Source: Ectocarpus siliculosus (Eukaryota; Sar; Phaeophyceae; Ectocarpales; Ectocarpaceae). From it: 59,628 nucleotides of DNA. A program made the translations under genes and the position numbers. Within the stretch, counting starts at the first letter, position 1. Each line of letters begins with the position of its first letter. The notes beneath the pieces are model-generated. The model worked only from the letters and a program-made list of their open reading frames with translations. It searched no databases and was not told the origin of the DNA. The stretch covers positions 361,400 to 421,027 of the forward strand of contig FN647849.1 in the NCBI GenBank assembly GCA_000310025.1, given 5' to 3'. Positions 1-59,628 of this stretch are shown here, in pieces.

Positions 1-427
1 ACCAAAAAAAAGGTGTAGGCAGGGGGCCCGGGGTTTTTGGGGGGTATCCCCAAGAGGTGTACGTAGGTAGGGAGGGTGTCCCCAAAAAGGGGGTTTTGAA
101 AAAAGGGGGGACCCGGGGCCCCCCCCTTTCTTTCACCCATAGGGAAAAAAGGTTTTGGGTGTTCCCCCTTTTTCAGACCCCGTTAATTGGGGGGGACCCC
201 CTGACCGCGGGCGCCAAAAAAAAATGAAACCCCGGGGTGGCCCCGAAAAGCTTTAAAAACCCCCCCCCCCCCTGGGAGGTTGGAAAAAAACCCCCGCCCC
301 GGCCCCCTTTTTTTCCCCCCCCCCGCAGGAAAGGCCCCCCCCCCTTTTTTTTCCCCCGGGCGCCCCCTCAAAATTTGGGCCCGACCCCCCCCCCCCCCCC
401 CCCCCCCCCCCGTCCCCCCCGCCTCAG
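1..427. other. homopolymer-rich low-quality edge
   Basis: The stretch consists of runs of G, C, A and T (for example a C-run of about 25 near 386-411) with almost no ordinary sequence. Open frames here code only Pro/Gly/Lys/Phe runs and are not credible genes. The most likely explanation is poor base calling or consensus at a contig end or beside a gap. The C-rich stretch ending in CAG at 425-427 could still be the polypyrimidine tract and acceptor of the exon that follows. Confidence 0.7.
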
Positions 428-1357
428 ATGCGACTAGGTCGAATTTTCACTGCGGCGGCAAAGGGCAAGAACCCCGACCCCGGAACCTTCTACTCGGTCG
501 AGAACGCACCCGACCCTCTCGCCTCCCCCGGCGCTGCGGGGTCTTCGCAGCCCGCGTACGGCGGTGGGTACGGTGGCGGTGACGCCGGTTTCGACATCTC
601 CAACGGTTACAACGGCGGTGGCGGCGGGTTTACGGCGAGGGCGGAGGGTTGGCGGGAAGGGGAGGGCTCCGCGGGGGGATGGGGGGGGGGTGAGCGCCCG
701 CCGCCGCCGCCGCCGACCTCCGGCTCTAGAGATTACGAGGCGGAGATGCGTGTCGAGAGCGGTGAGGGTGAGGCTAGCTTTGACGGTCGCCTGTACAGCG
801 GTAGTAGTGGTGGCGGCGGTGGTGCGTCGTTCGGCGTTGAGACAACGTTCTGCGCGAATGGTGCTGATGATGACTCGGCAGGGGGGGGAATGGGTGGGAG
901 TGGCGGCTGTAGGGATGATGACGGTGGTGGCCATGGAATAGCGTTAGGCGGGGGTGATTTTCGCGCTCAAGAGAGGGAAGAAGTGGAGGCAGAGGAGATA
1001 TTGGAGCCATTTGCTGAGAGGCGAAGCTGGCCACCGCAGCCTCCGGATTTCCCTTGCCGTGCCCATGATGATGGTGGTGTTTCGCGTAGTTCTGATCCTC
1101 CCGGTGGTTGTGATGGCGCCATTGTTGGAGGGATCTCCGGTATCTCCGGTATCTCCGGCGGAAGCCTCAGTGACAGTGACAGTCATCAAGGCCTTCCGCG
1201 GTATATGGATGGCCGGGCAGGGGTGCGAGGCGACATAGGGCAGGGTCAAGGGGAGGAGATGATGTCTCGCCCTGACGTTTTGCCAGAAAGAAGCTTCTTC
1301 GGGAGACGCGGGGCGGCGGAAGACGATTGGAGAGACCCTGGTGCTGCTACACCGTAG
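428..1357 (+). CDS. probable terminal exon of an unknown Gly/Asp-rich protein
   Basis: A 309-codon open frame runs from a point just after a pyrimidine-rich CCCCCCGCCTCAG acceptor-like sequence to a TAG. The product is rich in Gly, Ser, Asp, Glu and Pro, with GGGYGGGD-like and PPPPPPT stretches, acidic patches (EREEVEAEEILEPF) and a short GISGISGIS repeat. It has no hydrophobic segment and no domain I recognise. Such composition is typical of a disordered C-terminal tail. The ATG at 428 coincides with the putative acceptor, so it need not be the true start; upstream exons would lie outside the window or in the poor sequence at 1-427. Antisense frames in the same interval are Arg/Thr-rich shadows. 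Confidence 0.45.
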   Translation: MRLGRIFTAAAKGKNPDPGTFYSVENAPDPLASPGAAGSSQPAYGGGYGGGDAGFDISNGYNGGGGGFTARAEGWREGEGSAGGWGGGERPPPPPPTSGSRDYEAEMRVESGEGEASFDGRLYSGSSGGGGGASFGVETTFCANGADDDSAGGGMGGSGGCRDDDGGGHGIALGGGDFRAQEREEVEAEEILEPFAERRSWPPQPPDFPCRAHDDGGVSRSSDPPGGCDGAIVGGISGISGISGGSLSDSDSHQGLPRYMDGRAGVRGDIGQGQGEEMMSRPDVLPERSFFGRRGAAEDDWRDPGAATP

Positions 1358-2454
1358 AAGATGTGCGTTGTTGTTTGACAGGGAGAGACAGAGGGATGAG
1401 AAAAGGTTGTGGTGTTGGTACAGTAGTTGATTGTTGTGTCGAACCCCTTAGCTAATAGTGCTTGAAAGTCGGAGAGGTAATCTGTTTGCCCAAGCATGTA
1501 TCTGCTCCTGCATGGTCTTAGTGTTGTTATACACATTTTTACTTGTTGTGTTTTAGGTTGGATGTACAGTAGGCGTATGTGCGTGGAAGGAAGTTCGCGG
1601 GTGGTTTGTGTTGTGGATGAACGGTGATGAAGAAATGCACCGAGCGAACGAAGGAAAACATGTCCCCGGAGACACGTTGAGGCTATCGTACGGCTTTTGT
1701 CGAAGCCGAGGGTTGACACATCAAGAACACACTTACCGAATCTCTTTAAATATTTATTTCATCCCAGTCTGAACACAATATACCCTATCAAACCCTGACT
1801 ATAGCCCAAACACCACGGATGATGTGAGGTCCGTGCACCTTGGATATAGATGTGGCGGGTGCTAGTCTTAGGGTTGACACATGCTAGATCATGCTGCATG
1901 CATGTGGAGGCAAGGCGTGCTGTTGTATTTCAACACGGAGACCACCCAATTCTGCCGAGTGGTTGCGAACTACAGAGTACAACCGGAATCAAGGAACGAT
2001 ACATTACCTCTACGTTGTGATAGCAGTGAAGTGATACTGGACGGCCCTTTTTTCTGCACAGTTTTTCACGTGCAGTTTTTACACGTGAAGACAACAAGTA
2101 GTTGAACCAGCATGCCACCACCCAATGATCTGTGACCCACCGCTGCAGCCAGTGCCACCCATCATCACCTCCGGTATGAACATCAAACCCCTCTCCTCGG
2201 TTGCATTCTTTATCCAACATGCTGTTTACTTAAAAAACCCTCCATCAACAACGCATCGATCAGACCGCAGAAGAACGATCCTCAAATCGTTCCGAGCGGG
2301 GCCACCGCATCCTCAACTGCTGATGCGGCGTATTTAGATTTACAACCATCCGGTCCGGCCACAGCGACCAACCATCGCGTGCACGAGAGCAAAGAAGACG
2401 TAATCCAGGCTCGAGCAAGGAAAGAAAGAGTGCGACGCGTACCCGGCAACAATC
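1358..2454. other. intergenic, no feature recognised
   Basis: AT content rises after the 1357 stop. I see no convincing exon, repeat array or RNA gene. Short open frames on both strands lack splice context and family resemblance. The first few hundred bases are presumably 3' UTR of the preceding exon. Confidence 0.4.
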
Positions 2455-2959
2455 ATGGACGCCTCCGAGAGTGGTGACAGGCTGTCTTGCCCGAACAAGG
2501 TGCGAGTTTCTCGTTCAATGCGGTGCCAAAACTTGCAGCATGGGGCGCAAAGTTTTGGTTCCGATCACGTCGACAATTTGTTTGTTTCCGGAGGTGCTGC
2601 TGCTGGGCCCCTGCTGCTGTCGCCCCTCCCTGTTCGGTGTGACAGATGTTGGATAGTTGCTGAGAAATACCGAAAGGAAATGCTTGCTGTCATTGTGGGT
2701 GTGAGCTTTCCCCCTGGGTGCCAACGGGTAGGGTGGCTTGAACAAGCCATCTGCTCCTCCTGGGCTGTATGTATGCACGTGTTGGAGGACCCTCTTGGCG
2801 CCTGTGCGCGATGGTGCACCAGTACGTACCGGTACAATAGCACCATTGGTGTTCTGCACTGCTGTGCGTTGCTCCTTTCACGCGCGGTCTCAGATTTGTT
2901 CGGGGGTTCTTGTTCCAAATTCATCGCTCGTCAAGAAAAGAGTCAGCTCGCCGGAGAAG
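2455..2959 (+). CDS. possible pair of 5' exons, gene unknown
   Basis: An ATG at 2455 opens 15 codons (MDASESGDRLSCPNK) that end exactly at an AAG/GTGCGA donor-like site at 2499. A second candidate exon at 2894-2959 follows a TCTCAG acceptor, has 22 codons in phase 0 (beginning ICSGVLVPNSS) and ends at AAG/GTGTAC. The two join without a frame problem and could be the start of the unknown gene at 6775-14666. A phase-0-to-phase-1 exon would still be missing between them and 6286, and the transposon at 3577-5347 lies between. No homology supports this; it rests on splice-like sites and an open frame. Confidence 0.2.
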
Positions 2960-2997
2960 GTGTACCCTACACATCAGTAACAATCGTACCGAGATTG

Positions 2998-3063
2998 GCC
3001 TGTACAAGACGACGTCAGCCGTTCCTTCTTGCCTGTACAAGACGACGTCAGCCGTTCCTTCTT
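2998..3063. repeat. 33-bp tandem duplication
   Basis: Two adjacent identical 33-bp units begin GCCTGTACAAGACGACGTCA. There are no mismatches, so the duplication is recent. It lies in noncoding sequence about 0.5 kb before the transposon at 3577. Confidence 0.9.
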
Positions 3064-3576
3064 TCATACTTGAAGTGAAAGTTTAGTGCGTGAGTTGGTG
3101 TCCAGTGCGCTGTTTCACGTCGCAACCGGAGCTTTACAGGAAGCTAATCGATCAACGGAAAGTCAAGTATAAAGCTGCTGTACGCTCCTACATCGTACAC
3201 GCAGTCAAAGGTAGACTGCTGTACCAGTTGAAGTTTAGACGTTTATTAGAACCCTGTATTGTAGGCCACACTAGATGCCACACCCCAGTACCGATCTTCA
3301 AAGCTCGGTTAATTTCCACGGCGAAGAGGATATGCATGAGCACACTTTTTCGGAAAGCTCTCGGCGAGACGGCTTCACGCCAAGCCGTCGCCGTTCAGCT
3401 TCTGCTGTGGAGAAAATCTAGGGGGCGTGATATCTACAGTATATGTGCACTGCAGTTGCAAGGCGAGGTCTACTAGCAGTAGTATTGAGGGAAGAGAGCT
3501 ACAGCAGTAGCTTACTGTCTTCGCAGAGAGCCACCCTACGGCGGTGCAAAGACGGCAGTAAGGGCTTGTACCGTAA
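3064..3576. other. noncoding, no feature recognised
   Basis: There is one 128-codon open frame starting near 3090 without family resemblance or clear splice sites, and CAGCAGTAG-type words near 3476-3510 that recur across the window. Nothing further is supported. Confidence 0.35.
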
Positions 3577-4349
3577 TACAGAACGCGCCACCACTTAAGA
3601 ACTTAACAGTTAAGAGCTTGAGCCTAAAAAAATCCAAAAACTAAGAACATGGCCATAAGAACATGTGCTCAGTTCTGACGTCGTATAAGAACTAGAACCC
3701 GCCTTAGTAGTGTACCAATGCTCACACAGATAAGAACGGAGCCCAACACACGGGCGGCTGCAACATAAGAACGCGAGATAAGGTGGCGGGGGTGACCCCA
3801 ACAGCAGTTAGTTTCAGATTCGAGGGGTGGGGGGGGGGGAGGGGCACCCCGTGAAATATTCTTGCACGTGCCGAGGGAGGTGACCGATGTACACACACAG
3901 TGTACCCCCCTCTGCGAGGCATTTCGTGTGCTCGTGGTGCTGGGTGCGTTCCACGCTGCGTGTATGCTGATCACGCAATGGGTTGGGGCAGCCATGGAAA
4001 TTCTCGACAGCCGCGAGGAGTACCGGTTTCGCCTTTTCGAGAAGTGCGGCATGGCGATGACTGTTGGCCGTTCGGGCGATGACCGAATCAACTTGGAGGG
4101 TTTGGACAAACCGTATACCTTCATGGACGCCGAGGACTCCAGCGATGACGAGGGACCTCTAGAGCCTGGGGAGGGTGCGGGGGGAGGGGGTGACCAGAGG
4201 TTTGAGGGAGACGGAGACACCGGCAGGGAGGGCATGGAGGACGGCGGGTCCAGCGACGAAGACGATCACGGCAAGTTGGATGGTCACCAGACTCTTTGTA
4301 TTTTGTCGTTGTTGTTGCCGTTGCTGTTGCTGTTGCTGGTGCTGTTGCT

Positions 4350-4385
<36 letters not shown>

Positions 4386-5347
4386 ATTGTTATTGTTATT
4401 GTTACTGCTGTTGCTTCCATGGATGTTTCATGTTGAGGAAACTAACTTTCTGACGACGGTGATGTTACTGCGTGATTCAATGCCGATCTCTGCAGACACG
4501 GCCCGCGGCCAGAACGACGAGCTGAGTCTTCTGGACGAAGACGACACCATGGACCCGGCCCATGAGATTCACGGCATGCAGATTCCCGACGGTTTTCGCC
4601 TTCAAGAGGCTACTCCCGGTGTTGTTGATAATTCGTTTACTGCAGCGTGGAGTACTAGTTAGGCTGAGCCTAGGTTGGTTCGGTGGGCTGATGACTCGGC
4701 AGTCTCAGGAGCTACCCGTCACCTTTACGACTACCGTGTGCATTTCGAGCTAGACCAAAGTACACGCAGCATGAAGCTGCCGTTGGAGAAGTACAGTGAA
4801 GATGCGGATGCGGTGGTAGGGTCGTGGGTTTTGCTGGAGGGGGGCACCGTAGAGGAGGGGGGAGATCCTACCATCGCAGAGCAGGGGAGAGATCCGGCCA
4901 CAAGCATTACAGTCACAACGGGAGGAGTTACTAGAGCGGGGAGGACACGCACGCCCAACGTGACCCTTGTGGACCATTAAGCAGTTGAATGTTGCCTATG
5001 ATACCTCTTCTTACGGCGATGCCGCGTCTGTCTGCCCTTCTACTTTACAGTGATCGCGGAAGCTGCAGTGCGTTCGATCCGGAGGTCCTGTTGAACGATA
5101 GTTTTTTGCTGGTGTCAAACACTCTACTTTCAAGTGTCACGTTGATGTTCATCCGCATTGACCTCCGTCCTGTGCATGGAGTACAGTAGTCGGCGTAGAA
5201 ATAAGAGCAAGGACCCCAATTATCGTAGGTGGATACCTGCTCCAAATAAGAACTCGGCAAATAAGAACATGTGCTCGGTTTGGAGCAACCAATAAGCGTC
5301 GCGCCTCACGCAAAATAAGCGGTTCTTAAGTGGTGGCGCGTTCTGTA
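3577..5347 (+). mobile_element. DNA transposon with 26-bp TIRs, degenerate
   Basis: The left end at 3577-3602 (beginning TACAGAACGCGCCACCACTT) is the exact reverse complement of 5322-5347. Inside each end lie repeated ATAAGAAC words; the 16-mer ATAAGAACATGTGCTC occurs identically and in the same orientation at 3655-3670 and 5261-5276. Such subterminal repeats are typical transposase-binding sites of cut-and-paste elements. The interior carries a broken coding region (3994-4977). No clear target-site duplication is visible: the flanking 3-mers AAT and AGT differ by one base. The superfamily cannot be assigned from what remains. The right TIR is immediately followed by the hairpin at 5348-5428. 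Confidence 0.85.
3994..4977 (+). pseudogene. decayed transposon protein, frameshifted
   Basis: The first coding block runs from ATG 3994 (MEILDSREEYRFRLFEKCGM) into an acidic Asp/Glu/Gly-rich tail and stops at a LDG/gtcacc donor-like site near 4280. A possible intron with a (TTG)n tract (about 4345-4410) and a CTGCAG acceptor at about 4495 follows. The next block (starting DTARGQNDELSLLDEDD) reads HGMQIPDGFRLQEATPG, then moves to another frame (VLVRLSLGWFGG, about 4650-4700), then to a third (LYDYRVHFELDQSTRSMKLP ... VGSWVLLE, ending at 4977). The sense of the text carries across two apparent frameshifts, so this looks like one C-terminal region of a transposon-encoded protein that has decayed. 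Its lack of a full catalytic domain suggests an internally deleted, non-autonomous copy. I do not know the family. Confidence 0.55.
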
Positions 5348-5428
5348 GTCGGAGAGATGACACCGGGTGCGATCGTGTTTTTTTGAGTTCGTCTGTTTTT
5401 ATCGCACACCGGCGCCATCTCTCCGACC
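5348..5428. repeat. foldback hairpin abutting the transposon
   Basis: GTCGGAGAGATGACACCGG at 5348 pairs with CCGGCGCCATCTCTCCGAC ending at 5428, giving a stem of about 25 bp with a few mismatches around a T-rich loop of about 27 bases. A third copy of the arm in the second orientation (CCGGTGCCATCTCTCCGAC) lies at 6110-6128, so 5348-6128 is also bracketed by inverted repeats. Related phrases (CACCCCGGTNCNATC...CCGACCG) recur near 5476-5500 and 6092-6115. It may be a small foldback element or the end of a larger element into which the TIR transposon inserted. Confidence 0.7.
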
Positions 5429-6285
5429 TCGGTGCGGAAATGCAATTAAATCCATTCGTTTAGTTTTTTCAAGGCACCCCGGTTCCATCTCCCCGACCGA
5501 TACCATAGTCTTGATACCAGTGTAGGCGCATATACCCACGCACACACACGGTATGTCGGGGGTGGGGAGCAGCAAGAGGAGTAGACGGACTTGTGACACA
5601 TCGCTATGTAGTTGACAAAGCTATGATCAGGGATAACCACACTTGTAGGTACCGTTGTTGCTGGTTGGAAGCACACCGGAAACGGCAACGTAGGCTGGTA
5701 CGGCTGGTACGTATCAGCTTTCCATGCAGCGAGTGATCTTCTGTTTGATCCGAGTGTGGCTATGGCGTGACGACAACGTAAGGTCGCGGCTTGTACGTTG
5801 TGTGTTTGGTTGAGTGCACGATTGGCGACTTCCATACCAATTAATGATGAAAACAACTATTAGCATCCCGCGTGAACCGCGACCATGCATATACGTAAAA
5901 GTACATACAGGAGTGGCGCTCCGCTGACACCGTCCCCGCATGTAAAAGGTACGCACATGTACCTCACTCCGGCAGCTGAAAAGGACCTCAATCTCGGATT
6001 TGGGGGTCGCAGAGATCGCACCGGTGCAATCTCACGGACCCCGGATTGTAAATCGAATCAAATCCTGCCGTTCTTGTATCTTTTTGCGCACCCCGGTGCT
6101 ATCCCCCGACCGGTGCCATCTCTCCGACTAGTACGGTAGTTTTGTACCAAGTCTAGCGGTGACGTGTCCAAGAGTGCAGAGGGGGTCTGTAATTGTTTTA
6201 TTCGGTCTGGCAAAGCTCAGGCATGAAAAAATATTGTTTTGCTCATCACCTGAAGGCTGCTACAAGCAACCCGTTCTCCGTTCAG
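5429..6285. other. noncoding with degenerate copies of the hairpin arm
   Basis: This stretch holds the dispersed CCATCTCTCCGAC-type words described for the hairpin. I see no convincing exon. Open frames lack splice sites and family resemblance. Confidence 0.35.
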
Positions 6286-6315
6286 GCCCGCGAAGAAAAA
6301 GCATTGAAACGATAG
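6286..6315 (+). CDS. possible 30-nt exon of the unknown gene
   Basis: After CCGTTCAG, 30 bases end at ATAG/GTGCGG. Read with phase 1 in and phase 1 out they give PRRKSIETI and complete a D codon with the exon at 6775, so the text reads SIETIDELERIFANILTE. The upstream part of the same frame is open back to about 6159, so the exon could begin earlier. Support is only phase and plausibility of the joined text. Confidence 0.3.
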   Translation, partial: AREEKALKR

Positions 6316-6685
6316 GTGCGGACGTGGGGACAAAGCCAACCCACGACTATTCAGTAGGCAGAGTGTAGGGTATGCAAAGCATTAGTTGCGTGCCGATGCG
6401 CACGGCCTGAACACCTAAAACACGGATCATGTTTACATGATATCGAATGCCTGCTGCCTGTTTGGACTCGGCTAAAGCGTCCAAAAGGTAAGGAACCGAG
6501 ACCTTACGCCGGAGAACAGACGGGGGGCGAAGACAAACCACCCGCCCGCCACTAGACAGGCAATCACGAACATCCTCTACCAAATGATTCTTTGGCTACT
6601 CTTCTTCTGTGCGTGTCCCTTCTTCTTCACGCGACTCCCTCCCGTGCCTTGCTTAATGGCCGCCACTCTCTCCGGCGGCGGTGGA

Positions 6686-6721
<36 letters not shown>

Positions 6722-6774
6722 ACTGCTGCCTTCGCTCTCTGTTGGACGCCCGATGCGCGCGTAGCTTCCCCCAG

Positions 6775-9700
6775 ATGAGCTGGAGAGAATCTTCGCCAAT
6801 ATCCTCACGGAGAACGTGCAGGTATTCGGGATGCAGTGGTGCCGGGCGGTGTTGTCGTCACTCTAAAGAGTATGTCGCTAAAAAGGGGGGGGCGTAATCT
6901 TACTTTATGTTTTGCATGCCTTAGCGGTTAACCCCTTGACCACGCGTCCTCGATAGGACGAAGCATTGTTCCCACAGGACCGATCACAGATGGCTAAAGG
7001 GGGTAGGGGGGGGGGGGTGTACTCATAGTCGTGCATGCCGTAGTCGTTAGACCATTGGCCTCGCATCCCTACAAAACCGGGACGGAGCACGCCGGCTTCT
7101 CACCGGACCAGGGTCTTAAAGGGGGGAGGGCTAAACTGGGCCGGCCCACCGCTGCTGTATTGAATGTACTTGTTTTTTCCCGGCCCCATCCGGGTGGCTG
7201 GAAGGAGGAGCAAGAGGTGCGAACGGCTTAGGGTTGAGGGTTGTCTCGCACGACGCCGGTTTTCAGGGCGCGTGTGTGCCTCCCAAGGCGACCCCATACC
7301 TTTGTGGCCCGCATATCAACTGGGCTTCGTCTCTCTCTCTCGATCTCTCTCTCCCGCAACACTGAGTTTCCTGGACCGTTTCCATTGGTTGTTGCCCTGC
7401 TGCTGCTTGTTTCTGGTTGTTGTTGCTGGTTGTTGCTGCCGCTTGTTGCTGCTGTTGCATTAGGTTTTGGCGCGAGACCTGCTGCATATGCAAGGGATGC
7501 TCAACGGACATCTCACAGAGGAACAAGCCGCGCACTTAAAAGGTAACTATACGTCGTCAATACTTGACACCCCTCCATGGTATAGAAGTATCATTTTCCG
7601 CTCTCGCTACGCACGCAAAAGCTGCTGCGCCCGCGGATGCTGCAGCACTCATGTTTGTCTTTATTGGCATTGGCCGCGCTAACCGTCTGACCAATGACAA
7701 CATGTCAGTCTCCGTGCGGCTGAAACAGCCAACGATTCTATAGGCCATGATCTGGGTTTGCGTGTGTTTTGGAAGCTGTTTTGTTTGCAAACTGTTGGTG
7801 AATGCGCAGCTGGTGCGGGTGCCGCTGGCATGTAAACGAAAGCAGCCTACCTCACCGCAAAAAGTGGCAACGGTACCCCCTCGAGAATATAAGTAAGTAA
7901 GTCCGAGAAAAGCACCTCCCTCTGAAGACATGCAAATACCAGGACCGTGTTCAAAGGTGGGGCATATGTATCCCTCAACGAAACCCCAGGCGTTTGGCGA
8001 TGTCCTCCCTAGGAGAGTTAGCGCTGCTTTGGGTCAGTAGCCGATGACCCAAAGGCAACCATCGAAAGATTCACCCCACAGGTGTTGGACAGCAAAACGC
8101 AAGAATGATGAACAGCTTCTGGTCCATCTTTGTGAAACGTACGTAGCCTGGGCCGACGAGAACCTGGCGTATCGCTCCGTCCCGTCGATGCGAGGTCAGT
8201 GGTCTAACATCGACGGCATGCGTAAGCGTGAGTACACCCCCCCCAAGAGCCGATGCCGATACCGAAATGATTTGTGTCCCCCTAGGTAACAATGCTCCGT
8301 CCTCTCGAGGACGAGTGGTCAATGGCCTAACCGTAAAGGCATGCAAAACATGACCCCCCCACACACAAACATACCGGCGCGCAGCAAGCAGAATTGCTCT
8401 CGAGCTGGGGCCACGGCAGGAAATCATCACGGCCGGCATTAGCCCGCTGCTTGTGCTGGACGAGGTCATCGGTAGGCGATTGGCCTTGCAGCTCGACCGC
8501 ATGGGATATGTGGTGCGTTTTCTCGTCGAGAGGTGTTCGTGACGTGTAGCCTTTGTCCCTTCTTTTGTGCGTTCCTGTTCGTGCAGCATCTTTTAGGAGG
8601 GGGTCGTACCCTGCTGTGGTGGTGTATGGAGTTTGTAGCAGCTATTGTTACTGTTTTCATCAGGTCATTGTCATCGCCGGTTGCTGCTGGCCGTAAAAGA
8701 GGCGTGGGTAGTTTAACCATGTGGCACCTTCGAGCCTTCTCGTTTCACCACCACCGTCACCAGTCAGCGAAGATGGAGGATCTGCACGTCTGACGACACG
8801 TGTTTCTCTCTTTTGGGTCCAGCCGGCCGAGCAAGCAGCGCGGCCTCTTTTTTCCCGTCACAAGGTTCTCTAGCGACCTTGTAGATTAATCATCTGATAG
8901 ATGTGACACCTCCTTTTCTTCTTGCAATAAACACAACGACTCCATCCATCTCTATCCACAGTGCAGGACAAACTAGCAATGAATCCACAGCGCGCTACCT
9001 GTGTTTCTCCACAGAACAAAGAGTCCAGGATGAATTAGCGATGAATTCATAGCGTAGCGGAAGGCCTCCCTGCGTTTCCACGGTTCCCTTTTTTTAGTTT
9101 TTTTCGTCTCTTTATGCACGAGCAGGGACGGAGGCTCGTGATCTATGAGGCCAGCGGGGGTAGGCACGAGCTGTCAATACGGGAGGCCATCTCGCTCCTG
9201 CCGCTTTGCCGAGAGCTGCACATACCGTCGACCGTGTGAGTGAAGAGCGATGAATGTTTGTTGGCCCTGGCTCTGTGTGTCGTGGACTTTATGCCTACGG
9301 TTTGGGTTGGCGCTGGCTCGGTGTGTCGTGGGCATGCTTGCGGTATGGGTCAGTGTGAGTGAAAATCGAGAGTATATGTTGGCGCTGGCTCTGTGTTTCG
9401 TGGGCATGCGTGCGGGGGTAAACAAAAAAAAAGTGGGACAGGCCTTGTAGATCGTCACAGCAGTTTCGTGCGATGTGTGCTCGAGGTGGTGCGCCTAGTT
9501 TCGACCAGATGGTACGTTCATTGGCTGAGTCAGGTTTTGTTTGTGGTTGCTCTTTGCTGTGTTGTCGTATTTTGGTGTTGTGGGTGGTTTGCTAGTGTCG
9601 TTGTTGCTTCTGCAGAACGGGCCCGGAGATCAGAAGCGTCAAATTCGGGTCGAGGCTCAGATAATATTTCATCTCCACTGTCGAGCAGAGGTTATTATAG

Positions 9701-12700
9701 CGTCGAGGATCCACCCCTGAGCTGTGTTTCTCAACCCTATTTTCTATTTTTTTGTGAACATTTGAGCCTCTTTTGACCCTCATGGGAATCAAGCTGTTCC
9801 TGATTCGAAGCTACACAACGAAAGAAGTTGTGGCACATTTTCGCACTATAGATGGGGGAGGCGAGGATAGTGCGCTTGCCCGTGCGTCTAGTTTTGTCCG
9901 AGACTCGGGTTCTTCGCTCCTCCGGTGTGCTAGGAGTGACCGCTTTATAGGTTTTCGTGTAAGTTCTCGAGCGGGCTCACAAATGGTGTTCAAGCTCTTA
10001 GTCTTATGTCGAGCATGAAGGTCTCAACAGCCAAGTTGCTTTGCGTGGGCACCACCTGCAACTGTTGTGCTCAGGCGGCAGTGGTCGACGGTGAGGAATG
10101 TACGGACGTTTGTCGCTGACCCAAGCGGCCACGGCCTTTTAGCTGTAGTGTTTGTGGTCGGACGGCAGTGATCGACGAGGACGAACATTCGGATGTTTTT
10201 GTCTCTGGTCCGCGCCGCCACCGCGAACTTTCTGACGACTCGGTTAACCATTAGAGAAACGGTTACCGGTTGGAGAAACGGTAGCCTCGTTTTGGCGGTG
10301 AGATTACCCGTTGAACGGTTAACCATTGTAGAAATGATAGCCTCGTGTCGACGATTCCGTTAACCATTGGAGAAACAATAGCCTCGTTTTGACGATTCGG
10401 TTAACCATTGGAGAAACAATAGCCTCGTTTTGACGATTCGGTTAACCATTGGAGAAACGATAGCCTCGTTTTGACGATTCCGTTAACCATTTTAGAAACG
10501 ATAGCCTCGTTTTGACGATTCGGTTAACCATTGAAGAAACGATAGCCTCGTTTTGACGATTCGGTTAACCATTGTAGAAACGATAGCCTCGTTTTGACGA
10601 TTCGGTTAACTATTGTAGAAACGATAGCCTCGCTTTGACGATTCGTTGGAGGAGCGATACCCTCGTTTTGAAGATTCGGTTCACCGTTGGAGGAACGATA
10701 ACCTCCTTGTCGTCTGGTGTTGCTTGCAGGGGTGAGAGTTCCTCAACGGGATACATGTAGCGAGGACGACGGGTAATAGATTCGAGGTACATTATCACAA
10801 ACAAGTGCCCGACGTAGTTCTTTCATCTTTTGTACATTCCAACAAAACAAGTAAGTGTGAAGTAGTTTTTTTCTGCTGTGTACACGTACATTCTAACAAG
10901 CAAGTGCCCCAAGTACAATTGTCTGACGCTGCTATCGGAGGCACAATGTAACAAATAAGTGCGATTCGTCCTCCATTCTGCTGTACTTTCTGACAAAAAG
11001 TGCCAAATAGTCATTGTATGCATATCTGCTATCGAATCACCGGTATCGAGCTAGTAATGTGGATGGCTGGTGACCCCCGGGGCTAATTTAGCTGAGCGGG
11101 GGCATGGGGTATGGAAGGAGTTGACATCGAGCCCACTACTGTGCCGCGGTATTTTTTCATGGTTAATGTGCACAGCCGTACAGTAGTGGTTCCTTGAGGC
11201 AGCAAACACTGGCTGACCCTTGCGCTTTATCCACGCTTTCTGGCAAGATTTATTTCTTTTTTTTTCTCGGAAATCTCGGTCGGGATGTGAGCCTACACGC
11301 TCAGCCGCTTTTCTGGGAGTAATCAATTCAGAACAGACACGTTTGGAGATAGCGTGGGCGTTGACGCCATAGGGTGCGGGATTCTCTCTCAAGTAATTCC
11401 TCCGTGCCGCAGGACGCTCACCGGAATCGAGGTGGCACCGGGGACTATGCAGCAGTCGCTTTCGACGTTCCCGATCATCGAGCTGCACTGCCTCCCGTCG
11501 ATGGGGCAATGGCCGCCTCCCATCGAGGCGATAAATCCTACGATCGACACTGGAAAGTGAGTACATCTGTTGTCTTCCCTTGAGTAGGTTTTCCGCTCAT
11601 GTTGTTGTTGTTGTTGTTGTCGTTGTTGTTGTTGTCTTCACAATATTAACTGTTCCGATCTCTCATGGACCTACCTCCCTCTGCCCGTCCGCTCATGGCT
11701 GTTCTTAAACGAGAATATCCTTTCAGGCGAGAGAATTGTCTGTAAACATGTACCCCGCGGGGGGGTCATCATACGTCCGAAGGTATACATGGCATCCTTA
11801 TGGCGAGCAGTATCCTTAGGCTTAGTGGCCTCAAAGAGGGGGCGAGTGCGCGGTATGTAAACGGCGTGCAACGATCGGGACCCCCCGCTGTACCGTGCTG
11901 CCAAACCTCCCGCCGTAGCGGCCGGGGACCTTTGCTTTTTGGTCCCGGTCCCGGTGCTTTGATGCGTTTGTCACTGCTCCGCATCAAAAATATCGCCAGT
12001 ATGGTCGGATGACTAAGGCGCGAGCACCTACTGAGAACATCCCTCCTCCAAGCACTAAGAGGCCTAGGAAATGACCTGAAAAGGCGGGAGTTGATATCGA
12101 TAGGCGAAGGAAAACGTGTTTGAGCCGCCTTTGGCAGAGTAGGAAGGAACAATTTGCCATCGGTGACCAGTCTCGTGGGAACAATGCTCCGTCCTCTCGT
12201 GGACGCGTGGTCAATGGTCCAACCGCTGAAAGGCATGCATAACATAAGAGCCCCCCCGCAACCCCCCTCCCCCCCCCCCCCCGCAACGCAAAACCTTCTC
12301 TTAACACTTCCCTCGTTCTTTGTTGTGGGAACAATGCTCTGTCCTCTCGAGGGCGTGCATAAGGCATGCAAAACATGCTCCCTCCCCCAACGCGCTTCCC
12401 TAAACGCCTGCCTCATTCTTCTTGTTTGGGTGCCGCAGGTACGTCCAGGTGCAGGCCTTGAGCGTTACGAAGGCAGCCGAGATCTCTCGGAGCGCGGGTT
12501 CGGTGGTCGCTTCGGGTCACGGCGGCGTCCGGAGTCGCAAGTATGACGGTGAGACAAAGGTCGGGCTTTTTCTTGGGCCGCGTGGAAGGAACCTCCTCCT
12601 GTTTGAGGGATGGGAGTTGCTGACCAAGTGATGTCTGTACTTGGTGGTGCCCGTGTCGTTGCCACTTGTCGCTTACTCCGAAGCCTCGCGTTTGGTTACC

Positions 12701-14666
12701 TTCGCTGGACTTTGTAGCATGCGATGAATGACTACCATCGCCGCCAGGATAATTTTGGACCAAAGCTAGTTGGCACGCTTTCGCAGGTCTTCCTCTGAGG
12801 AGAGGCGTGCCCCCCAAGCTTCGCCGCGCCGTTTGTCCTACCCGCCCCCCCTAGTCGGCAGAGGGTACTTTTTTGGTCACATTCCCAGACACGCTCTTCT
12901 GTGACAGCGTTCTGTGAGCACTTCTTCTTCTCTTCCTTGAACCCTACATACACTCTGCTGTCACGTCGTGCTTCTCCCAGTCGACGCGCAACTCCTTGCT
13001 TCGCGTGTGTCTTGCAACGGCGGGCATCCCTTTAACACTCTGTGCAGCGTGCGTAGTGTTTCTGTGTTTCCCACGCCCCCCACCCCTCCCCCCAAGGATA
13101 AGGAGGGTCTACAAGATGTGTACGGAATGTTGAAAGAAGGAGTAGGGTTCAAGGAGTACCTACATGAAGGTCAAAATTTAGAAAATTAGCTAAAATTAGG
13201 ACCGGTGACGTTCGCCTTCGAGAACGTCGACGAAGATTTAGGAAGGTAGACGATGAACGATGAAGGCGACAAGTGCATGCAAAGGGGAATGCGGCTCCGA
13301 GTGACCGGTAGCGGAATGTCCGTTGTACTACAGTAGAAGGAGCGGGAAGTGTACATCACTGAGCTGGTAAAAGTAGAAGGAAGATGCAGAGAGATGTTTG
13401 AGGCGTGGAATAGCCAGGAGACGGTAGGCGGTACTGGGGCATATGAAGTGGGTTGAAAAGGCGAGAACTGACATCGATAGGACAGACCTACTGGGGAAAA
13501 CATTTGTGAGTTACGTGTGGCAAAGTAGGAAGAACGATTGGCCATCGGCGATCGGTCCTGTGGGAACAATTCTCAGTCCTCTCGAGGACGCGTGGTCAAT
13601 GGTCCAGGTCCAACCGCTAAGGCATGCAAAACATAAGAGTCACCCCACCCCCCCCCCCCGTCAGGGCAGAATTGGGGATCCAATCCCTACGGTCGGGAAG
13701 AGACGCAAGGAAGCTGACATGGCAGTATCGCATGTGCGGGATGGGAGAGGAGAGGTTGCCGAGAATAGTATGGGAGGCGAAGTGGGCAAACAAAAAGAGG
13801 GGTAGACAACCCACGGAATGGGTCAAGGTTGTAGAGGACGTATGGAAGGGGTTAGACATGGACGAAGATGAAACGCTGGAAACGGAGAGTCTACAGGGGT
13901 TCAAGGAGAAGATATCTGTTGCTTGTGCCGAGAGAGAAAAACAGAATCTATGGAAAGAAACCAAGGATAAGGCGTGTCTAGAAGTGTACGGAATGTTGAA
14001 AGAAGGAATAGGATTCAAGGATTACCTACATGGACCAATGGATGCAGGGACAAAGCTTAAGGTCAAGTTCAGGACCAGGGACATAGGCCTTCGAGAACGT
14101 CGACGAAGGCATAGGACGGTAGACGACGAAGACGACAATTTCAAATGTGATTGTGGCTTCGAATGCGAAGACCGTGTTCATGTAGTCGCGGAATGTCGGC
14201 TCTACAATACGGAGAGGGAGGTGTACATGACTGAGCTGGGAAAAACAGAAGGGAGGTACAGGGAGATGTTTGAGGCATGGAATAGAGAGGAGAGGACGGT
14301 AGCTGTACTGAGGAGTAGGAAGTGGTTTGAAAAGGCGGGAAGGGATATCGTTAGGATAGACAGACTAGGGAAGACATTTTTGAGCCACCTTTGGCAAAGT
14401 AGGAAGGAACGATTGGCCATCGGTGATCGGTCCTATGGGAACAATGCTCCGTCCTCTCGAGGACGCGTGGTCAATGGTCTAACCGCTAAAGCATGCAAAA
14501 CATAAGAGTACGCCCCCCCCCCCCCCCGCAAGGTGTCGGGTATATAATGAAAAAACCGTTTTTTGAAGGAGGCCATGCCCTCAAACCGTTTTGTCAGTGT
14601 TTTGTGTGTTCTTTTTTTGTTTTTCTGTGTGTTCTAGCAACGGCTCCAACGTTTATGAGGAGATGA
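6775..14666 (+). CDS. multi-exon gene, protein not recognised
   Basis: Seven exons join in phase: 6775-6821, 7464-7542, 8385-8512, 9126-9235, 11413-11556, 12439-12548 and 14638-14666 (TGA). Each is bounded by AG and GT, several donors being GTGAGT. They give 215 residues, including ELERIFANILTENVQ, LARDLLHMQGMLNGHLTEEQ, SRIALELGPRQEI, ISPLLVLDEVIGRRLALQLD, GRRLVIYEASGG, REAISLLPLCRELHIPST, MGQWPPPIEAINPTIDTGK, YVQVQALSVTKAAEISRSAG and the C-terminus TAPTFMRR. The protein is soluble-looking, with amphipathic helices and no transmembrane segment. A possible extra 30-nt exon at 6286-6315 (PRRKSIETI) fits the phase and reads smoothly into DELERIF. The true 5' end is not established: a stop lies just upstream of 6775 in frame, so an intron must precede it. 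I do not recognise the family. Introns carry retroposon copies and a minisatellite. Confidence 0.7.
6884..6997 (-). mobile_element. C-tailed retroposon fragment, type 1
   Basis: Read on the minus strand this is the same 3'-end sequence that terminates the LINE-like copy at 13671-14530: GGTCC...GGGAACAATGCTNCGTCC, then GACGCGTGGTCAA, GCATGCAAAACATAA, and finally a run of C (seen as G at 6884-6892 on the plus strand). Only the last 110 bases or so are present, consistent with severe 5' truncation. It lies in an intron of the unknown gene, antisense to it. Confidence 0.7.
7003..7120 (-). mobile_element. C-tailed retroposon fragment, type 2
   Basis: The minus strand reads CTGGTCCGGTGAGAAGCCGG, CGTGCTCCGTCCCGG, GGGATGCGAGGCCAATGGTC, GCATGCACGACTATGAGTAC and then a C-run. 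This matches the plus-strand copies at 39598, 40610 and 42117. Type 1 and type 2 ends share the GGTCAATGGTCTAAC...GCATGCA...C-run plan. This copy sits directly beside the type 1 copy in the same orientation. Confidence 0.7.
8041..8245 (+). mobile_element. C-tailed retroposon copy, type 2
   Basis: This copy includes about 120 bp upstream of the common 3' end, with AATGATGAACAGCTTCTGGT and CATCTTTGTGAAACG, also seen at 42270-42320. The 3' end is GATGCGAGGTCAGTGGTCTA ... GAGTACACCCCCCCC. It is an intronic insertion, sense to the unknown gene. Confidence 0.65.
8283..8362 (+). mobile_element. C-tailed retroposon copy, type 1, short
   Basis: AACAATGCTCCGTCCTCTCG, then GACGAGTGGTCAATGG, GCATGCAAAACATGA and a C-run ending about 25 bp before the acceptor of the exon at 8385. 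The C-run may now serve as that exon's pyrimidine tract. Confidence 0.65.
8963..9083. repeat. degenerate tandem duplication in intron
   Basis: CAGGACAAACTAGCAATGAA at about 8963 and CAGGATGAATTAGCGATGAA at about 9028 begin two diverged copies of a unit of about 65 bp, each reaching a TGTTTCCAC/GCGTTTCCAC phrase. It lies just before the exon at 9126. Confidence 0.5.
9612..9775 (+). repeat. dispersed repeat, copy A
   Basis: The segment beginning ACGGGCCCGGAGA and containing GTCAAATTCGGGTCGAG, CACTGTCGAGCA and GGATCCACC is about 160 bp long and recurs in the same orientation at 35446-35605. It is diverged. No coding capacity or terminal structure is visible. Confidence 0.6.
10241..10700. repeat. 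41-bp minisatellite in intron
   Basis: About ten or eleven units of 41 bp, each with GGTTAACCATTGGAGAAACG followed by ATAGCCTCGTTTTGACGATT, run head to tail. The TTAACC word recurs at about 10318, 10360, 10401, 10442, 10483, 10524, 10565 and 10606, a very regular spacing. Edge units are more diverged than central ones. It lies in the 2.2-kb intron between the exons at 9126 and 11413. Confidence 0.95.
12064..12292 (+). mobile_element. 5'-truncated LINE-like copy, type 1
   Basis: The sequence from GAAAAGGCGGGAGTTGATAT through GCCGCCTTTGGCAGAGTAGG to the common end and C-run matches the last 200 bp or so of the longer copy at 13671-14530. A second, still shorter tail (AACAATGCTCTGTCCTCTCG ... 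GCATGCAAAACATG) follows at 12329-12386. Both precede the exon at 12439. Confidence 0.7.
13100..13660 (+). mobile_element. 5'-truncated LINE-like copy, decayed
   Basis: The interval encodes, with stops and frameshifts, the same text as the neighbouring longer copy: VYGMLKEGVGFKEYLH at about 13120-13165, then relics of the Arg-rich region, EMFEAW and the WQSRK region, and the same 3' end with a C-run at about 13640-13660. The two copies are adjacent and in the same orientation. Confidence 0.75.
13661..14530 (+). mobile_element. LINE-like 3' segment with zinc-knuckle ORF
   Basis: A 293-codon frame, open from 13624, covers the region downstream of the reverse transcriptase of a non-LTR retrotransposon. 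It carries a WQYRMCGMGEERLPRIVWEA motif resembling the post-RT segment, then an Arg-rich stretch and a CCHC-type knuckle CDCGFECEDRVHVVAEC (C-x1-C-x8-H-x4-C), followed by a helical tail. The reverse transcriptase itself is absent, so this is a 5'-truncated copy. The frame runs to the end at ACATAA and is followed by a C-run (14511-14528) rather than poly(A). It is the least decayed of the copies and fills most of the intron before the last exon of the unknown gene. Confidence 0.8.
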
Positions 14667-14941
14667 CCGTTGAAGAATCCAACCTTCCGTGTTACCCAAT
14701 GTCGTAACGCCCTCAATTAAGGAGGCTTTTGAAGACCTACCCCAATGTTGCAACTCACACGCACTCGAACGGCAGCACATACCGAAGTGCCACGCAAACG
14801 CTCATTTCGCACGGGGACTTTTTGGCAAAAAGGTCGTTTGCAAGAATATCAGCAGCACGTGCCAAAGTAACGCGCATACACTCTCTTACAGCAGCGTCGC
14901 AAAACGTACGGTGTACTCATCCAGGTCTAACCGTCGACGTA

Positions 14942-15163
14942 AGCCTGCCCGGGGTCATCCTGAGGCGCGGCTGCTCCTGCAACGAGGAAGAAGCCCAGGC
15001 GTGGGCGCGGAACCGCCCGCTACCCTCGCCCGCCATGGATGCCGCGGACGCCGATGCCGACGGCGTTGTCTTCCTATGCAGAGTGGTTGACGACCGCAAT
15101 GGGAGGCGGTTCCCGGTCCTGAGCTCGACGGGCGGCGGCGATGACGACGCGTGCGGTGTCTAA
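14942..15163 (+). CDS. possible exon, function unknown
   Basis: The GC-rich end of a 144-codon frame reads GVILRRGCSCNEEEAQAWAR, then ADADADGVVFLCRVVDDRNG and ends GGDDDACGV before TAA. The base composition resembles the coding exons of the window more than its introns. No clear acceptor or partner exon was found, and it lies downstream of the stop of the unknown gene. It may be an exon fragment of another gene or a relic. Confidence 0.25.
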   Translation, partial: SLPGVILRRGCSCNEEEAQAWARNRPLPSPAMDAADADADGVVFLCRVVDDRNGRRFPVLSSTGGGDDDACGV

Positions 15164-15169
15164 CGCCCC

Positions 15170-15290
15170 GTAGGTGCTCTCAACCGCATGGGGAGACACG
15201 TGGAACCGGTTTGATCGGAAAACCACCAACTTTGCGTTGATGCCCTCAACCGCATCGCGAAACACGTGAGAACCGGTTCGATCGGAAATC
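15170..15290. repeat. degenerate tandem duplication, about 70 bp
   Basis: CTCAACCGCATGGGGAGACA...GAACCGGTTTGATCGG and CTCAACCGCATCGCGAAACA...GAACCGGTTCGATCGG are neighbouring diverged copies. Confidence 0.7.
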
Positions 15291-17012
15291 GGGCTGTATC
15301 ATAGTGACGGGTGAGGTGATTTCTTATTTTCGGGGATTTTCGAAATGCCTGAAGTACCGGTACACCTGTCGTGTCGTGTCTTCACGTCTTGCATAAATGA
15401 GGAGTCCCTCCCCGCTTCCTTTATCAAGCCTGAAACGAAGAGCGCAGAACAAAAGCCAGATTGGGACTAGCAATGCCAACGATATTCGTCGGCGTGCTTT
15501 CAACAATGATATAGATGGGGTGCTCGTGGCTGCAGGACGGTGCTAAGTTCTCAGGCAGCGCCTACAGTAGTTGGGCACCTCACGCACCTTCGAAGCCGGG
15601 AAGCTGTGGGATACCGCAGTTCTGTTAATGTCGTCCCTGCCGTAAGCACACTGCCAGGGATTTCCTCGAAAATCGTGTCCTTGAAGGTAGAGGTGTCCTT
15701 ACAACTTAAATACCCCCCTATTGTTTTTCATTCTGCGGGGCATCGTTCTTCTGAAAGAGATGGGTGTCCTCATGTAGAGACGTGGTGTGTCCTTTTTTTC
15801 TGTGCTTCAGGCGGAGACGGATTTTTTATGTTTTAGGCGCCCGTCCCGCCGACCGGCCCTGGTCCTTGTCCGTGTCCTGTGTTGTTGAGGTGTCCTTTTT
15901 TGCGAATCAAGTATGATTTTCCATGTCCTTGTACCTTGCTTCCTGCGTGTCTTTTTTCTTGTCTGTTCCCATAGGTTGCGTGTCATGCTACCGCTTTCTG
16001 GTTGTGTCTTGAGTATACATAATCTGGTGTGCAAACCCTTGTGCAGTTAGATCGCGCGAGTCTATCCGAATCGAGCACGCGGTGGAATCGTGTTTGTAGC
16101 AGAGAAGAAGTCGGCCAGAATTTCCTCGCGCATGCAACCACTCTGTAAAAGAGTTTCATTGTCGAGACATAACCCGGTGTCGGGGGATTCTGCATGGGGA
16201 GCCTTGTTAGCCCCGAGGGGTCTGCGACGTCCGGTAGGGTCGTCGCTGGAATCGCCACGTAAATATTGTAGGTTGTATTGATGTTCCCTAAAAAGCACTA
16301 TCGGACCCTCCAAGGTGCTTCATGGCCGAGCTTGTTGAGTATTGTCGGTTGTGGGAGAGCAGGTATCTCCGATTCTGTTAAGATGAATGAGGAATAGATT
16401 TTGACGCTTCTCGTCGCGTCGCAGAAGCGGCAGCCCTTAGGGCACAAGTTGAAGCCAAGTGCAGGCGAGGAAAGTTCCCTAGAGAAGGCTCAAGTTACCA
16501 CTCCCGAATAAGAAAAACAACGTAACGTAGTATTAGAGAAAATGCGGCCAAACTAGTGAAGCAAAGAGATAAGATAACGACAATATTTAGTGATTTTTAT
16601 ATTATGAGCTGTACGAGGCTTACGATCATGCCCAACGACTTCTATCTAGTGTCATGAAATGCCTCGAGCTCTTGAACAAACACTGTGCTCTTCGAGTGGG
16701 TTGTGTCGGCAGGGGGGGTTGTATGAGTTGCATGACGGGTTAGATGGGTCGCCGGGGGGGCAAGGGGAGGGGGGGGTTGTCGACTTTCGGACTGGGACAA
16801 GGGGTTGCAAACTGTTGCTTTTCCATGTGGCAAGCTGACCGAAGCAGGTGTTCAATACGTACACAGTTTCCGTTGGAGTCGTGTCAAACAACGGACGGAA
16901 GAGTTGGGGCGCTGCGATGCCTAACGGGAGACCTGGGAAGTGGTTCATTTTCCGGTCCAGAGAATGGTAGGCTGAGTACTATAGTGCACAACGGATTGTC
17001 GTAGTTTCGTCT

Positions 17013-17054
<42 letters not shown>

Positions 17055-19630
17055 GAGATCGATTTTATTCACGCGTCGATATCCGTCGGGGGCTTTGTTC
17101 GTGTTCGGTCTTCCCACTCATTGTGGCGAAACAGCTCGCATGGGGCGCCGGTGAGACTGGGGTCCAGCGGGGACAAAAGGACAACGAAGGTTTCTTCTAG
17201 AACAAGTGATATTAACCAGGTAATTCAGTAGATCACGGTGTCCAAGACAAGCGGCCTCGCCCCTGTGACCCGCGGGCGCCCCAGGTGTAGCTACTTCGTT
17301 TCTGGCCAGACGCATGCCGTTGTTGTTGTTTTTGCATGAGAGACCGTTCCGGCCTCCGCTCAGTACCTTCTAATGTCCGCACGGGTCCAACTGACGCGGA
17401 CACCTCCCGTGGTCACAAGCCAACTGCCCCCAACGAGTTATGTGTAGACAGATACGACACAACGATGCAATCACTCGTTCATTCAGTGACGGCCATAGTC
17501 CGCACGGACGGCTATGTAGATCGTGTGTGTTTTGTTGCGTTGCCGGCACAATGCGCATCAAGAGCTGAGAGCCCAAACAACTGGAGCCCTCGTCCGCGTC
17601 CAGCAGTTGGGATGGATCTCGTGCTGAAACTCGAGCTGTTTGGGCTACGTCATTCCAGAAACTTCTTCCGAACCGTGCATACGAACGTAACCTTGGAATC
17701 ACGCTCGTGTGGTTTCTGCGTCAGAAGTTCACCGTCAAACGCACACACTTCACCGCCGGCCTTCGCAACCACCGAACCTAACGACAACGCCATTGCCTCT
17801 ACACAACAATCACCAGCAAGCCGACATTCAATTCAACTCGTCCCAGCGTGCCTCTGGGTGCCTCGTACTCTGTTGGTGCACTCCTACACAGTTCAACTTG
17901 CGAGTCTCTCTCGCTTCAAATTCACTTCCCAACCCCCCCATTCTATCTAAATACAAAGCTAAAGCATGCTGCACGCTCTACTACACACCACCTCGGCCGC
18001 CTGGGGGTTTCTACAGGAGGCGGGTTACGAATAAGAGATGGTGACGGTCCACTCGTCCCAGCAGGCGCTCTAGCTTTATCCCCAGGAGCTTGACCCTAAA
18101 TGTCGTGTTTCGCTAGGCGCGGGGACGTGTATCCAGGGTATTGACGTACTGTTTCTCCCGCGTTGCTGCTCTCCGAGGTCGGGCTCGGTGATTCTTGGTG
18201 GAGAACCGTGGGGAGGAAAGCGTAGTGTGCAGCGGAATGGGCGTCTTGTGCCAACCGGGCCAAGCAAAATGCCGCGACGGAAGCCCTTGGTATCATCGTC
18301 AGCGAGCGAGCCACGGCATCAACGGTGGACCACAAGCGCCCTAGCGCCCACCACTTGCATTGCGTTTGCATGGACATTGACGCGGACGACAGCCCTTGAC
18401 AAAATGGTGGCCGTCGATACACCGGTCTCCCCGTCCAAAACTCGAACATTTCTACCGGCGAACGCCGGTCCTTGCCATGGGGTGGCTGTGTCGAGCCTTA
18501 GCCACAAAAATCAAGAGGATCAGCGTTTATCCCACTCGGGATTCTTCTTCTAAAACACAGGCGGGACGGGGAACCGGGTGGAAAATGGGGCGCGGTAGGA
18601 TCCCTCTTACTACTAGTCCTTCAACGTCCGGCGGAAGGGTTGGCGGTCTCTCTTGTGATCTTTGTTGAAGGATCTCGTTCGTGTAAATGTATTCCCTTGA
18701 TTCTTCTTGGTGACGCCCCGTCAATCCCGTCGTGACGCGCTGGAAGCCTTGCCTCGCCCCTTCCCGGTGGTCTGGTACAACTCCTGCTTGTCATACCAGA
18801 GAGTGCGAACCGCCAGGACCTTGTCGGTGCCGATTCTGAAGGTCTTCGCGACCTAATGATGTAGATGGGGTCATTCAAATCCAGACAGGGGAGTATGATT
18901 GGTCAGCCCGTGTTGGCGTTCGTTTACGAAATTAGGTGTTGAAGAAGCGGCAGAGCTTTCATACACCACGTACAGAACGGGCGAGGAGCATGAGTGATGT
19001 CATGGTGTACTTGTACATGTAGTACAGTACCACATGCTTAGGTTCATTCACACACACGTACCCGGTACACAATAATGCTACCGCCAAAACATGCCAAAAA
19101 GGTATGTTGCTAAACAATAGCACTGCTGAGCAGACACGGCTGTACGGGCAACGTGAGCTCGCGCACAAGAAGATAGGCATGGCGCACGATATGCTGTGTA
19201 CAGGAGCATCGAGCACTGTCATGGGACTACAGCAGTAGACTACATATATTTAAATTGCCACCTGCTCTTGCAGGGCCGCCTCCAATCCGAGGTCCGCTTT
19301 CCTTTGGTTCTTTGAACTGATTGGAATTTGGTGTGTGACGGTGTGACGAAACATTGCCTTGTGCTCTCTTTTGAGATGACGCTGACTGCAAAGAGGGACC
19401 GGGGCGCAACTTCCCCAGAGGGCTACTGAGAAGAACCAGATTGTAAAATTCGGTTTTAGGGAGTCGCAGTTCCTGCGAAACGTGTGATTCCGTTGAGGGT
19501 CCCTGTAGTACAATCTCCAACGACGGAAGCCCGAGTTGGGGCGCATCATCAAGAAACATCACAGCAAAGGCACAGAAACAACGAACCCCCGCGCGTTTTA
19601 CAAGCGTAAATATCTGCTCCGCCGCCTCCG
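15291..19630. other. repeat field, no gene supported
   Basis: I find no exon chain here. A (GA)n tract lies at 17017-17048. A dispersed repeat at about 17343-17430 (CCGTTCCGGCCTCCGCTCAG ... GTCCAACTGACGCGGACACC) recurs at 29943, 37371 and, inverted, 42728-42797. The 204-codon plus-strand frame at 17336-17950 starts inside that repeat and has no recognisable domain. Minus-strand frames around 18076-18507 are interrupted by stops. Confidence 0.4.
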
Positions 19631-19639
19631 TTGGAAGAC

Positions 19640-19915
19640 AACGCTCGCTACCCAAGAGTACCCGTTGCCCTATGCACGATAGAAAGGCAGCGGCATACAT
19701 GACACACACGTTTCTTACATACATCTAGCTTGTGGGGCTGACGGGGGGGTGGGGGGGTACGAGACTCTCGCCGCGTTCCATGAGCGCTAACCTTTCGGTA
19801 CGCTAAGGTGCCCGCTGCACGATGGATGCATCTAAAGGTAGTAGCATACATGAGACACACACGTTTCCTGCACGACAATATAGTTGGGCCTGTGGGGCCG
19901 AGGGGGGGCGGGGGT
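19640..19915 (-). repeat. two direct copies of a G/C-run-ended repeat
   Basis: TGCACGAT...GCATACATGACACACACG...GTGGGGCTGACGGGGGGG (about 19672-19755) and TGCACGAT...GCATACATGAGACACACA...GTGGGGCCGAGGGGGGGCGG (about 19818-19912) are diverged direct copies, each with a G-run at one end. On the minus strand the run is C. Whether it is another C-tailed retroposon family is unclear. Confidence 0.45.
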
Positions 19916-22900
19916 ACTTTCAACAATGCCCGGCATCGCCGGCAAAAAACGCAGCTGCTATCTACGTTTCGTGTGAAAAAGATGAGGACGTTACTTTCCG
20001 GTGCGGGCCCTCTTCGGGGCCGGGATCGTTCGTGGTGGCCGGCTGCTGGTTGGCCTTCGCGGTTGTTGTGGTGGGCTTGGCGCTTTGGTCCGGGCGGGGT
20101 GGTTTCGTAGGGGTGACGATCGGCGTGACCGTGTTGTCCTTCTTCTAGTTGTTGCGCTTGTCGGCGCAGGTGGGCTGGGCGGCGCGAAGGATGGTGTTCC
20201 GTTTGCGATCGAAACAGTCTACACAGCCGTAGTATCTCCGTGCTGTCACGGCCGCCCGCGTTTTGCTTCACGAGGAACAACAGGTTATTTTTGTTCGCTT
20301 CTTTTTCATACATATTATGTTCGTTTTGGCGGCGTCACTGGTGCGACGCCTACGTTCCACTCGTTCAGCGCGGATGGCGGCAAGCGACTGAGTGACGTTG
20401 TTGCCGATCATTCGCCGAAGTGGACAAAGGTGGACGTGTCGTCGCACACCTAAGGGGCTCAAGCGAACTCGTTTCCGGAACTGGATGCGCCGGAGATGAT
20501 GCCGAAAAAAACGATTGGATTGCCTCGTTGTATCTGTTCCGCCATGATAATGATGAGAAGGGATACAATTTTGTTCTGGGGTCTTTCTGTTGGATGTGGC
20601 GGCCTTTTCTTGGGAGGCATTGATGCGGCTCGTCCCGAAAAATGATGAAATCCAAACGGCACAAGAAGCTATTGCGCTTCTCTTTCTTCTCTTTGCGCGG
20701 GGTCCTCTTCTTCCACACAGACTACTTTTTGTTCTTTGGGGAGCGTCTGTCTGGAGGTCTGGATGACGAAAAGGTGCGTTTCGGAGCGATCCGTTCACAC
20801 TGGCTACTTCTTCTCGCATACCCTACTGCAGCAGTCTTCAATATTCTGTACAACAGCAGTCGCAGTCAGTCGGTCAGTGTCTACAACACGGCACTAACTA
20901 CTATACCAACAACACACTGCTGCTGCTTACCAGTAGTTGAGTTTGTCTAGTGACCGCCTCGTTTTCCCTATGGAGGCTGGCCGGAGACGCGACATAAGTT
21001 CTCCTTGGAGAAGTGTATACTGCCGTGCAAAGACTTAACACCATGCATGCATACAGCAGTAGTACAGCGGATCTACTGTACTAGGGTTAAGGATTGGCCC
21101 CCCGCCCCCCAATGGGGCGGGCGGCCACACCGGGATGGATGACGGTGAGGGTTTGGGGGGAAGCTAGGAATAAGAACAAGGAAGACGACACGTTAGAAGT
21201 AGCTACAGTAGAAGGGACGGTGTAGGAAACGCAATGAAGACGTGAAGACGTTTGCGAAGAGCTAGAGGGCACAGGAGGGTGAAGCATCGGCCCCCGACAG
21301 ATGTCGAGTAGGTCTGCGAGAAAGGCCGACGTGTGCTGCGCGGCTATGGTCGATGCTGTCAACCATTTACTGCATGTTGTACTGTAGTACAGTAGTTCGG
21401 GACCACCTCTACGCTGTCAATCAGTTGCGACTTGTGTCGGCCTTTATGTGTGCGTGATTGAACGCGTGTATCTGTTGCTGTATGTGCTACTGCTTCGCAA
21501 AACAGTGTGGTGTGGATACATGCGTGCTACCAAAGATGCGCTACCCTTGGCTTGCGGTAGGTCTACAAGTACGGCTGACGCGTGCTGCGCGTCTATGTTC
21601 CGTGCTGTCAATCATTTGCGACGCGTGTCGACCTTTATGATGCGGTTGCGCGTGACTGAATGTGAACCGTCTCCGGTGTCTGGTCCATACTGCTGTGTAG
21701 CCAAAAAAAACAAACCCAGGCACGATATTTGCTTTTTTCCCAAACTGCAAGTGAGAAATATGTCACGACACGTCGACCATCCTGCAATTATATAGAAGTA
21801 TATAGCATGATCTGCATACAACTCCCATATCCGCGCCGGAGCTGGAAGATAATAGGGCGACAAAAAAAGCTTTGCTGGTGTGTGGACTATGCATTGAAAT
21901 ATGACTAGAGTACTTGCACTTGAGTACAGAGAGAGTCGTCAGTTGAGACACACACAAGCACTTACAAAAGACAGCCGTGTGTCCCGCACACAGCTAGAGC
22001 TGTATAAAGCACGGCCGACAAATCAGATGCAGGTAGAACTGCTGTATCGCAATGTGGTAGCTTGTGGGAGGCTGGCTGCCCTGACAGGTCGAAAGATGCG
22101 GTGGAAAGACCGAAAAACGTTGAGGAACGCCGAAAATCGAGTTGCCGTCATGCAGGTTGGTGCATATCGTTTCGTCGCCTACAAGGGTGAAGAGGCCAAT
22201 GTCAAGGAATGCGCACGTAGACCCTTCGATGGTCGTTACCGGGAGCTGCTTACTTTGGTAATTGAGTCATGCTACGGTAGGGGGGTCACATTAACGGGAC
22301 TATATTCCACTACCGCTTCGATATCCGTGTCATTTGCTAGTAGGCACGGTCGCAATTGACGAACAACTGATGCCGAAAGGCCCGTTGGAGTGTTTTCGGG
22401 AGGAGTTGTGCACAAGGGGCAAGGAGCAACCCAGCGACAGCCGCTGGAAGGGGTGCGCGACGGGATATTTACACCCCCGTGGTCTATGCGTTGTATTCTG
22501 CTCTCCCCCGAGCACAAACCTTGCTTGTACGTCGTGATCCGGCCAGGGGGATGCACCAAAGACATGGCATCGAACACAGTGTAGTTCTAGCACCACATAC
22601 ATGTTAGCTGTATGTCGAGGGGCTGAGTATGTGTTGAGAAATTGCGAATTCTTTGCGGTATGATTGTTTTGTGCCAGGAGAGGTCCGCGTAGGGATGACG
22701 AACTGCTGTAGCACGCGGCTTACAGGTCGGATGCGTTGAAGCTTGGCACAGAGTTGTGTGGACAGTGTTATCTTTGGCTGTCAGAGTTTCGTGGACGTTC
22801 GTGAGCAGGATGTGGAGCTATCGATGCGGCAAAAATGTCGAGTGCTGGGCGGTGCAGCGCAAACGGACCCGCCAACCAGCCGAAACGGTGTTTGCTGCCT

Positions 22901-23133
22901 TGTTCACTCGCCTCGATACCGTCCTTGCCGAGACTTGCGCAGCACGCCTATATTGCCCTAGCGCATCGAGCCGCGGCCAGCATGGGGCCGTCTTGCTCGG
23001 TTGCGGAGAACGCCGTGGCAATGCACGGGGTTGCCCAAGAGGCGCCTCGGCGCCTCTGATTTGGGGGGATATTTGTATTTTTTCGCTGCGCTCCGAGCGT
23101 CGCGAGGCGAAACGCTCGGCGTGCTGGCGACGG
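19916..23133. other. repeat field, no gene supported
   Basis: A frame ending at 20148 contains two hydrophobic segments (FVVAGCWLAFAVVVVGLALW and GFVGVTIGVTVLSFF) that could be a membrane exon, but no acceptor or partner exon was found. Diverged direct repeats around 21300-21460 and 21560-21660 share CTGTCAATCATTTGCGAC-like text. The 152-codon frame 21901-22359 has no recognisable domain. Words such as CAGCAGTAG and TACTGTAGTACAG are frequent. Confidence 0.35.
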
Positions 23134-23539
23134 CTAGGGTGTACGCAGGGAGGGCCGCGAACCTCGTCGTCGTGGCCTTGTTGTGGCGTTGGGCTCAGAG
23201 AAATCAGCTGCGGAGATGCAGAGCAGAGGGGCAGCCATCATACAAAAGAGACAATACAGGGATGCTGAGCAAGACAAAATGCGTTTGGCACCCGTGTCGC
23301 TTCGATTGAAATTCTTTTGACAGGGTCCTCGAGGCGTAGGTCGCGTGAAGGCACCGCCGCGAATTCGTGGTCGTAGCTTTCGCGAGCGGAGAGAAAAATC
23401 GGCCGCGGTCAAAACTCTCCTTTCAAAACATCGGTGTGCCGCGCATTCTATTTTCCGCAGCTGAACCAATGCTATTCGGAATGGAATGTGTACTCTTGTA
23501 GAACTGTTGGCGACAAAATAAGTGCATACATAGGCTGTT

Positions 23540-23676
23540 GTCTTTCTATTTCGAACCTGGTCCTTCGCTTTGTTCTCAGAGCTTCCTCTTTTCACGAGGT
23601 CGAAGTACAGCATGAGGATCATCCGCGACTGGTGCGGGGTCGTCAGCTCGCCAGTCTTGGGCCTCAGCGATTCCAC
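23540..23676 (-). pseudogene. mariner-like transposase N-terminal fragment
   Basis: On the minus strand a frame reads LRPKTGELTTPHQSRMILML, then YFDLVKRGSSENKAKDQV before losing sense near 23545. The ELT...R..I...Y...KRG pattern resembles the N-terminal helix-turn-helix of Tc1/mariner-type transposases. It begins where the AT-hook ORF upstream ends, in another frame, so the two may be parts of one broken gene. No DDE catalytic region was found. Confidence 0.4.
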
Positions 23677-23999
23677 GGAGTCGTCAAGAACTCCAGCGCC
23701 ACCGGAGAAAGCTTGGAACTCGCATCGGCATTGCTGACACGACCCTGCTCGCGCGCCTGCTCAAGCGCTTCCAACGTCGCGAGCCTCTCTGCGAGTGCCG
23801 CCTCCATTGCGTTGAGCTCCTCTTTCCGGGCCGCGAGAGTTGCCTCGGCCTCGGCGAAGGCCGCCTCCCTCTTCTCGACCTCCTCCAGCCTGCGGACGGC
23901 CTTTGCACTTCTCGCCACGGCGGCGTTGGCCCCCTTGGCCGTTTTGGGTGGACGGCCAGTAGGGCCGCCAGTCGCTACGCGCCTTCCACGCTTAGTCAT
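23664..23999 (-). CDS. AT-hook and coiled-coil small protein, probably transposon-linked
   Basis: An ATG-initiated frame of 111 codons. The N-terminus is basic, with an AT-hook-like GPTGRPPKTAKG at about residues 12-23, preceded by KRGRR. Residues about 30-90 form a strong Ala/Glu/Arg/Leu heptad pattern (LEEVEKREAAFAEAEATLAA) predicting a coiled coil. It ends FLTTPWNR. The role inferred is DNA binding and oligomerisation. The mariner-like fragment follows directly in a different frame, which suggests a transposon-encoded accessory protein or the N-terminal part of a frameshifted transposase. Base composition is GC-rich and coding-like. Confidence 0.6.
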   Translation of the reverse strand: MTKRGRRVATGGPTGRPPKTAKGANAAVARSAKAVRRLEEVEKREAAFAEAEATLAARKEELNAMEAALAERLATLEALEQAREQGRVSNADASSKLSPVALEFLTTPWNR

Positions 24000-24915
24000 G
24001 GTGGCGCGTCCTTCCTCGTGGAGGGCGAGTTGAGTGCTATCGTGCTATCTGCTCTGAACCAAACCAGGCGAGGAGGCGCGTAGGCGCGCAAATTAAAACA
24101 ATATGACGTTGCTTGGTCAACAATTGGTTCCAAAAGGTTCTAAATGTGGAACCTACAATCACCTTCCGGAACCTCTTCCACACATCTTCGCACTTCGCAC
24201 GTTGTACAATACGGTGTGGGTGTTGGGCAGCTGGTGTTGGGTGTTGGGAGAAGGGCCCAGCCCAGCCAGAGGCCGGAGGCAGGCAGCAGGCAGCCGACTC
24301 GCCCATTCGCTCACTACTGTCCTGCTATCGTTCTTTCCTGTGTAGTTGGTCTCACCAGTCTACCGCCCGTCTAACGGCTCTGGTCTACACGACCTAGAAA
24401 CGAAATGAGAATGGAGGAACAAGGAACACGCCCACCCCCAAGCACAGACCGATCAAACGAGTGCCTCGTCTGCATGCCAAAAGATCAACAATGGCTGCTC
24501 CGCAAAGTTAGATCAGCAACCAATACACCCAAAAAAGGTTTGACGTCAGAATGTTCCTGACGACAAGGTGGCGAATAATAGCTCCATCTTTTTCGCGGTG
24601 CGGTTTGTTTGGAAACCATCACACTCTGACTCTAGACTAGGCCCGAATCGTGCATGAACTCCAACATGAACTCCCAACCGCAGCACATCAGAATGCAGAT
24701 TGATATCACATCCAAAAGCAAAGCAGAAAAAAAAACGAAAACGAAAACGAATCATCACCTCAAGCCTATTTACTGTATGTATGTAGCCCCTCGGTTTGCC
24801 CTCCTTTCCTACCGAAGCGATGACGTACGTATTGATTGCCCTGTGGCGTCTTTCTCTAATAGTGTTCTTGCCACAGCACAAACACGGGAGCATCGGTCTC
24901 GGACCGGCAGTGAAG
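24000..24915. other. noncoding, no feature recognised
   Basis: Plus-strand frames between 24103 and 24397 overlap one another without splice signals or domains. I found no terminal inverted repeat that would define the right end of the mariner-like element. Confidence 0.35.
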
Positions 24916-25388
24916 CTAGGAATACCATACGGGCGTTGACTGATCCTTCTTTCTTCGTAAAACTACCGATGCGTATCGTGACTCACGCTCTACATATATC
25001 TTGCTCTCCTCCGCCGCATCACTCACTATTAGTTGGATATAACATGTTTCCCCCGAGTACTCCTTGGTTGAGGTCTGAGACCTAAAGAAAAGAGCACCCC
25101 TCTGGAATGATTGCGGCATCCACGCGCCCCAACTGTTCGACGTGAGGCCATCCATGATGGCAGTGAAAGTGGGGCGTGCGTTGGGCTCCGCGGCCCAGCA
25201 CGCAGTCGCCATGTTAATCATGTCGGCGGGGGCATCAGCGGGGAACCTAGGTCGGAGTCCCTTGAGCACGACATGAACGTAAACGTCCTTTGGGTGTGCC
25301 AAATTTGCCCCCGGCAACTCTCTTGAAAACACTTCCCAGACCACGATACTGAAACTGTAGACGTCGCTGGCGTGCGTGCTTACGGTAG
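24916..25388 (-). pseudogene. protein kinase C-lobe fragment
   Basis: The minus strand reads VLDATVSTHASDVYSFSIVV, then WEVFSRELPG, LKGLRPRFPADAPADMINMA, CWAAEPNARPTFTAIMDGL. This is the tail of a protein kinase domain: DVYSF..VVWE is subdomain IX and CW...P..RPTF is subdomain XI with its conserved Arg. It resembles the tyrosine-kinase-like kinases common in algae. A TAG stands in frame just before VLDAT, forming a possible CTAG acceptor, but no upstream exon with the activation loop, HRD or DFG motifs was found. The frame runs about 80 codons past the domain before stopping. Best read as a dispersed exon fragment or pseudogene. Confidence 0.65.
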
Positions 25389-25597
25389 CATCCAGTACCT
25401 AGATCGACGAGCAAGAGAAGTTGGGCGGGCAGGCCGTCAGCTGTTCGAAGAAGCGATTTTGGTTGCAACCAATGGAGTCCTACTGACTTGCACAGCGCAA
25501 CAGGTAGCCATCCATGGCCACGAATAATGTTAATAGCGTTGAAACGAGGAAACTTGTGTCTATCGTAGAGTTTGTTTCGGAATGTTCAGCCCGCTGT

Positions 25598-25713
25598 CTG
25601 TTTTTCGATCCATCCCCATCCCATGCGCGTGCACTGCATCACGGAGGTTTTCAACCTGTTTTTCGATCCATCCTCATCCCATGCGCGTGCACTGCATCAC
25701 AGAGGTCTTCAAC
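25598..25713. repeat. 58-bp tandem duplication
   Basis: Two adjacent units of 58 bp begin CTGTTTTTCGATCCATCC and differ at only a few positions. They directly precede the palindrome array at 25831. Confidence 0.9.
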
Positions 25714-25830
25714 GCGAGCCATCATAGTTTTTCGGGACGGGTCAACTCGTTTAGTGGGATGGATTATCGTGGTACGTGCGGAAGACAAGGAGTTTACTCG
25801 ATCTCCTACACTATTTGACAAATGTATTCA

Positions 25831-26495
25831 GCTTCCATGGAAGTGAATAATGACTTCCACGGAAGCTGAATCTACTTCCATGGAAGATACTCCCTACTTC
25901 CATGAAAGTGATACGTTTTTACTTCCATGGAAGCGCTGCGCGACACTTCCATGGAAGTCAGTATTGAAAAAGATGGATGTTACACTTCCATGGAAGTCGA
26001 ATCTCCATGGAAGTCCCATGGAAGTGGAGTAGCTTCCATGGAAGTATTCAGCCTCGGGTATAGCTTCCATGGAAGTTCTTTCGAATGGAATGAGGTAGCT
26101 TCCATGGAAGTCTGTAAATGGTTTACATCGGTTCCATGGAAGTCGTCGACGAACACTTCCATGGAAGTCATCGAAAGAGCTTCCATGCAAGTATATTGCG
26201 TCCATCCAACTTCCATGGAAGTAACCCCCGCAAGACTTCCATGGAAGCAGTCGAAAGTCTGCACCTGCTTCCATGGAAGTCTTGCCATCATAGACCAGCT
26301 TCCGTGGAAGTTGATTTCCACCGCTGTCACCATGAAAGTTCTTGTAGTCAGCTTCCATGAAAGTGTTTTTGATCCACGCCACGCATTATATGTAGACATT
26401 TTCGGCCGGCGCAGTATCCATCGGGAAGTTTAGAAATTTCGTATCTGGTCAGCTTCCACGCAAGTATTCCACGTCCCGCCAGCTTCCATATCGAC
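25831..26495. repeat. array of about 20 CCATGG-centred palindromes
   Basis: The 14-bp palindrome ACTTCCATGGAAGT or a near variant (GCTTCCATGGAAGT, ACTTCCATGGAAGC) occurs at 25831, 25853, 25874, 25896, 25921, 25945, 25984, 26001, 26032, 26063, 26098, 26130, 26155, 26179, 26209, 26235, 26267, 26298, 26351 and, decayed, at 26328, 26414, 26452 and 26482. Start-to-start spacing is 17 to 39 bases, mostly 21-35. The intervening segments are unrelated to each other. Because the unit is palindromic and stop-free, both strands show long spurious frames rich in SMEV/FHGS. The left part is well conserved and the right end decays. Confidence 0.95.
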
Positions 26496-27589
26496 GTCAT
26501 CTCCAAAGACTCTTACATTGTAATTGTATTATTACGGTGCAGGGTGTGCACGTCGCTCTCTCTCTGTGTCTGACGTCGAGATCAGCTTTAATGAGTCGTG
26601 ATACCTGGATGTTGGAAATTCCCATGAAAAGAGGGAACAGTTGGTGTTTGTCAATAATGTCAGGTGGAACGCCTTAGGTCGAAGTCATGGCAGCGCCTGT
26701 CTGTGTTAATTATCTGGACGTCGTGGAAGTGAAAATTTCTTCCATGTAAACTCGCCTACGGCGGAACTTCCCTGATAGTCTCAGGTGGAGCGCCTTTGGT
26801 GGAAGTCGCGGACGTGCTTGGCGATACAACACGGGAGTCTTAACCACTGAAGACTGCCGTTGCCTGCGTTATTTTATTCACCATCTGTAGTCGGCATCAT
26901 TGTAACGGCTCCACGTATAACCGTCCACGGCCTCCTTCGGTATACAGTCGACACGAAACAGTGCTCGTGTTCCGTACCTGTCGTATCCGCCCCTGCTTAC
27001 ATGGATTCGGCAGCAACGCCTGCCGTGTCGTCCTTCCCGTAATGTAGCATATGCGGTTACACACTATTAGGTCCCCGCTTCTTCTTGGATGTGTTTCATT
27101 GTTCTCCATATTTAAATGTATTAGAACGATAGTCAACATTGGGACTTGCAGGTACGACTACCAAACACTGCAAACAACACACAGAAATGGCGATCAGTAG
27201 CAGAAGCATTCCGCACAGAATAGCATCATCAGCTACGATTATGTGATTTCGTCCTTGCCCATCAAGGCATCCTCTGATCGGCTACAATCATGCGATCACG
27301 GCATACTCTGGAAGAACAAGAAGGATGAGAATTCTAAGTGAGCTACAACGGATAGTGTGCGGCGGGAAAATACATCGTCGACATCGTGGAAGGATGAACA
27401 CAAGAACTTCGGGGCATTCTCACGATATTTGTCTGTACTCAATGCATGCCGAATGAACGTAACTTGGACTGTGAATTTTGGATTCCATAAAGAGGAGGTT
27501 CAATCAGGGTCTCCCACACTCTACAGTTTTGCTCAAACCGCCCATGTGAAGTAACCGGAGCGAGTGTATCTGCTAAAAAGCCTAACCCT
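26496..27589. other. noncoding, scattered half-palindromes
   Basis: Isolated relics such as CTTCCATGTAA at about 26736 and AACTTCCCTGATAGT at about 26765 suggest the array once extended further. No exon chain is visible. Confidence 0.35.
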
Positions 27590-27960
27590 CAACCGGATCC
27601 AGTGTATCTTCTAAAAAACGTAACCCTAACCTAAACCCTAACCCAAACCCCAAGCCCACACGATACGTGCTAGGTTTGCGCTGGGTGGCTAAGTTGTAGG
27701 TTGATGTGCAGGTGGCAAAGTTCTACTGTAGGTTGATATGCCGGTGGCGAAGTTCAATGTAGGTTGAAGTCCTCACGGTGTGCACTTCGTATGCAGTTCA
27801 TGGGCTGCCCATGGGACCACCTATCGGCAGCTCCTGGGCAGCCCATGGGAGGCCCATGGGAGGCCCATGGGTGCCCCATGCACCCATGGGTGCCCCTCGG
27901 CTGTCCCTTGGGCGGTTTAGCGAAACTGCCAGTAGGGTGGCTACCTTCGGACTTCGGATT
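27590..27960 (+). repeat. CCATGGG-rich element with telomere-like end, copy 1
   Basis: From left to right: a degenerate telomere-like patch (ACCCTAACCTAAACCCTAAC, about 27620-27650), the phrase CACACGATACGTGCTAGG, two short direct repeats (TGTAGGTTGATRTGC), then a cluster of CCCATGGG palindromes at about 27800-27890 and the phrase GGGCGGTTTAGCGAAACTG. The whole order recurs inverted at 58225-58452. Frames across it code LPMG/AAHG repeats and are not real genes. Confidence 0.8.
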
Positions 27961-28932
27961 TCGGACACCACAATTTTCGAAAAGATCCTCCGAAACAGGT
28001 TCATGAAATTCGTAGATGAAACCACACACGCGCGGTTGCACACGCACGGTACAGCAAGTGCCGGAAGTTTAATTGCGTTGGCGCCATGTGTTAGAATTTT
28101 TCGACATGTGGGAGACAAACACGCATGCGTCGTCACGTGGTACCATCACGGTGATAATTGACTCTGAGCTGAGCGTATCGGGAACGCGGGCTTGTTCAAC
28201 ATCCGACCGGGCTTCACACATACGCACACACGCCGCGCAGCAACTCTAAGGAAGACAGGCCGCCAGCTATCACCTCGTATCCGCCTGCCGCTACTACTCC
28301 TGCTGCGCCTTTAGCCAGATCCTGCGTGAACCTGAGCAAGCCATCGTCCCTCCCTGTGAGTGTCGGTGCACACAGCAGCACGCACTCGTGCTGTCTCAAG
28401 GTACTCTCCCGTGCAACGAGAGTGCCATTCATTGCAGATGAACAACCCACTTGCCGCCGCGGTGGATTGATTGCCCCACCGACCCAATAGAACAAGCGAG
28501 AAAGGAATCTTACTGTAAATCTTCCAGAACATCGACGACGTACCTGATACCTGAAAGGAATTGATGGCCGGAAAAGGAAACGGCACGCAGAAGTTACCCC
28601 CTTGGCCACCGCACACGTTCAGCCGCTCGCACCGGCTGATAACAACGAAGCGCGTGACGGAAATCAGGAAGCAAACAGCAGCCTGATTGGCCGACGATTT
28701 TCTTTTGCCGCACCTCTCGAAACGTAGATTTCCCCGCGGTCAATCTTCGCTTTTCTGTAGAGGAGGCTCACGAGGGCGCAACCAACCCCGGTTTGTAATC
28801 TGCTGTAGAGAGCGGAACCCAAGCAACGCACGGCTGTGTCGAAAAAAAAGGACAGAGTGCAGCCTTACACCGCGGTTCCGTAAACTGCGAAGTTGAGTTT
28901 TTCACGTGGCCCTCCGACGCTGTGCCCTGTTT

Positions 28933-28991
28933 GCTGGATCAGATGGGACGCACAATAAAAGTGCTGGATCAGATGGGACGCACAATAAAAG
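28933..28991. repeat. 30-bp tandem duplication
   Basis: Two units beginning GCTGGATCAGATGGGACGCA lie head to tail with only the last base or two differing. Confidence 0.9.
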
Positions 28992-29491
28992 ATGGCTTGT
29001 TTTCCCCTGCCTGCTCAATAGAATTACAGCCCTCACTTCGAGAGGTGTCCGCACGCCACATCGACACATCGACACCAATCTTCGCAGTTGTCCCGCAAAG
29101 CTTTTCGGCCGGTTTCTGTCGCTCGTCTTCCGCGCGGTATTCACTCAAGGGCGTGATGCACATACATGGACTACAACAGGGTGACAGCCCGCCCCCCCCA
29201 CGGCCCCGACGGCTTTCGTGGTGGAAGCGAAGTAGACCAAGTTCTACAGAACGCACGCAGAGAGATCTGATCGCCGCAACTACTTACAATGAACAGAGAT
29301 TTCGACTCGATCATTTTTCTTTTTTTGTCTTCACTTCAAATCAGCGCTCACGGCACTATATTAGTGCCGTTTACTCCAACCCGTGGTCACACAGAAGGGC
29401 CCCTCTCTACCCTCCCCTCCTGCGGTACGTTGCCTTCGATTTTTGATGCGAGAAGAGTTCAGCACTCTCTTTCCTCTGTGTACACACGAAC

Positions 29492-29640
29492 TAGCGCTAT
29501 CCACTAGGCCAGGAGCGGAAGCGAGAGAAAAACTCACTTCGCAAGAACAGCTCGATTACGCCGGGATTCGAACCCCTGACCTGACCTCCATTTTAGAAGG
29601 TTTCAAGGATACCGACCACCGGGGCGACCGATCATGGACA
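29492..29640 (-). repeat. tRNA-derived sequence, SINE-like
   Basis: On the minus strand, a B-box GGTTCGAATCC in a good T-arm context (CAGGGGTTCGAATCCCGG, about 29561-29580) follows an upstream A-box-like GGTCGCCCCGGTGGTCGG. Acceptor stems do not pair, so this is not a functional tRNA. About 50 bases further on comes a second A-box (TGGCCTAGTGGATAGCGC, 29492-29509), suggesting a dimeric or rearranged tRNA-related SINE. Confidence 0.5.
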
Positions 29641-31223
29641 GGGGAAAAGGAACAACCCGCTAAACGTCGCAAAATGAATATATGTGAGGGACGTCAGGGA
29701 GACCGACCGAGTAGCGGCGGTACCACGCGCATGAAGCTGGATGACAAGAAGAGGGGCTAGACCACGCGAACCTGCTCAGCCTCCCGCCCAAACAAAAACA
29801 TACTGAAATTTTTTCGTGCGGCGCGTCTCTCGCATCTCGTATCGATCCACCCAGCGGGAAGGACGAGTTTTTTTCCCAGCCTCGAGTCGACAGAAATTCG
29901 GCACATGAGCCCCCACAGATTCTGTTGACGTCACATTAAAAACCGTTCCGGTCTCTGCTCAGTACTGTACCTTCTAACGCGCGTACCGGTGCAACTGACG
30001 CGAACTCCTCCCGTCGTCACAGGCCAACTACCATAAAAACAACAAGAGAGAAAAAAATGAACCCAGAAAATCTACGCAAGCGCGATACATGTAGTACGTG
30101 CGCACAAATGTAACGGCTGTCTCTTCCTATCTCGCACAATGTTCTACCCGGCCAAAACACTCCATGCAGGTGCTTTCGAAGCCCTCTTTGACCGGTACCG
30201 TTTGCGCTTCGCGACGCCCCGCCCGCCTTTCCCCTGCAGGTGTCCGAGATAACGGCGAGCAATGCGCGTCCGACCCTTATCACCCGACCCGCTTCTGATG
30301 CCAGGGAGTATCGACAATCACGACCATCTGTCCTTGCAGCTTCGCGCCGACCAATGAAATAGCTTTGCCCGTGCCGCACTGCCAGCAAACGCAGCGGCAG
30401 CACATGCAAGGTCTTGCCACGCTAGTCTCCGTCCTTACTCAAACCTCGAATCGCCTGGAGATAGGAAAGCATAAGAGGAAGAGGTGGGGGGGGGGAGGGG
30501 TCTGGTTGGCGCTTGACATTGGTACACCAATGAATCACGGCGTTCTTAGACGAGAAAAAACACGGCGTGCAACACCCTTCTGGAGTTACGTCAAGTTGCC
30601 ATTCACACGAACTCTGCGTGCTGAAACTTACACATCTAGTACCCGGGCGTTTGCGCGGGGACCGTGAGGCATGTTCGGACGTGACGAACATACAAAAAAA
30701 CAAACACCAACAAGCTCGGCTATAGTTGTTGCGTTTGGTTTTCTGTTTGCCCTACAAGATTAAAATTGGCAATGGCAACGACCAGGATCGGCGCAGGCAG
30801 CGCTTTTGGCCTCGCTGCCGGAAAAGCACGCCAACCAAAACCAGGGCACACGCGGTATTCGGGTTGTTCCGCGCGGAATAAAACCAGCATAAGCGGCCAA
30901 CAGCGAGTACATCCTGTACAAAGCAATCCTCGGACGACATGACCCAGTATTCCCGAAAATTGGAGGGCTCTGTCTTTACATACGTCCACACATGCAAGGT
31001 GGCACGGCACAGAGATGGTTTCGTCGTCACATGTGTACATGCCACACCAAAGAGGAACACGCCGCAGTTACACAGCAAATCGTCACAACGTCGCCATCCC
31101 GTGGTACAATCTTCGGGGACGGGCGGACAGCGAAAACGCCTTTCCTGGACACCGGGACACAACACGCTACACCAACTCCTCGCTATGCCATCATGCTCGG
31201 GGCGGCCTGAAAACTGAAAACAC

Positions 31224-31735
31224 TCACGACGCGTTCTGGAAACTGGACAGGGAAGACACGGCGTCGCTGTGGGTCTGGAACACGAACTTCAATCGCGCCG
31301 GGAGCTGCGGCGAAACACGCGGGGGCGCCGTGGGGGATACGATGGGAGAGTGGGGGTGACCGGCTGGCGTTGACCTCGTATGGTGCCCAAAATATCAACG
31401 CTTACGGTGGGTACAGTTATTTTTTGGTGGCGCAGCACGAACAACTAGGAGGGGCGCAGCAACAACAGCGTGCAGGCAAGGAAAGCTGCAGCAGCAGACA
31501 AGTTGGCAGGAACGAAAAGCTAAAAAAAATAGGAGCAACTGAAACACCCAAAAGAAAAAAAAACTGAATCATCTTTATTACCTACCGTACAAAACAGAAT
31601 ATCCCATCCCATATACACCATGATCACTCCCGTTGGACACTTCTTACGGTCAACATTAGTCCAAAACACAACCTATTGCTCTGTCTCTCTCTGTCTGTCT
31701 CTCTCTCTTTCTCTCTCTCTCTGTCTCTCTCTGTC

Positions 31736-31808
<73 letters not shown>

Positions 31809-32043
31809 TCGTCCACACACCTTGAGGGCCTCTTTAAGCTTCTTCGCGACCGGAACCACCCTCGACTCCTCGCAGGTTTTGGTCCAAAGCGCTATGCGGT
31901 GCTGCCCCTTGCGCAAGCTGACCACCAGGCCGCACACCTCCGGATCGGTCTCCGACTGAATGGTACCATGGCGGCGGGAGAGAGAGAGAGAGAGAGAGAC
32001 GCAGACAGACAGACAGAAAGATAGACAGACAGACAGACAGACC

Positions 32044-32133
<90 letters not shown>

Positions 32134-33503
32134 GGGAGAACAGAAGAGAAGCAGACAGAGATGCGGGAGAGAGAGATTTCAGACAGGCAGACATGCACAG
32201 AACAACAGAGCGCGGACGGAAATCCAAGCCGAGGAATGGTACGACATAAGCGAACCGTGCGAAACGATCGCGTACTCTGCTGTTTGGGGCCGCATGTGTC
32301 TCCCTCCGTCTAGGCTCTTCAGCGTGAGAGCGAAGCAGCAAACTCGTCGCCACCCCTCCACCACCGCACCCCAACCATGAGGAAAGTGAGCCTGCTGAAC
32401 GCACGCATGCTGTCGGCGGCAAAATGTGGGCTGCGAGGGGACGTTCTGACACGAAAAAGGACCACCAGCCATCGAGGGCAAGGTTAGAGCAGAGAAGCCT
32501 TCTTTGATACGGTCGGGTGCCCCCGTTGGCGCGGGTATGTGCCAAGCGCTTCCACCCGCAATATTGCGGGCACCCACACTATTTAATGTAGAAACCATCT
32601 TGGGCTATTCCATCTGTGCCAGCCAGTTTCACCCGGACAATACCGGGCACCCGCCTCATACAACCCGCACAGCAGAGGGCACCCGCCTGTATACCAATAG
32701 CCAATCTCACCCAACCGTATGCCTCTCGCCAGCGAAGCAAAACTAACCTGAAACAGCTACTGCAAGAAAAAAAAAAAAAAAGGGAAAAACAAACTGCTTA
32801 CTGCGCTATTGTTATGCCCCGTCCCCCATCCACATTTTATCTACCCCGGGAGAAGAGCCGTGCCTCTACCCGGGGTAGAGCGGGGTTGGTCGAAACCGAA
32901 AGGCGTCCTATGTACGCGAAATCTAAAGGCCTTATACGAAGATCCCACCAGCAGCAACCACCGCGATCCGCTTACCCTCCGTCCATCGCCAATCGTAGTC
33001 GGAGTACGTACGATCGTATGTGCAACTTCGAACAAAGCTATAATAGCAAGCACACCTTGTGGGAACACTGGGTGACTGGGTGGGGAACAAAGCTAAATAG
33101 CAAGAACACTTCCTCTTGGGAACACCGGGTGACTGGGTAGAGACCAAAACCAGCAAGCACGCCTGGTGGGAACACTGCTGCCGGTGCGAAACGAAAAGCC
33201 AACAGGTCTTGGGAACACTGCTGTGCGGGCGGGGATGTCCTTTCGGCTCACAGTGCGTGTGGGGGCTCAGCCCTCTCTGCGCCATCGTCGTCGTCTCTCA
33301 CCTCTAACGTCTCCCCGATAGCGGACAGCACCGCGTGCAGCCACCACTGGTCCAACTGCGGCAGGTCTTCCCCCTTCACGGTAAGCACGAACTTCCCCCC
33401 CTGCGAAGAAACAGAAACAATCCAAAAGCAGCAGTCCAAAGGGTGTGTGTGTTTTTATTATTATCATCGGCCGTACAAACTGGCTGACCAGAGGAAAATA
33501 CGT

Positions 33504-33541
<38 letters not shown>

Positions 33542-34909
33542 TCGTCCCATCTACTCTGGCGCCAGTCTAAAGGCCTTTCGGTGAGAATATCTGACGTATC
33601 AGCCGCATCAGCCGGAGTCACACGAGAAGAAGGTCACACCGGGGCTTTGTTTTTATTTTTTTTGTTTGTTTTCGTGCCCCACCGTTCCCCTTGCGGTGCT
33701 TGCCGTATTTTTTATCGCGAGAAGGGTTCAGCCATCGACCTTGAAGCCGAATCGTGTTTCCTCGAGACCTAGATCGCTTTCCACTACCTAACGTTTTGTC
33801 GTCGTATGATATTTGTGTTCTTGTTTTTCCTTCTCTAATCGAGGTACGCCCGGAGTAGCAAAACAAGCCTTGCATCACCCCGACCCTGCTAGGACGGCGA
33901 TAACAGATGGGAGAGAGACCGACAGACAGACAGACAGACAGACAAGACAGAGAAGGCTGGCGAAACAAACCACGTAGGCTAGACTTGCTCCAAACGCCGC
34001 ACCTGCCGATTTGCCGTGTCCTCCCACATCGGCTTGACACCCTCCTTGAACACGCTGTAGTTGCTCTGCACCTGCGGGGCCGCAAAAGCACGCACAAAAA
34101 AGCACAACACAAACAAAAACACGACATTGACACGCGCTGCAAGATCTGGAAGAAGGCACCAGCGGGTGTTGTGCGTGTGGCTTCGCCTCTACTGCTGTAC
34201 CGCCGACAGCGCTATCTAGTCGGCCGACCAGAATGAAAAAACGGCGTAATATCATCGGAAAAAAAACTACAGTCCCCCGAAGCGTACGGGGTCAAACATC
34301 GGAACAGCTCAGAAGGTCAGAAAGGCCTCCACACGGCCGACAACGAACTTCCAACGGAAAAAAAAATAAAAACGCGTCATAAAAAAACAAATGTTCACTG
34401 CATTTTGCGAAAGAACCGCAGCCGCCCCGAACCGTGGGGAAATAAAACATGCGAGGATCCATCCGCGTAGAGTCGGGCTCCGAAAAAAGAGGGTGTCGTA
34501 TAAGAGGGGGATCCGATATGCGAGGGTCGAAATCGGTAGTCAAGGACTCGACCCGATAGAGGAAAGTTGTATACTCTCTTATTCCGGCATAGAGGGGGCT
34601 CCGATATGTAAAAGGGTCCTTTGTCACACCACCCTCTTATTACATTGGGGCCACGACTGTACGTGAAGCAGGTGGCAACATAACTGCAACACACGACGGA
34701 AGGACGGAACGGCATCGCGAAACGAACCTACACATGTACACCGCGACTCACACAAACACACACGTACCGATAGCATGCTGGGCGGCATGACGTTGTTGAA
34801 GAGTGCCCAGAACTCTTGAACGGTCTCGAACGCCAGGATGTGCTTGAGGTTGTCCGCCCACGTCTCCGTTGCTGCCTTCAGCTTGGCGTTGTCGTACCAC
34901 AGCGCCCAC
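31224..34909 (-). CDS. eIF4E: translation initiation factor eIF4E, N-terminus missing
   Basis: eIF4E binds the mRNA 5' cap in the cytoplasm and, through eIF4G, recruits the small ribosomal subunit. Five minus-strand exons join in phase: 34909-34768, 34071-34003, 33400-33302, 31955-31821 and 31304-31224 (TGA). They give about 174 residues: WALWYDNAKLKAATETWADN, NLKHILAFETVQEFWALFNN, YSVFKEGVKPMWED, GGKFVLTVKG, LDQWWLHAVLSAIGETLE, EVCGLVVSLRKGQHRIALWT, KKLKEAL and LKFVFQTHSDAVSSL. The cap-stacking Trp pair (TWADN and MWED with its following Glu) and the m7G-contacting Trp of IALWT are present, as is the eIF4G-binding FW. The first exon shown starts with one base completing the Arg of the family's RW. 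The upstream exon with the variable N-terminus was not found; a minisatellite occupies that intron. All donors are GT, three of them GTGNGN or GTGAGA. Confidence 0.92.
31681..31805. repeat. (CT)n microsatellite in eIF4E intron
   Basis: CTCTGT units give way to an uninterrupted (CT) run of about 50 bases at 31748-31800. It begins only about 16 bases from the edge of the eIF4E exon at 31821-31955. In the transcript it is an (AG)n tract right after that exon's donor. Confidence 0.95.
31979..32160. repeat. (GA)n then (GACA)n microsatellite in eIF4E intron
   Basis: A (GA) run at 31979-31999 is followed by about 30 copies of GACA up to 32132, then degenerate AGA sequence. In the eIF4E transcript it forms a UGUC/UC-rich tract that ends about 24 bases before the acceptor of the exon at 31955, so it probably acts as the pyrimidine tract. 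Confidence 0.95.
33509..33540. repeat. (GT)n microsatellite in eIF4E intron
   Basis: About 16 uninterrupted GT units, in the intron between the exons at 34003 and 33400. A short (ACAG)n run also lies at 33921-33943 in the same intron. Confidence 0.9.
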
Positions 34910-34942
34910 CTGTTGATCAAACGGCAGCACAGGAAGCAGTAG

Positions 34943-35455
34943 TAGAGGCATACAGAAAGGGCCGCAGTAGTGTATTGGAGGCGTACAGAACGGGCCGAAG
35001 TAGTAAAGAGAGGCATACAGAACGGGCTACAGTAGTAAATCAAAGCACACACAACGGGCTGCAGTAGTAACTAGAGGCGCACAGAACGGGACGAAGTAGT
35101 AAATACTGTAAGAGGTATACAGAACGGGGCGCAGTAGCAAATGGACGCACACAGATTGGGCCGCAGTAATTTAGCAAATGAAGGCGTACAGAATGGACCG
35201 AAGTAGAACATAGAGGGGTAGAGAACGTGCCGCAGTAGATAAAAGCACACAGAGCGGGTCGTTGTAGTAAATAGAGGCGTACAGAAAGGGCCGCAGTAGA
35301 AAATGGAAGGGTACAGAATGGGCCGCAGTAGAAAATAGAGGCGTACAGAATGGGTCGCAGTAGAAAATAGAAGCACACAGAACGGGCCACAGTAGTAAAT
35401 AGAGGCGTACAGAATGGGCCGCACTAGTAAATAGAGGTACACAGGACGGGCCCGG
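34943..35455. repeat. minisatellite, about 32-36 bp period
   Basis: About 15 units on the theme GTAGTAAATAGAGGCGTACA then GAACGGGCCGCA run from just upstream of the first readable eIF4E exon to the start of dispersed repeat copy B. Unit length varies slightly. On the minus strand all frames read Tyr/Cys/Pro-rich repeats such as YYCGPFCTP, which are spurious. Confidence 0.9.
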
Positions 35456-35605
35456 AGAAAAGAAAAGAAACGTCAAAATCGGGTCGAGTATCTTTCGTCG
35501 CCACTGTCGAGCACAGGTTGTAGAGGGTTTGTGTAGGATCCACCGCTAAGCCATGTTTCTTGGATCTGTTTTTGGCGAAAAGTGTGAGCCTCTGCTTCTT
35601 AACGA
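35446..35605 (+). repeat. dispersed repeat, copy B
   Basis: The same segment as at 9612-9775 (ACGGGCCCGGAGA ... CACTGTCGAGCACAGG ... GGATCCACCGCTAAG). The ACGGGCCCGG at its start is also the last unit of the minisatellite, suggesting the minisatellite grew from the edge of this repeat. Confidence 0.6.
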
Positions 35606-36805
35606 AAGGTTGCTTGTACCGCGGGTCCCTTCTGCATCAGCAGCAGCAACGGCCCGATCAGCAAGCAGACATAGTTCAAGCATAACGCAAAGAAAAATAC
35701 GCGGCCATACGTGGTGAGGACCGATTTCGTGCAACATTAGAGCACCAAGAAAACGCTGTAGGACCCGCAACCCGCGTGAGCAGCAGCACCACCACCAGCA
35801 CCACCAGAGCCGCACCGGAAGCACCAGACATGGCAGTTTCCACTGTGGTGGTAGTGCCGTTTATCGCTGCAACATCCCTTGGCACAAGAGCCCAGCCCAA
35901 AACTAAATTACATACAATATTCAGTGACCTTTCCCCAGAAATGCGGGTGAGATACCACGCGGTGATTTTTGCCTGTCACTACCCCACGGTATATCGGAGC
36001 CACGACTTGTAGCAATGTTCGACACGGTGGTGGCGAGAGGTCGGGGGGTAACATAGCTGCGGCATTTATTCGAAGGGGTGTCTCGCGATGCTTGACGTGG
36101 GGTGGAAGACAAAAGCATGGGATCGTTGGTGAATGAGCGGGTTCAGGAAGCTCGGAAGATTGGAACCCAGACCTCTCTGGCGCACGTCTAGACTTTCGAC
36201 GAATGAGTGGATCTGAGAGACGTCAACTATAGCAACAACCACAGCTACAATGACAGCAACAACAACAACACGACCACGGGACCGTGGGGAGGCCGCGCGC
36301 ACGCGCTCTCGATTCAGTCGGAGAGCATACAGCTAGACAACAAATCATGGACGTGGAGATGCATATTTCTTGGTGCAAGTGGGTGACGGGAAAAAAAATC
36401 CATCGGTCAAATCGATTGAAGTGGTCGACAGCAGTCTCACGATACTGCCGTACAAAAGACAGGGGTAACACACACATATGCATTTACACACCTATGTTGC
36501 AGGGGATGTCTTGCAACTTCCCCGGTGGCATTTTCCGTCGCTGGGGCAGCCTCGACCGCCATTGTGCTTGCTTGCAAACCCGGGGATTGGGTCTAATGCA
36601 ATCTTGTACAGGAACCCTGTGCATGGAAGGGTTGGTGTTGGTTGATGGGAGCAGCAGGGGGGAGGGGGGTGGGGGGGGCATGAATGGCTACACTTCATCT
36701 CCTTTGAGACATGGATCCTCAAATCTTCATGTCCCCAAGGGTGTAATCGTACATTCCGGCGTTATTCCAATACTGCAATACTGCTGTATATCGGCGTAGG
36801 CAGCA
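35606..36805. other. noncoding; eIF4E first exon may lie here
   Basis: The N-terminal exon of eIF4E should be on the minus strand upstream of 34909. A minus-strand ATG at about 35832 opens MSGASGAAL before a GTGGTG-rich stretch, but its phase does not fit the next exon, so I do not call it. A CAACAACAAC tract lies at about 36255. The 171-codon plus frame from 36284 has no recognisable domain. Confidence 0.3.
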
Positions 36806-37368
36806 ATGGGACAATCGAGCTTTACTGTACACACATCTCCACAACCATGGCCAGACGAGCACTGCTGGAAGCAACCCCTGCCGGTCAACACACCTTCACG
36901 AGCTGGAATAATATTACATGCATCGCGAAGGCACAGCACATGAGCACTCTCCATGTGCTTTACGCGGGGGGGGCGGTGGACGTTAGCGCGTAGTGAACCA
37001 CCGAGGTGTGTGCGGTCACGTCGCCATGCTGTTCCACAAGATGTCCCACGTTGTTTGTTGTTGGTTTCATNNNNNNNNNNNNNNNNNNNNNNNNNNNNNN
37101 NNNNNNNNNNNNNNNNNNNNNNNNNNNNGGACTTTTTGTGGAACAGATGGCGAGGTGACCGCACACCTCGGTGGGGGTTCATTAGGCGGTAAGGTCCACC
37201 CCCCCCCCGCGTAAAGCACATGGAGAGTGCTCATGTGCTGTGCCTTCGCGATGCATGTAATATTATTCAAGCTTGTGAAAGTGTGTTGACCGGCAGGGAG
37301 TGCTTGCAGCAGTGCTCGTCTGGCCATGATTTTGGAGATGTGTGTACGGTAAAGCTCGATTGTCCCAT
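36806..37368. repeat. long inverted repeat around the assembly gap
   Basis: The left arm, 36806-37070, begins ATGGGACAATCGAGCTTTAC. The right arm, 37129-37368, is its reverse complement, ending GTAAAGCTCGATTGTCCCAT, with high identity by eye over about 240 bases and small indels. Arms this long on either side of a short spacer fold into a hairpin. No target-site duplication is visible outside the arms. It could be a foldback element, a MITE or a DNA transposon with long TIRs whose centre is missing. Short frames occur in both arms and are mirror images. Confidence 0.9.
37071..37128. other. assembly gap, 58 N
   Basis: A run of 58 N sits exactly at the centre of the long inverted repeat, as expected if the hairpin stopped sequencing or assembly. 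The true size of the missing part is unknown. Confidence 0.98.
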
Positions 37369-37425
37369 AACCGTTCCGGTCTCCGCTCAGTACCCCAATA
37401 TCCTACTGGTCCAACTGACGATTTG
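37369..37425 (+). repeat. CCGTTCCGGTCTCCGCTCAG dispersed repeat
   Basis: This segment begins one or two bases after the long inverted repeat and runs to GGTCCAACTGACG. Related copies are at about 17343-17430, 29943-30030 and, inverted, 42728-42797. All share the CTCAGTACC ... GTCCAACTGACG frame. Confidence 0.65.
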
Positions 37426-37754
37426 ACCTAGAAAATATAAACAGAGCATGTACGGACACAGAGAGAGGGCCCGTACACCAGTCTAGCACCGCTGTAGCTG
37501 CAGCATTGGGCTCGAACGCTGCCTCCAAAAGATATAGGTACAGAAGTGTTGTCCGCCCGTGGTTCAGTCACGACGAGACTGTAAACTAAAGGCAGCGGCA
37601 GCAGCAGCGAGCGGTGTTTCTGCCTCTTCTCGAGCAGGGGGGACATTTACCAAAACCGGAAACTCTGATCGCTGGTGCCTTTTCCCGTCACTCGTCCCCC
37701 TCAGGCCACACACACACGCACACATAACCTGCTGGACGCCCTCTTGCATGCACC

Positions 37755-37824
<70 letters not shown>

Positions 37825-39590
37825 ACACCTAAAAGGTGTGGTATCCATAACAGCAGTGTGTGCGGCAGGAACGTCGTCGCCTGTACATGCTGGAAAAGCT
37901 CAAGCAAACCCTCCCGACAAAACAAGATGATTTCTGCAAGTGATTCCCCCAACACCCCCACCTACACCTTGAGGATGACGTCCGGTGCACCCTGCCTCTA
38001 GCTCTCACAGGTGCCCAGCGTGGTGATTGCAGATTGCAGAGCAGCAGGAGAGAGAGCGTGAGCGCGCGCAGAGCTCCTCTTGTGGCATGCATGCCAATAT
38101 CTTTATAAAAACCACTTCTCCGCTGAACCAGATCATGACGTCATCTCGGTTGGCTCTGCGCTGGCTTTTCTACGGGCTTGTCATCCATCTCGACAACAAG
38201 GCCTCCTCAACGCCGCCATTGATCACAACTCCACTTACCTTTCGACGAAGACATCCGACAACGCGTACCGTCATGACTATCTCAGCGGGAAAGGGCTTGG
38301 TAGGGGGGTGCGTCCTGCTATACCTTGGAGGAACATGCGGTGAGGTTTCGTATCGGCTTGTTTGTTCCCCTGTCGAGAGCAACAGCGGCAGTTGGGGATG
38401 CATACGTTGCAAGATCTGCCGTCTCTGTCTCTGGTGTGTGCCGCTGCCCCCTTCGGGCACAGCGGACTGCCCCCGCGAAATAAGATGGGGAGCACGGGTT
38501 GTACATACAGTAGTACGCTTTGTTGTGAAGTCTCATTTTTTCGACCACCTGATACTCGGCTCACGCGGAACAATCGGGTGCTGACCGTGTGGCCCGCTGA
38601 ACAGCCATGGCCCGCGGAATAGTCTACACGCAGAGTCAGCTGTGGAAGCAGAACCTACATGGCGAGTTCTGCCTGACACCATCTTGTATGCTGTATGCCA
38701 TGAATTGCATGGATGGCGGCTGTGCCGCCTTTGCTCTTGGTGAACAGGTGTGTACCACTTTGACGGTTCTGACGCAACGCAGCGCCAGTCGCCTAGACCA
38801 CAAACTAAAGCTGTTCCTGACAGAGCGGAGTCATCGCTGTGCGTGCGTAGGTTCAACTAATACACCTTTCTTCGTCCCCCTGGCTATATATTGTGTCCAA
38901 GTCGAAACCAGTGTCCCGTTGAGATGACTCGCAGTGGTTTTAGCCCACGGTCGGACAGCTGGGTGTGCTCTGCGTACTCTGTGTACTGCATTTGTTTCGC
39001 CTACATAGCCTCTGCTGTATTGTGTTCAAGTCGAAACCAGGGTCGCTCTCATGATGACCTACCAAAGTGGTTTGGCTCACATTCCGGCGGTATGAGGATC
39101 AAACAGTAGTGGAAAGGGGTGGTAATTGCCCCTGTTGAATTTATTCACCGTTTTCGAACACATCAGAATCGTTGCCTGCTTGCGCCTAGCGCTGCTCGAG
39201 AGGGAACATCGAAGCTACACCATCCCACTGAAGCATTCTTGTTGTGCTTCGTTGTCGGTACGCCTGCGAATGCTTACAGCACCAACACGAGATTAGGCAC
39301 ACGCACACCATGCTATCTAGCGGAACAGTAAATACTCTGTTCTTGAAGCCGCACACACACCGACACCAAACAAGCTGCTGCTCTCTTGAAACCCCAGCCG
39401 AAATGAAGTGTTCGCCGCCCCCCTTCGCCGATGGACCGCCTTCGCGAGGGTGTTATTATTACCATCAATCTACCAAATAGAGAGGGGGGGGTTCGTATCC
39501 CTATATCTAACCCTAACCCACACCGTACTCCCTAGTAAAACCAAGCTCACTATCCTCGCGAGGGCTACTGCAGGCGGTCCCTCCCCCCCC
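37426..39590. other. noncoding; the fibrillin 5' exon may lie in or near here
   Basis: A (TC)n run of about 64 bases lies at 37759-37821. Diverged direct repeats at about 38884-38960 and 39004-39085 share TTGTGTNCAAGTCGAAACCAG-like text. An ATG-opened frame at 38607-38927 (106 codons) has no recognisable domain. The signal-peptide exon expected for the fibrillin gene was not found. Confidence 0.35.
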
Positions 39591-39597
39591 TAATTGA

Positions 39598-39765
39598 TCC
39601 GGTGAGAACCAAACCGGCGTGCTCCGTCCCTGCTTTGTAGGGATGCGAGGTCAATGGTCAAACGACTACGGCATGCACGACTATGAGTACTGTACCCCCC
39701 CCCCCCTAACTGGTCCGGTGATAAAACCCGGCGTGTTCCGTCCCGGCTTTGTAGGGATGTATAAG
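39598..39765 (+). mobile_element. two C-tailed retroposon ends, type 2
   Basis: GATCCGGTGAGAACCAAACC ... GGGATGCGAGGTCAATGGTC ... GCATGCACGACTATGAGTAC ... C-run (to about 39712), then a second start GGTCCGGTGATAAAACCCGG ... TTTGTAGGGATG, cut off at about 39760 where the tRNA-like element begins. Confidence 0.65.
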
Positions 39766-39774
39766 AAGCCGAAA

Positions 39775-40145
39775 TCAAACCATTAGACTAGTCAGCGCTG
39801 ACTTGTCTTGTGGTTTGATTACGGCTTCTATAAAAGTTCGTCGGGGGGTTCGTGAGCCCCGCCACTTTCACTTCCGAGGAGGGTGACTCCCCTTGCCAGC
39901 GCTCTATCCGTCCAATCTTTGTTTCGCTTCGAATCACTCGCCACCCACATCCTGCAGAATGTTCCAGGGTCCACGAATCCTTCCGTCACCCATACTCTGG
40001 CCGAGAGTATCCAGGGTCTAGGGGAAAAAAACACTTCAAAGTGTCCAGCCTGGGTCTCGAACCCACGACCAACTTGTATAGAAGCCGAAATCACTCAGCT
40101 GGTTTACCGTTAGACTAGTCAGCGCTAACTAGTCTAATGGTTAGA
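39775..40145. mobile_element. element with inverted tRNA-like heads
   Basis: The left end, plus strand, reads CCATTAGACTAGTCAGCGCT, then CGGCTTCTATAAAAGTTCG and a B-box-like GGTTCGTGAGCCC (about 39783-39862). The right end, minus strand, reads ACCATTAGACTAGTTAGCGC, then an A-box-like TAGTCTAACGG, TTTCGGCTTCTATACAAG and a good B-box GGGTTCGAGACCC (about 40140-40052). So both ends carry homologous tRNA-like sequences pointing inward over a unique centre of about 190 bp. It is a SINE dimer or an inverted pair. Confidence 0.6.
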
Positions 40146-40425
40146 TGCGAGGTCAACGGTCTAACGACTACGGCTATGAGCATTCGGCCAAGCTATCTTT
40201 CCCGCCACCAACATCGACGAGATAAAATACCCAAAGTTGTGCTGGTCCCGGATCATTGCCTACAAACAACGAAGGGAACGCATCAGCTCCCCCCATCTTT
40301 TTTTTGCGTGCGTACGTGCGTTCACTGCTGTGAAAAGCGTACTTGAAACACTCGCACCCACCCCCTAGCTTTTTTCTACAGCATGCATGCACGACTATGA
40401 GTACCCCCCCCCCCCCCAGGGAGTT
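40140..40425 (+). mobile_element. fragments of a type 2 C-tailed retroposon
   Basis: ATGCGAGGTCAACGGTCTAA and ACGACTACGG (about 40145-40173) and GCATGCACGACTATGAGTAC plus a C-run (about 40384-40418) are the two parts of a type 2 end, separated by about 210 bp of other sequence. Confidence 0.45.
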
Positions 40426-40609
40426 ACACAGTGCTTACAACTGTCTCTGGAAGTGAAAGCCCCAGAAAAAAAATTAAGTCATACGTAGCTGTCATCCGGA
40501 CGCAAGGGAGTAAGCACAAAAAGGCGAACACCCTTAGCAGGATGCAGCTCACCCTTCATGCGACTCGCCAAATACCTCACGGCGCTTCGCGCTTGGTGAT
40601 GTGAGAGCC

Positions 40610-40712
40610 TGGTCCGGTGAGAACCCGGCGTGCTCCGTCCCGGCTTTGTAGGGATGCGAGGTCAATGGTCAAACGACTACGGCATGCACGACTATGAGTA
40701 CACCCCCCCCAC
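40610..40712 (+). mobile_element. C-tailed retroposon end, type 2
   Basis: TGGTCCGGTGAGAACCCGGC, GTGCTCCGTCCCGG, GGGATGCGAGGTCAATGGTC, GCATGCACGACTATGAGTAC, then a C-run. It stops about 50 bp before the first readable fibrillin exon. Confidence 0.75.
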
Positions 40713-40764
40713 GCCGTAACCTACTCATGACGGGGTCTCCTTGCCTAACACCCCCTGCGAACAG

Positions 40765-41475
40765 CGTTCGTGACGCCTGGATCCCTGGCAATAAACCACC
40801 GCCTGGCATCACCGACCGCCGCCGCCGCGGGGACGCCCACAACACCCATCGGAGCAACGTCCCAACAGCGAACAGTGCGCCGCAGGAGGAGGAGAACGCC
40901 GTACGCAGCGTCGTCGTCCCCCTCGATGCTGGACCCGACACGCAGCCAGGCGATGGTGGCGTTGCCGAGCAGAGGCGTCGGACCCCTGTTGATGACCAGC
41001 GGCGACGGAGAATCGGGGCCGGGACCCGCCGCCGTTCCCGTGGATGCCGAGCTCTCGGACCCAGCGGCAGCAGGGGGCGGTGCTGGAGAAGGCGGGGGTG
41101 AAGACGCGGTGGGGGACGCGGCCACACGGGCTGCGCTGAAGCAAAAGCTCCTTCGAAAAGGTACGTATCGGCTCGGGGGTTTTGTTGTTTTCTTTTTGAG
41201 GGGGGTGTTACCATGGCGAGAGGCGACTTGCTCGTTTATTGTTGCCGGCGGGGGTGCGGCTCTTTGGCGTCATTGGTCTGAGGAGCGCTTGGAACACAAG
41301 GGTCTTGAAGTCGTCTATTTCGGATTAGTTTCGGAAACAAGCTCGAAGCATGGAACGATTGGAATCAGGCGGCAATGCCTCTCTCGACCGCCGCTTCTTG
41401 GCGACCACACACTCAGGGAAAAATCTCAAAGTCTCTCTCTCTTTATCCCTCCCTCTGCCTCCCTCTCTTTGCCTC

Positions 41476-41513
<38 letters not shown>

Positions 41514-44500
41514 TCTGTTTCTCTCCGTCTGTCCCTGTTTCTCCCTCCTCCCCCCCCTGCCCCATCTATTCCGATTTTGTGGTTCGCACGGAGCAGTCGC
41601 CACCCTCAACAGGGGCTTCGTTGCCGAGGAGTTGGACCGGCTAGACGTGGAGGAGATAATCGAGATGCTGGAGATGGAGAACCCTAACCCCAAGTCTTGC
41701 GAGGGGTTCGAGACGGGGTCGTCTCCTCTCGCCGGACGATGGCAGTGAGTTGCTGTTGTTGTTGTTGTTTATGTTTTTGTTGGTGGTGGTGGTGGCGGTG
41801 GTGTTGTTGTTGCTGTTGTTGTTGTTGTTGTCGTCGTTGCCGTTGTTGTCGTAAACATCGCCGCATACGGCAACCCATGCGTCACCACCGCACGTCCCTC
41901 GAGTCTCTCTCCCGGGCCCTGGTTCTCCATCGACGGCACAGCAGAGCCAAGGGTGCTTGTTTTCGCACCCTCCGATAGCTGGTCTGGCAGGTTTTGGCGT
42001 GGCGTGGCACAAGGTGGTGGCGGCGTGTTGGCCATCGTCATCCGAACGACAACTACTCTAATACGGGCATGAGACGAAACGACAGTATTAGTTGATCCCC
42101 CACACACATACACACTGGTCCGGTGAGAACCCGGCGTGCTCCGTCCCGGTCTTGTAGGGATGCGAGGTCAATGGTCTAACGACTACGGCATGCATGACTA
42201 TGAGTACACCCCCCCACACACAGTACTCCCCAATCAACCCATGGCCTATCTGGATTGGCAAGGTAAACCCAAGGATGATGACCAGCTTCTGGCTATCTTT
42301 CTTTGTGAAACGTAGCCATGGCCGGCGAAAACCCGGCATATCACTCCGTCCCCGCATTGCAGGGATGCATTGCAGGGATGCGAGGTCAACAGTCTACCGA
42401 CTACGCCACGCGATTTACATTAGCACCCCCCACACACACTGCTGTCCGCCTGCCCCCCCCCAGGCTTCTGTACACGACCTCCCTGGACGTGCTCTCCCTA
42501 CAGATCAACCCGGCGGTTACAGTGGGGAAGATCTTCCAGCAGATCGAGTCCGACGGACGGTCCATTCAGAACATCATCGAGCTGCAGCCTCCCTTCGCCG
42601 CGGTGAACAAGATCCTCGGGAGCTCCATGACCACCCTCACGGCAAGAACTACGATTGTTTTTTGCGCATTTTTTTCGTTCTAGAAAGGTGTACTCCTTTG
42701 TTGGGGTGTGGCTGGCTTGTGACCACGGAAGGCGTCCGCGTCAGTTGGACCAGTAGTACACGGATATTAGGAGGTACTGAGCGGAGACCGGGTCGGTCAT
42801 AGATGTGAAGGCAACAACAGCAACAACCACGACGGCCACCCACAACAACGATCCCTTCTTACATTAGAGCATCATCATCTTGGAGGGGAGTGGTTTGCTT
42901 GATATTTTTCAAAAATAGGAGCCCTGGCAGCAAGGGCTTTCGCGCTGTTATCGTTTATTCTGCGCGTGGGCCAGAAAAATACACCGGTGGTTGCTGGTGG
43001 TAGCCGACAAAGGAATCGTGGGACGATACAGCGTGGAGCGCCTGTGACTTGGAGTGTTCAGTGTAGGATTGGGGCCCGGTGTGGAGCAATTAGGCTGCCC
43101 GCTAGTGCGTGCTTTCTACGACAGAGCATGATAGGTTCTGGAAGCCATTGGCGTACGAAGAGAGCTACCGGTTTTGTAGGGTCCAGCATATCGCTTCACC
43201 GGGGCGGAGTTACGCTGTGCTTTCGGAATCGTGTTTGCATTCCCCGCAGAAAGGAGCGTTTGCTTGGGTAGGCGTGGCAGCTGCTAGGAGAAAATCACTC
43301 GCTTGATATTTTGACAATGAAACAGTACACTGTAGAGAGAGCCATTGCTGATTCCGTTGTGTTTTTCTGTCACGGCTGTCCGGTCATGCAGGTGAAACTT
43401 GAAACAGAGCCGGTTTCCGACTCCCGCATCAACCTCAAGTTCGTCAGGACTGAGATCAAGGTAACAGGAGGTTCACTGTTGTTGGTGGTGGTAGTGATGA
43501 TGCCGTCATGGTCATTTAGCTGTTTGCATCCCCGACCCTCCATACACCATACGGATCCACATGATGAGACTCGCATGCCAAAAGCTTGCCCAGTAAGGAT
43601 ACAGGGCAGAGAGAATAGCCCCAAAAGGGTGTTGGTAATATGCGCTACCAAGTGCCAGAAGGGGCGGATACACGGTTTTGTGTTGGTGTTGATAGCGCAG
43701 CAGGTGGTCGTGTACCCGGTGGAGACGGTAGGAGTTCCACTGTACGGACGCCCACGTGTCGACAGCTGCGCGTACGGTTGACCGTGGAGCTCGGGAGGTT
43801 TGTGCTAGTTTCCCCGAGCACTGTTAGTCGGCGTGGTTTGTTTGACACCAGCAACCAGCCTTAATCCTTGTTGTCGGGCGGGGGGGGACGATTGTCGAAA
43901 GGTGGGCGTCGCCTTCGAAAGAAGAATCCCGTCCTTGCTCACAACTCCGTTGCTGGATTCTACTCCCCGTGCCGCCATCCTGGCAGTATTGCCAATGATG
44001 AAGGCCTCACCTCCCTCGCTGCTGTCCCCTCTCCCATGTTTGTTTTTCGTGGGACTAAATTTATGTCGGGCATGTGTACAACCGCCTGTCTTGGAACAGG
44101 CGAACTCCCTCTTCGGGAGAGAGCTCGACCTGCCGACTCTCGGCGTCGACATCCCTTCCGCCGAGAGGCTCGAGAAGCTGATTCCCAAAGGAGGCGGCAG
44201 CAGCGGCGGCGGGAAGGCCTTGAAGGAGAAGGTCGAGGGCGCCAAGACGAAGGCCAGGCAGCTGGCAGAGAAGCTCAAGGGCAAGAAGAAAAAGTCCGAC
44301 AACGCCGTGGACGGCGATGAGAAGAAGAAGGACGACGGCGAGGGTAACTCGTCGGGTGACGGGGATGATGTGGCCGAAGCCGCAGACGCAACGCCGGAGG
44401 CGGAGGAGCAGAGCGACAAGGAGGAGGCGTCCCCTGCCCCCGGGGATGATGAGAAGGCGTCCCCTGCCCCCGGGGATGGTGAGGAGTCGTCCCCTCTCGC

Positions 44501-44603
44501 CTCTTCGCTGAGGACTCCTTACTTCGAGAGCACGTATGTCGACGAGGACCTCAGGGTGGGGCGCACCGGAAACGGTGACGTGTTTGTCTCCATCAGAGCT
44601 TGA
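40765..44603 (+). CDS. PAP/fibrillin plastid lipid-associated protein
   Basis: Fibrillins are plastid proteins of plastoglobules and thylakoids. Five exons join in phase: 40765-41160, 41597-41744, 42464-42641, 43392-43460 and 44100-44603 (TGA), giving about 430 residues. The Ala/Arg/Gly-rich N-terminal part begins FVTPGSLAIN, so an upstream exon ending in G would give AFVTP, near the heterokont plastid-signal consensus. The domain then reads ALKQKLLRKVATLNRGFVAE, IEMLEMENPNPKS, PLAGRWQLLYTTS, VTVGKIFQQIESDGRSIQNI, SDSRINLKFVRTEI, LDLPTLGVDIPSAERL and, after a low-complexity insert of about 90 residues, YFESTYVDEDLRVGRTGNGD to the C-terminus SIRA. The W+LLYTTS and TY+DEDLR+GR motifs are the family's hallmarks. 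The insert is Lys-rich then acidic, with ASPAPGD repeats. Intron 3 begins with GC (ACG/GCAAGA) rather than GT. The first exon and start codon are not found. Confidence 0.9.
41478..41512. repeat. (CT)n tract in fibrillin intron 1
   Basis: A CT-rich stretch (41428-41560) with a perfect core lies in the first visible intron, about 85 bases before the acceptor at 41597. Confidence 0.9.
41752..41850. repeat. GTT/GGT-rich tract in fibrillin intron 2
   Basis: GTTGTTGTTGTTGTT, GGTGGTGGTGGTGG and further GTTGTT units start only a few bases after the donor at 41745. Confidence 0.9.
42117..42434 (+). mobile_element. two C-tailed retroposon copies, type 2
   Basis: The first (42117-42222) is a clean 3' end: TGGTCCGGTGAGAACCCGGC ... 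GCATGCATGACTATGAGTAC and a C-run. The second (about 42230-42434) includes the longer body AGGATGATGACCAGCTTCTG ... CTTTGTGAAACGTAG also seen at 8100-8145, a 14-bp internal duplication (GGGATGCATTGCA), GCGAGGTCAACAGTCTACCG and a C-run. They end 30-40 bp before the fibrillin exon at 42464. Confidence 0.7.
42728..42797 (-). repeat. CCGTTCC-type dispersed repeat, inverted copy
   Basis: On the minus strand CCGGTCTCCGCTCAGTACCT ... GGTCCAACTGACGCGGACGC, matching the copies at 17343, 29943 and 37369. It lies in fibrillin intron 3. Confidence 0.65.
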
Positions 44604-47600
44604 CAAATGCCGGACGCTGTTGGGCCCGTTACTTCTACGTTCGGGAGCGCTTTTCCTCGGACGCGTGTCGGCGTAACTCTTCTGTGGAGTTTGGCGGCAG
44701 GCGCGCTTGGTGGGGTGAACCTAGCAGCGGACGTGCGTGGGTAGCGGTAATGTTTGAGTGACACGGGAAAAACTGCTGCGGCAGACAACGTGATTTGAGA
44801 CTCGTGCGGAGCAGGCCGCGCCGAAATGGGTGAGCGGTCCGCGAATGGCTGTGCTCCGGGCTTTCTAGAGCGAAGAACACCGGAACGATAGCGTTCTCGG
44901 GTATCCCCACAATGAACATGAGTACAGCATTTCATTGGTTGCTGATCTTGCGAAGAAGATTTGAGCCTGGGGCGAGGAGGCGGGGTGGGGAGGGGAATGA
45001 AAATTTCCGGTCGTGCACAGCACACTTTGCTTTAAGAGAGTTTGAATATGTTACGGTCTGATGGAAGAAATCAGTGAGATTCATTCGGTCTTCCTCTTCA
45101 TATTGCCTTTCTTGTGAAACGATGAATTGCATACCACAGGTGCAGCGGTACCAGATGTACCGTTTTGGGGTTGAGTGTTTTGACAACACACGAAGCGCTG
45201 GACACTCGCGATCCACTGCTGTGCTGTTGACCTGCGTGTGGGAAAATCAATCGGTTCCTGAAAAACCGACGATACATTCGTCGATTCGATGACTGGACTG
45301 GCAGGCTGAGCCAACCCCAAGCAGCATGATCCGTGTTTCGCGGTTCGTGTTGGCGAATGATATCCTGTTCTTCTTGCCCCCTTTTTCACGAAACCCCGCG
45401 AGCCCATTCGTCACCGTCTGTCCTCTCTAACGCTGCCGACATATGGTTTTCACTCATGCCCACCAGCGCTTACATCCACTCTGCTGCCGAACTTGTTTTC
45501 CCACTTTTCGATTTCGGAGTAAGTTGCGCTACTCTAAATCTTCAGCGGCCGTGAAGAGACAAGCACCCGACAACGGCGGGTGGGTGTTGGGAGGACCCTG
45601 ACCGTGTTTCTCGAGAAATTTCTCGAGAAACGAAACCAAGGGTCAATGACTGCTACGCCGCGTCACCCATCTCTAAATGAGTTCTTCGGCAGGCGCACGT
45701 GCTCTCTCCCTGTCCCATAAAAAAGCTCATTCATGAGGACCACAAGCATGCAGAGAATAAAGTTGACTACCGTCAATAGGCCTCCCCAAGGCAAAAGCTC
45801 ACACCTCTGCGCCTCACCATCGCCAAACCGCACTAACGTCTTGTCGCACATCTTACTCCTCGCGTTCGTACATGCGTGCTGAAACTTGGCATTAGGGCCA
45901 CGCGCAGCATCTTTCTCGAATATTCATGCAACGCTGCAGCGCGTACAGTTGGATTGGGGATATAGTCTATCCATACACGACGTGTATCGACGAACGCCTC
46001 CGGCTCAGCCGTACATGTAGCAGATTGCCCTTCCGACTATGCCTGTTGGTTGATCTATCTTTGTATCTATGCAAATCGAGTAGCTGAAGAGCCTGCTTCG
46101 GATGAAACAAGGTGGCAGTGGCACCGCCCTGCAGCGCTGATTCTGTGACCCTAGCCCTACTTACCCTAACCCAAACCCCAACTTAGCCGATTCTATGTAC
46201 ACTTCATAAATTAGGATAAATTTCCTTACATAGAAAATCCTGCGTATATACACGACGCATGGCACGGAGAGGTTTAGTCTGATAGTACCTTTAAGCAACT
46301 GTCGCGTTGTACTAGTAGTCTGGCAAATAGATCATGCACGGTCGACAACAGCAGTGGTACGTACATGTATGTCTACATGTAGCTGAAAAGTGCGTTGTAG
46401 AATCAGGGTTGCACCAAGCGACCGTACATGGGCGTGTCAGGGCCTAAGAACAGCGTCTTGGCGGGACATGTCCTTTGTTGCACATCAAGTGAGCTGCGGC
46501 CAAGGGTGCAGGTTTTGGGAGGCCGGGACCAACTTAAAAAATGCGTGCGTGTGGAGCCAGCCTACCCTGGTTGGTAGTCGCAATATGTATTCGTCCAAAT
46601 CTCGTTTGGGAATGTTGGGTAGAGAGGAAATACACGTCCTAAAACAAGCAAGGAATCAAAACATCGTATTCTCAGCTGCTAGTTTAACTCTCAGATGGGA
46701 GATCCATCGAAAGCGTTGGGGGAATGCGGTCACGTGCGCAGTGCGCACGTGCGCCGTGCCGAGTTCGGCGTGCGGAGCAACTAAAAACGCGGAGGAATCG
46801 AACAGCCCGTTGAGCAGCAACGAAACTGTCACCGTGTCGCCTGTTGGTTGGTGTACCTGCGTCCGAGCTCCATTGCGCCTACAAGAAGTACTTTGTCAAC
46901 AGCCGACAAAAGGTTCCAGCTTCGCGGGCAAAGAGGTCGTGGGCTCACGCTTACCCATTTGCCGCTTCAAGGTTCACTAAGACGGTCAGCAACTGCGCTA
47001 CGAACCAGAGGTAAGTGGAAATGAAACCAATTTTTTTTTTTCGGGCGAGAAGAGGAGAGCGCAAGCCACTCGCAGGTGCGCATATTTGCAGCATGCAATG
47101 GTCCGAGGTCCGACAAGCAAAGCGAAACTCTTAACAACTTTCCTTCAGACCGTGGTGAATCCCTCAAACCAGTGTTCGACATGGGAGTCTACAGGGGGGG
47201 TGGTGCGACAACGACGAATTAATGATCGGCTACGGCCTCACGTGCCTCTGGCCTGCTGAACTGTATGTGCACCTCCTCCTACAGAACATAAGAAAAGTAG
47301 ACACTATTTCCAATGTGCTTGTGGGGAAGTACCATCAACTCTGTCGGCGGGAACACACGTGTTACCTGCGTGGGAATTTCGTATATCCGCAGCAATCCCA
47401 CCCCAGTAAACAACTGGCAATTGTCGCTGGGGGCCTTGTAGGGAGTCACTGCGTGTGTAGCAGTAAAATCTGACCTCAGCCTCGTTGTAAACGTTTAGTC
47501 TATGTAATAAACTGGAAATCTACGATGAAGAAGGTATTTTGTATGCATACGTAGTTTGCACTCCAAATTGTGTAGGAGTTATTGTAGGAGAGTATGCGGC

Positions 47601-48762
47601 AAGAAACCTTCTCGAAACCTTTGGGAGCCCTCGGGTCCAGATATGCAGGCTACATGGGGGGGTCCTCTCACTCCAGATTTCGCTGTCCGAAAGCGCTGTT
47701 GAACGAGTTGAGGGGAATAGTAGTAGGTGCCTATAGAAATATAGAAGGTACTTGTATGTGTCATGCTGTACTTTCTCCACCCCACAAAAAAAAGGCTTTT
47801 TGATTCATGCAAATAAAGTGAAACACGTGCCTGTTGTCAACGCAAAATAAGACTCCAGCCAACGGAAACAAGCACGTACTACATGGCTTAGAGGCTGAAG
47901 GGGGAGCAAAGCACGCCAAGCTACAGGATCCTTGCCAAGGTCTTGCCTGATGTTCCCGTCATATCTTTAGCACACTTTTGTCATTCACGTCAAGCCACGT
48001 GTGACATTAAATATCCTCTTCATCGGCTGCGCAGCTTTTTCTGAAGGTTGGGCCTTAGGTAGCTGAAGACTTTAAGACTAGAGGCGCAATACTTCACGGT
48101 ACATATTGGGATTGATTGTGTTGAACATGAAGTGCTTCAAACGTGCCGAGAATAGCAAACGTTTCGAAGCTGTTCAGCGCTGTCGCGTTTGATGTATTTC
48201 AACGGTTTACCCGGAACGTTCCCTACAGTTCCCTCTGGTTACCCACGGGTTCCACGAGGTTCGTCGCGGGGTACCACGGCGCTTCACGACTTTGAGATTT
48301 TTCCATCGTGTTGTGATCTCCGTTCTTTTTGAGAAATTCGATAGCACTGATTGCGAATACGTTTTGTTGGTATTGACTCGCATAGAGGAAGAAAATGGGC
48401 TTGCACAGTAGTGGTTTCCCCCCCCGGAACCACCAAAAGTCGTCACAGATATGGTATCCTAAATTGCGAAAGGGAAAGCAAATGGCCGATTTATCCGCTT
48501 CTTCTGGCTCCTGTACGCCTCGAGGGAATGCGAGGAGGTAGGGATGCCGTGACATGGCGCGACACAAGCCGTTTGCTCTGCCTTCGCAGTCAAGTCTGCC
48601 GCCGTTCGTGATTCTCGAAGTGTGGTTTTCTGCCGTTTATGTGGCAGCTGCCAATTACTCTCAACCTATCAAACGAGGATTGCCGTGTTCCAAGCTACGT
48701 GTTCCCTTGTCGTCTGCAATGTTTCCGAAGCGCAGGAGTCAGTTTCGGGAGGGGAGACGCGA
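44604..48762. other. intergenic between fibrillin and prominin-like gene
   Basis: No exon chain is visible. Contents: a perfect 26-bp palindrome at 45606-45631; a degenerate telomere-like patch ACCCTAACCCAAACCCC at about 46158-46174; a minus-strand ATG frame 45663-45851 (62 codons) with one hydrophobic segment (LLTVVNFILCMLVVLMNELF) that could be a small membrane protein but has no other support; and a plus frame 46390-46980 (196 codons) with no recognisable domain. The last part should contain the prominin-like promoter and 5' UTR. Confidence 0.35.
45606..45631. repeat. perfect 26-bp palindrome
   Basis: GTTTCTCGAGAAA is followed directly by its reverse complement TTTCTCGAGAAAC. The half-site itself contains the palindrome TTTCTCGAGAAA, so the block is a tandem pair of 12-bp palindromes. 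It could be a dimeric protein-binding site. It is 1.0 kb downstream of the fibrillin stop. Confidence 0.9.
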
Positions 48763-49855
48763 ATGGCACCCATGCGTCTACGACCCCTGGTGGGTCGTCG
48801 CGGGGCTGCCATGCTTTGTCTTCCTACCCTGGCGATGACGTTGGTGGTAACCAAAGGCTCCGTCTTCGACACGCCAGCAGATGGTGAGGGACACACAGAG
48901 AGTGAGAGAGATGTTATGAGATGTAGCACGAGACTGTTCGATGCCAGCCTATGTGGCAATGATGCTTCGGGGTTCGCATTGTTGTTGTTGTTGTTGTTGT
49001 TGCTGCTGTTGCGATCAAGTGGAACTTTGTGACCGACAGACCAGAGCACACACCAGCGCACACAGACACGCAACCCCAGACAACGCACTTACCCACGCCC
49101 TAGAAAACGAACAACGAAACACATGACTGCGCCATCGTACTAGTGCATACGCCGGGCGTGTTGCCTTGAAAGCTGTACCGTTTCCCCCTCATTGTTTCGG
49201 CAGACCTAGAGCAAGAGGATTACATAGACTACGGCCAGGAAGTGGGCGTCGCGACGGCGGGGCTGGGGATAGGACTGTCCATCTTCTTCGGGCTCCTGGC
49301 CTTCCTCGGCATGCTCGCCATGTGCTGTCGGTGTAAGCGCCTTCACCGCGCAGACCTCGCCATCGCCGAGGCCGAGGGGGACAACGACGGTACGTGCTTC
49401 GTAGCTGTAAGAAGCGCAGGCAATTCATTGTAAGTTATTTCGTGACTGTGAGAATCGCCGTGGGGGGGGGGTTGGATGGAGTGTTTCTTGATGGGAGGTG
49501 TGTGCATGATAGTTCGTTCCGGCGCAGTTTCTATGAGGCTGAAAAGGCAGACGTGGGTCGGCCGATGGACAAGGAGAAATGAGTCGCGACTTGTCTAGAA
49601 AGTCGTGCAAGAACAGCGCAGAGGCCTTTTTTTCTCTGCGCGGTTTCACGCCTAGTCGGCGATTAAACTCTCCTCTACCGGTGGCAGAAAAATGGAATCT
49701 GATCAATGTGAAACACGACAAATATATTCACGAGCAAAGGAAGCTTCAAGTTAGGGAAAATGCCGGGTGTCATGTACGAGATCGAGAAACAAGTTGCCCT
49801 TCTCGCATCTAGCTTCCCGTGGGCACGAACTCTACATCTGAACAATTGTAAACGC

Positions 49856-49899
<44 letters not shown>

Positions 49900-52800
49900 C
49901 GACAGCGACAATCAATTACGTACGGCCGACCTAACGAGAAACACTCCCGGACCGACCGGCATGCACAGGGAAAGGGTTGGACGATATGTACGAGATCGAG
50001 GACTACGAGGACAACATCTCCAAACACCGCAAGATCCTCTGGCTGTTCTCGTTCATCATTTTCCTTGGCTATCTGTTCTGCGCCGGCTACGCTTACAACG
50101 GAGCCGAGACCACAGATTGTGAGTTCCTACGATACCAAGGATGGATACCGTTGTTAGTGGATGGAAGGGGTTGCTGCGAGGCGGGAACGCCTGGTTATGA
50201 AAGCGAGGCGAAGCACGGAAGGCCTCAGCTTTGTCAGGAAATCGCAGAAGAGGTGGACAAGAACCCCTAGAAAACGCGACATGTTGAACACACAAGTATC
50301 GTTTCCGCTCTATAATCGAACAAAAGTGCTAGAGGTAGTAATACCTTTCTGTGAGCGCTTTCCTGCAGCTACTCGTCGGCACGACGGCACTTAGACGACG
50401 TTGAACGGTGACAGAGGAGCGGACAATGCCAAAGGCGAAACACCATCCGCACCGTATCGGGCTGGGGACACTACCATCTCGCAGAGAAAGGGATGCTCAC
50501 GTGGCGGAAGCTACACAATGGGGAGAAATTCCCGCATGTTGTGTATTGTCCAACACCCATGTTCTGCGCCGGAGAGTTGTTAATTTTCTCGAGTACCTCG
50601 TTTGTAGGTGGTCTGTTGCATCAACCTCTTTTTTCTTGCGCCCCTTGTTGGGTAAGAACAAATTGGGGCTTGGGCTCCTTCATGAATGCGGGGCGAAAGG
50701 TAACCAATCGTAGCTGTTGCGATCAGGCTTCACCACCCTCCTCGCATCACTATGCACATGGGAGTTTGCCCCGTTGCGGGGTACATGCCCGAAATATGAT
50801 ATTGCAAAGGCTGAGTGCCCCCACGTCTCCAGGTACTCGTTGACGGGATGCGAGACCCTATTAGCAAGCAACACGAAAGCCACGCTTTCTCGTTTCTTCG
50901 CGTTCTCCACCCTTGTTTTCTCCCTCCGCCTCCCAATCCGCTGAACACCACCGGTGGGGATCTCCCTTGATAACCCTGATCGAAGGATATATACCTGATA
51001 CTGATTGTGGTGGTGCTTCGTGTAAACCTCGTGCTTGCTGCAACAGCGTCTTTCGGCTCGATCTTCGACGGCACGGACGTCCTTCTCACGCGGGCGCAGG
51101 AGGCTCTCTGCGCGGAGAACGGGAGTGCGGTGAGTCGCCACGAAAAAAAAAAGGCCAAAAGCCCCGTCACCGCGCGTCTTCTTGGCATAGTGCCTCCCAC
51201 AACCGCAAAAACAAACATAGCGATAGTGCTGACTCTGAAGCTGCTTCACTGCAAACTCTTTTTCCTCTCCTTGTTCTTTTTTTTGTACTCGTTTTGGTCC
51301 CCTTTGCCCATCGATGTATCGTGCCGTTGCCGCCCCTACGGGAGAACGTGTTGTTGTTTGTATTGAACGTCACCATCTACTACTCTGCGTGACAGCTCCC
51401 GCTGCTCGTCTTCAGCACAACGAACACACAAAGTATGTAGACGAGATACATGCATACGAGGAAATGTTGCCTGCTTGTATCGGTTCTCCATCGGGGTCTC
51501 ATCTCCATACGACCCTTTGGCGCCTTTGGTCCACAAAAACGTGGGCGATTTAGACCCATAAATCCTTGCGGATTCCGAAGCGTCACACGCAGCAGCGTTA
51601 TAAGAAGACTCGTACTCCGTCGCCAACACGCAGGACTGCGCCGATGGGAGCGTCGGAGATTTCATGCTCGAAATCTCCGTTGCCCTCATTGATCGGCTGG
51701 AGGGAGTCGTCGACTTCATCTCGAGCCTTTCGGCGGTGACGGCACCTCTGCTCGTCGTGTCTGGTGAGTGTTTTCCTCTTCTTCGGTCGGTCGATTTTTC
51801 GCCGATATTTCTCGGTTTCAGGACGGGGAGAGAGAGAGAGACACGAAACGTGCATCATCTCGCCAGCTACGTTGACCGTGGGGCGCTGCGTTGGAGCATC
51901 ACCGTTCCGAGTGTCCTTTCTCTCGGGGCGGATCGACCGAGTACTGGTCAAAGCGTCTTACCCATACAATGCCCTGTGTGCGAGACACGTATGCAGTACT
52001 TGTTCCGTTCAGTTGGAAACGAAAATCTGCCCAGAAAAACGGAAATAACAGGGGGCCTCATATCTGTTGTCGGCTTCTGAGGTGTCGGGCGTTCGAGCCC
52101 CGATGCCGACTCCGTCAAGAAATATCGTTTCTACCACGTTGTTGCTGTTTCCAATCGGTTCTCTCCAATGACAATGGAGAAGCACCGGTCGCAGACAGTA
52201 CCTGTCGTTCCCCGGGTCACACCAAACTACTCATGAGATGCCTCAAGAACAACTCTGCCACGGAGAGGGGTCGCGTTTATATCTCTGTGTGCATTATTCA
52301 TGCTACATAGTTCAAATTATTCCAATATTGAAAGTTCGAACGTGTGCGATCGTTAACAACTTGAGGGCCGACAAGCAGATCCTCCTCTGGATCAAGGCAG
52401 ACTTGATTACGACTCGAAACAAAATCAAATCAACCCCCACCATCTTCCATTAAACGTGGTACTCATAGTGAATATGATACCCCTCACCATCTTCCGTCTT
52501 AACTTGGCCACCTTTGAACATGGCATTAACACCCCCGAGGGCGCTCGTTCCCGAAGCAACGAAACGGGTCGGGAAAGCAGGAAACAGTCCTCCGCAGCTT
52601 GCTCAGCAGGCGCTTGCTCCGCCGCCGCCTCCGCTTTCGCCGTTGCTGTTGCAGCCGCTTTTTCCCCAGCCACTCTCACCGCCTCCGCTTTCGCCTCCGC
52701 GTGATAGTCCGATCTCGGTTCTTGGAGGCAAACTGTAGCCACCACACGCCCGCAGCTTTGGTGATGGAAATTGACCTTTACCTTGGTGCCAATGTGATGA

Positions 52801-55800
52801 TGGTGCGTGTCTCCGGGCAAAGACGTATGAATTGTTCGTTTTCAGATGATTTACGCTAGAACTTGCAAGCGAATTTCACCCCCTCCGCCCGAAACCCGTG
52901 TGAAAAACTCAACGTTCTTTAGCCAACCTCGGGACGGCGACCGGCGTTGTCGACACCACCGAGATGGCCGTCATCAACATCAACAACTCCATCACCAGCG
53001 TCAACGCCATCATCACCGGCGACGGACCCGTTGCCGAACTCATGGACGGGGAAACCATCGCCAACATCGACGGTGACGTCCTGCACGACATTCAAGATGG
53101 GAGGGATGCGCTGGAACAAGCGACCGAGCTGACAGAGAGCTCCAGCCTGGAGATCGCAGAGTGGGTTATATGCAGCAGCGATAGTGTCAGTTGCGGTAGT
53201 CGTGGGAAGTGTTGTTGACGTTGTCATCGCCGTTGTTGTGTCAGGTGCGAACGCAGTCCGTTTCGTTGCGGACCACAGGTTCTGACATTTGCCACCTTGG
53301 TGCCCTTGCCGAAGCCGAAAAAGAAATGTATAATCAAGTTTCGTCAAACATAGCGTCGTTCAAACAAGTATTGAGAACACGGCGAAATCAGTATCGCAAA
53401 CTTTGCCAAGATCGTTGTTTGGTGGCAGCGGAAACGATCCACGGAGGGAAAAGGCGGCATTGCGCACTCTGTTATACCTAGCACAGTTGGCAGGCATGCC
53501 CGGTTGTCTTCATCACACTGTACTCCATCTGATGTCAGCACTGCGTAAATCGGCCGGAGTTCAGACCCTTGCGGTTTGAAAGAACCCGGTCAAGATCCAC
53601 AAACAAACGCGCAGCCTTCTTGTGATTGGCTTTTTCTTGGGGAGACAGGCAGCTGACGGGTAACGAGTCAGCGATCACGCGCATCAAGTACCAGCTGGAC
53701 GATGTCCACGGCAACGAGATCCTCGGCGACGAAGACATTCGAAACGCGACCCTCACCACAGTCCTCGACGAGTGAGTGCAGACGTTTCGCCTAGAATAGG
53801 CAAGGTTTTCTTTCTTTCTTGGCACGTTCACCGCTCCCAGCATGTTTCGAAGCTCAGGAACAAATGTGTTGGTCGTGTGTGATTCATCGTGTGTGCTCAA
53901 GACACATCCATGCCTCGAAATAATAATATCATCATACATTGGAGCAACTTAGGTACTGACAGTTGATTTTTCAGTTATTTCTCTGATTCTCTGTCTGGGG
54001 AGAAGACCCGCTCAGAACAGGCACATGGCCGCACTCCGCATTCGAGGACGTCACTTTTGACAGGGTTGTCCTTGCCCTCGCCGACGTGCAATATACTTCG
54101 AGCTTTGGCGTTGTTGGTTAGAGCCCCGACAAACCGGCAACCACCAAGTACACATACGATGGTTACGTTGAAAACGGCCTCCACCCACCAATTCAAGTAT
54201 CAACACCAACACGAACAAAAACGGCAGCGGACACCACGAAACTCATTACAGCAATAAAAAGAACTCTAACAGGAAAGAGCAGCAGCGACAGCAACATCTG
54301 TCAACCCTCCGCCTCTCCCGCTATTTTCACAGTGTTCTGCAGCCCATGAGGGACCTGACGGTGGACATCTATGACGTACAGAACGACGACATCCCTGAAG
54401 TGCGCGAGAATATCGAGGTGTACCTTGACCAGGTGAGTGAATAGCCCATGTAGTGTCTGGCATCAGGGCTAGTGGGTAGCAGCCTGAGATTATGATGACA
54501 AGTTACGCAATGGAGAGTTTGCTGGGTCTCGAGACAGTGGAGTCTAAAGCCTGTTGTCGAAAAAGTTCGCAGGGTAGTACACGGTCGTCCAGACGACGTG
54601 TTCGATGCCGCATGCTACACGCATTTTGTTTGAGGGTATGTAGTCGCTGCCCTCTTCTACCGGGAATAAAACGAAGAGATGACCACCACCAACCGCGTGG
54701 TGGATGGAATGCATGAAAGTGCAAAGTGAAGCATTCTCGCTTGAGACAGTGGCAGTCTATGAGGCGAGTTTGTTTGGCGACACTTTAGTGAAACTCGATA
54801 GCAAATGTTCTTTGTCGGACCGAGCATGGTTTCCAAAGCTGACTCTCGCATCTGATTGAATAGGCGCCGGTTCATCGTTTTACCACAAACGTTACATCGA
54901 CAGCCAAAAACGCCGAGGTGCTGTAGGTGGAGATTTTAACCCGTCACGGTTACTGCAGTAGTAGTAAACTTTGTGAGAATCCCCACGCACTCTTGATCCA
55001 TCGGTCTACAGTAGTTTCCGCCTAACCTCTCGCACCAATTGCTGGTCCAAAATTCTGTATTATATTTCATCGTGCAACATCGATATCGAATACGTTCAGA
55101 GCCCGACATGCCTGCTCACGGTAGGTTCCAATTTCAAATTGCAGTTTCGCGGGGGTTACGCGCTTGATGTTTTGGGGGGCATGCGGCAGTTGAAGTTTGC
55201 TACAGGCAGCTCTGATCCCTTTCTAACAAGGCCGAAGGTCCAACCATGGAACATCCTGTTGCACGCTGCTTTCGCGGGAAGCCGTCTTTCATAAAAAAAT
55301 CTAGTTGTATCTACTGATATCGAGGCGTCCCACACACCAAAGATGAGGCCGAAAAGAAAAAAAAGACATTTTCAAGAAATGATCATGTTCGTTGCAATGA
55401 GCGTGCGTCTATGCCGGCGGCACAAGCGCTTTTGGTGAGGCTTTCTCGTATATACATTTGCACCTCCGTGGAAAACTCTATGCAGGCCGTTCAAGCCGTC
55501 GCGGGGATAATCTTCCTCCCTGGAGTGATCCTGTTCCTCACTTCGCTCTGCTCGGGCGTGTGCCAATCTTCAAAGGTGTGTGAAATCCTGTTGCGTCGGC
55601 CCAGACAATCTGCGTGAGACTGTCTTAGAATCGTGGGTTTAGGCGTAATGTCGGTACACCGTTTGCGGCTTATTTTCTTCCTTAGCACGTTCGGTGCGTG
55701 TTACGAAGACCTCCTCACCTGGCGTCGCTGGTACTAACTGTGAACGCATCGCGCGTACAGCATTCGATTCTTGAGTAGGTACGGCAATGGTGTCAGTGTT

Positions 55801-58800
55801 TTAGTGCCGAATTATTTCGACCTTTCGGGTGGCAAGCTCGGGGGTATATGGCGGCAAATGTTGCACCCCGGCGCATTTCGTCCTCTTCGCTTGTCGTTGG
55901 AAGCCTTCTCTGTGGACGATGAAAACCGTCGTAACTCCCGTGCGCACAGCGTAGTGAATCTCGGGCCTGGGATGAAGCAAACTACTATGTCTCACCGATG
56001 CTCCTGCGCCCTGCTAGCCGTCACTCCCTATTGTAGCTCCACAAGCTGATGACAAGAACCCCCTCCCAACCGTACGCCTCCCCCCTCCCTTGTCGTTGTT
56101 TGTGCGTCTGCCTCTCTGGTTGTTCGTCCCATCGCCGCCGCCTCCCTGGCTGATGCGAAACCATCCGCGATAGCCTCTGTACCTCAACATGTTCTTCGTC
56201 TTCATGACCCAGATCTTGTTTTGTTTAGTGGCGGGTGTCTTTCTCGCGGTGTCCAAGATCAACGGGGATCTGTGCGACCACCACATGGCACTCATCGAAG
56301 CCAACTTACCCGAGTTCAACACCACGGTCCAGGTGAAAAAGGGGCCTAGTTCGAAACGAAACGTTCACTCAAGTAAATATAACACCCACAAACACCCCCG
56401 CGGAACCTCGTCATCGTGGTGAGAAAGCCATCCGAAAACCGACCACCGCCGAGAAGAGCAAGGGCATTCAACCACAACGTGCAGAATCGGGAGACTATAT
56501 CTACTTTCCGCATTTCACATTTGAACCAAATGAACGCTTGGTGCATTTGCCTCACAGCGTGACGATGAGGTATTTTCTCTCGCATCTTGTTCTCGACCCT
56601 TCCAATGCATTTGGCGTTGAACAATTTCAATTTCGAGAACTTCAAACCGGGGCAAGTGGATGGTAGGGAGCATGTACAATTTCAACGGTCCACGCATGGG
56701 TACGTGTTGTTCGATGCCGTTACCGGTCGGTCTTCTTACCGCTGATAAAGACACCCTTGGACGATGTTGTTCTTCTAGGACGTCGAGATACTCGTCGACT
56801 TCCCTAAGGTCGAGAAGATCCTGACCTGTTCCGGCGACGCCGGTGACACGCCCACGGACTCGAACAATTTCGTCGACATCTTGGAAATACAACAGGTAGT
56901 CTTTGGTTTGGCCGCTGCTGCCGTTGCTGTTGCTTTCGATGTTGCCGTTGTTGTCGGTGTTTATGTCATGGTAGTCATCGGGACCGTCGTAGTCGTCGTT
57001 GTTGTTGTTGTTGTCGTCGTCGTCGAAGCCGTTGTCATTCCGTCATTATCATCGTTCTGGTTGATCACTTGGTTCAATTGTTTTCGTTGTCTATGTTGTC
57101 GTCGCCGTGCTGCCACAGGCAGCACAACCGACAGACCAACAGACACCCCGGGAAATTATCCCCTTCGTTTTCAACCATCTCTTGGGCCTTATCTCATTGC
57201 AAGATATTGCCATCGTTGCGCTCACACCGTGAAGTCCTCGGTTCGTCAAGAATATTGATCCCCCACGACTCTCGATGAAATGTTCAGATCTTCAACATCT
57301 CGTCGACTCTGAAGGAAGCGAGCAGCCTCATCACGGATAACTCCGCGCTCCTGGCCGAGCCCAAGGACTCCGTTCTAGACGCCCAGGTAACCGTCACATG
57401 CACAAGCTCGAAGCAGGAGGTTGTTGCACGCAGTAATTGGTATTGTATTGAGAAATTGACCAAGCTCAAAACAAGTGTTGCAAACAGTTGTTGTACGACA
57501 CGGGTTCACTACCTACTGTCAAAGTTTTCTTCGAGAGTTCGATATTACATTAATTTTCCTGTCGTCTCTGCCTGATTATTCGTTGTTCGAAAAATCACCA
57601 TGCGGTGTTTCTTGTGCTTTCCGGTTTCGCGCAGTTGCAAAGAGTAAGAGTAAGAGTAACTAGTTGCTGAATCTTGCCGTTAGCTTCGATTTTGATGTGA
57701 ACGTCCCAATGGGTACCTCTTATATTTGTTTCTTGAAGAAGAGCACCTCGAGGTTAACTCCAAGGTGGTGGGGGGGGAAACAACGAGTCCAACATTTTCC
57801 GGGGCTATGTAGTTCAGTGGTTGTGTGCTCCACCGGCGGCATTTGTTTTGGGGGGGGGGCGTTATCGAAAAGACAATTAATGCCGACCCATTTGTGAAAC
57901 GCAGAGGCACAGCACCGGTGCTGACCCAACGGATTCACTCATTCTCTGTGCCCCCCTGCCCCCCCCGTCCGATAATTAAGCGGTTGCTCGTGTGTGGTTG
58001 TCCTTACGAGGCGTGGTCGAAGCAAGATCATAGCGATCATGGGGTCTTTATGTTCTAAGGGCCCCCATTACCTGTTCAAAATGATGCCTAATGTCACCTT
58101 GCACCAACGCAACTGCAAGGGCGAGATTCCGGTCACAGAGCGATTCTTGGCACCCACTGCCCGCGTGCCTTGGCTCTTCAGCGTTCTGCTGGCGTATGGC
58201 GGTAGTGGGCGAAAAGTCTCAATCACCCACCCTACTGACAGTTTTGCTAAACCGCCCATCGGGGGGCACCCATGGGCAGCCCATGAACCTCCCATGGGCT
58301 ACCCATGAGATACCCAGGCCCATGGGCAGCCCATGAACTGCGCACCTACCGTGGGCACTTCAACCTAGAGCTCGCCACCGGCATATCAACCTACAACTTA
58401 GCCAGAGTCCACCTAGCACGTATCGTGTTGGCTTGGGGTTAGGGTTCGGGCTAGCATTAAGTTAATAGCCGTAGTAATGCCTGTTCCAAAGCAGATAATA
58501 TCTTGTTCAGGAGCACACTGGTTCCGTTTGAAGGGCACTCAGCGGCCACCTATGGGCTGCCCATGGGCTGCCCATGCGCTGCACACGGGCTACCCATGGG
58601 CTTGCCCGTGGGCATTCCTCATGGACTACCCATGGGCAACAAAAAGAGCGAAAATACTCAACAGGATTCGCCAGATGACCACAGGCGTCCGAGGCACTTT
58701 CTCCTCGACGGTCATCAAGTATCACTCTCCCAAACCACATGCCGAGTGCGTCCCCCTCCTTCACACATATTAGCCCAGGAACGAACCCGCCTTTTGTTCA

Positions 58801-59070
58801 AACCAAAACGCCGATTGCCTCGCCTCCTTCAAACCCGTTGACACGCCAACACGAGGACGAATCCGCCTTCTGTTCGACATGTCAGAGTGAACTAGGCCCG
58901 CTCGATGACTTCGTGGAGACGGACTTCGTTGGTGACATCGACATGTCGGAGCTGTCGGACGAGATCGACGACCTCCTGGAGGACATGCCACCGTCGCCGC
59001 TGGACTGGGACGACAGAGACCACCAGGACTCCGTCGACAGCTTCTACCTCAACAACGTCTCGGGCTACAG
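48763..59070 (+). CDS. prominin-like pentaspan membrane protein, 3' end outside window
   Basis: Thirteen exons join in phase: 48763-48883, 49204-49389, 49969-50118, 51047-51129, 51634-51763, 52923-53160, 53649-53771, 54333-54432, 55486-55575, 56174-56332, 56779-56895, 57288-57386 and 58886-59070, giving 593 residues so far. Residues about 13-30 are a signal peptide (GAAMLCLPTLAMTLVV). TM1 is at 54-80 (TAGLGIGLSIFFGLLAFLGM), followed by a Cys-rich cytosolic CCRCK. TM2 is at 125-145, TM3 at 382-402 and TM4 at 413-435. The loop between TM2 and TM3 is about 235 residues, with coiled-coil-like helices and sequons NGS, NNS, NES and NAT. The loop after TM4 carries NTT, NIS and NVS. Order, loop size and the Cys-rich segment after TM1 match prominins, which organise cholesterol-rich plasma-membrane protrusions and cilia. 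The fifth TM should lie beyond the window. The identification rests on topology and motif pattern, not on alignment; another large-loop tetra/pentaspan family is possible. Confidence 0.75.
48979..49010. repeat. (GTT)n in prominin-like intron 1
   Basis: Seven GTT units then GCTGCTGTTG, in the intron before the TM1 exon (49204-49389). Confidence 0.9.
49855..49900. repeat. (AAC)n in prominin-like intron 2
   Basis: About fifteen AAC units, in the intron after the TM1 exon, complementary to the (GTT)n of intron 1. Confidence 0.95.
58225..58452 (-). repeat. CCATGGG-rich element with telomere-like end, copy 2
   Basis: An inverted copy of 27590-27960: TTTTGCTAAACCGCCC, a CCCATGGG cluster (58265-58340), CACTTCAACCTA, CGGCATATCAACCTAC, CACCTAGCACGTATCGTG and GGGGTTAGGGTTCGGG. 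It is shorter in the palindrome part than copy 1. It lies in the intron before the last visible prominin-like exon. Confidence 0.8.
58545..58640. repeat. second CCCATGGGC cluster
   Basis: CCATGGGCTGC-type units repeat with variable 10-13-base spacing (CTATGGGCTGCCCATGGGCT and onward). It is about 90 bp beyond the telomere-like end of the element at 58225-58452 and is probably part of a second, truncated copy. Confidence 0.8.
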
Positions 59071-59628
59071 GTTAGATATAGGGTTCCATAGGTGTCATGT
59101 TCTTGGATGCTGGTGACAGGTGGTGTGCACGTGACAGTAGCAATAGCACGTCGATTCCCTGCGGGCCAAGGTCAGGTGTAGTGGAAGGGTGTGCATGGCG
59201 GTAGCGACAGCACGTGGATTCCTTGGGTGCCGAGGTGAGGTCTAGTGAAACACTGCGCATCAACGTAGCGAGAGCATGTGGATCCCTAGCGAATATCTCT
59301 TTTTCTAACTCAAGAGAGGTTTGGCGGTAGGGTGGACATGCTGGTTGGCTTCGGGCCAACCGTATTGCACGCTGCACGTGTTTCGCGATGAAGTAACGGG
59401 AGGGAGTGTTAAAAGGGCGAGCGCACCCGCACACACATCACGATGCCTGTGATGGCGTCTGTACACACAGGCATATTTTGGATACATTGTAACTGCTGGC
59501 AGGCTATAGATGATCCCGATCGAGTACCTTGGGCCTACCTTGAGTGCTGGCGGCCTAGTTCTAGCTATTTATACATCCCGAAAGCAGAGTGAAATCGTGG
59601 ATGGGTTGACAATCATGGATGGTTAAAC

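Follow-up and report, generated by a model that had tools for sequence, protein, structure and literature searches.

A palindrome array of Ectocarpus siliculosus as the subterminal region of a family of DNA transposons

An array of 14-bp palindromes with unrelated spacers, found in a 59,628-nucleotide stretch of the genome of the brown alga Ectocarpus siliculosus (assembly GCA_000310025.1, contig FN647849.1, positions 361,400 to 421,027; hereafter the window, to whose numbering the coordinates refer unless a contig or locus is named), makes up the subterminal part of elements in a family of DNA transposons, being the inner portion of a longer element that begins at 25801. The array is no stand-alone feature and, as far as the evidence goes, it belongs to the transposon and not to the host. 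In short relatives of the element the 5' end is conserved, the 3' end is inverted and target-site duplications of 9 bp are present, and these copies consist of the two ends with palindromes between them. That long relatives share the non-array tail of the window copy, along with a candidate gene, is strongly suggested. The features of the window on which we draw are as follows:

25801..25824, plus strand: 5' terminal motif ATCTCCTACACTATTTGACAAATG, a sharp boundary whose core is the terminal inverted repeat of the relatives (from genome matches and the start of homology)
25831..26465, no strand assigned: palindrome array of 21 units, consensus RCTTCCATGGAAGY, with unrelated spacers (from unit scans)
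26466..27161, plus strand: non-array tail in common with the copy on contig C74 (89-90% in the last half), the similarity stopping abruptly at 27161
26645..26664, minus strand: imperfect match to the terminal core (4 edits) within the tail, also in the C74 copy
27510..27940, no strand assigned: second, related-looking element with imperfect terminal inverted repeats and GCCCATGGGC-like palindromes at about 27796-27913
58231..58637, plus strand: copy of the second family, with its terminus at 58231-58257 and GCCCATGGGC-like palindromes at 58268-58637

As to the array itself, 21 units with up to two mismatches to RCTTCCATGGAAGY lie within 25831-26465, while 300 shuffles of 25800-26500 never gave more than one unit, and the array of about 20 palindromes described in a first-pass annotation of the sequence is therefore real, its proposed end at 26495 being slightly generous, as the last clear unit stops at 26465 and is followed only by a half site, CTTCCAT, at 26483-26489. 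With up to three mismatches, ACTTCCATGGAAGT has 24 matches in the whole window, against an expectation of 2.48, 21 of them in 25831-26465 and the remaining three at 4413, 26766, and 42477; exact copies number 12 for the 12-mer core and four for the full 14-mer. Steps from one unit start to the next measure 11-39 bases over the first 19 units, then 53 and 101, and the spacers, judged by eye, do not resemble one another, as the annotation had stated. The variation it had reported at the outer bases (A or G on the left, T or C on the right) extends to 708 units from the window and related arrays, position 1 being A in 58% and G in 35%, and position 14 being T in 56% and C in 36%. An ordinary minisatellite, in which the spacers would be diverged copies of one longer unit, is rejected, the spacers of the window being unrelated and the whole of unit plus spacer not being tandemly repeated there; locally tandem blocks do occur in some relatives (L030 and L040). 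Also rejected is a CRISPR array, the likeness to which had rightly been called superficial, with spacers of inconstant length (steps of 11-101), in a eukaryotic genome and inside a transposon. At gathering scores, Rfam has no match within the window. Within the genome (189 Mb in 492 contigs searched) the array is far from unique, the exact 12-bp core CTTCCATGGAAG occurring 1212 times versus 6 times for its reversal.

The placement of the palindromes relative to a terminus ties the array to a mobile element. The array begins 30 bp inside the sharp boundary at 25801, and similarity of the window to other arrays starts at 25799-25801, just upstream of the array. The 24-mer at this terminus, ATCTCCTACATTATTTGACAAATG, has 36 sites in the genome with up to three mismatches, and its reversed control none; for the terminal core CCTACACTATTTGACAAATG there are 151 matches versus 0 in the control. 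We cut out 30 terminus loci, including the window's own site (L034). Their upstream flanks differ, except in two pairs of segmental duplicates, and downstream of the terminus nearly all of them carry an array, with at least one palindrome within 500 bp inside the terminus in 29 of the 30 loci and at least three in 26, versus any palindrome within 500 bp outside it in five. In 25 of the 30 loci, the window locus among them (26 of 31 sequences when the window is counted twice), precisely 30 bp separate the terminus from the first palindrome, and copy-to-copy alignments start within about 15 bp of the terminus, the exceptions being segmental duplicates and alignments of inner parts only. No unit with up to two mismatches was found in any of seven arbitrary 10-kb stretches.

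Inheritance of the arrays can be followed in six independently inserted copies of the window's subfamily, which align palindrome by palindrome and spacer by spacer. Copies with unrelated flanks share their palindromes and spacers in an unchanged order, and the array therefore moves together with the element. The differences that can be read between copies are blocks gained or lost between palindromes. One example is L026, with five palindromes in a row, of which, judged by eye, the first is fused to the third and the fourth to the fifth in the window, the stretches between the fused palindromes being missing from the window copy. Other examples are L030, in which one block is duplicated, and L040, in which a block of spacer plus palindrome stands in tandem. 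Copies of the subfamily also stop at different 3' points. The array is resized by exchange between palindromes, and units do not appear to arrive singly.

The short relatives, of 0.35-1.4 kb overall, reveal both ends of the element. Eight of them, read whole, measure 351-1122 bp; an element on C24 spans about 1.4 kb, and a ninth, L055, has 3749 bp including an insert. Relatives of one group, group B (L037, L047, L049, L050, L051, L054, and others), carry the terminal core in inverted orientation at the other end, ...CATTTGTCAAATAGTGTAGGTTACC, and this 3'-type end has 40 matches in the genome versus 0 in the control, three of the 40 being really 5'-type and five lying in tandem core arrays. Short relatives thus have terminal inverted repeats, which share the core CCYACACTATTTGACAAATG in opposite orientations and differ in their few outermost bases (CGATCTCC versus GGGTAACC). 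In seven of the eight elements read whole, the stretch between an end and the nearest palindrome measures 30 bp on one side and 30-34 bp on the other, and their 12-33 palindromes take up 38-48% of the length; in the eighth (L042), whose 3' end is less convincing, 21 palindromes take up 26%.

Among the 14 elements with both ends in hand, the 9-bp flanks match exactly in six (L037, L047, L049, C15, C66, and C24), versus none of 182 mispaired flanks, and at 8 of 9 positions in two more, versus 6 of 182, one of these two, on C9, lying inside a GCCCATGGGC array, so that the match may stem from the repetitive nature of that array (a copy of the first family sits within an array of this type at C9:5722446-5723388). 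The other six pairs match at 7 of 9 positions at most. Left out of the comparison were L007, both ends of which look degenerate, and L045, L048, and L053, for which no 3' end was found, L048 and L053 being segmental duplicates of L049 and L054, respectively. The distance between duplication and 5' motif is 0-6 bases in the six exact cases, which means that the precise 5' end is variable, with CCCCG added there in some copies. With their inverted ends and 9-bp duplications, the short relatives are miniature inverted-repeat (MITE) or non-autonomous TIR DNA transposons. In the window, a search for the 3' end of the resident copy found none.

The tail of the window copy connects it to much longer relatives. 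The core match at 26645..26664, being present also in the C74 copy, is not taken as the end of the window copy, and as the C74 and C404 copies continue alike past 27161, the window copy appears to be truncated at its 3' side, or its remainder to be replaced; it has the look of a long element that has lost its 3' part. A 30-mer from the end of the tail has eight sites in the genome, the window's included. A 130-aa exon, defined from C404 (L060 607-996, minus strand), recurs on C144 (95%), C74 (83%), C25 (79%), and C2 (62%, with stops), and near ends on C117 (41%) and C94 (37%, with stops), with 14 weak matches elsewhere; searches of NCBIfam and PDB gave it no match of its own, and Pfam gave it no transposase. 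Relative to the terminal-core arrays or the 3'-type end, the order of this exon is the same on C404, C144, C74, and C25. On C74 a 5' end (155048), the 30-mer (156692), the exon (188631), and a 3'-type end (192204) follow each other, from which the element is probably about 37 kb long. A copy on C25 (2305162-2313101) spans 7.9 kb, with flanks matching at 7 of 9 positions. In the long relatives the terminal core and the palindrome, the latter often degenerate, are amplified together in tandem repeats of about 117 bp. Tandem repeats with the terminal core in each unit lie at L056 1-751, C70, C144, C268, C404, C16:3123315-3124127, and C25:533007-533551, the unit being about 75 bp on C25 and about 117 bp otherwise. 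These tandem cores are terminal signals multiplied inside long elements.

No transposase was recognized in the parts of elements that were read, for which part of the open reading frames was scanned. In L006, which has two arrays about 4.2 kb apart, 9 of the 30 listed frames were scanned, together with one from L055, and yielded no transposase and three weak matches, all below curated cut-offs. Scanning of 75 of the 188 frames near ends likewise yielded no transposase and one EsV-1-7 motif, and among the 49 scanned of the 126 frames of at least 55 aa in L058, L059, and L060 the best match, Beta_elim_lyase (E 0.0003), is unconvincing. The 3.75-kb copy on C39 (L055) was considered as an autonomous copy and rejected: it is an array element split (at about 144-2640) by an insert bounded by similar direct repeats of about 125 bp, perhaps a nested retroelement.

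As to the superfamily, Helitrons came into question through the A|TC start and the variable 3' ends of the window's subfamily. Helitrons make no target duplication and have 5'-TC and CTRR-3' ends, inserted between A and T. The inverted ends and 9-bp duplications exclude a Helitron for the short relatives. The duplication length does fit Mutator-like elements (MULEs), in which duplications reach 8-11 bp. The genome has 63 matches to the MULE domain PF10551, none of them inside an element with both ends located, the long elements having been read in part. A weak match below the cut-off (C9:1783254-1783659) lies 13 kb inside a 5' end (C9:1770210) of a one-ended copy, and this and another weak one (C3:1182463-1182868) lie 11-14 kb from weak matches to the exon, in differing relative orientations. 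For the Mutator-like element Muta1 of Aedes aegypti, duplications of 8-9 bp are given, similar to the 9 bp here (PMC5225508). KDZ elements differ in duplication length, at 8 bp for Zisupton and 7 bp for Kyakuja (PMC12730594), versus 9 bp here; searches for KDZ and CxC2 domains (PF18758 and PF18803) found nothing anywhere, with the controls equally blank. CACTA/EnSpm is rejected, as the ends are ATCTCC and GGTAACC and the duplication is 9 bp, not CACTA-type ends with 3 bp.

A second family in the same window appears transposon-like and related, and carries another CCATGG-centered palindrome array. Its left end, TCTCCCACACT, begins like the 5' end of the first family, its terminal motif is matched at 107 genome sites with up to three mismatches (none in the control), and GCCCATGGGC is present 839 times, as compared with 237 for the reversed sequence. 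The copy at 58231..58637 shows inverted homology with 27727-27877. Elsewhere in the window, a 41-bp minisatellite with GGTTAACC palindromes (about eight copies) occupies 10316-10705, a perfect 26-bp palindrome made of two TTTCTCGAGAAA units lies at 45606-45631, a run of N (an assembly gap, 37071-37128) is placed between the arms of an inverted repeat of about 240 bp (36806-37046 and 37129-37368, 91%), and there is a weak PAP-fibrillin match.

The symmetry of the palindrome was analyzed in the 708 units, each with up to three mismatches, a cut that disfavors double changes but has little effect on the outer pair. Complementary double changes at the seven symmetric pairs show no clear excess (the largest being 6 versus 5.1 expected), and at the outer pair, where either purine and either pyrimidine passes the cut, they are rarer than expected (65 versus 90), with A-T plus G-C pairs numbering 272 versus 332 for mismatched A-C plus G-T. 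Such a pattern speaks against hairpins held by base pairing and agrees with a dimer that recognizes its two half-sites separately. Conservation of the palindromes is modest and uneven. Over 16 overlapping pairs of copies they differ at 257 of 3461 positions versus 511 of 4116 in the spacers, outer bases (57 of 539) set aside, and over eight disjoint pairs, outer bases included, at 148 of 1697 versus 173 of 1530 (P=0.016), or at 106 of 1592 versus 129 of 1290 when CpG positions are removed (P=0.001). In the L037-L052 pair the palindromes have changed more than the spacers, and in L042-L051 and L045-L050 about equally. In two segmental duplicates that arose after insertion, the palindromes differ at 5 of 177 positions versus 25 of 287 in spacers (P=0.011; outer bases, 2 of 30, set aside) and versus 159 of 2575 in flanks (P=0.07); selection for transposition does not predict such conservation after insertion, which leaves room for mutation bias, conversion, or a role in the host. 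Helical phasing looked strong on all 648 spacings and was gone (10.5-bp period, P=0.26) on 229 clusters of similar spacers, a clustering that over-merges, shuffled spacers also falling from 609 to 406.

Taken as the subterminal part of a DNA transposon, the palindromes are probably dimer sites for a transposase or an accessory protein that gathers the ends of the element. Each palindrome would bind a dimer of such an element-encoded protein, and the bound protein would bring the two ends together for excision; many sites would raise its local concentration, and short copies that keep ends and sites could thereby be moved in trans, with the number of sites changing through recombination or slippage between palindromes. 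From sequence, these remain putative sites. The first-pass annotation had offered a dimeric protein-binding site, a recombination or replication hotspot, and a short palindromic element that inserts into its own copies. The dimeric site fits best, but not as a site on the side of the host, the array belonging, on present evidence, to the transposon. The self-inserting palindromic element would account for spacers that look unrelated within an array, but it is largely refuted: independent copies at different sites agree in their palindromes, their spacers, and the order of both, and differ by blocks, and nowhere in the six-copy alignment has a single palindrome been gained with a duplicated target. 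Selection for a hairpin or cruciform in DNA or RNA, to which the perfect, loop-free dyads would lend themselves, is highly improbable in view of the missing excess of complementary changes and of the outer pairs, among which the mismatched combinations prevail.

The palindromes might instead be passive cargo, a satellite-like array that stems from one ancestral transposon, hitch-hikes with it and is resized by recombination, with no binding function. Gain and loss of units do resemble slippage or recombination between palindromes, the constraint is modest and in some pairs absent, and the duplicates formed after insertion show the same pattern of conservation. However, the spacers of the window are mutually unlike, which is not what a young satellite looks like, the short copies retain their ends and palindromes, with an equal offset of 30 bp on either side, the long relatives repeat core and palindrome together, and the second family carries a palindrome array of its own, and we thus view passive cargo as unlikely. 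A binding factor of the host, involved in transcription, chromatin, or silencing, and either exploited by the transposon or used to recognize it, seems less likely still; a dyad with independently varying halves would fit any dimeric protein, and the apparent conservation after insertion would agree, but the sites go with element ends (in 29 of 30 loci), and, with no units in the seven arbitrary stretches, a host regulon is not apparent. A further, doubtful proposal is that the families represent a new superfamily or deep lineage of giant brown-algal transposons, with CCATGG-palindrome landing arrays (ACTTCCATGGAAGT or GCCCATGGGC, by family) and dimeric binders of their own, the 130-aa exon possibly being part of the machinery.

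Known systems offer partial parallels. Muta1 has nine copies of a 12-bp subterminal repeat with spacers of 3-4 bp, and its derivatives, like the copies here, keep the ends, vary in repeat number, and carry other internal sequence; however, its repeats stand in tandem inside the 145-bp TIRs of a 3.2-kb element, whereas the palindromes here fill hundreds of base pairs, and relatives here probably reach about 37 kb, with no MULE domain found in located elements (PMC5225508). The 10-bp terminal motif of Muta1 is an imperfect palindrome, and in the text seen its subterminal repeat is not so called (PMC5225508). The soybean CACTA/En-Spm element Tgmt*, a large element with deletion derivatives in its group, has many subterminal motifs, direct and inverted, near its ends, as here, and such CACTA motifs are known or proposed sites for a TNPA-like binding protein, but its CACTA ends and 3-bp duplication differ from the ATCTCC ends and 9-bp duplications here (PMC2613891). 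Ectocarpus possesses giant KDZ, EnSpm, and Sola-1 transposons, the transposase often being broken or unrecognizable, and its repeats include a class of 51 unclassified DNA families (PMC12477816). The main text of that paper contains neither "palindrom" nor "subterminal" (0 occurrences each), and the first palindrome family may already sit in its repeat library. In open-access literature, at the level of titles and listings, no description of this palindrome array was found. Viral contigs contain no pairs of the palindrome, and prokaryote contigs contain triples in four stretches, three in Segatella maculosa and one in a Streptomyces. S. maculosa, an unrelated organism matched on three contigs, of which two were read, has arrays of its own, with TCTTCCATGGAAGA-like palindromes about 35-50 bp apart (L070 380-599 and L072 6458-6595).

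Overall, it is the transposon that is unusual, with sites that resemble the subterminal repeats of Muta1 and CACTA elements but are palindromic and fill the element, and the array is an ordinary part of it. An odd repeat thus becomes a testable transposon architecture, with dozens of near-identical putative dimer sites at irregular spacing, kept in copies from very short to very large and accompanied by a similarly built second family in the same window. The palindrome provides a simple sequence tag for an element family possibly among the unclassified repeats of brown algae, and a direct route to a candidate DNA-binding protein. Where mysterious arrays are met, element ends and target duplications are to be looked for before a function in the host is proposed.
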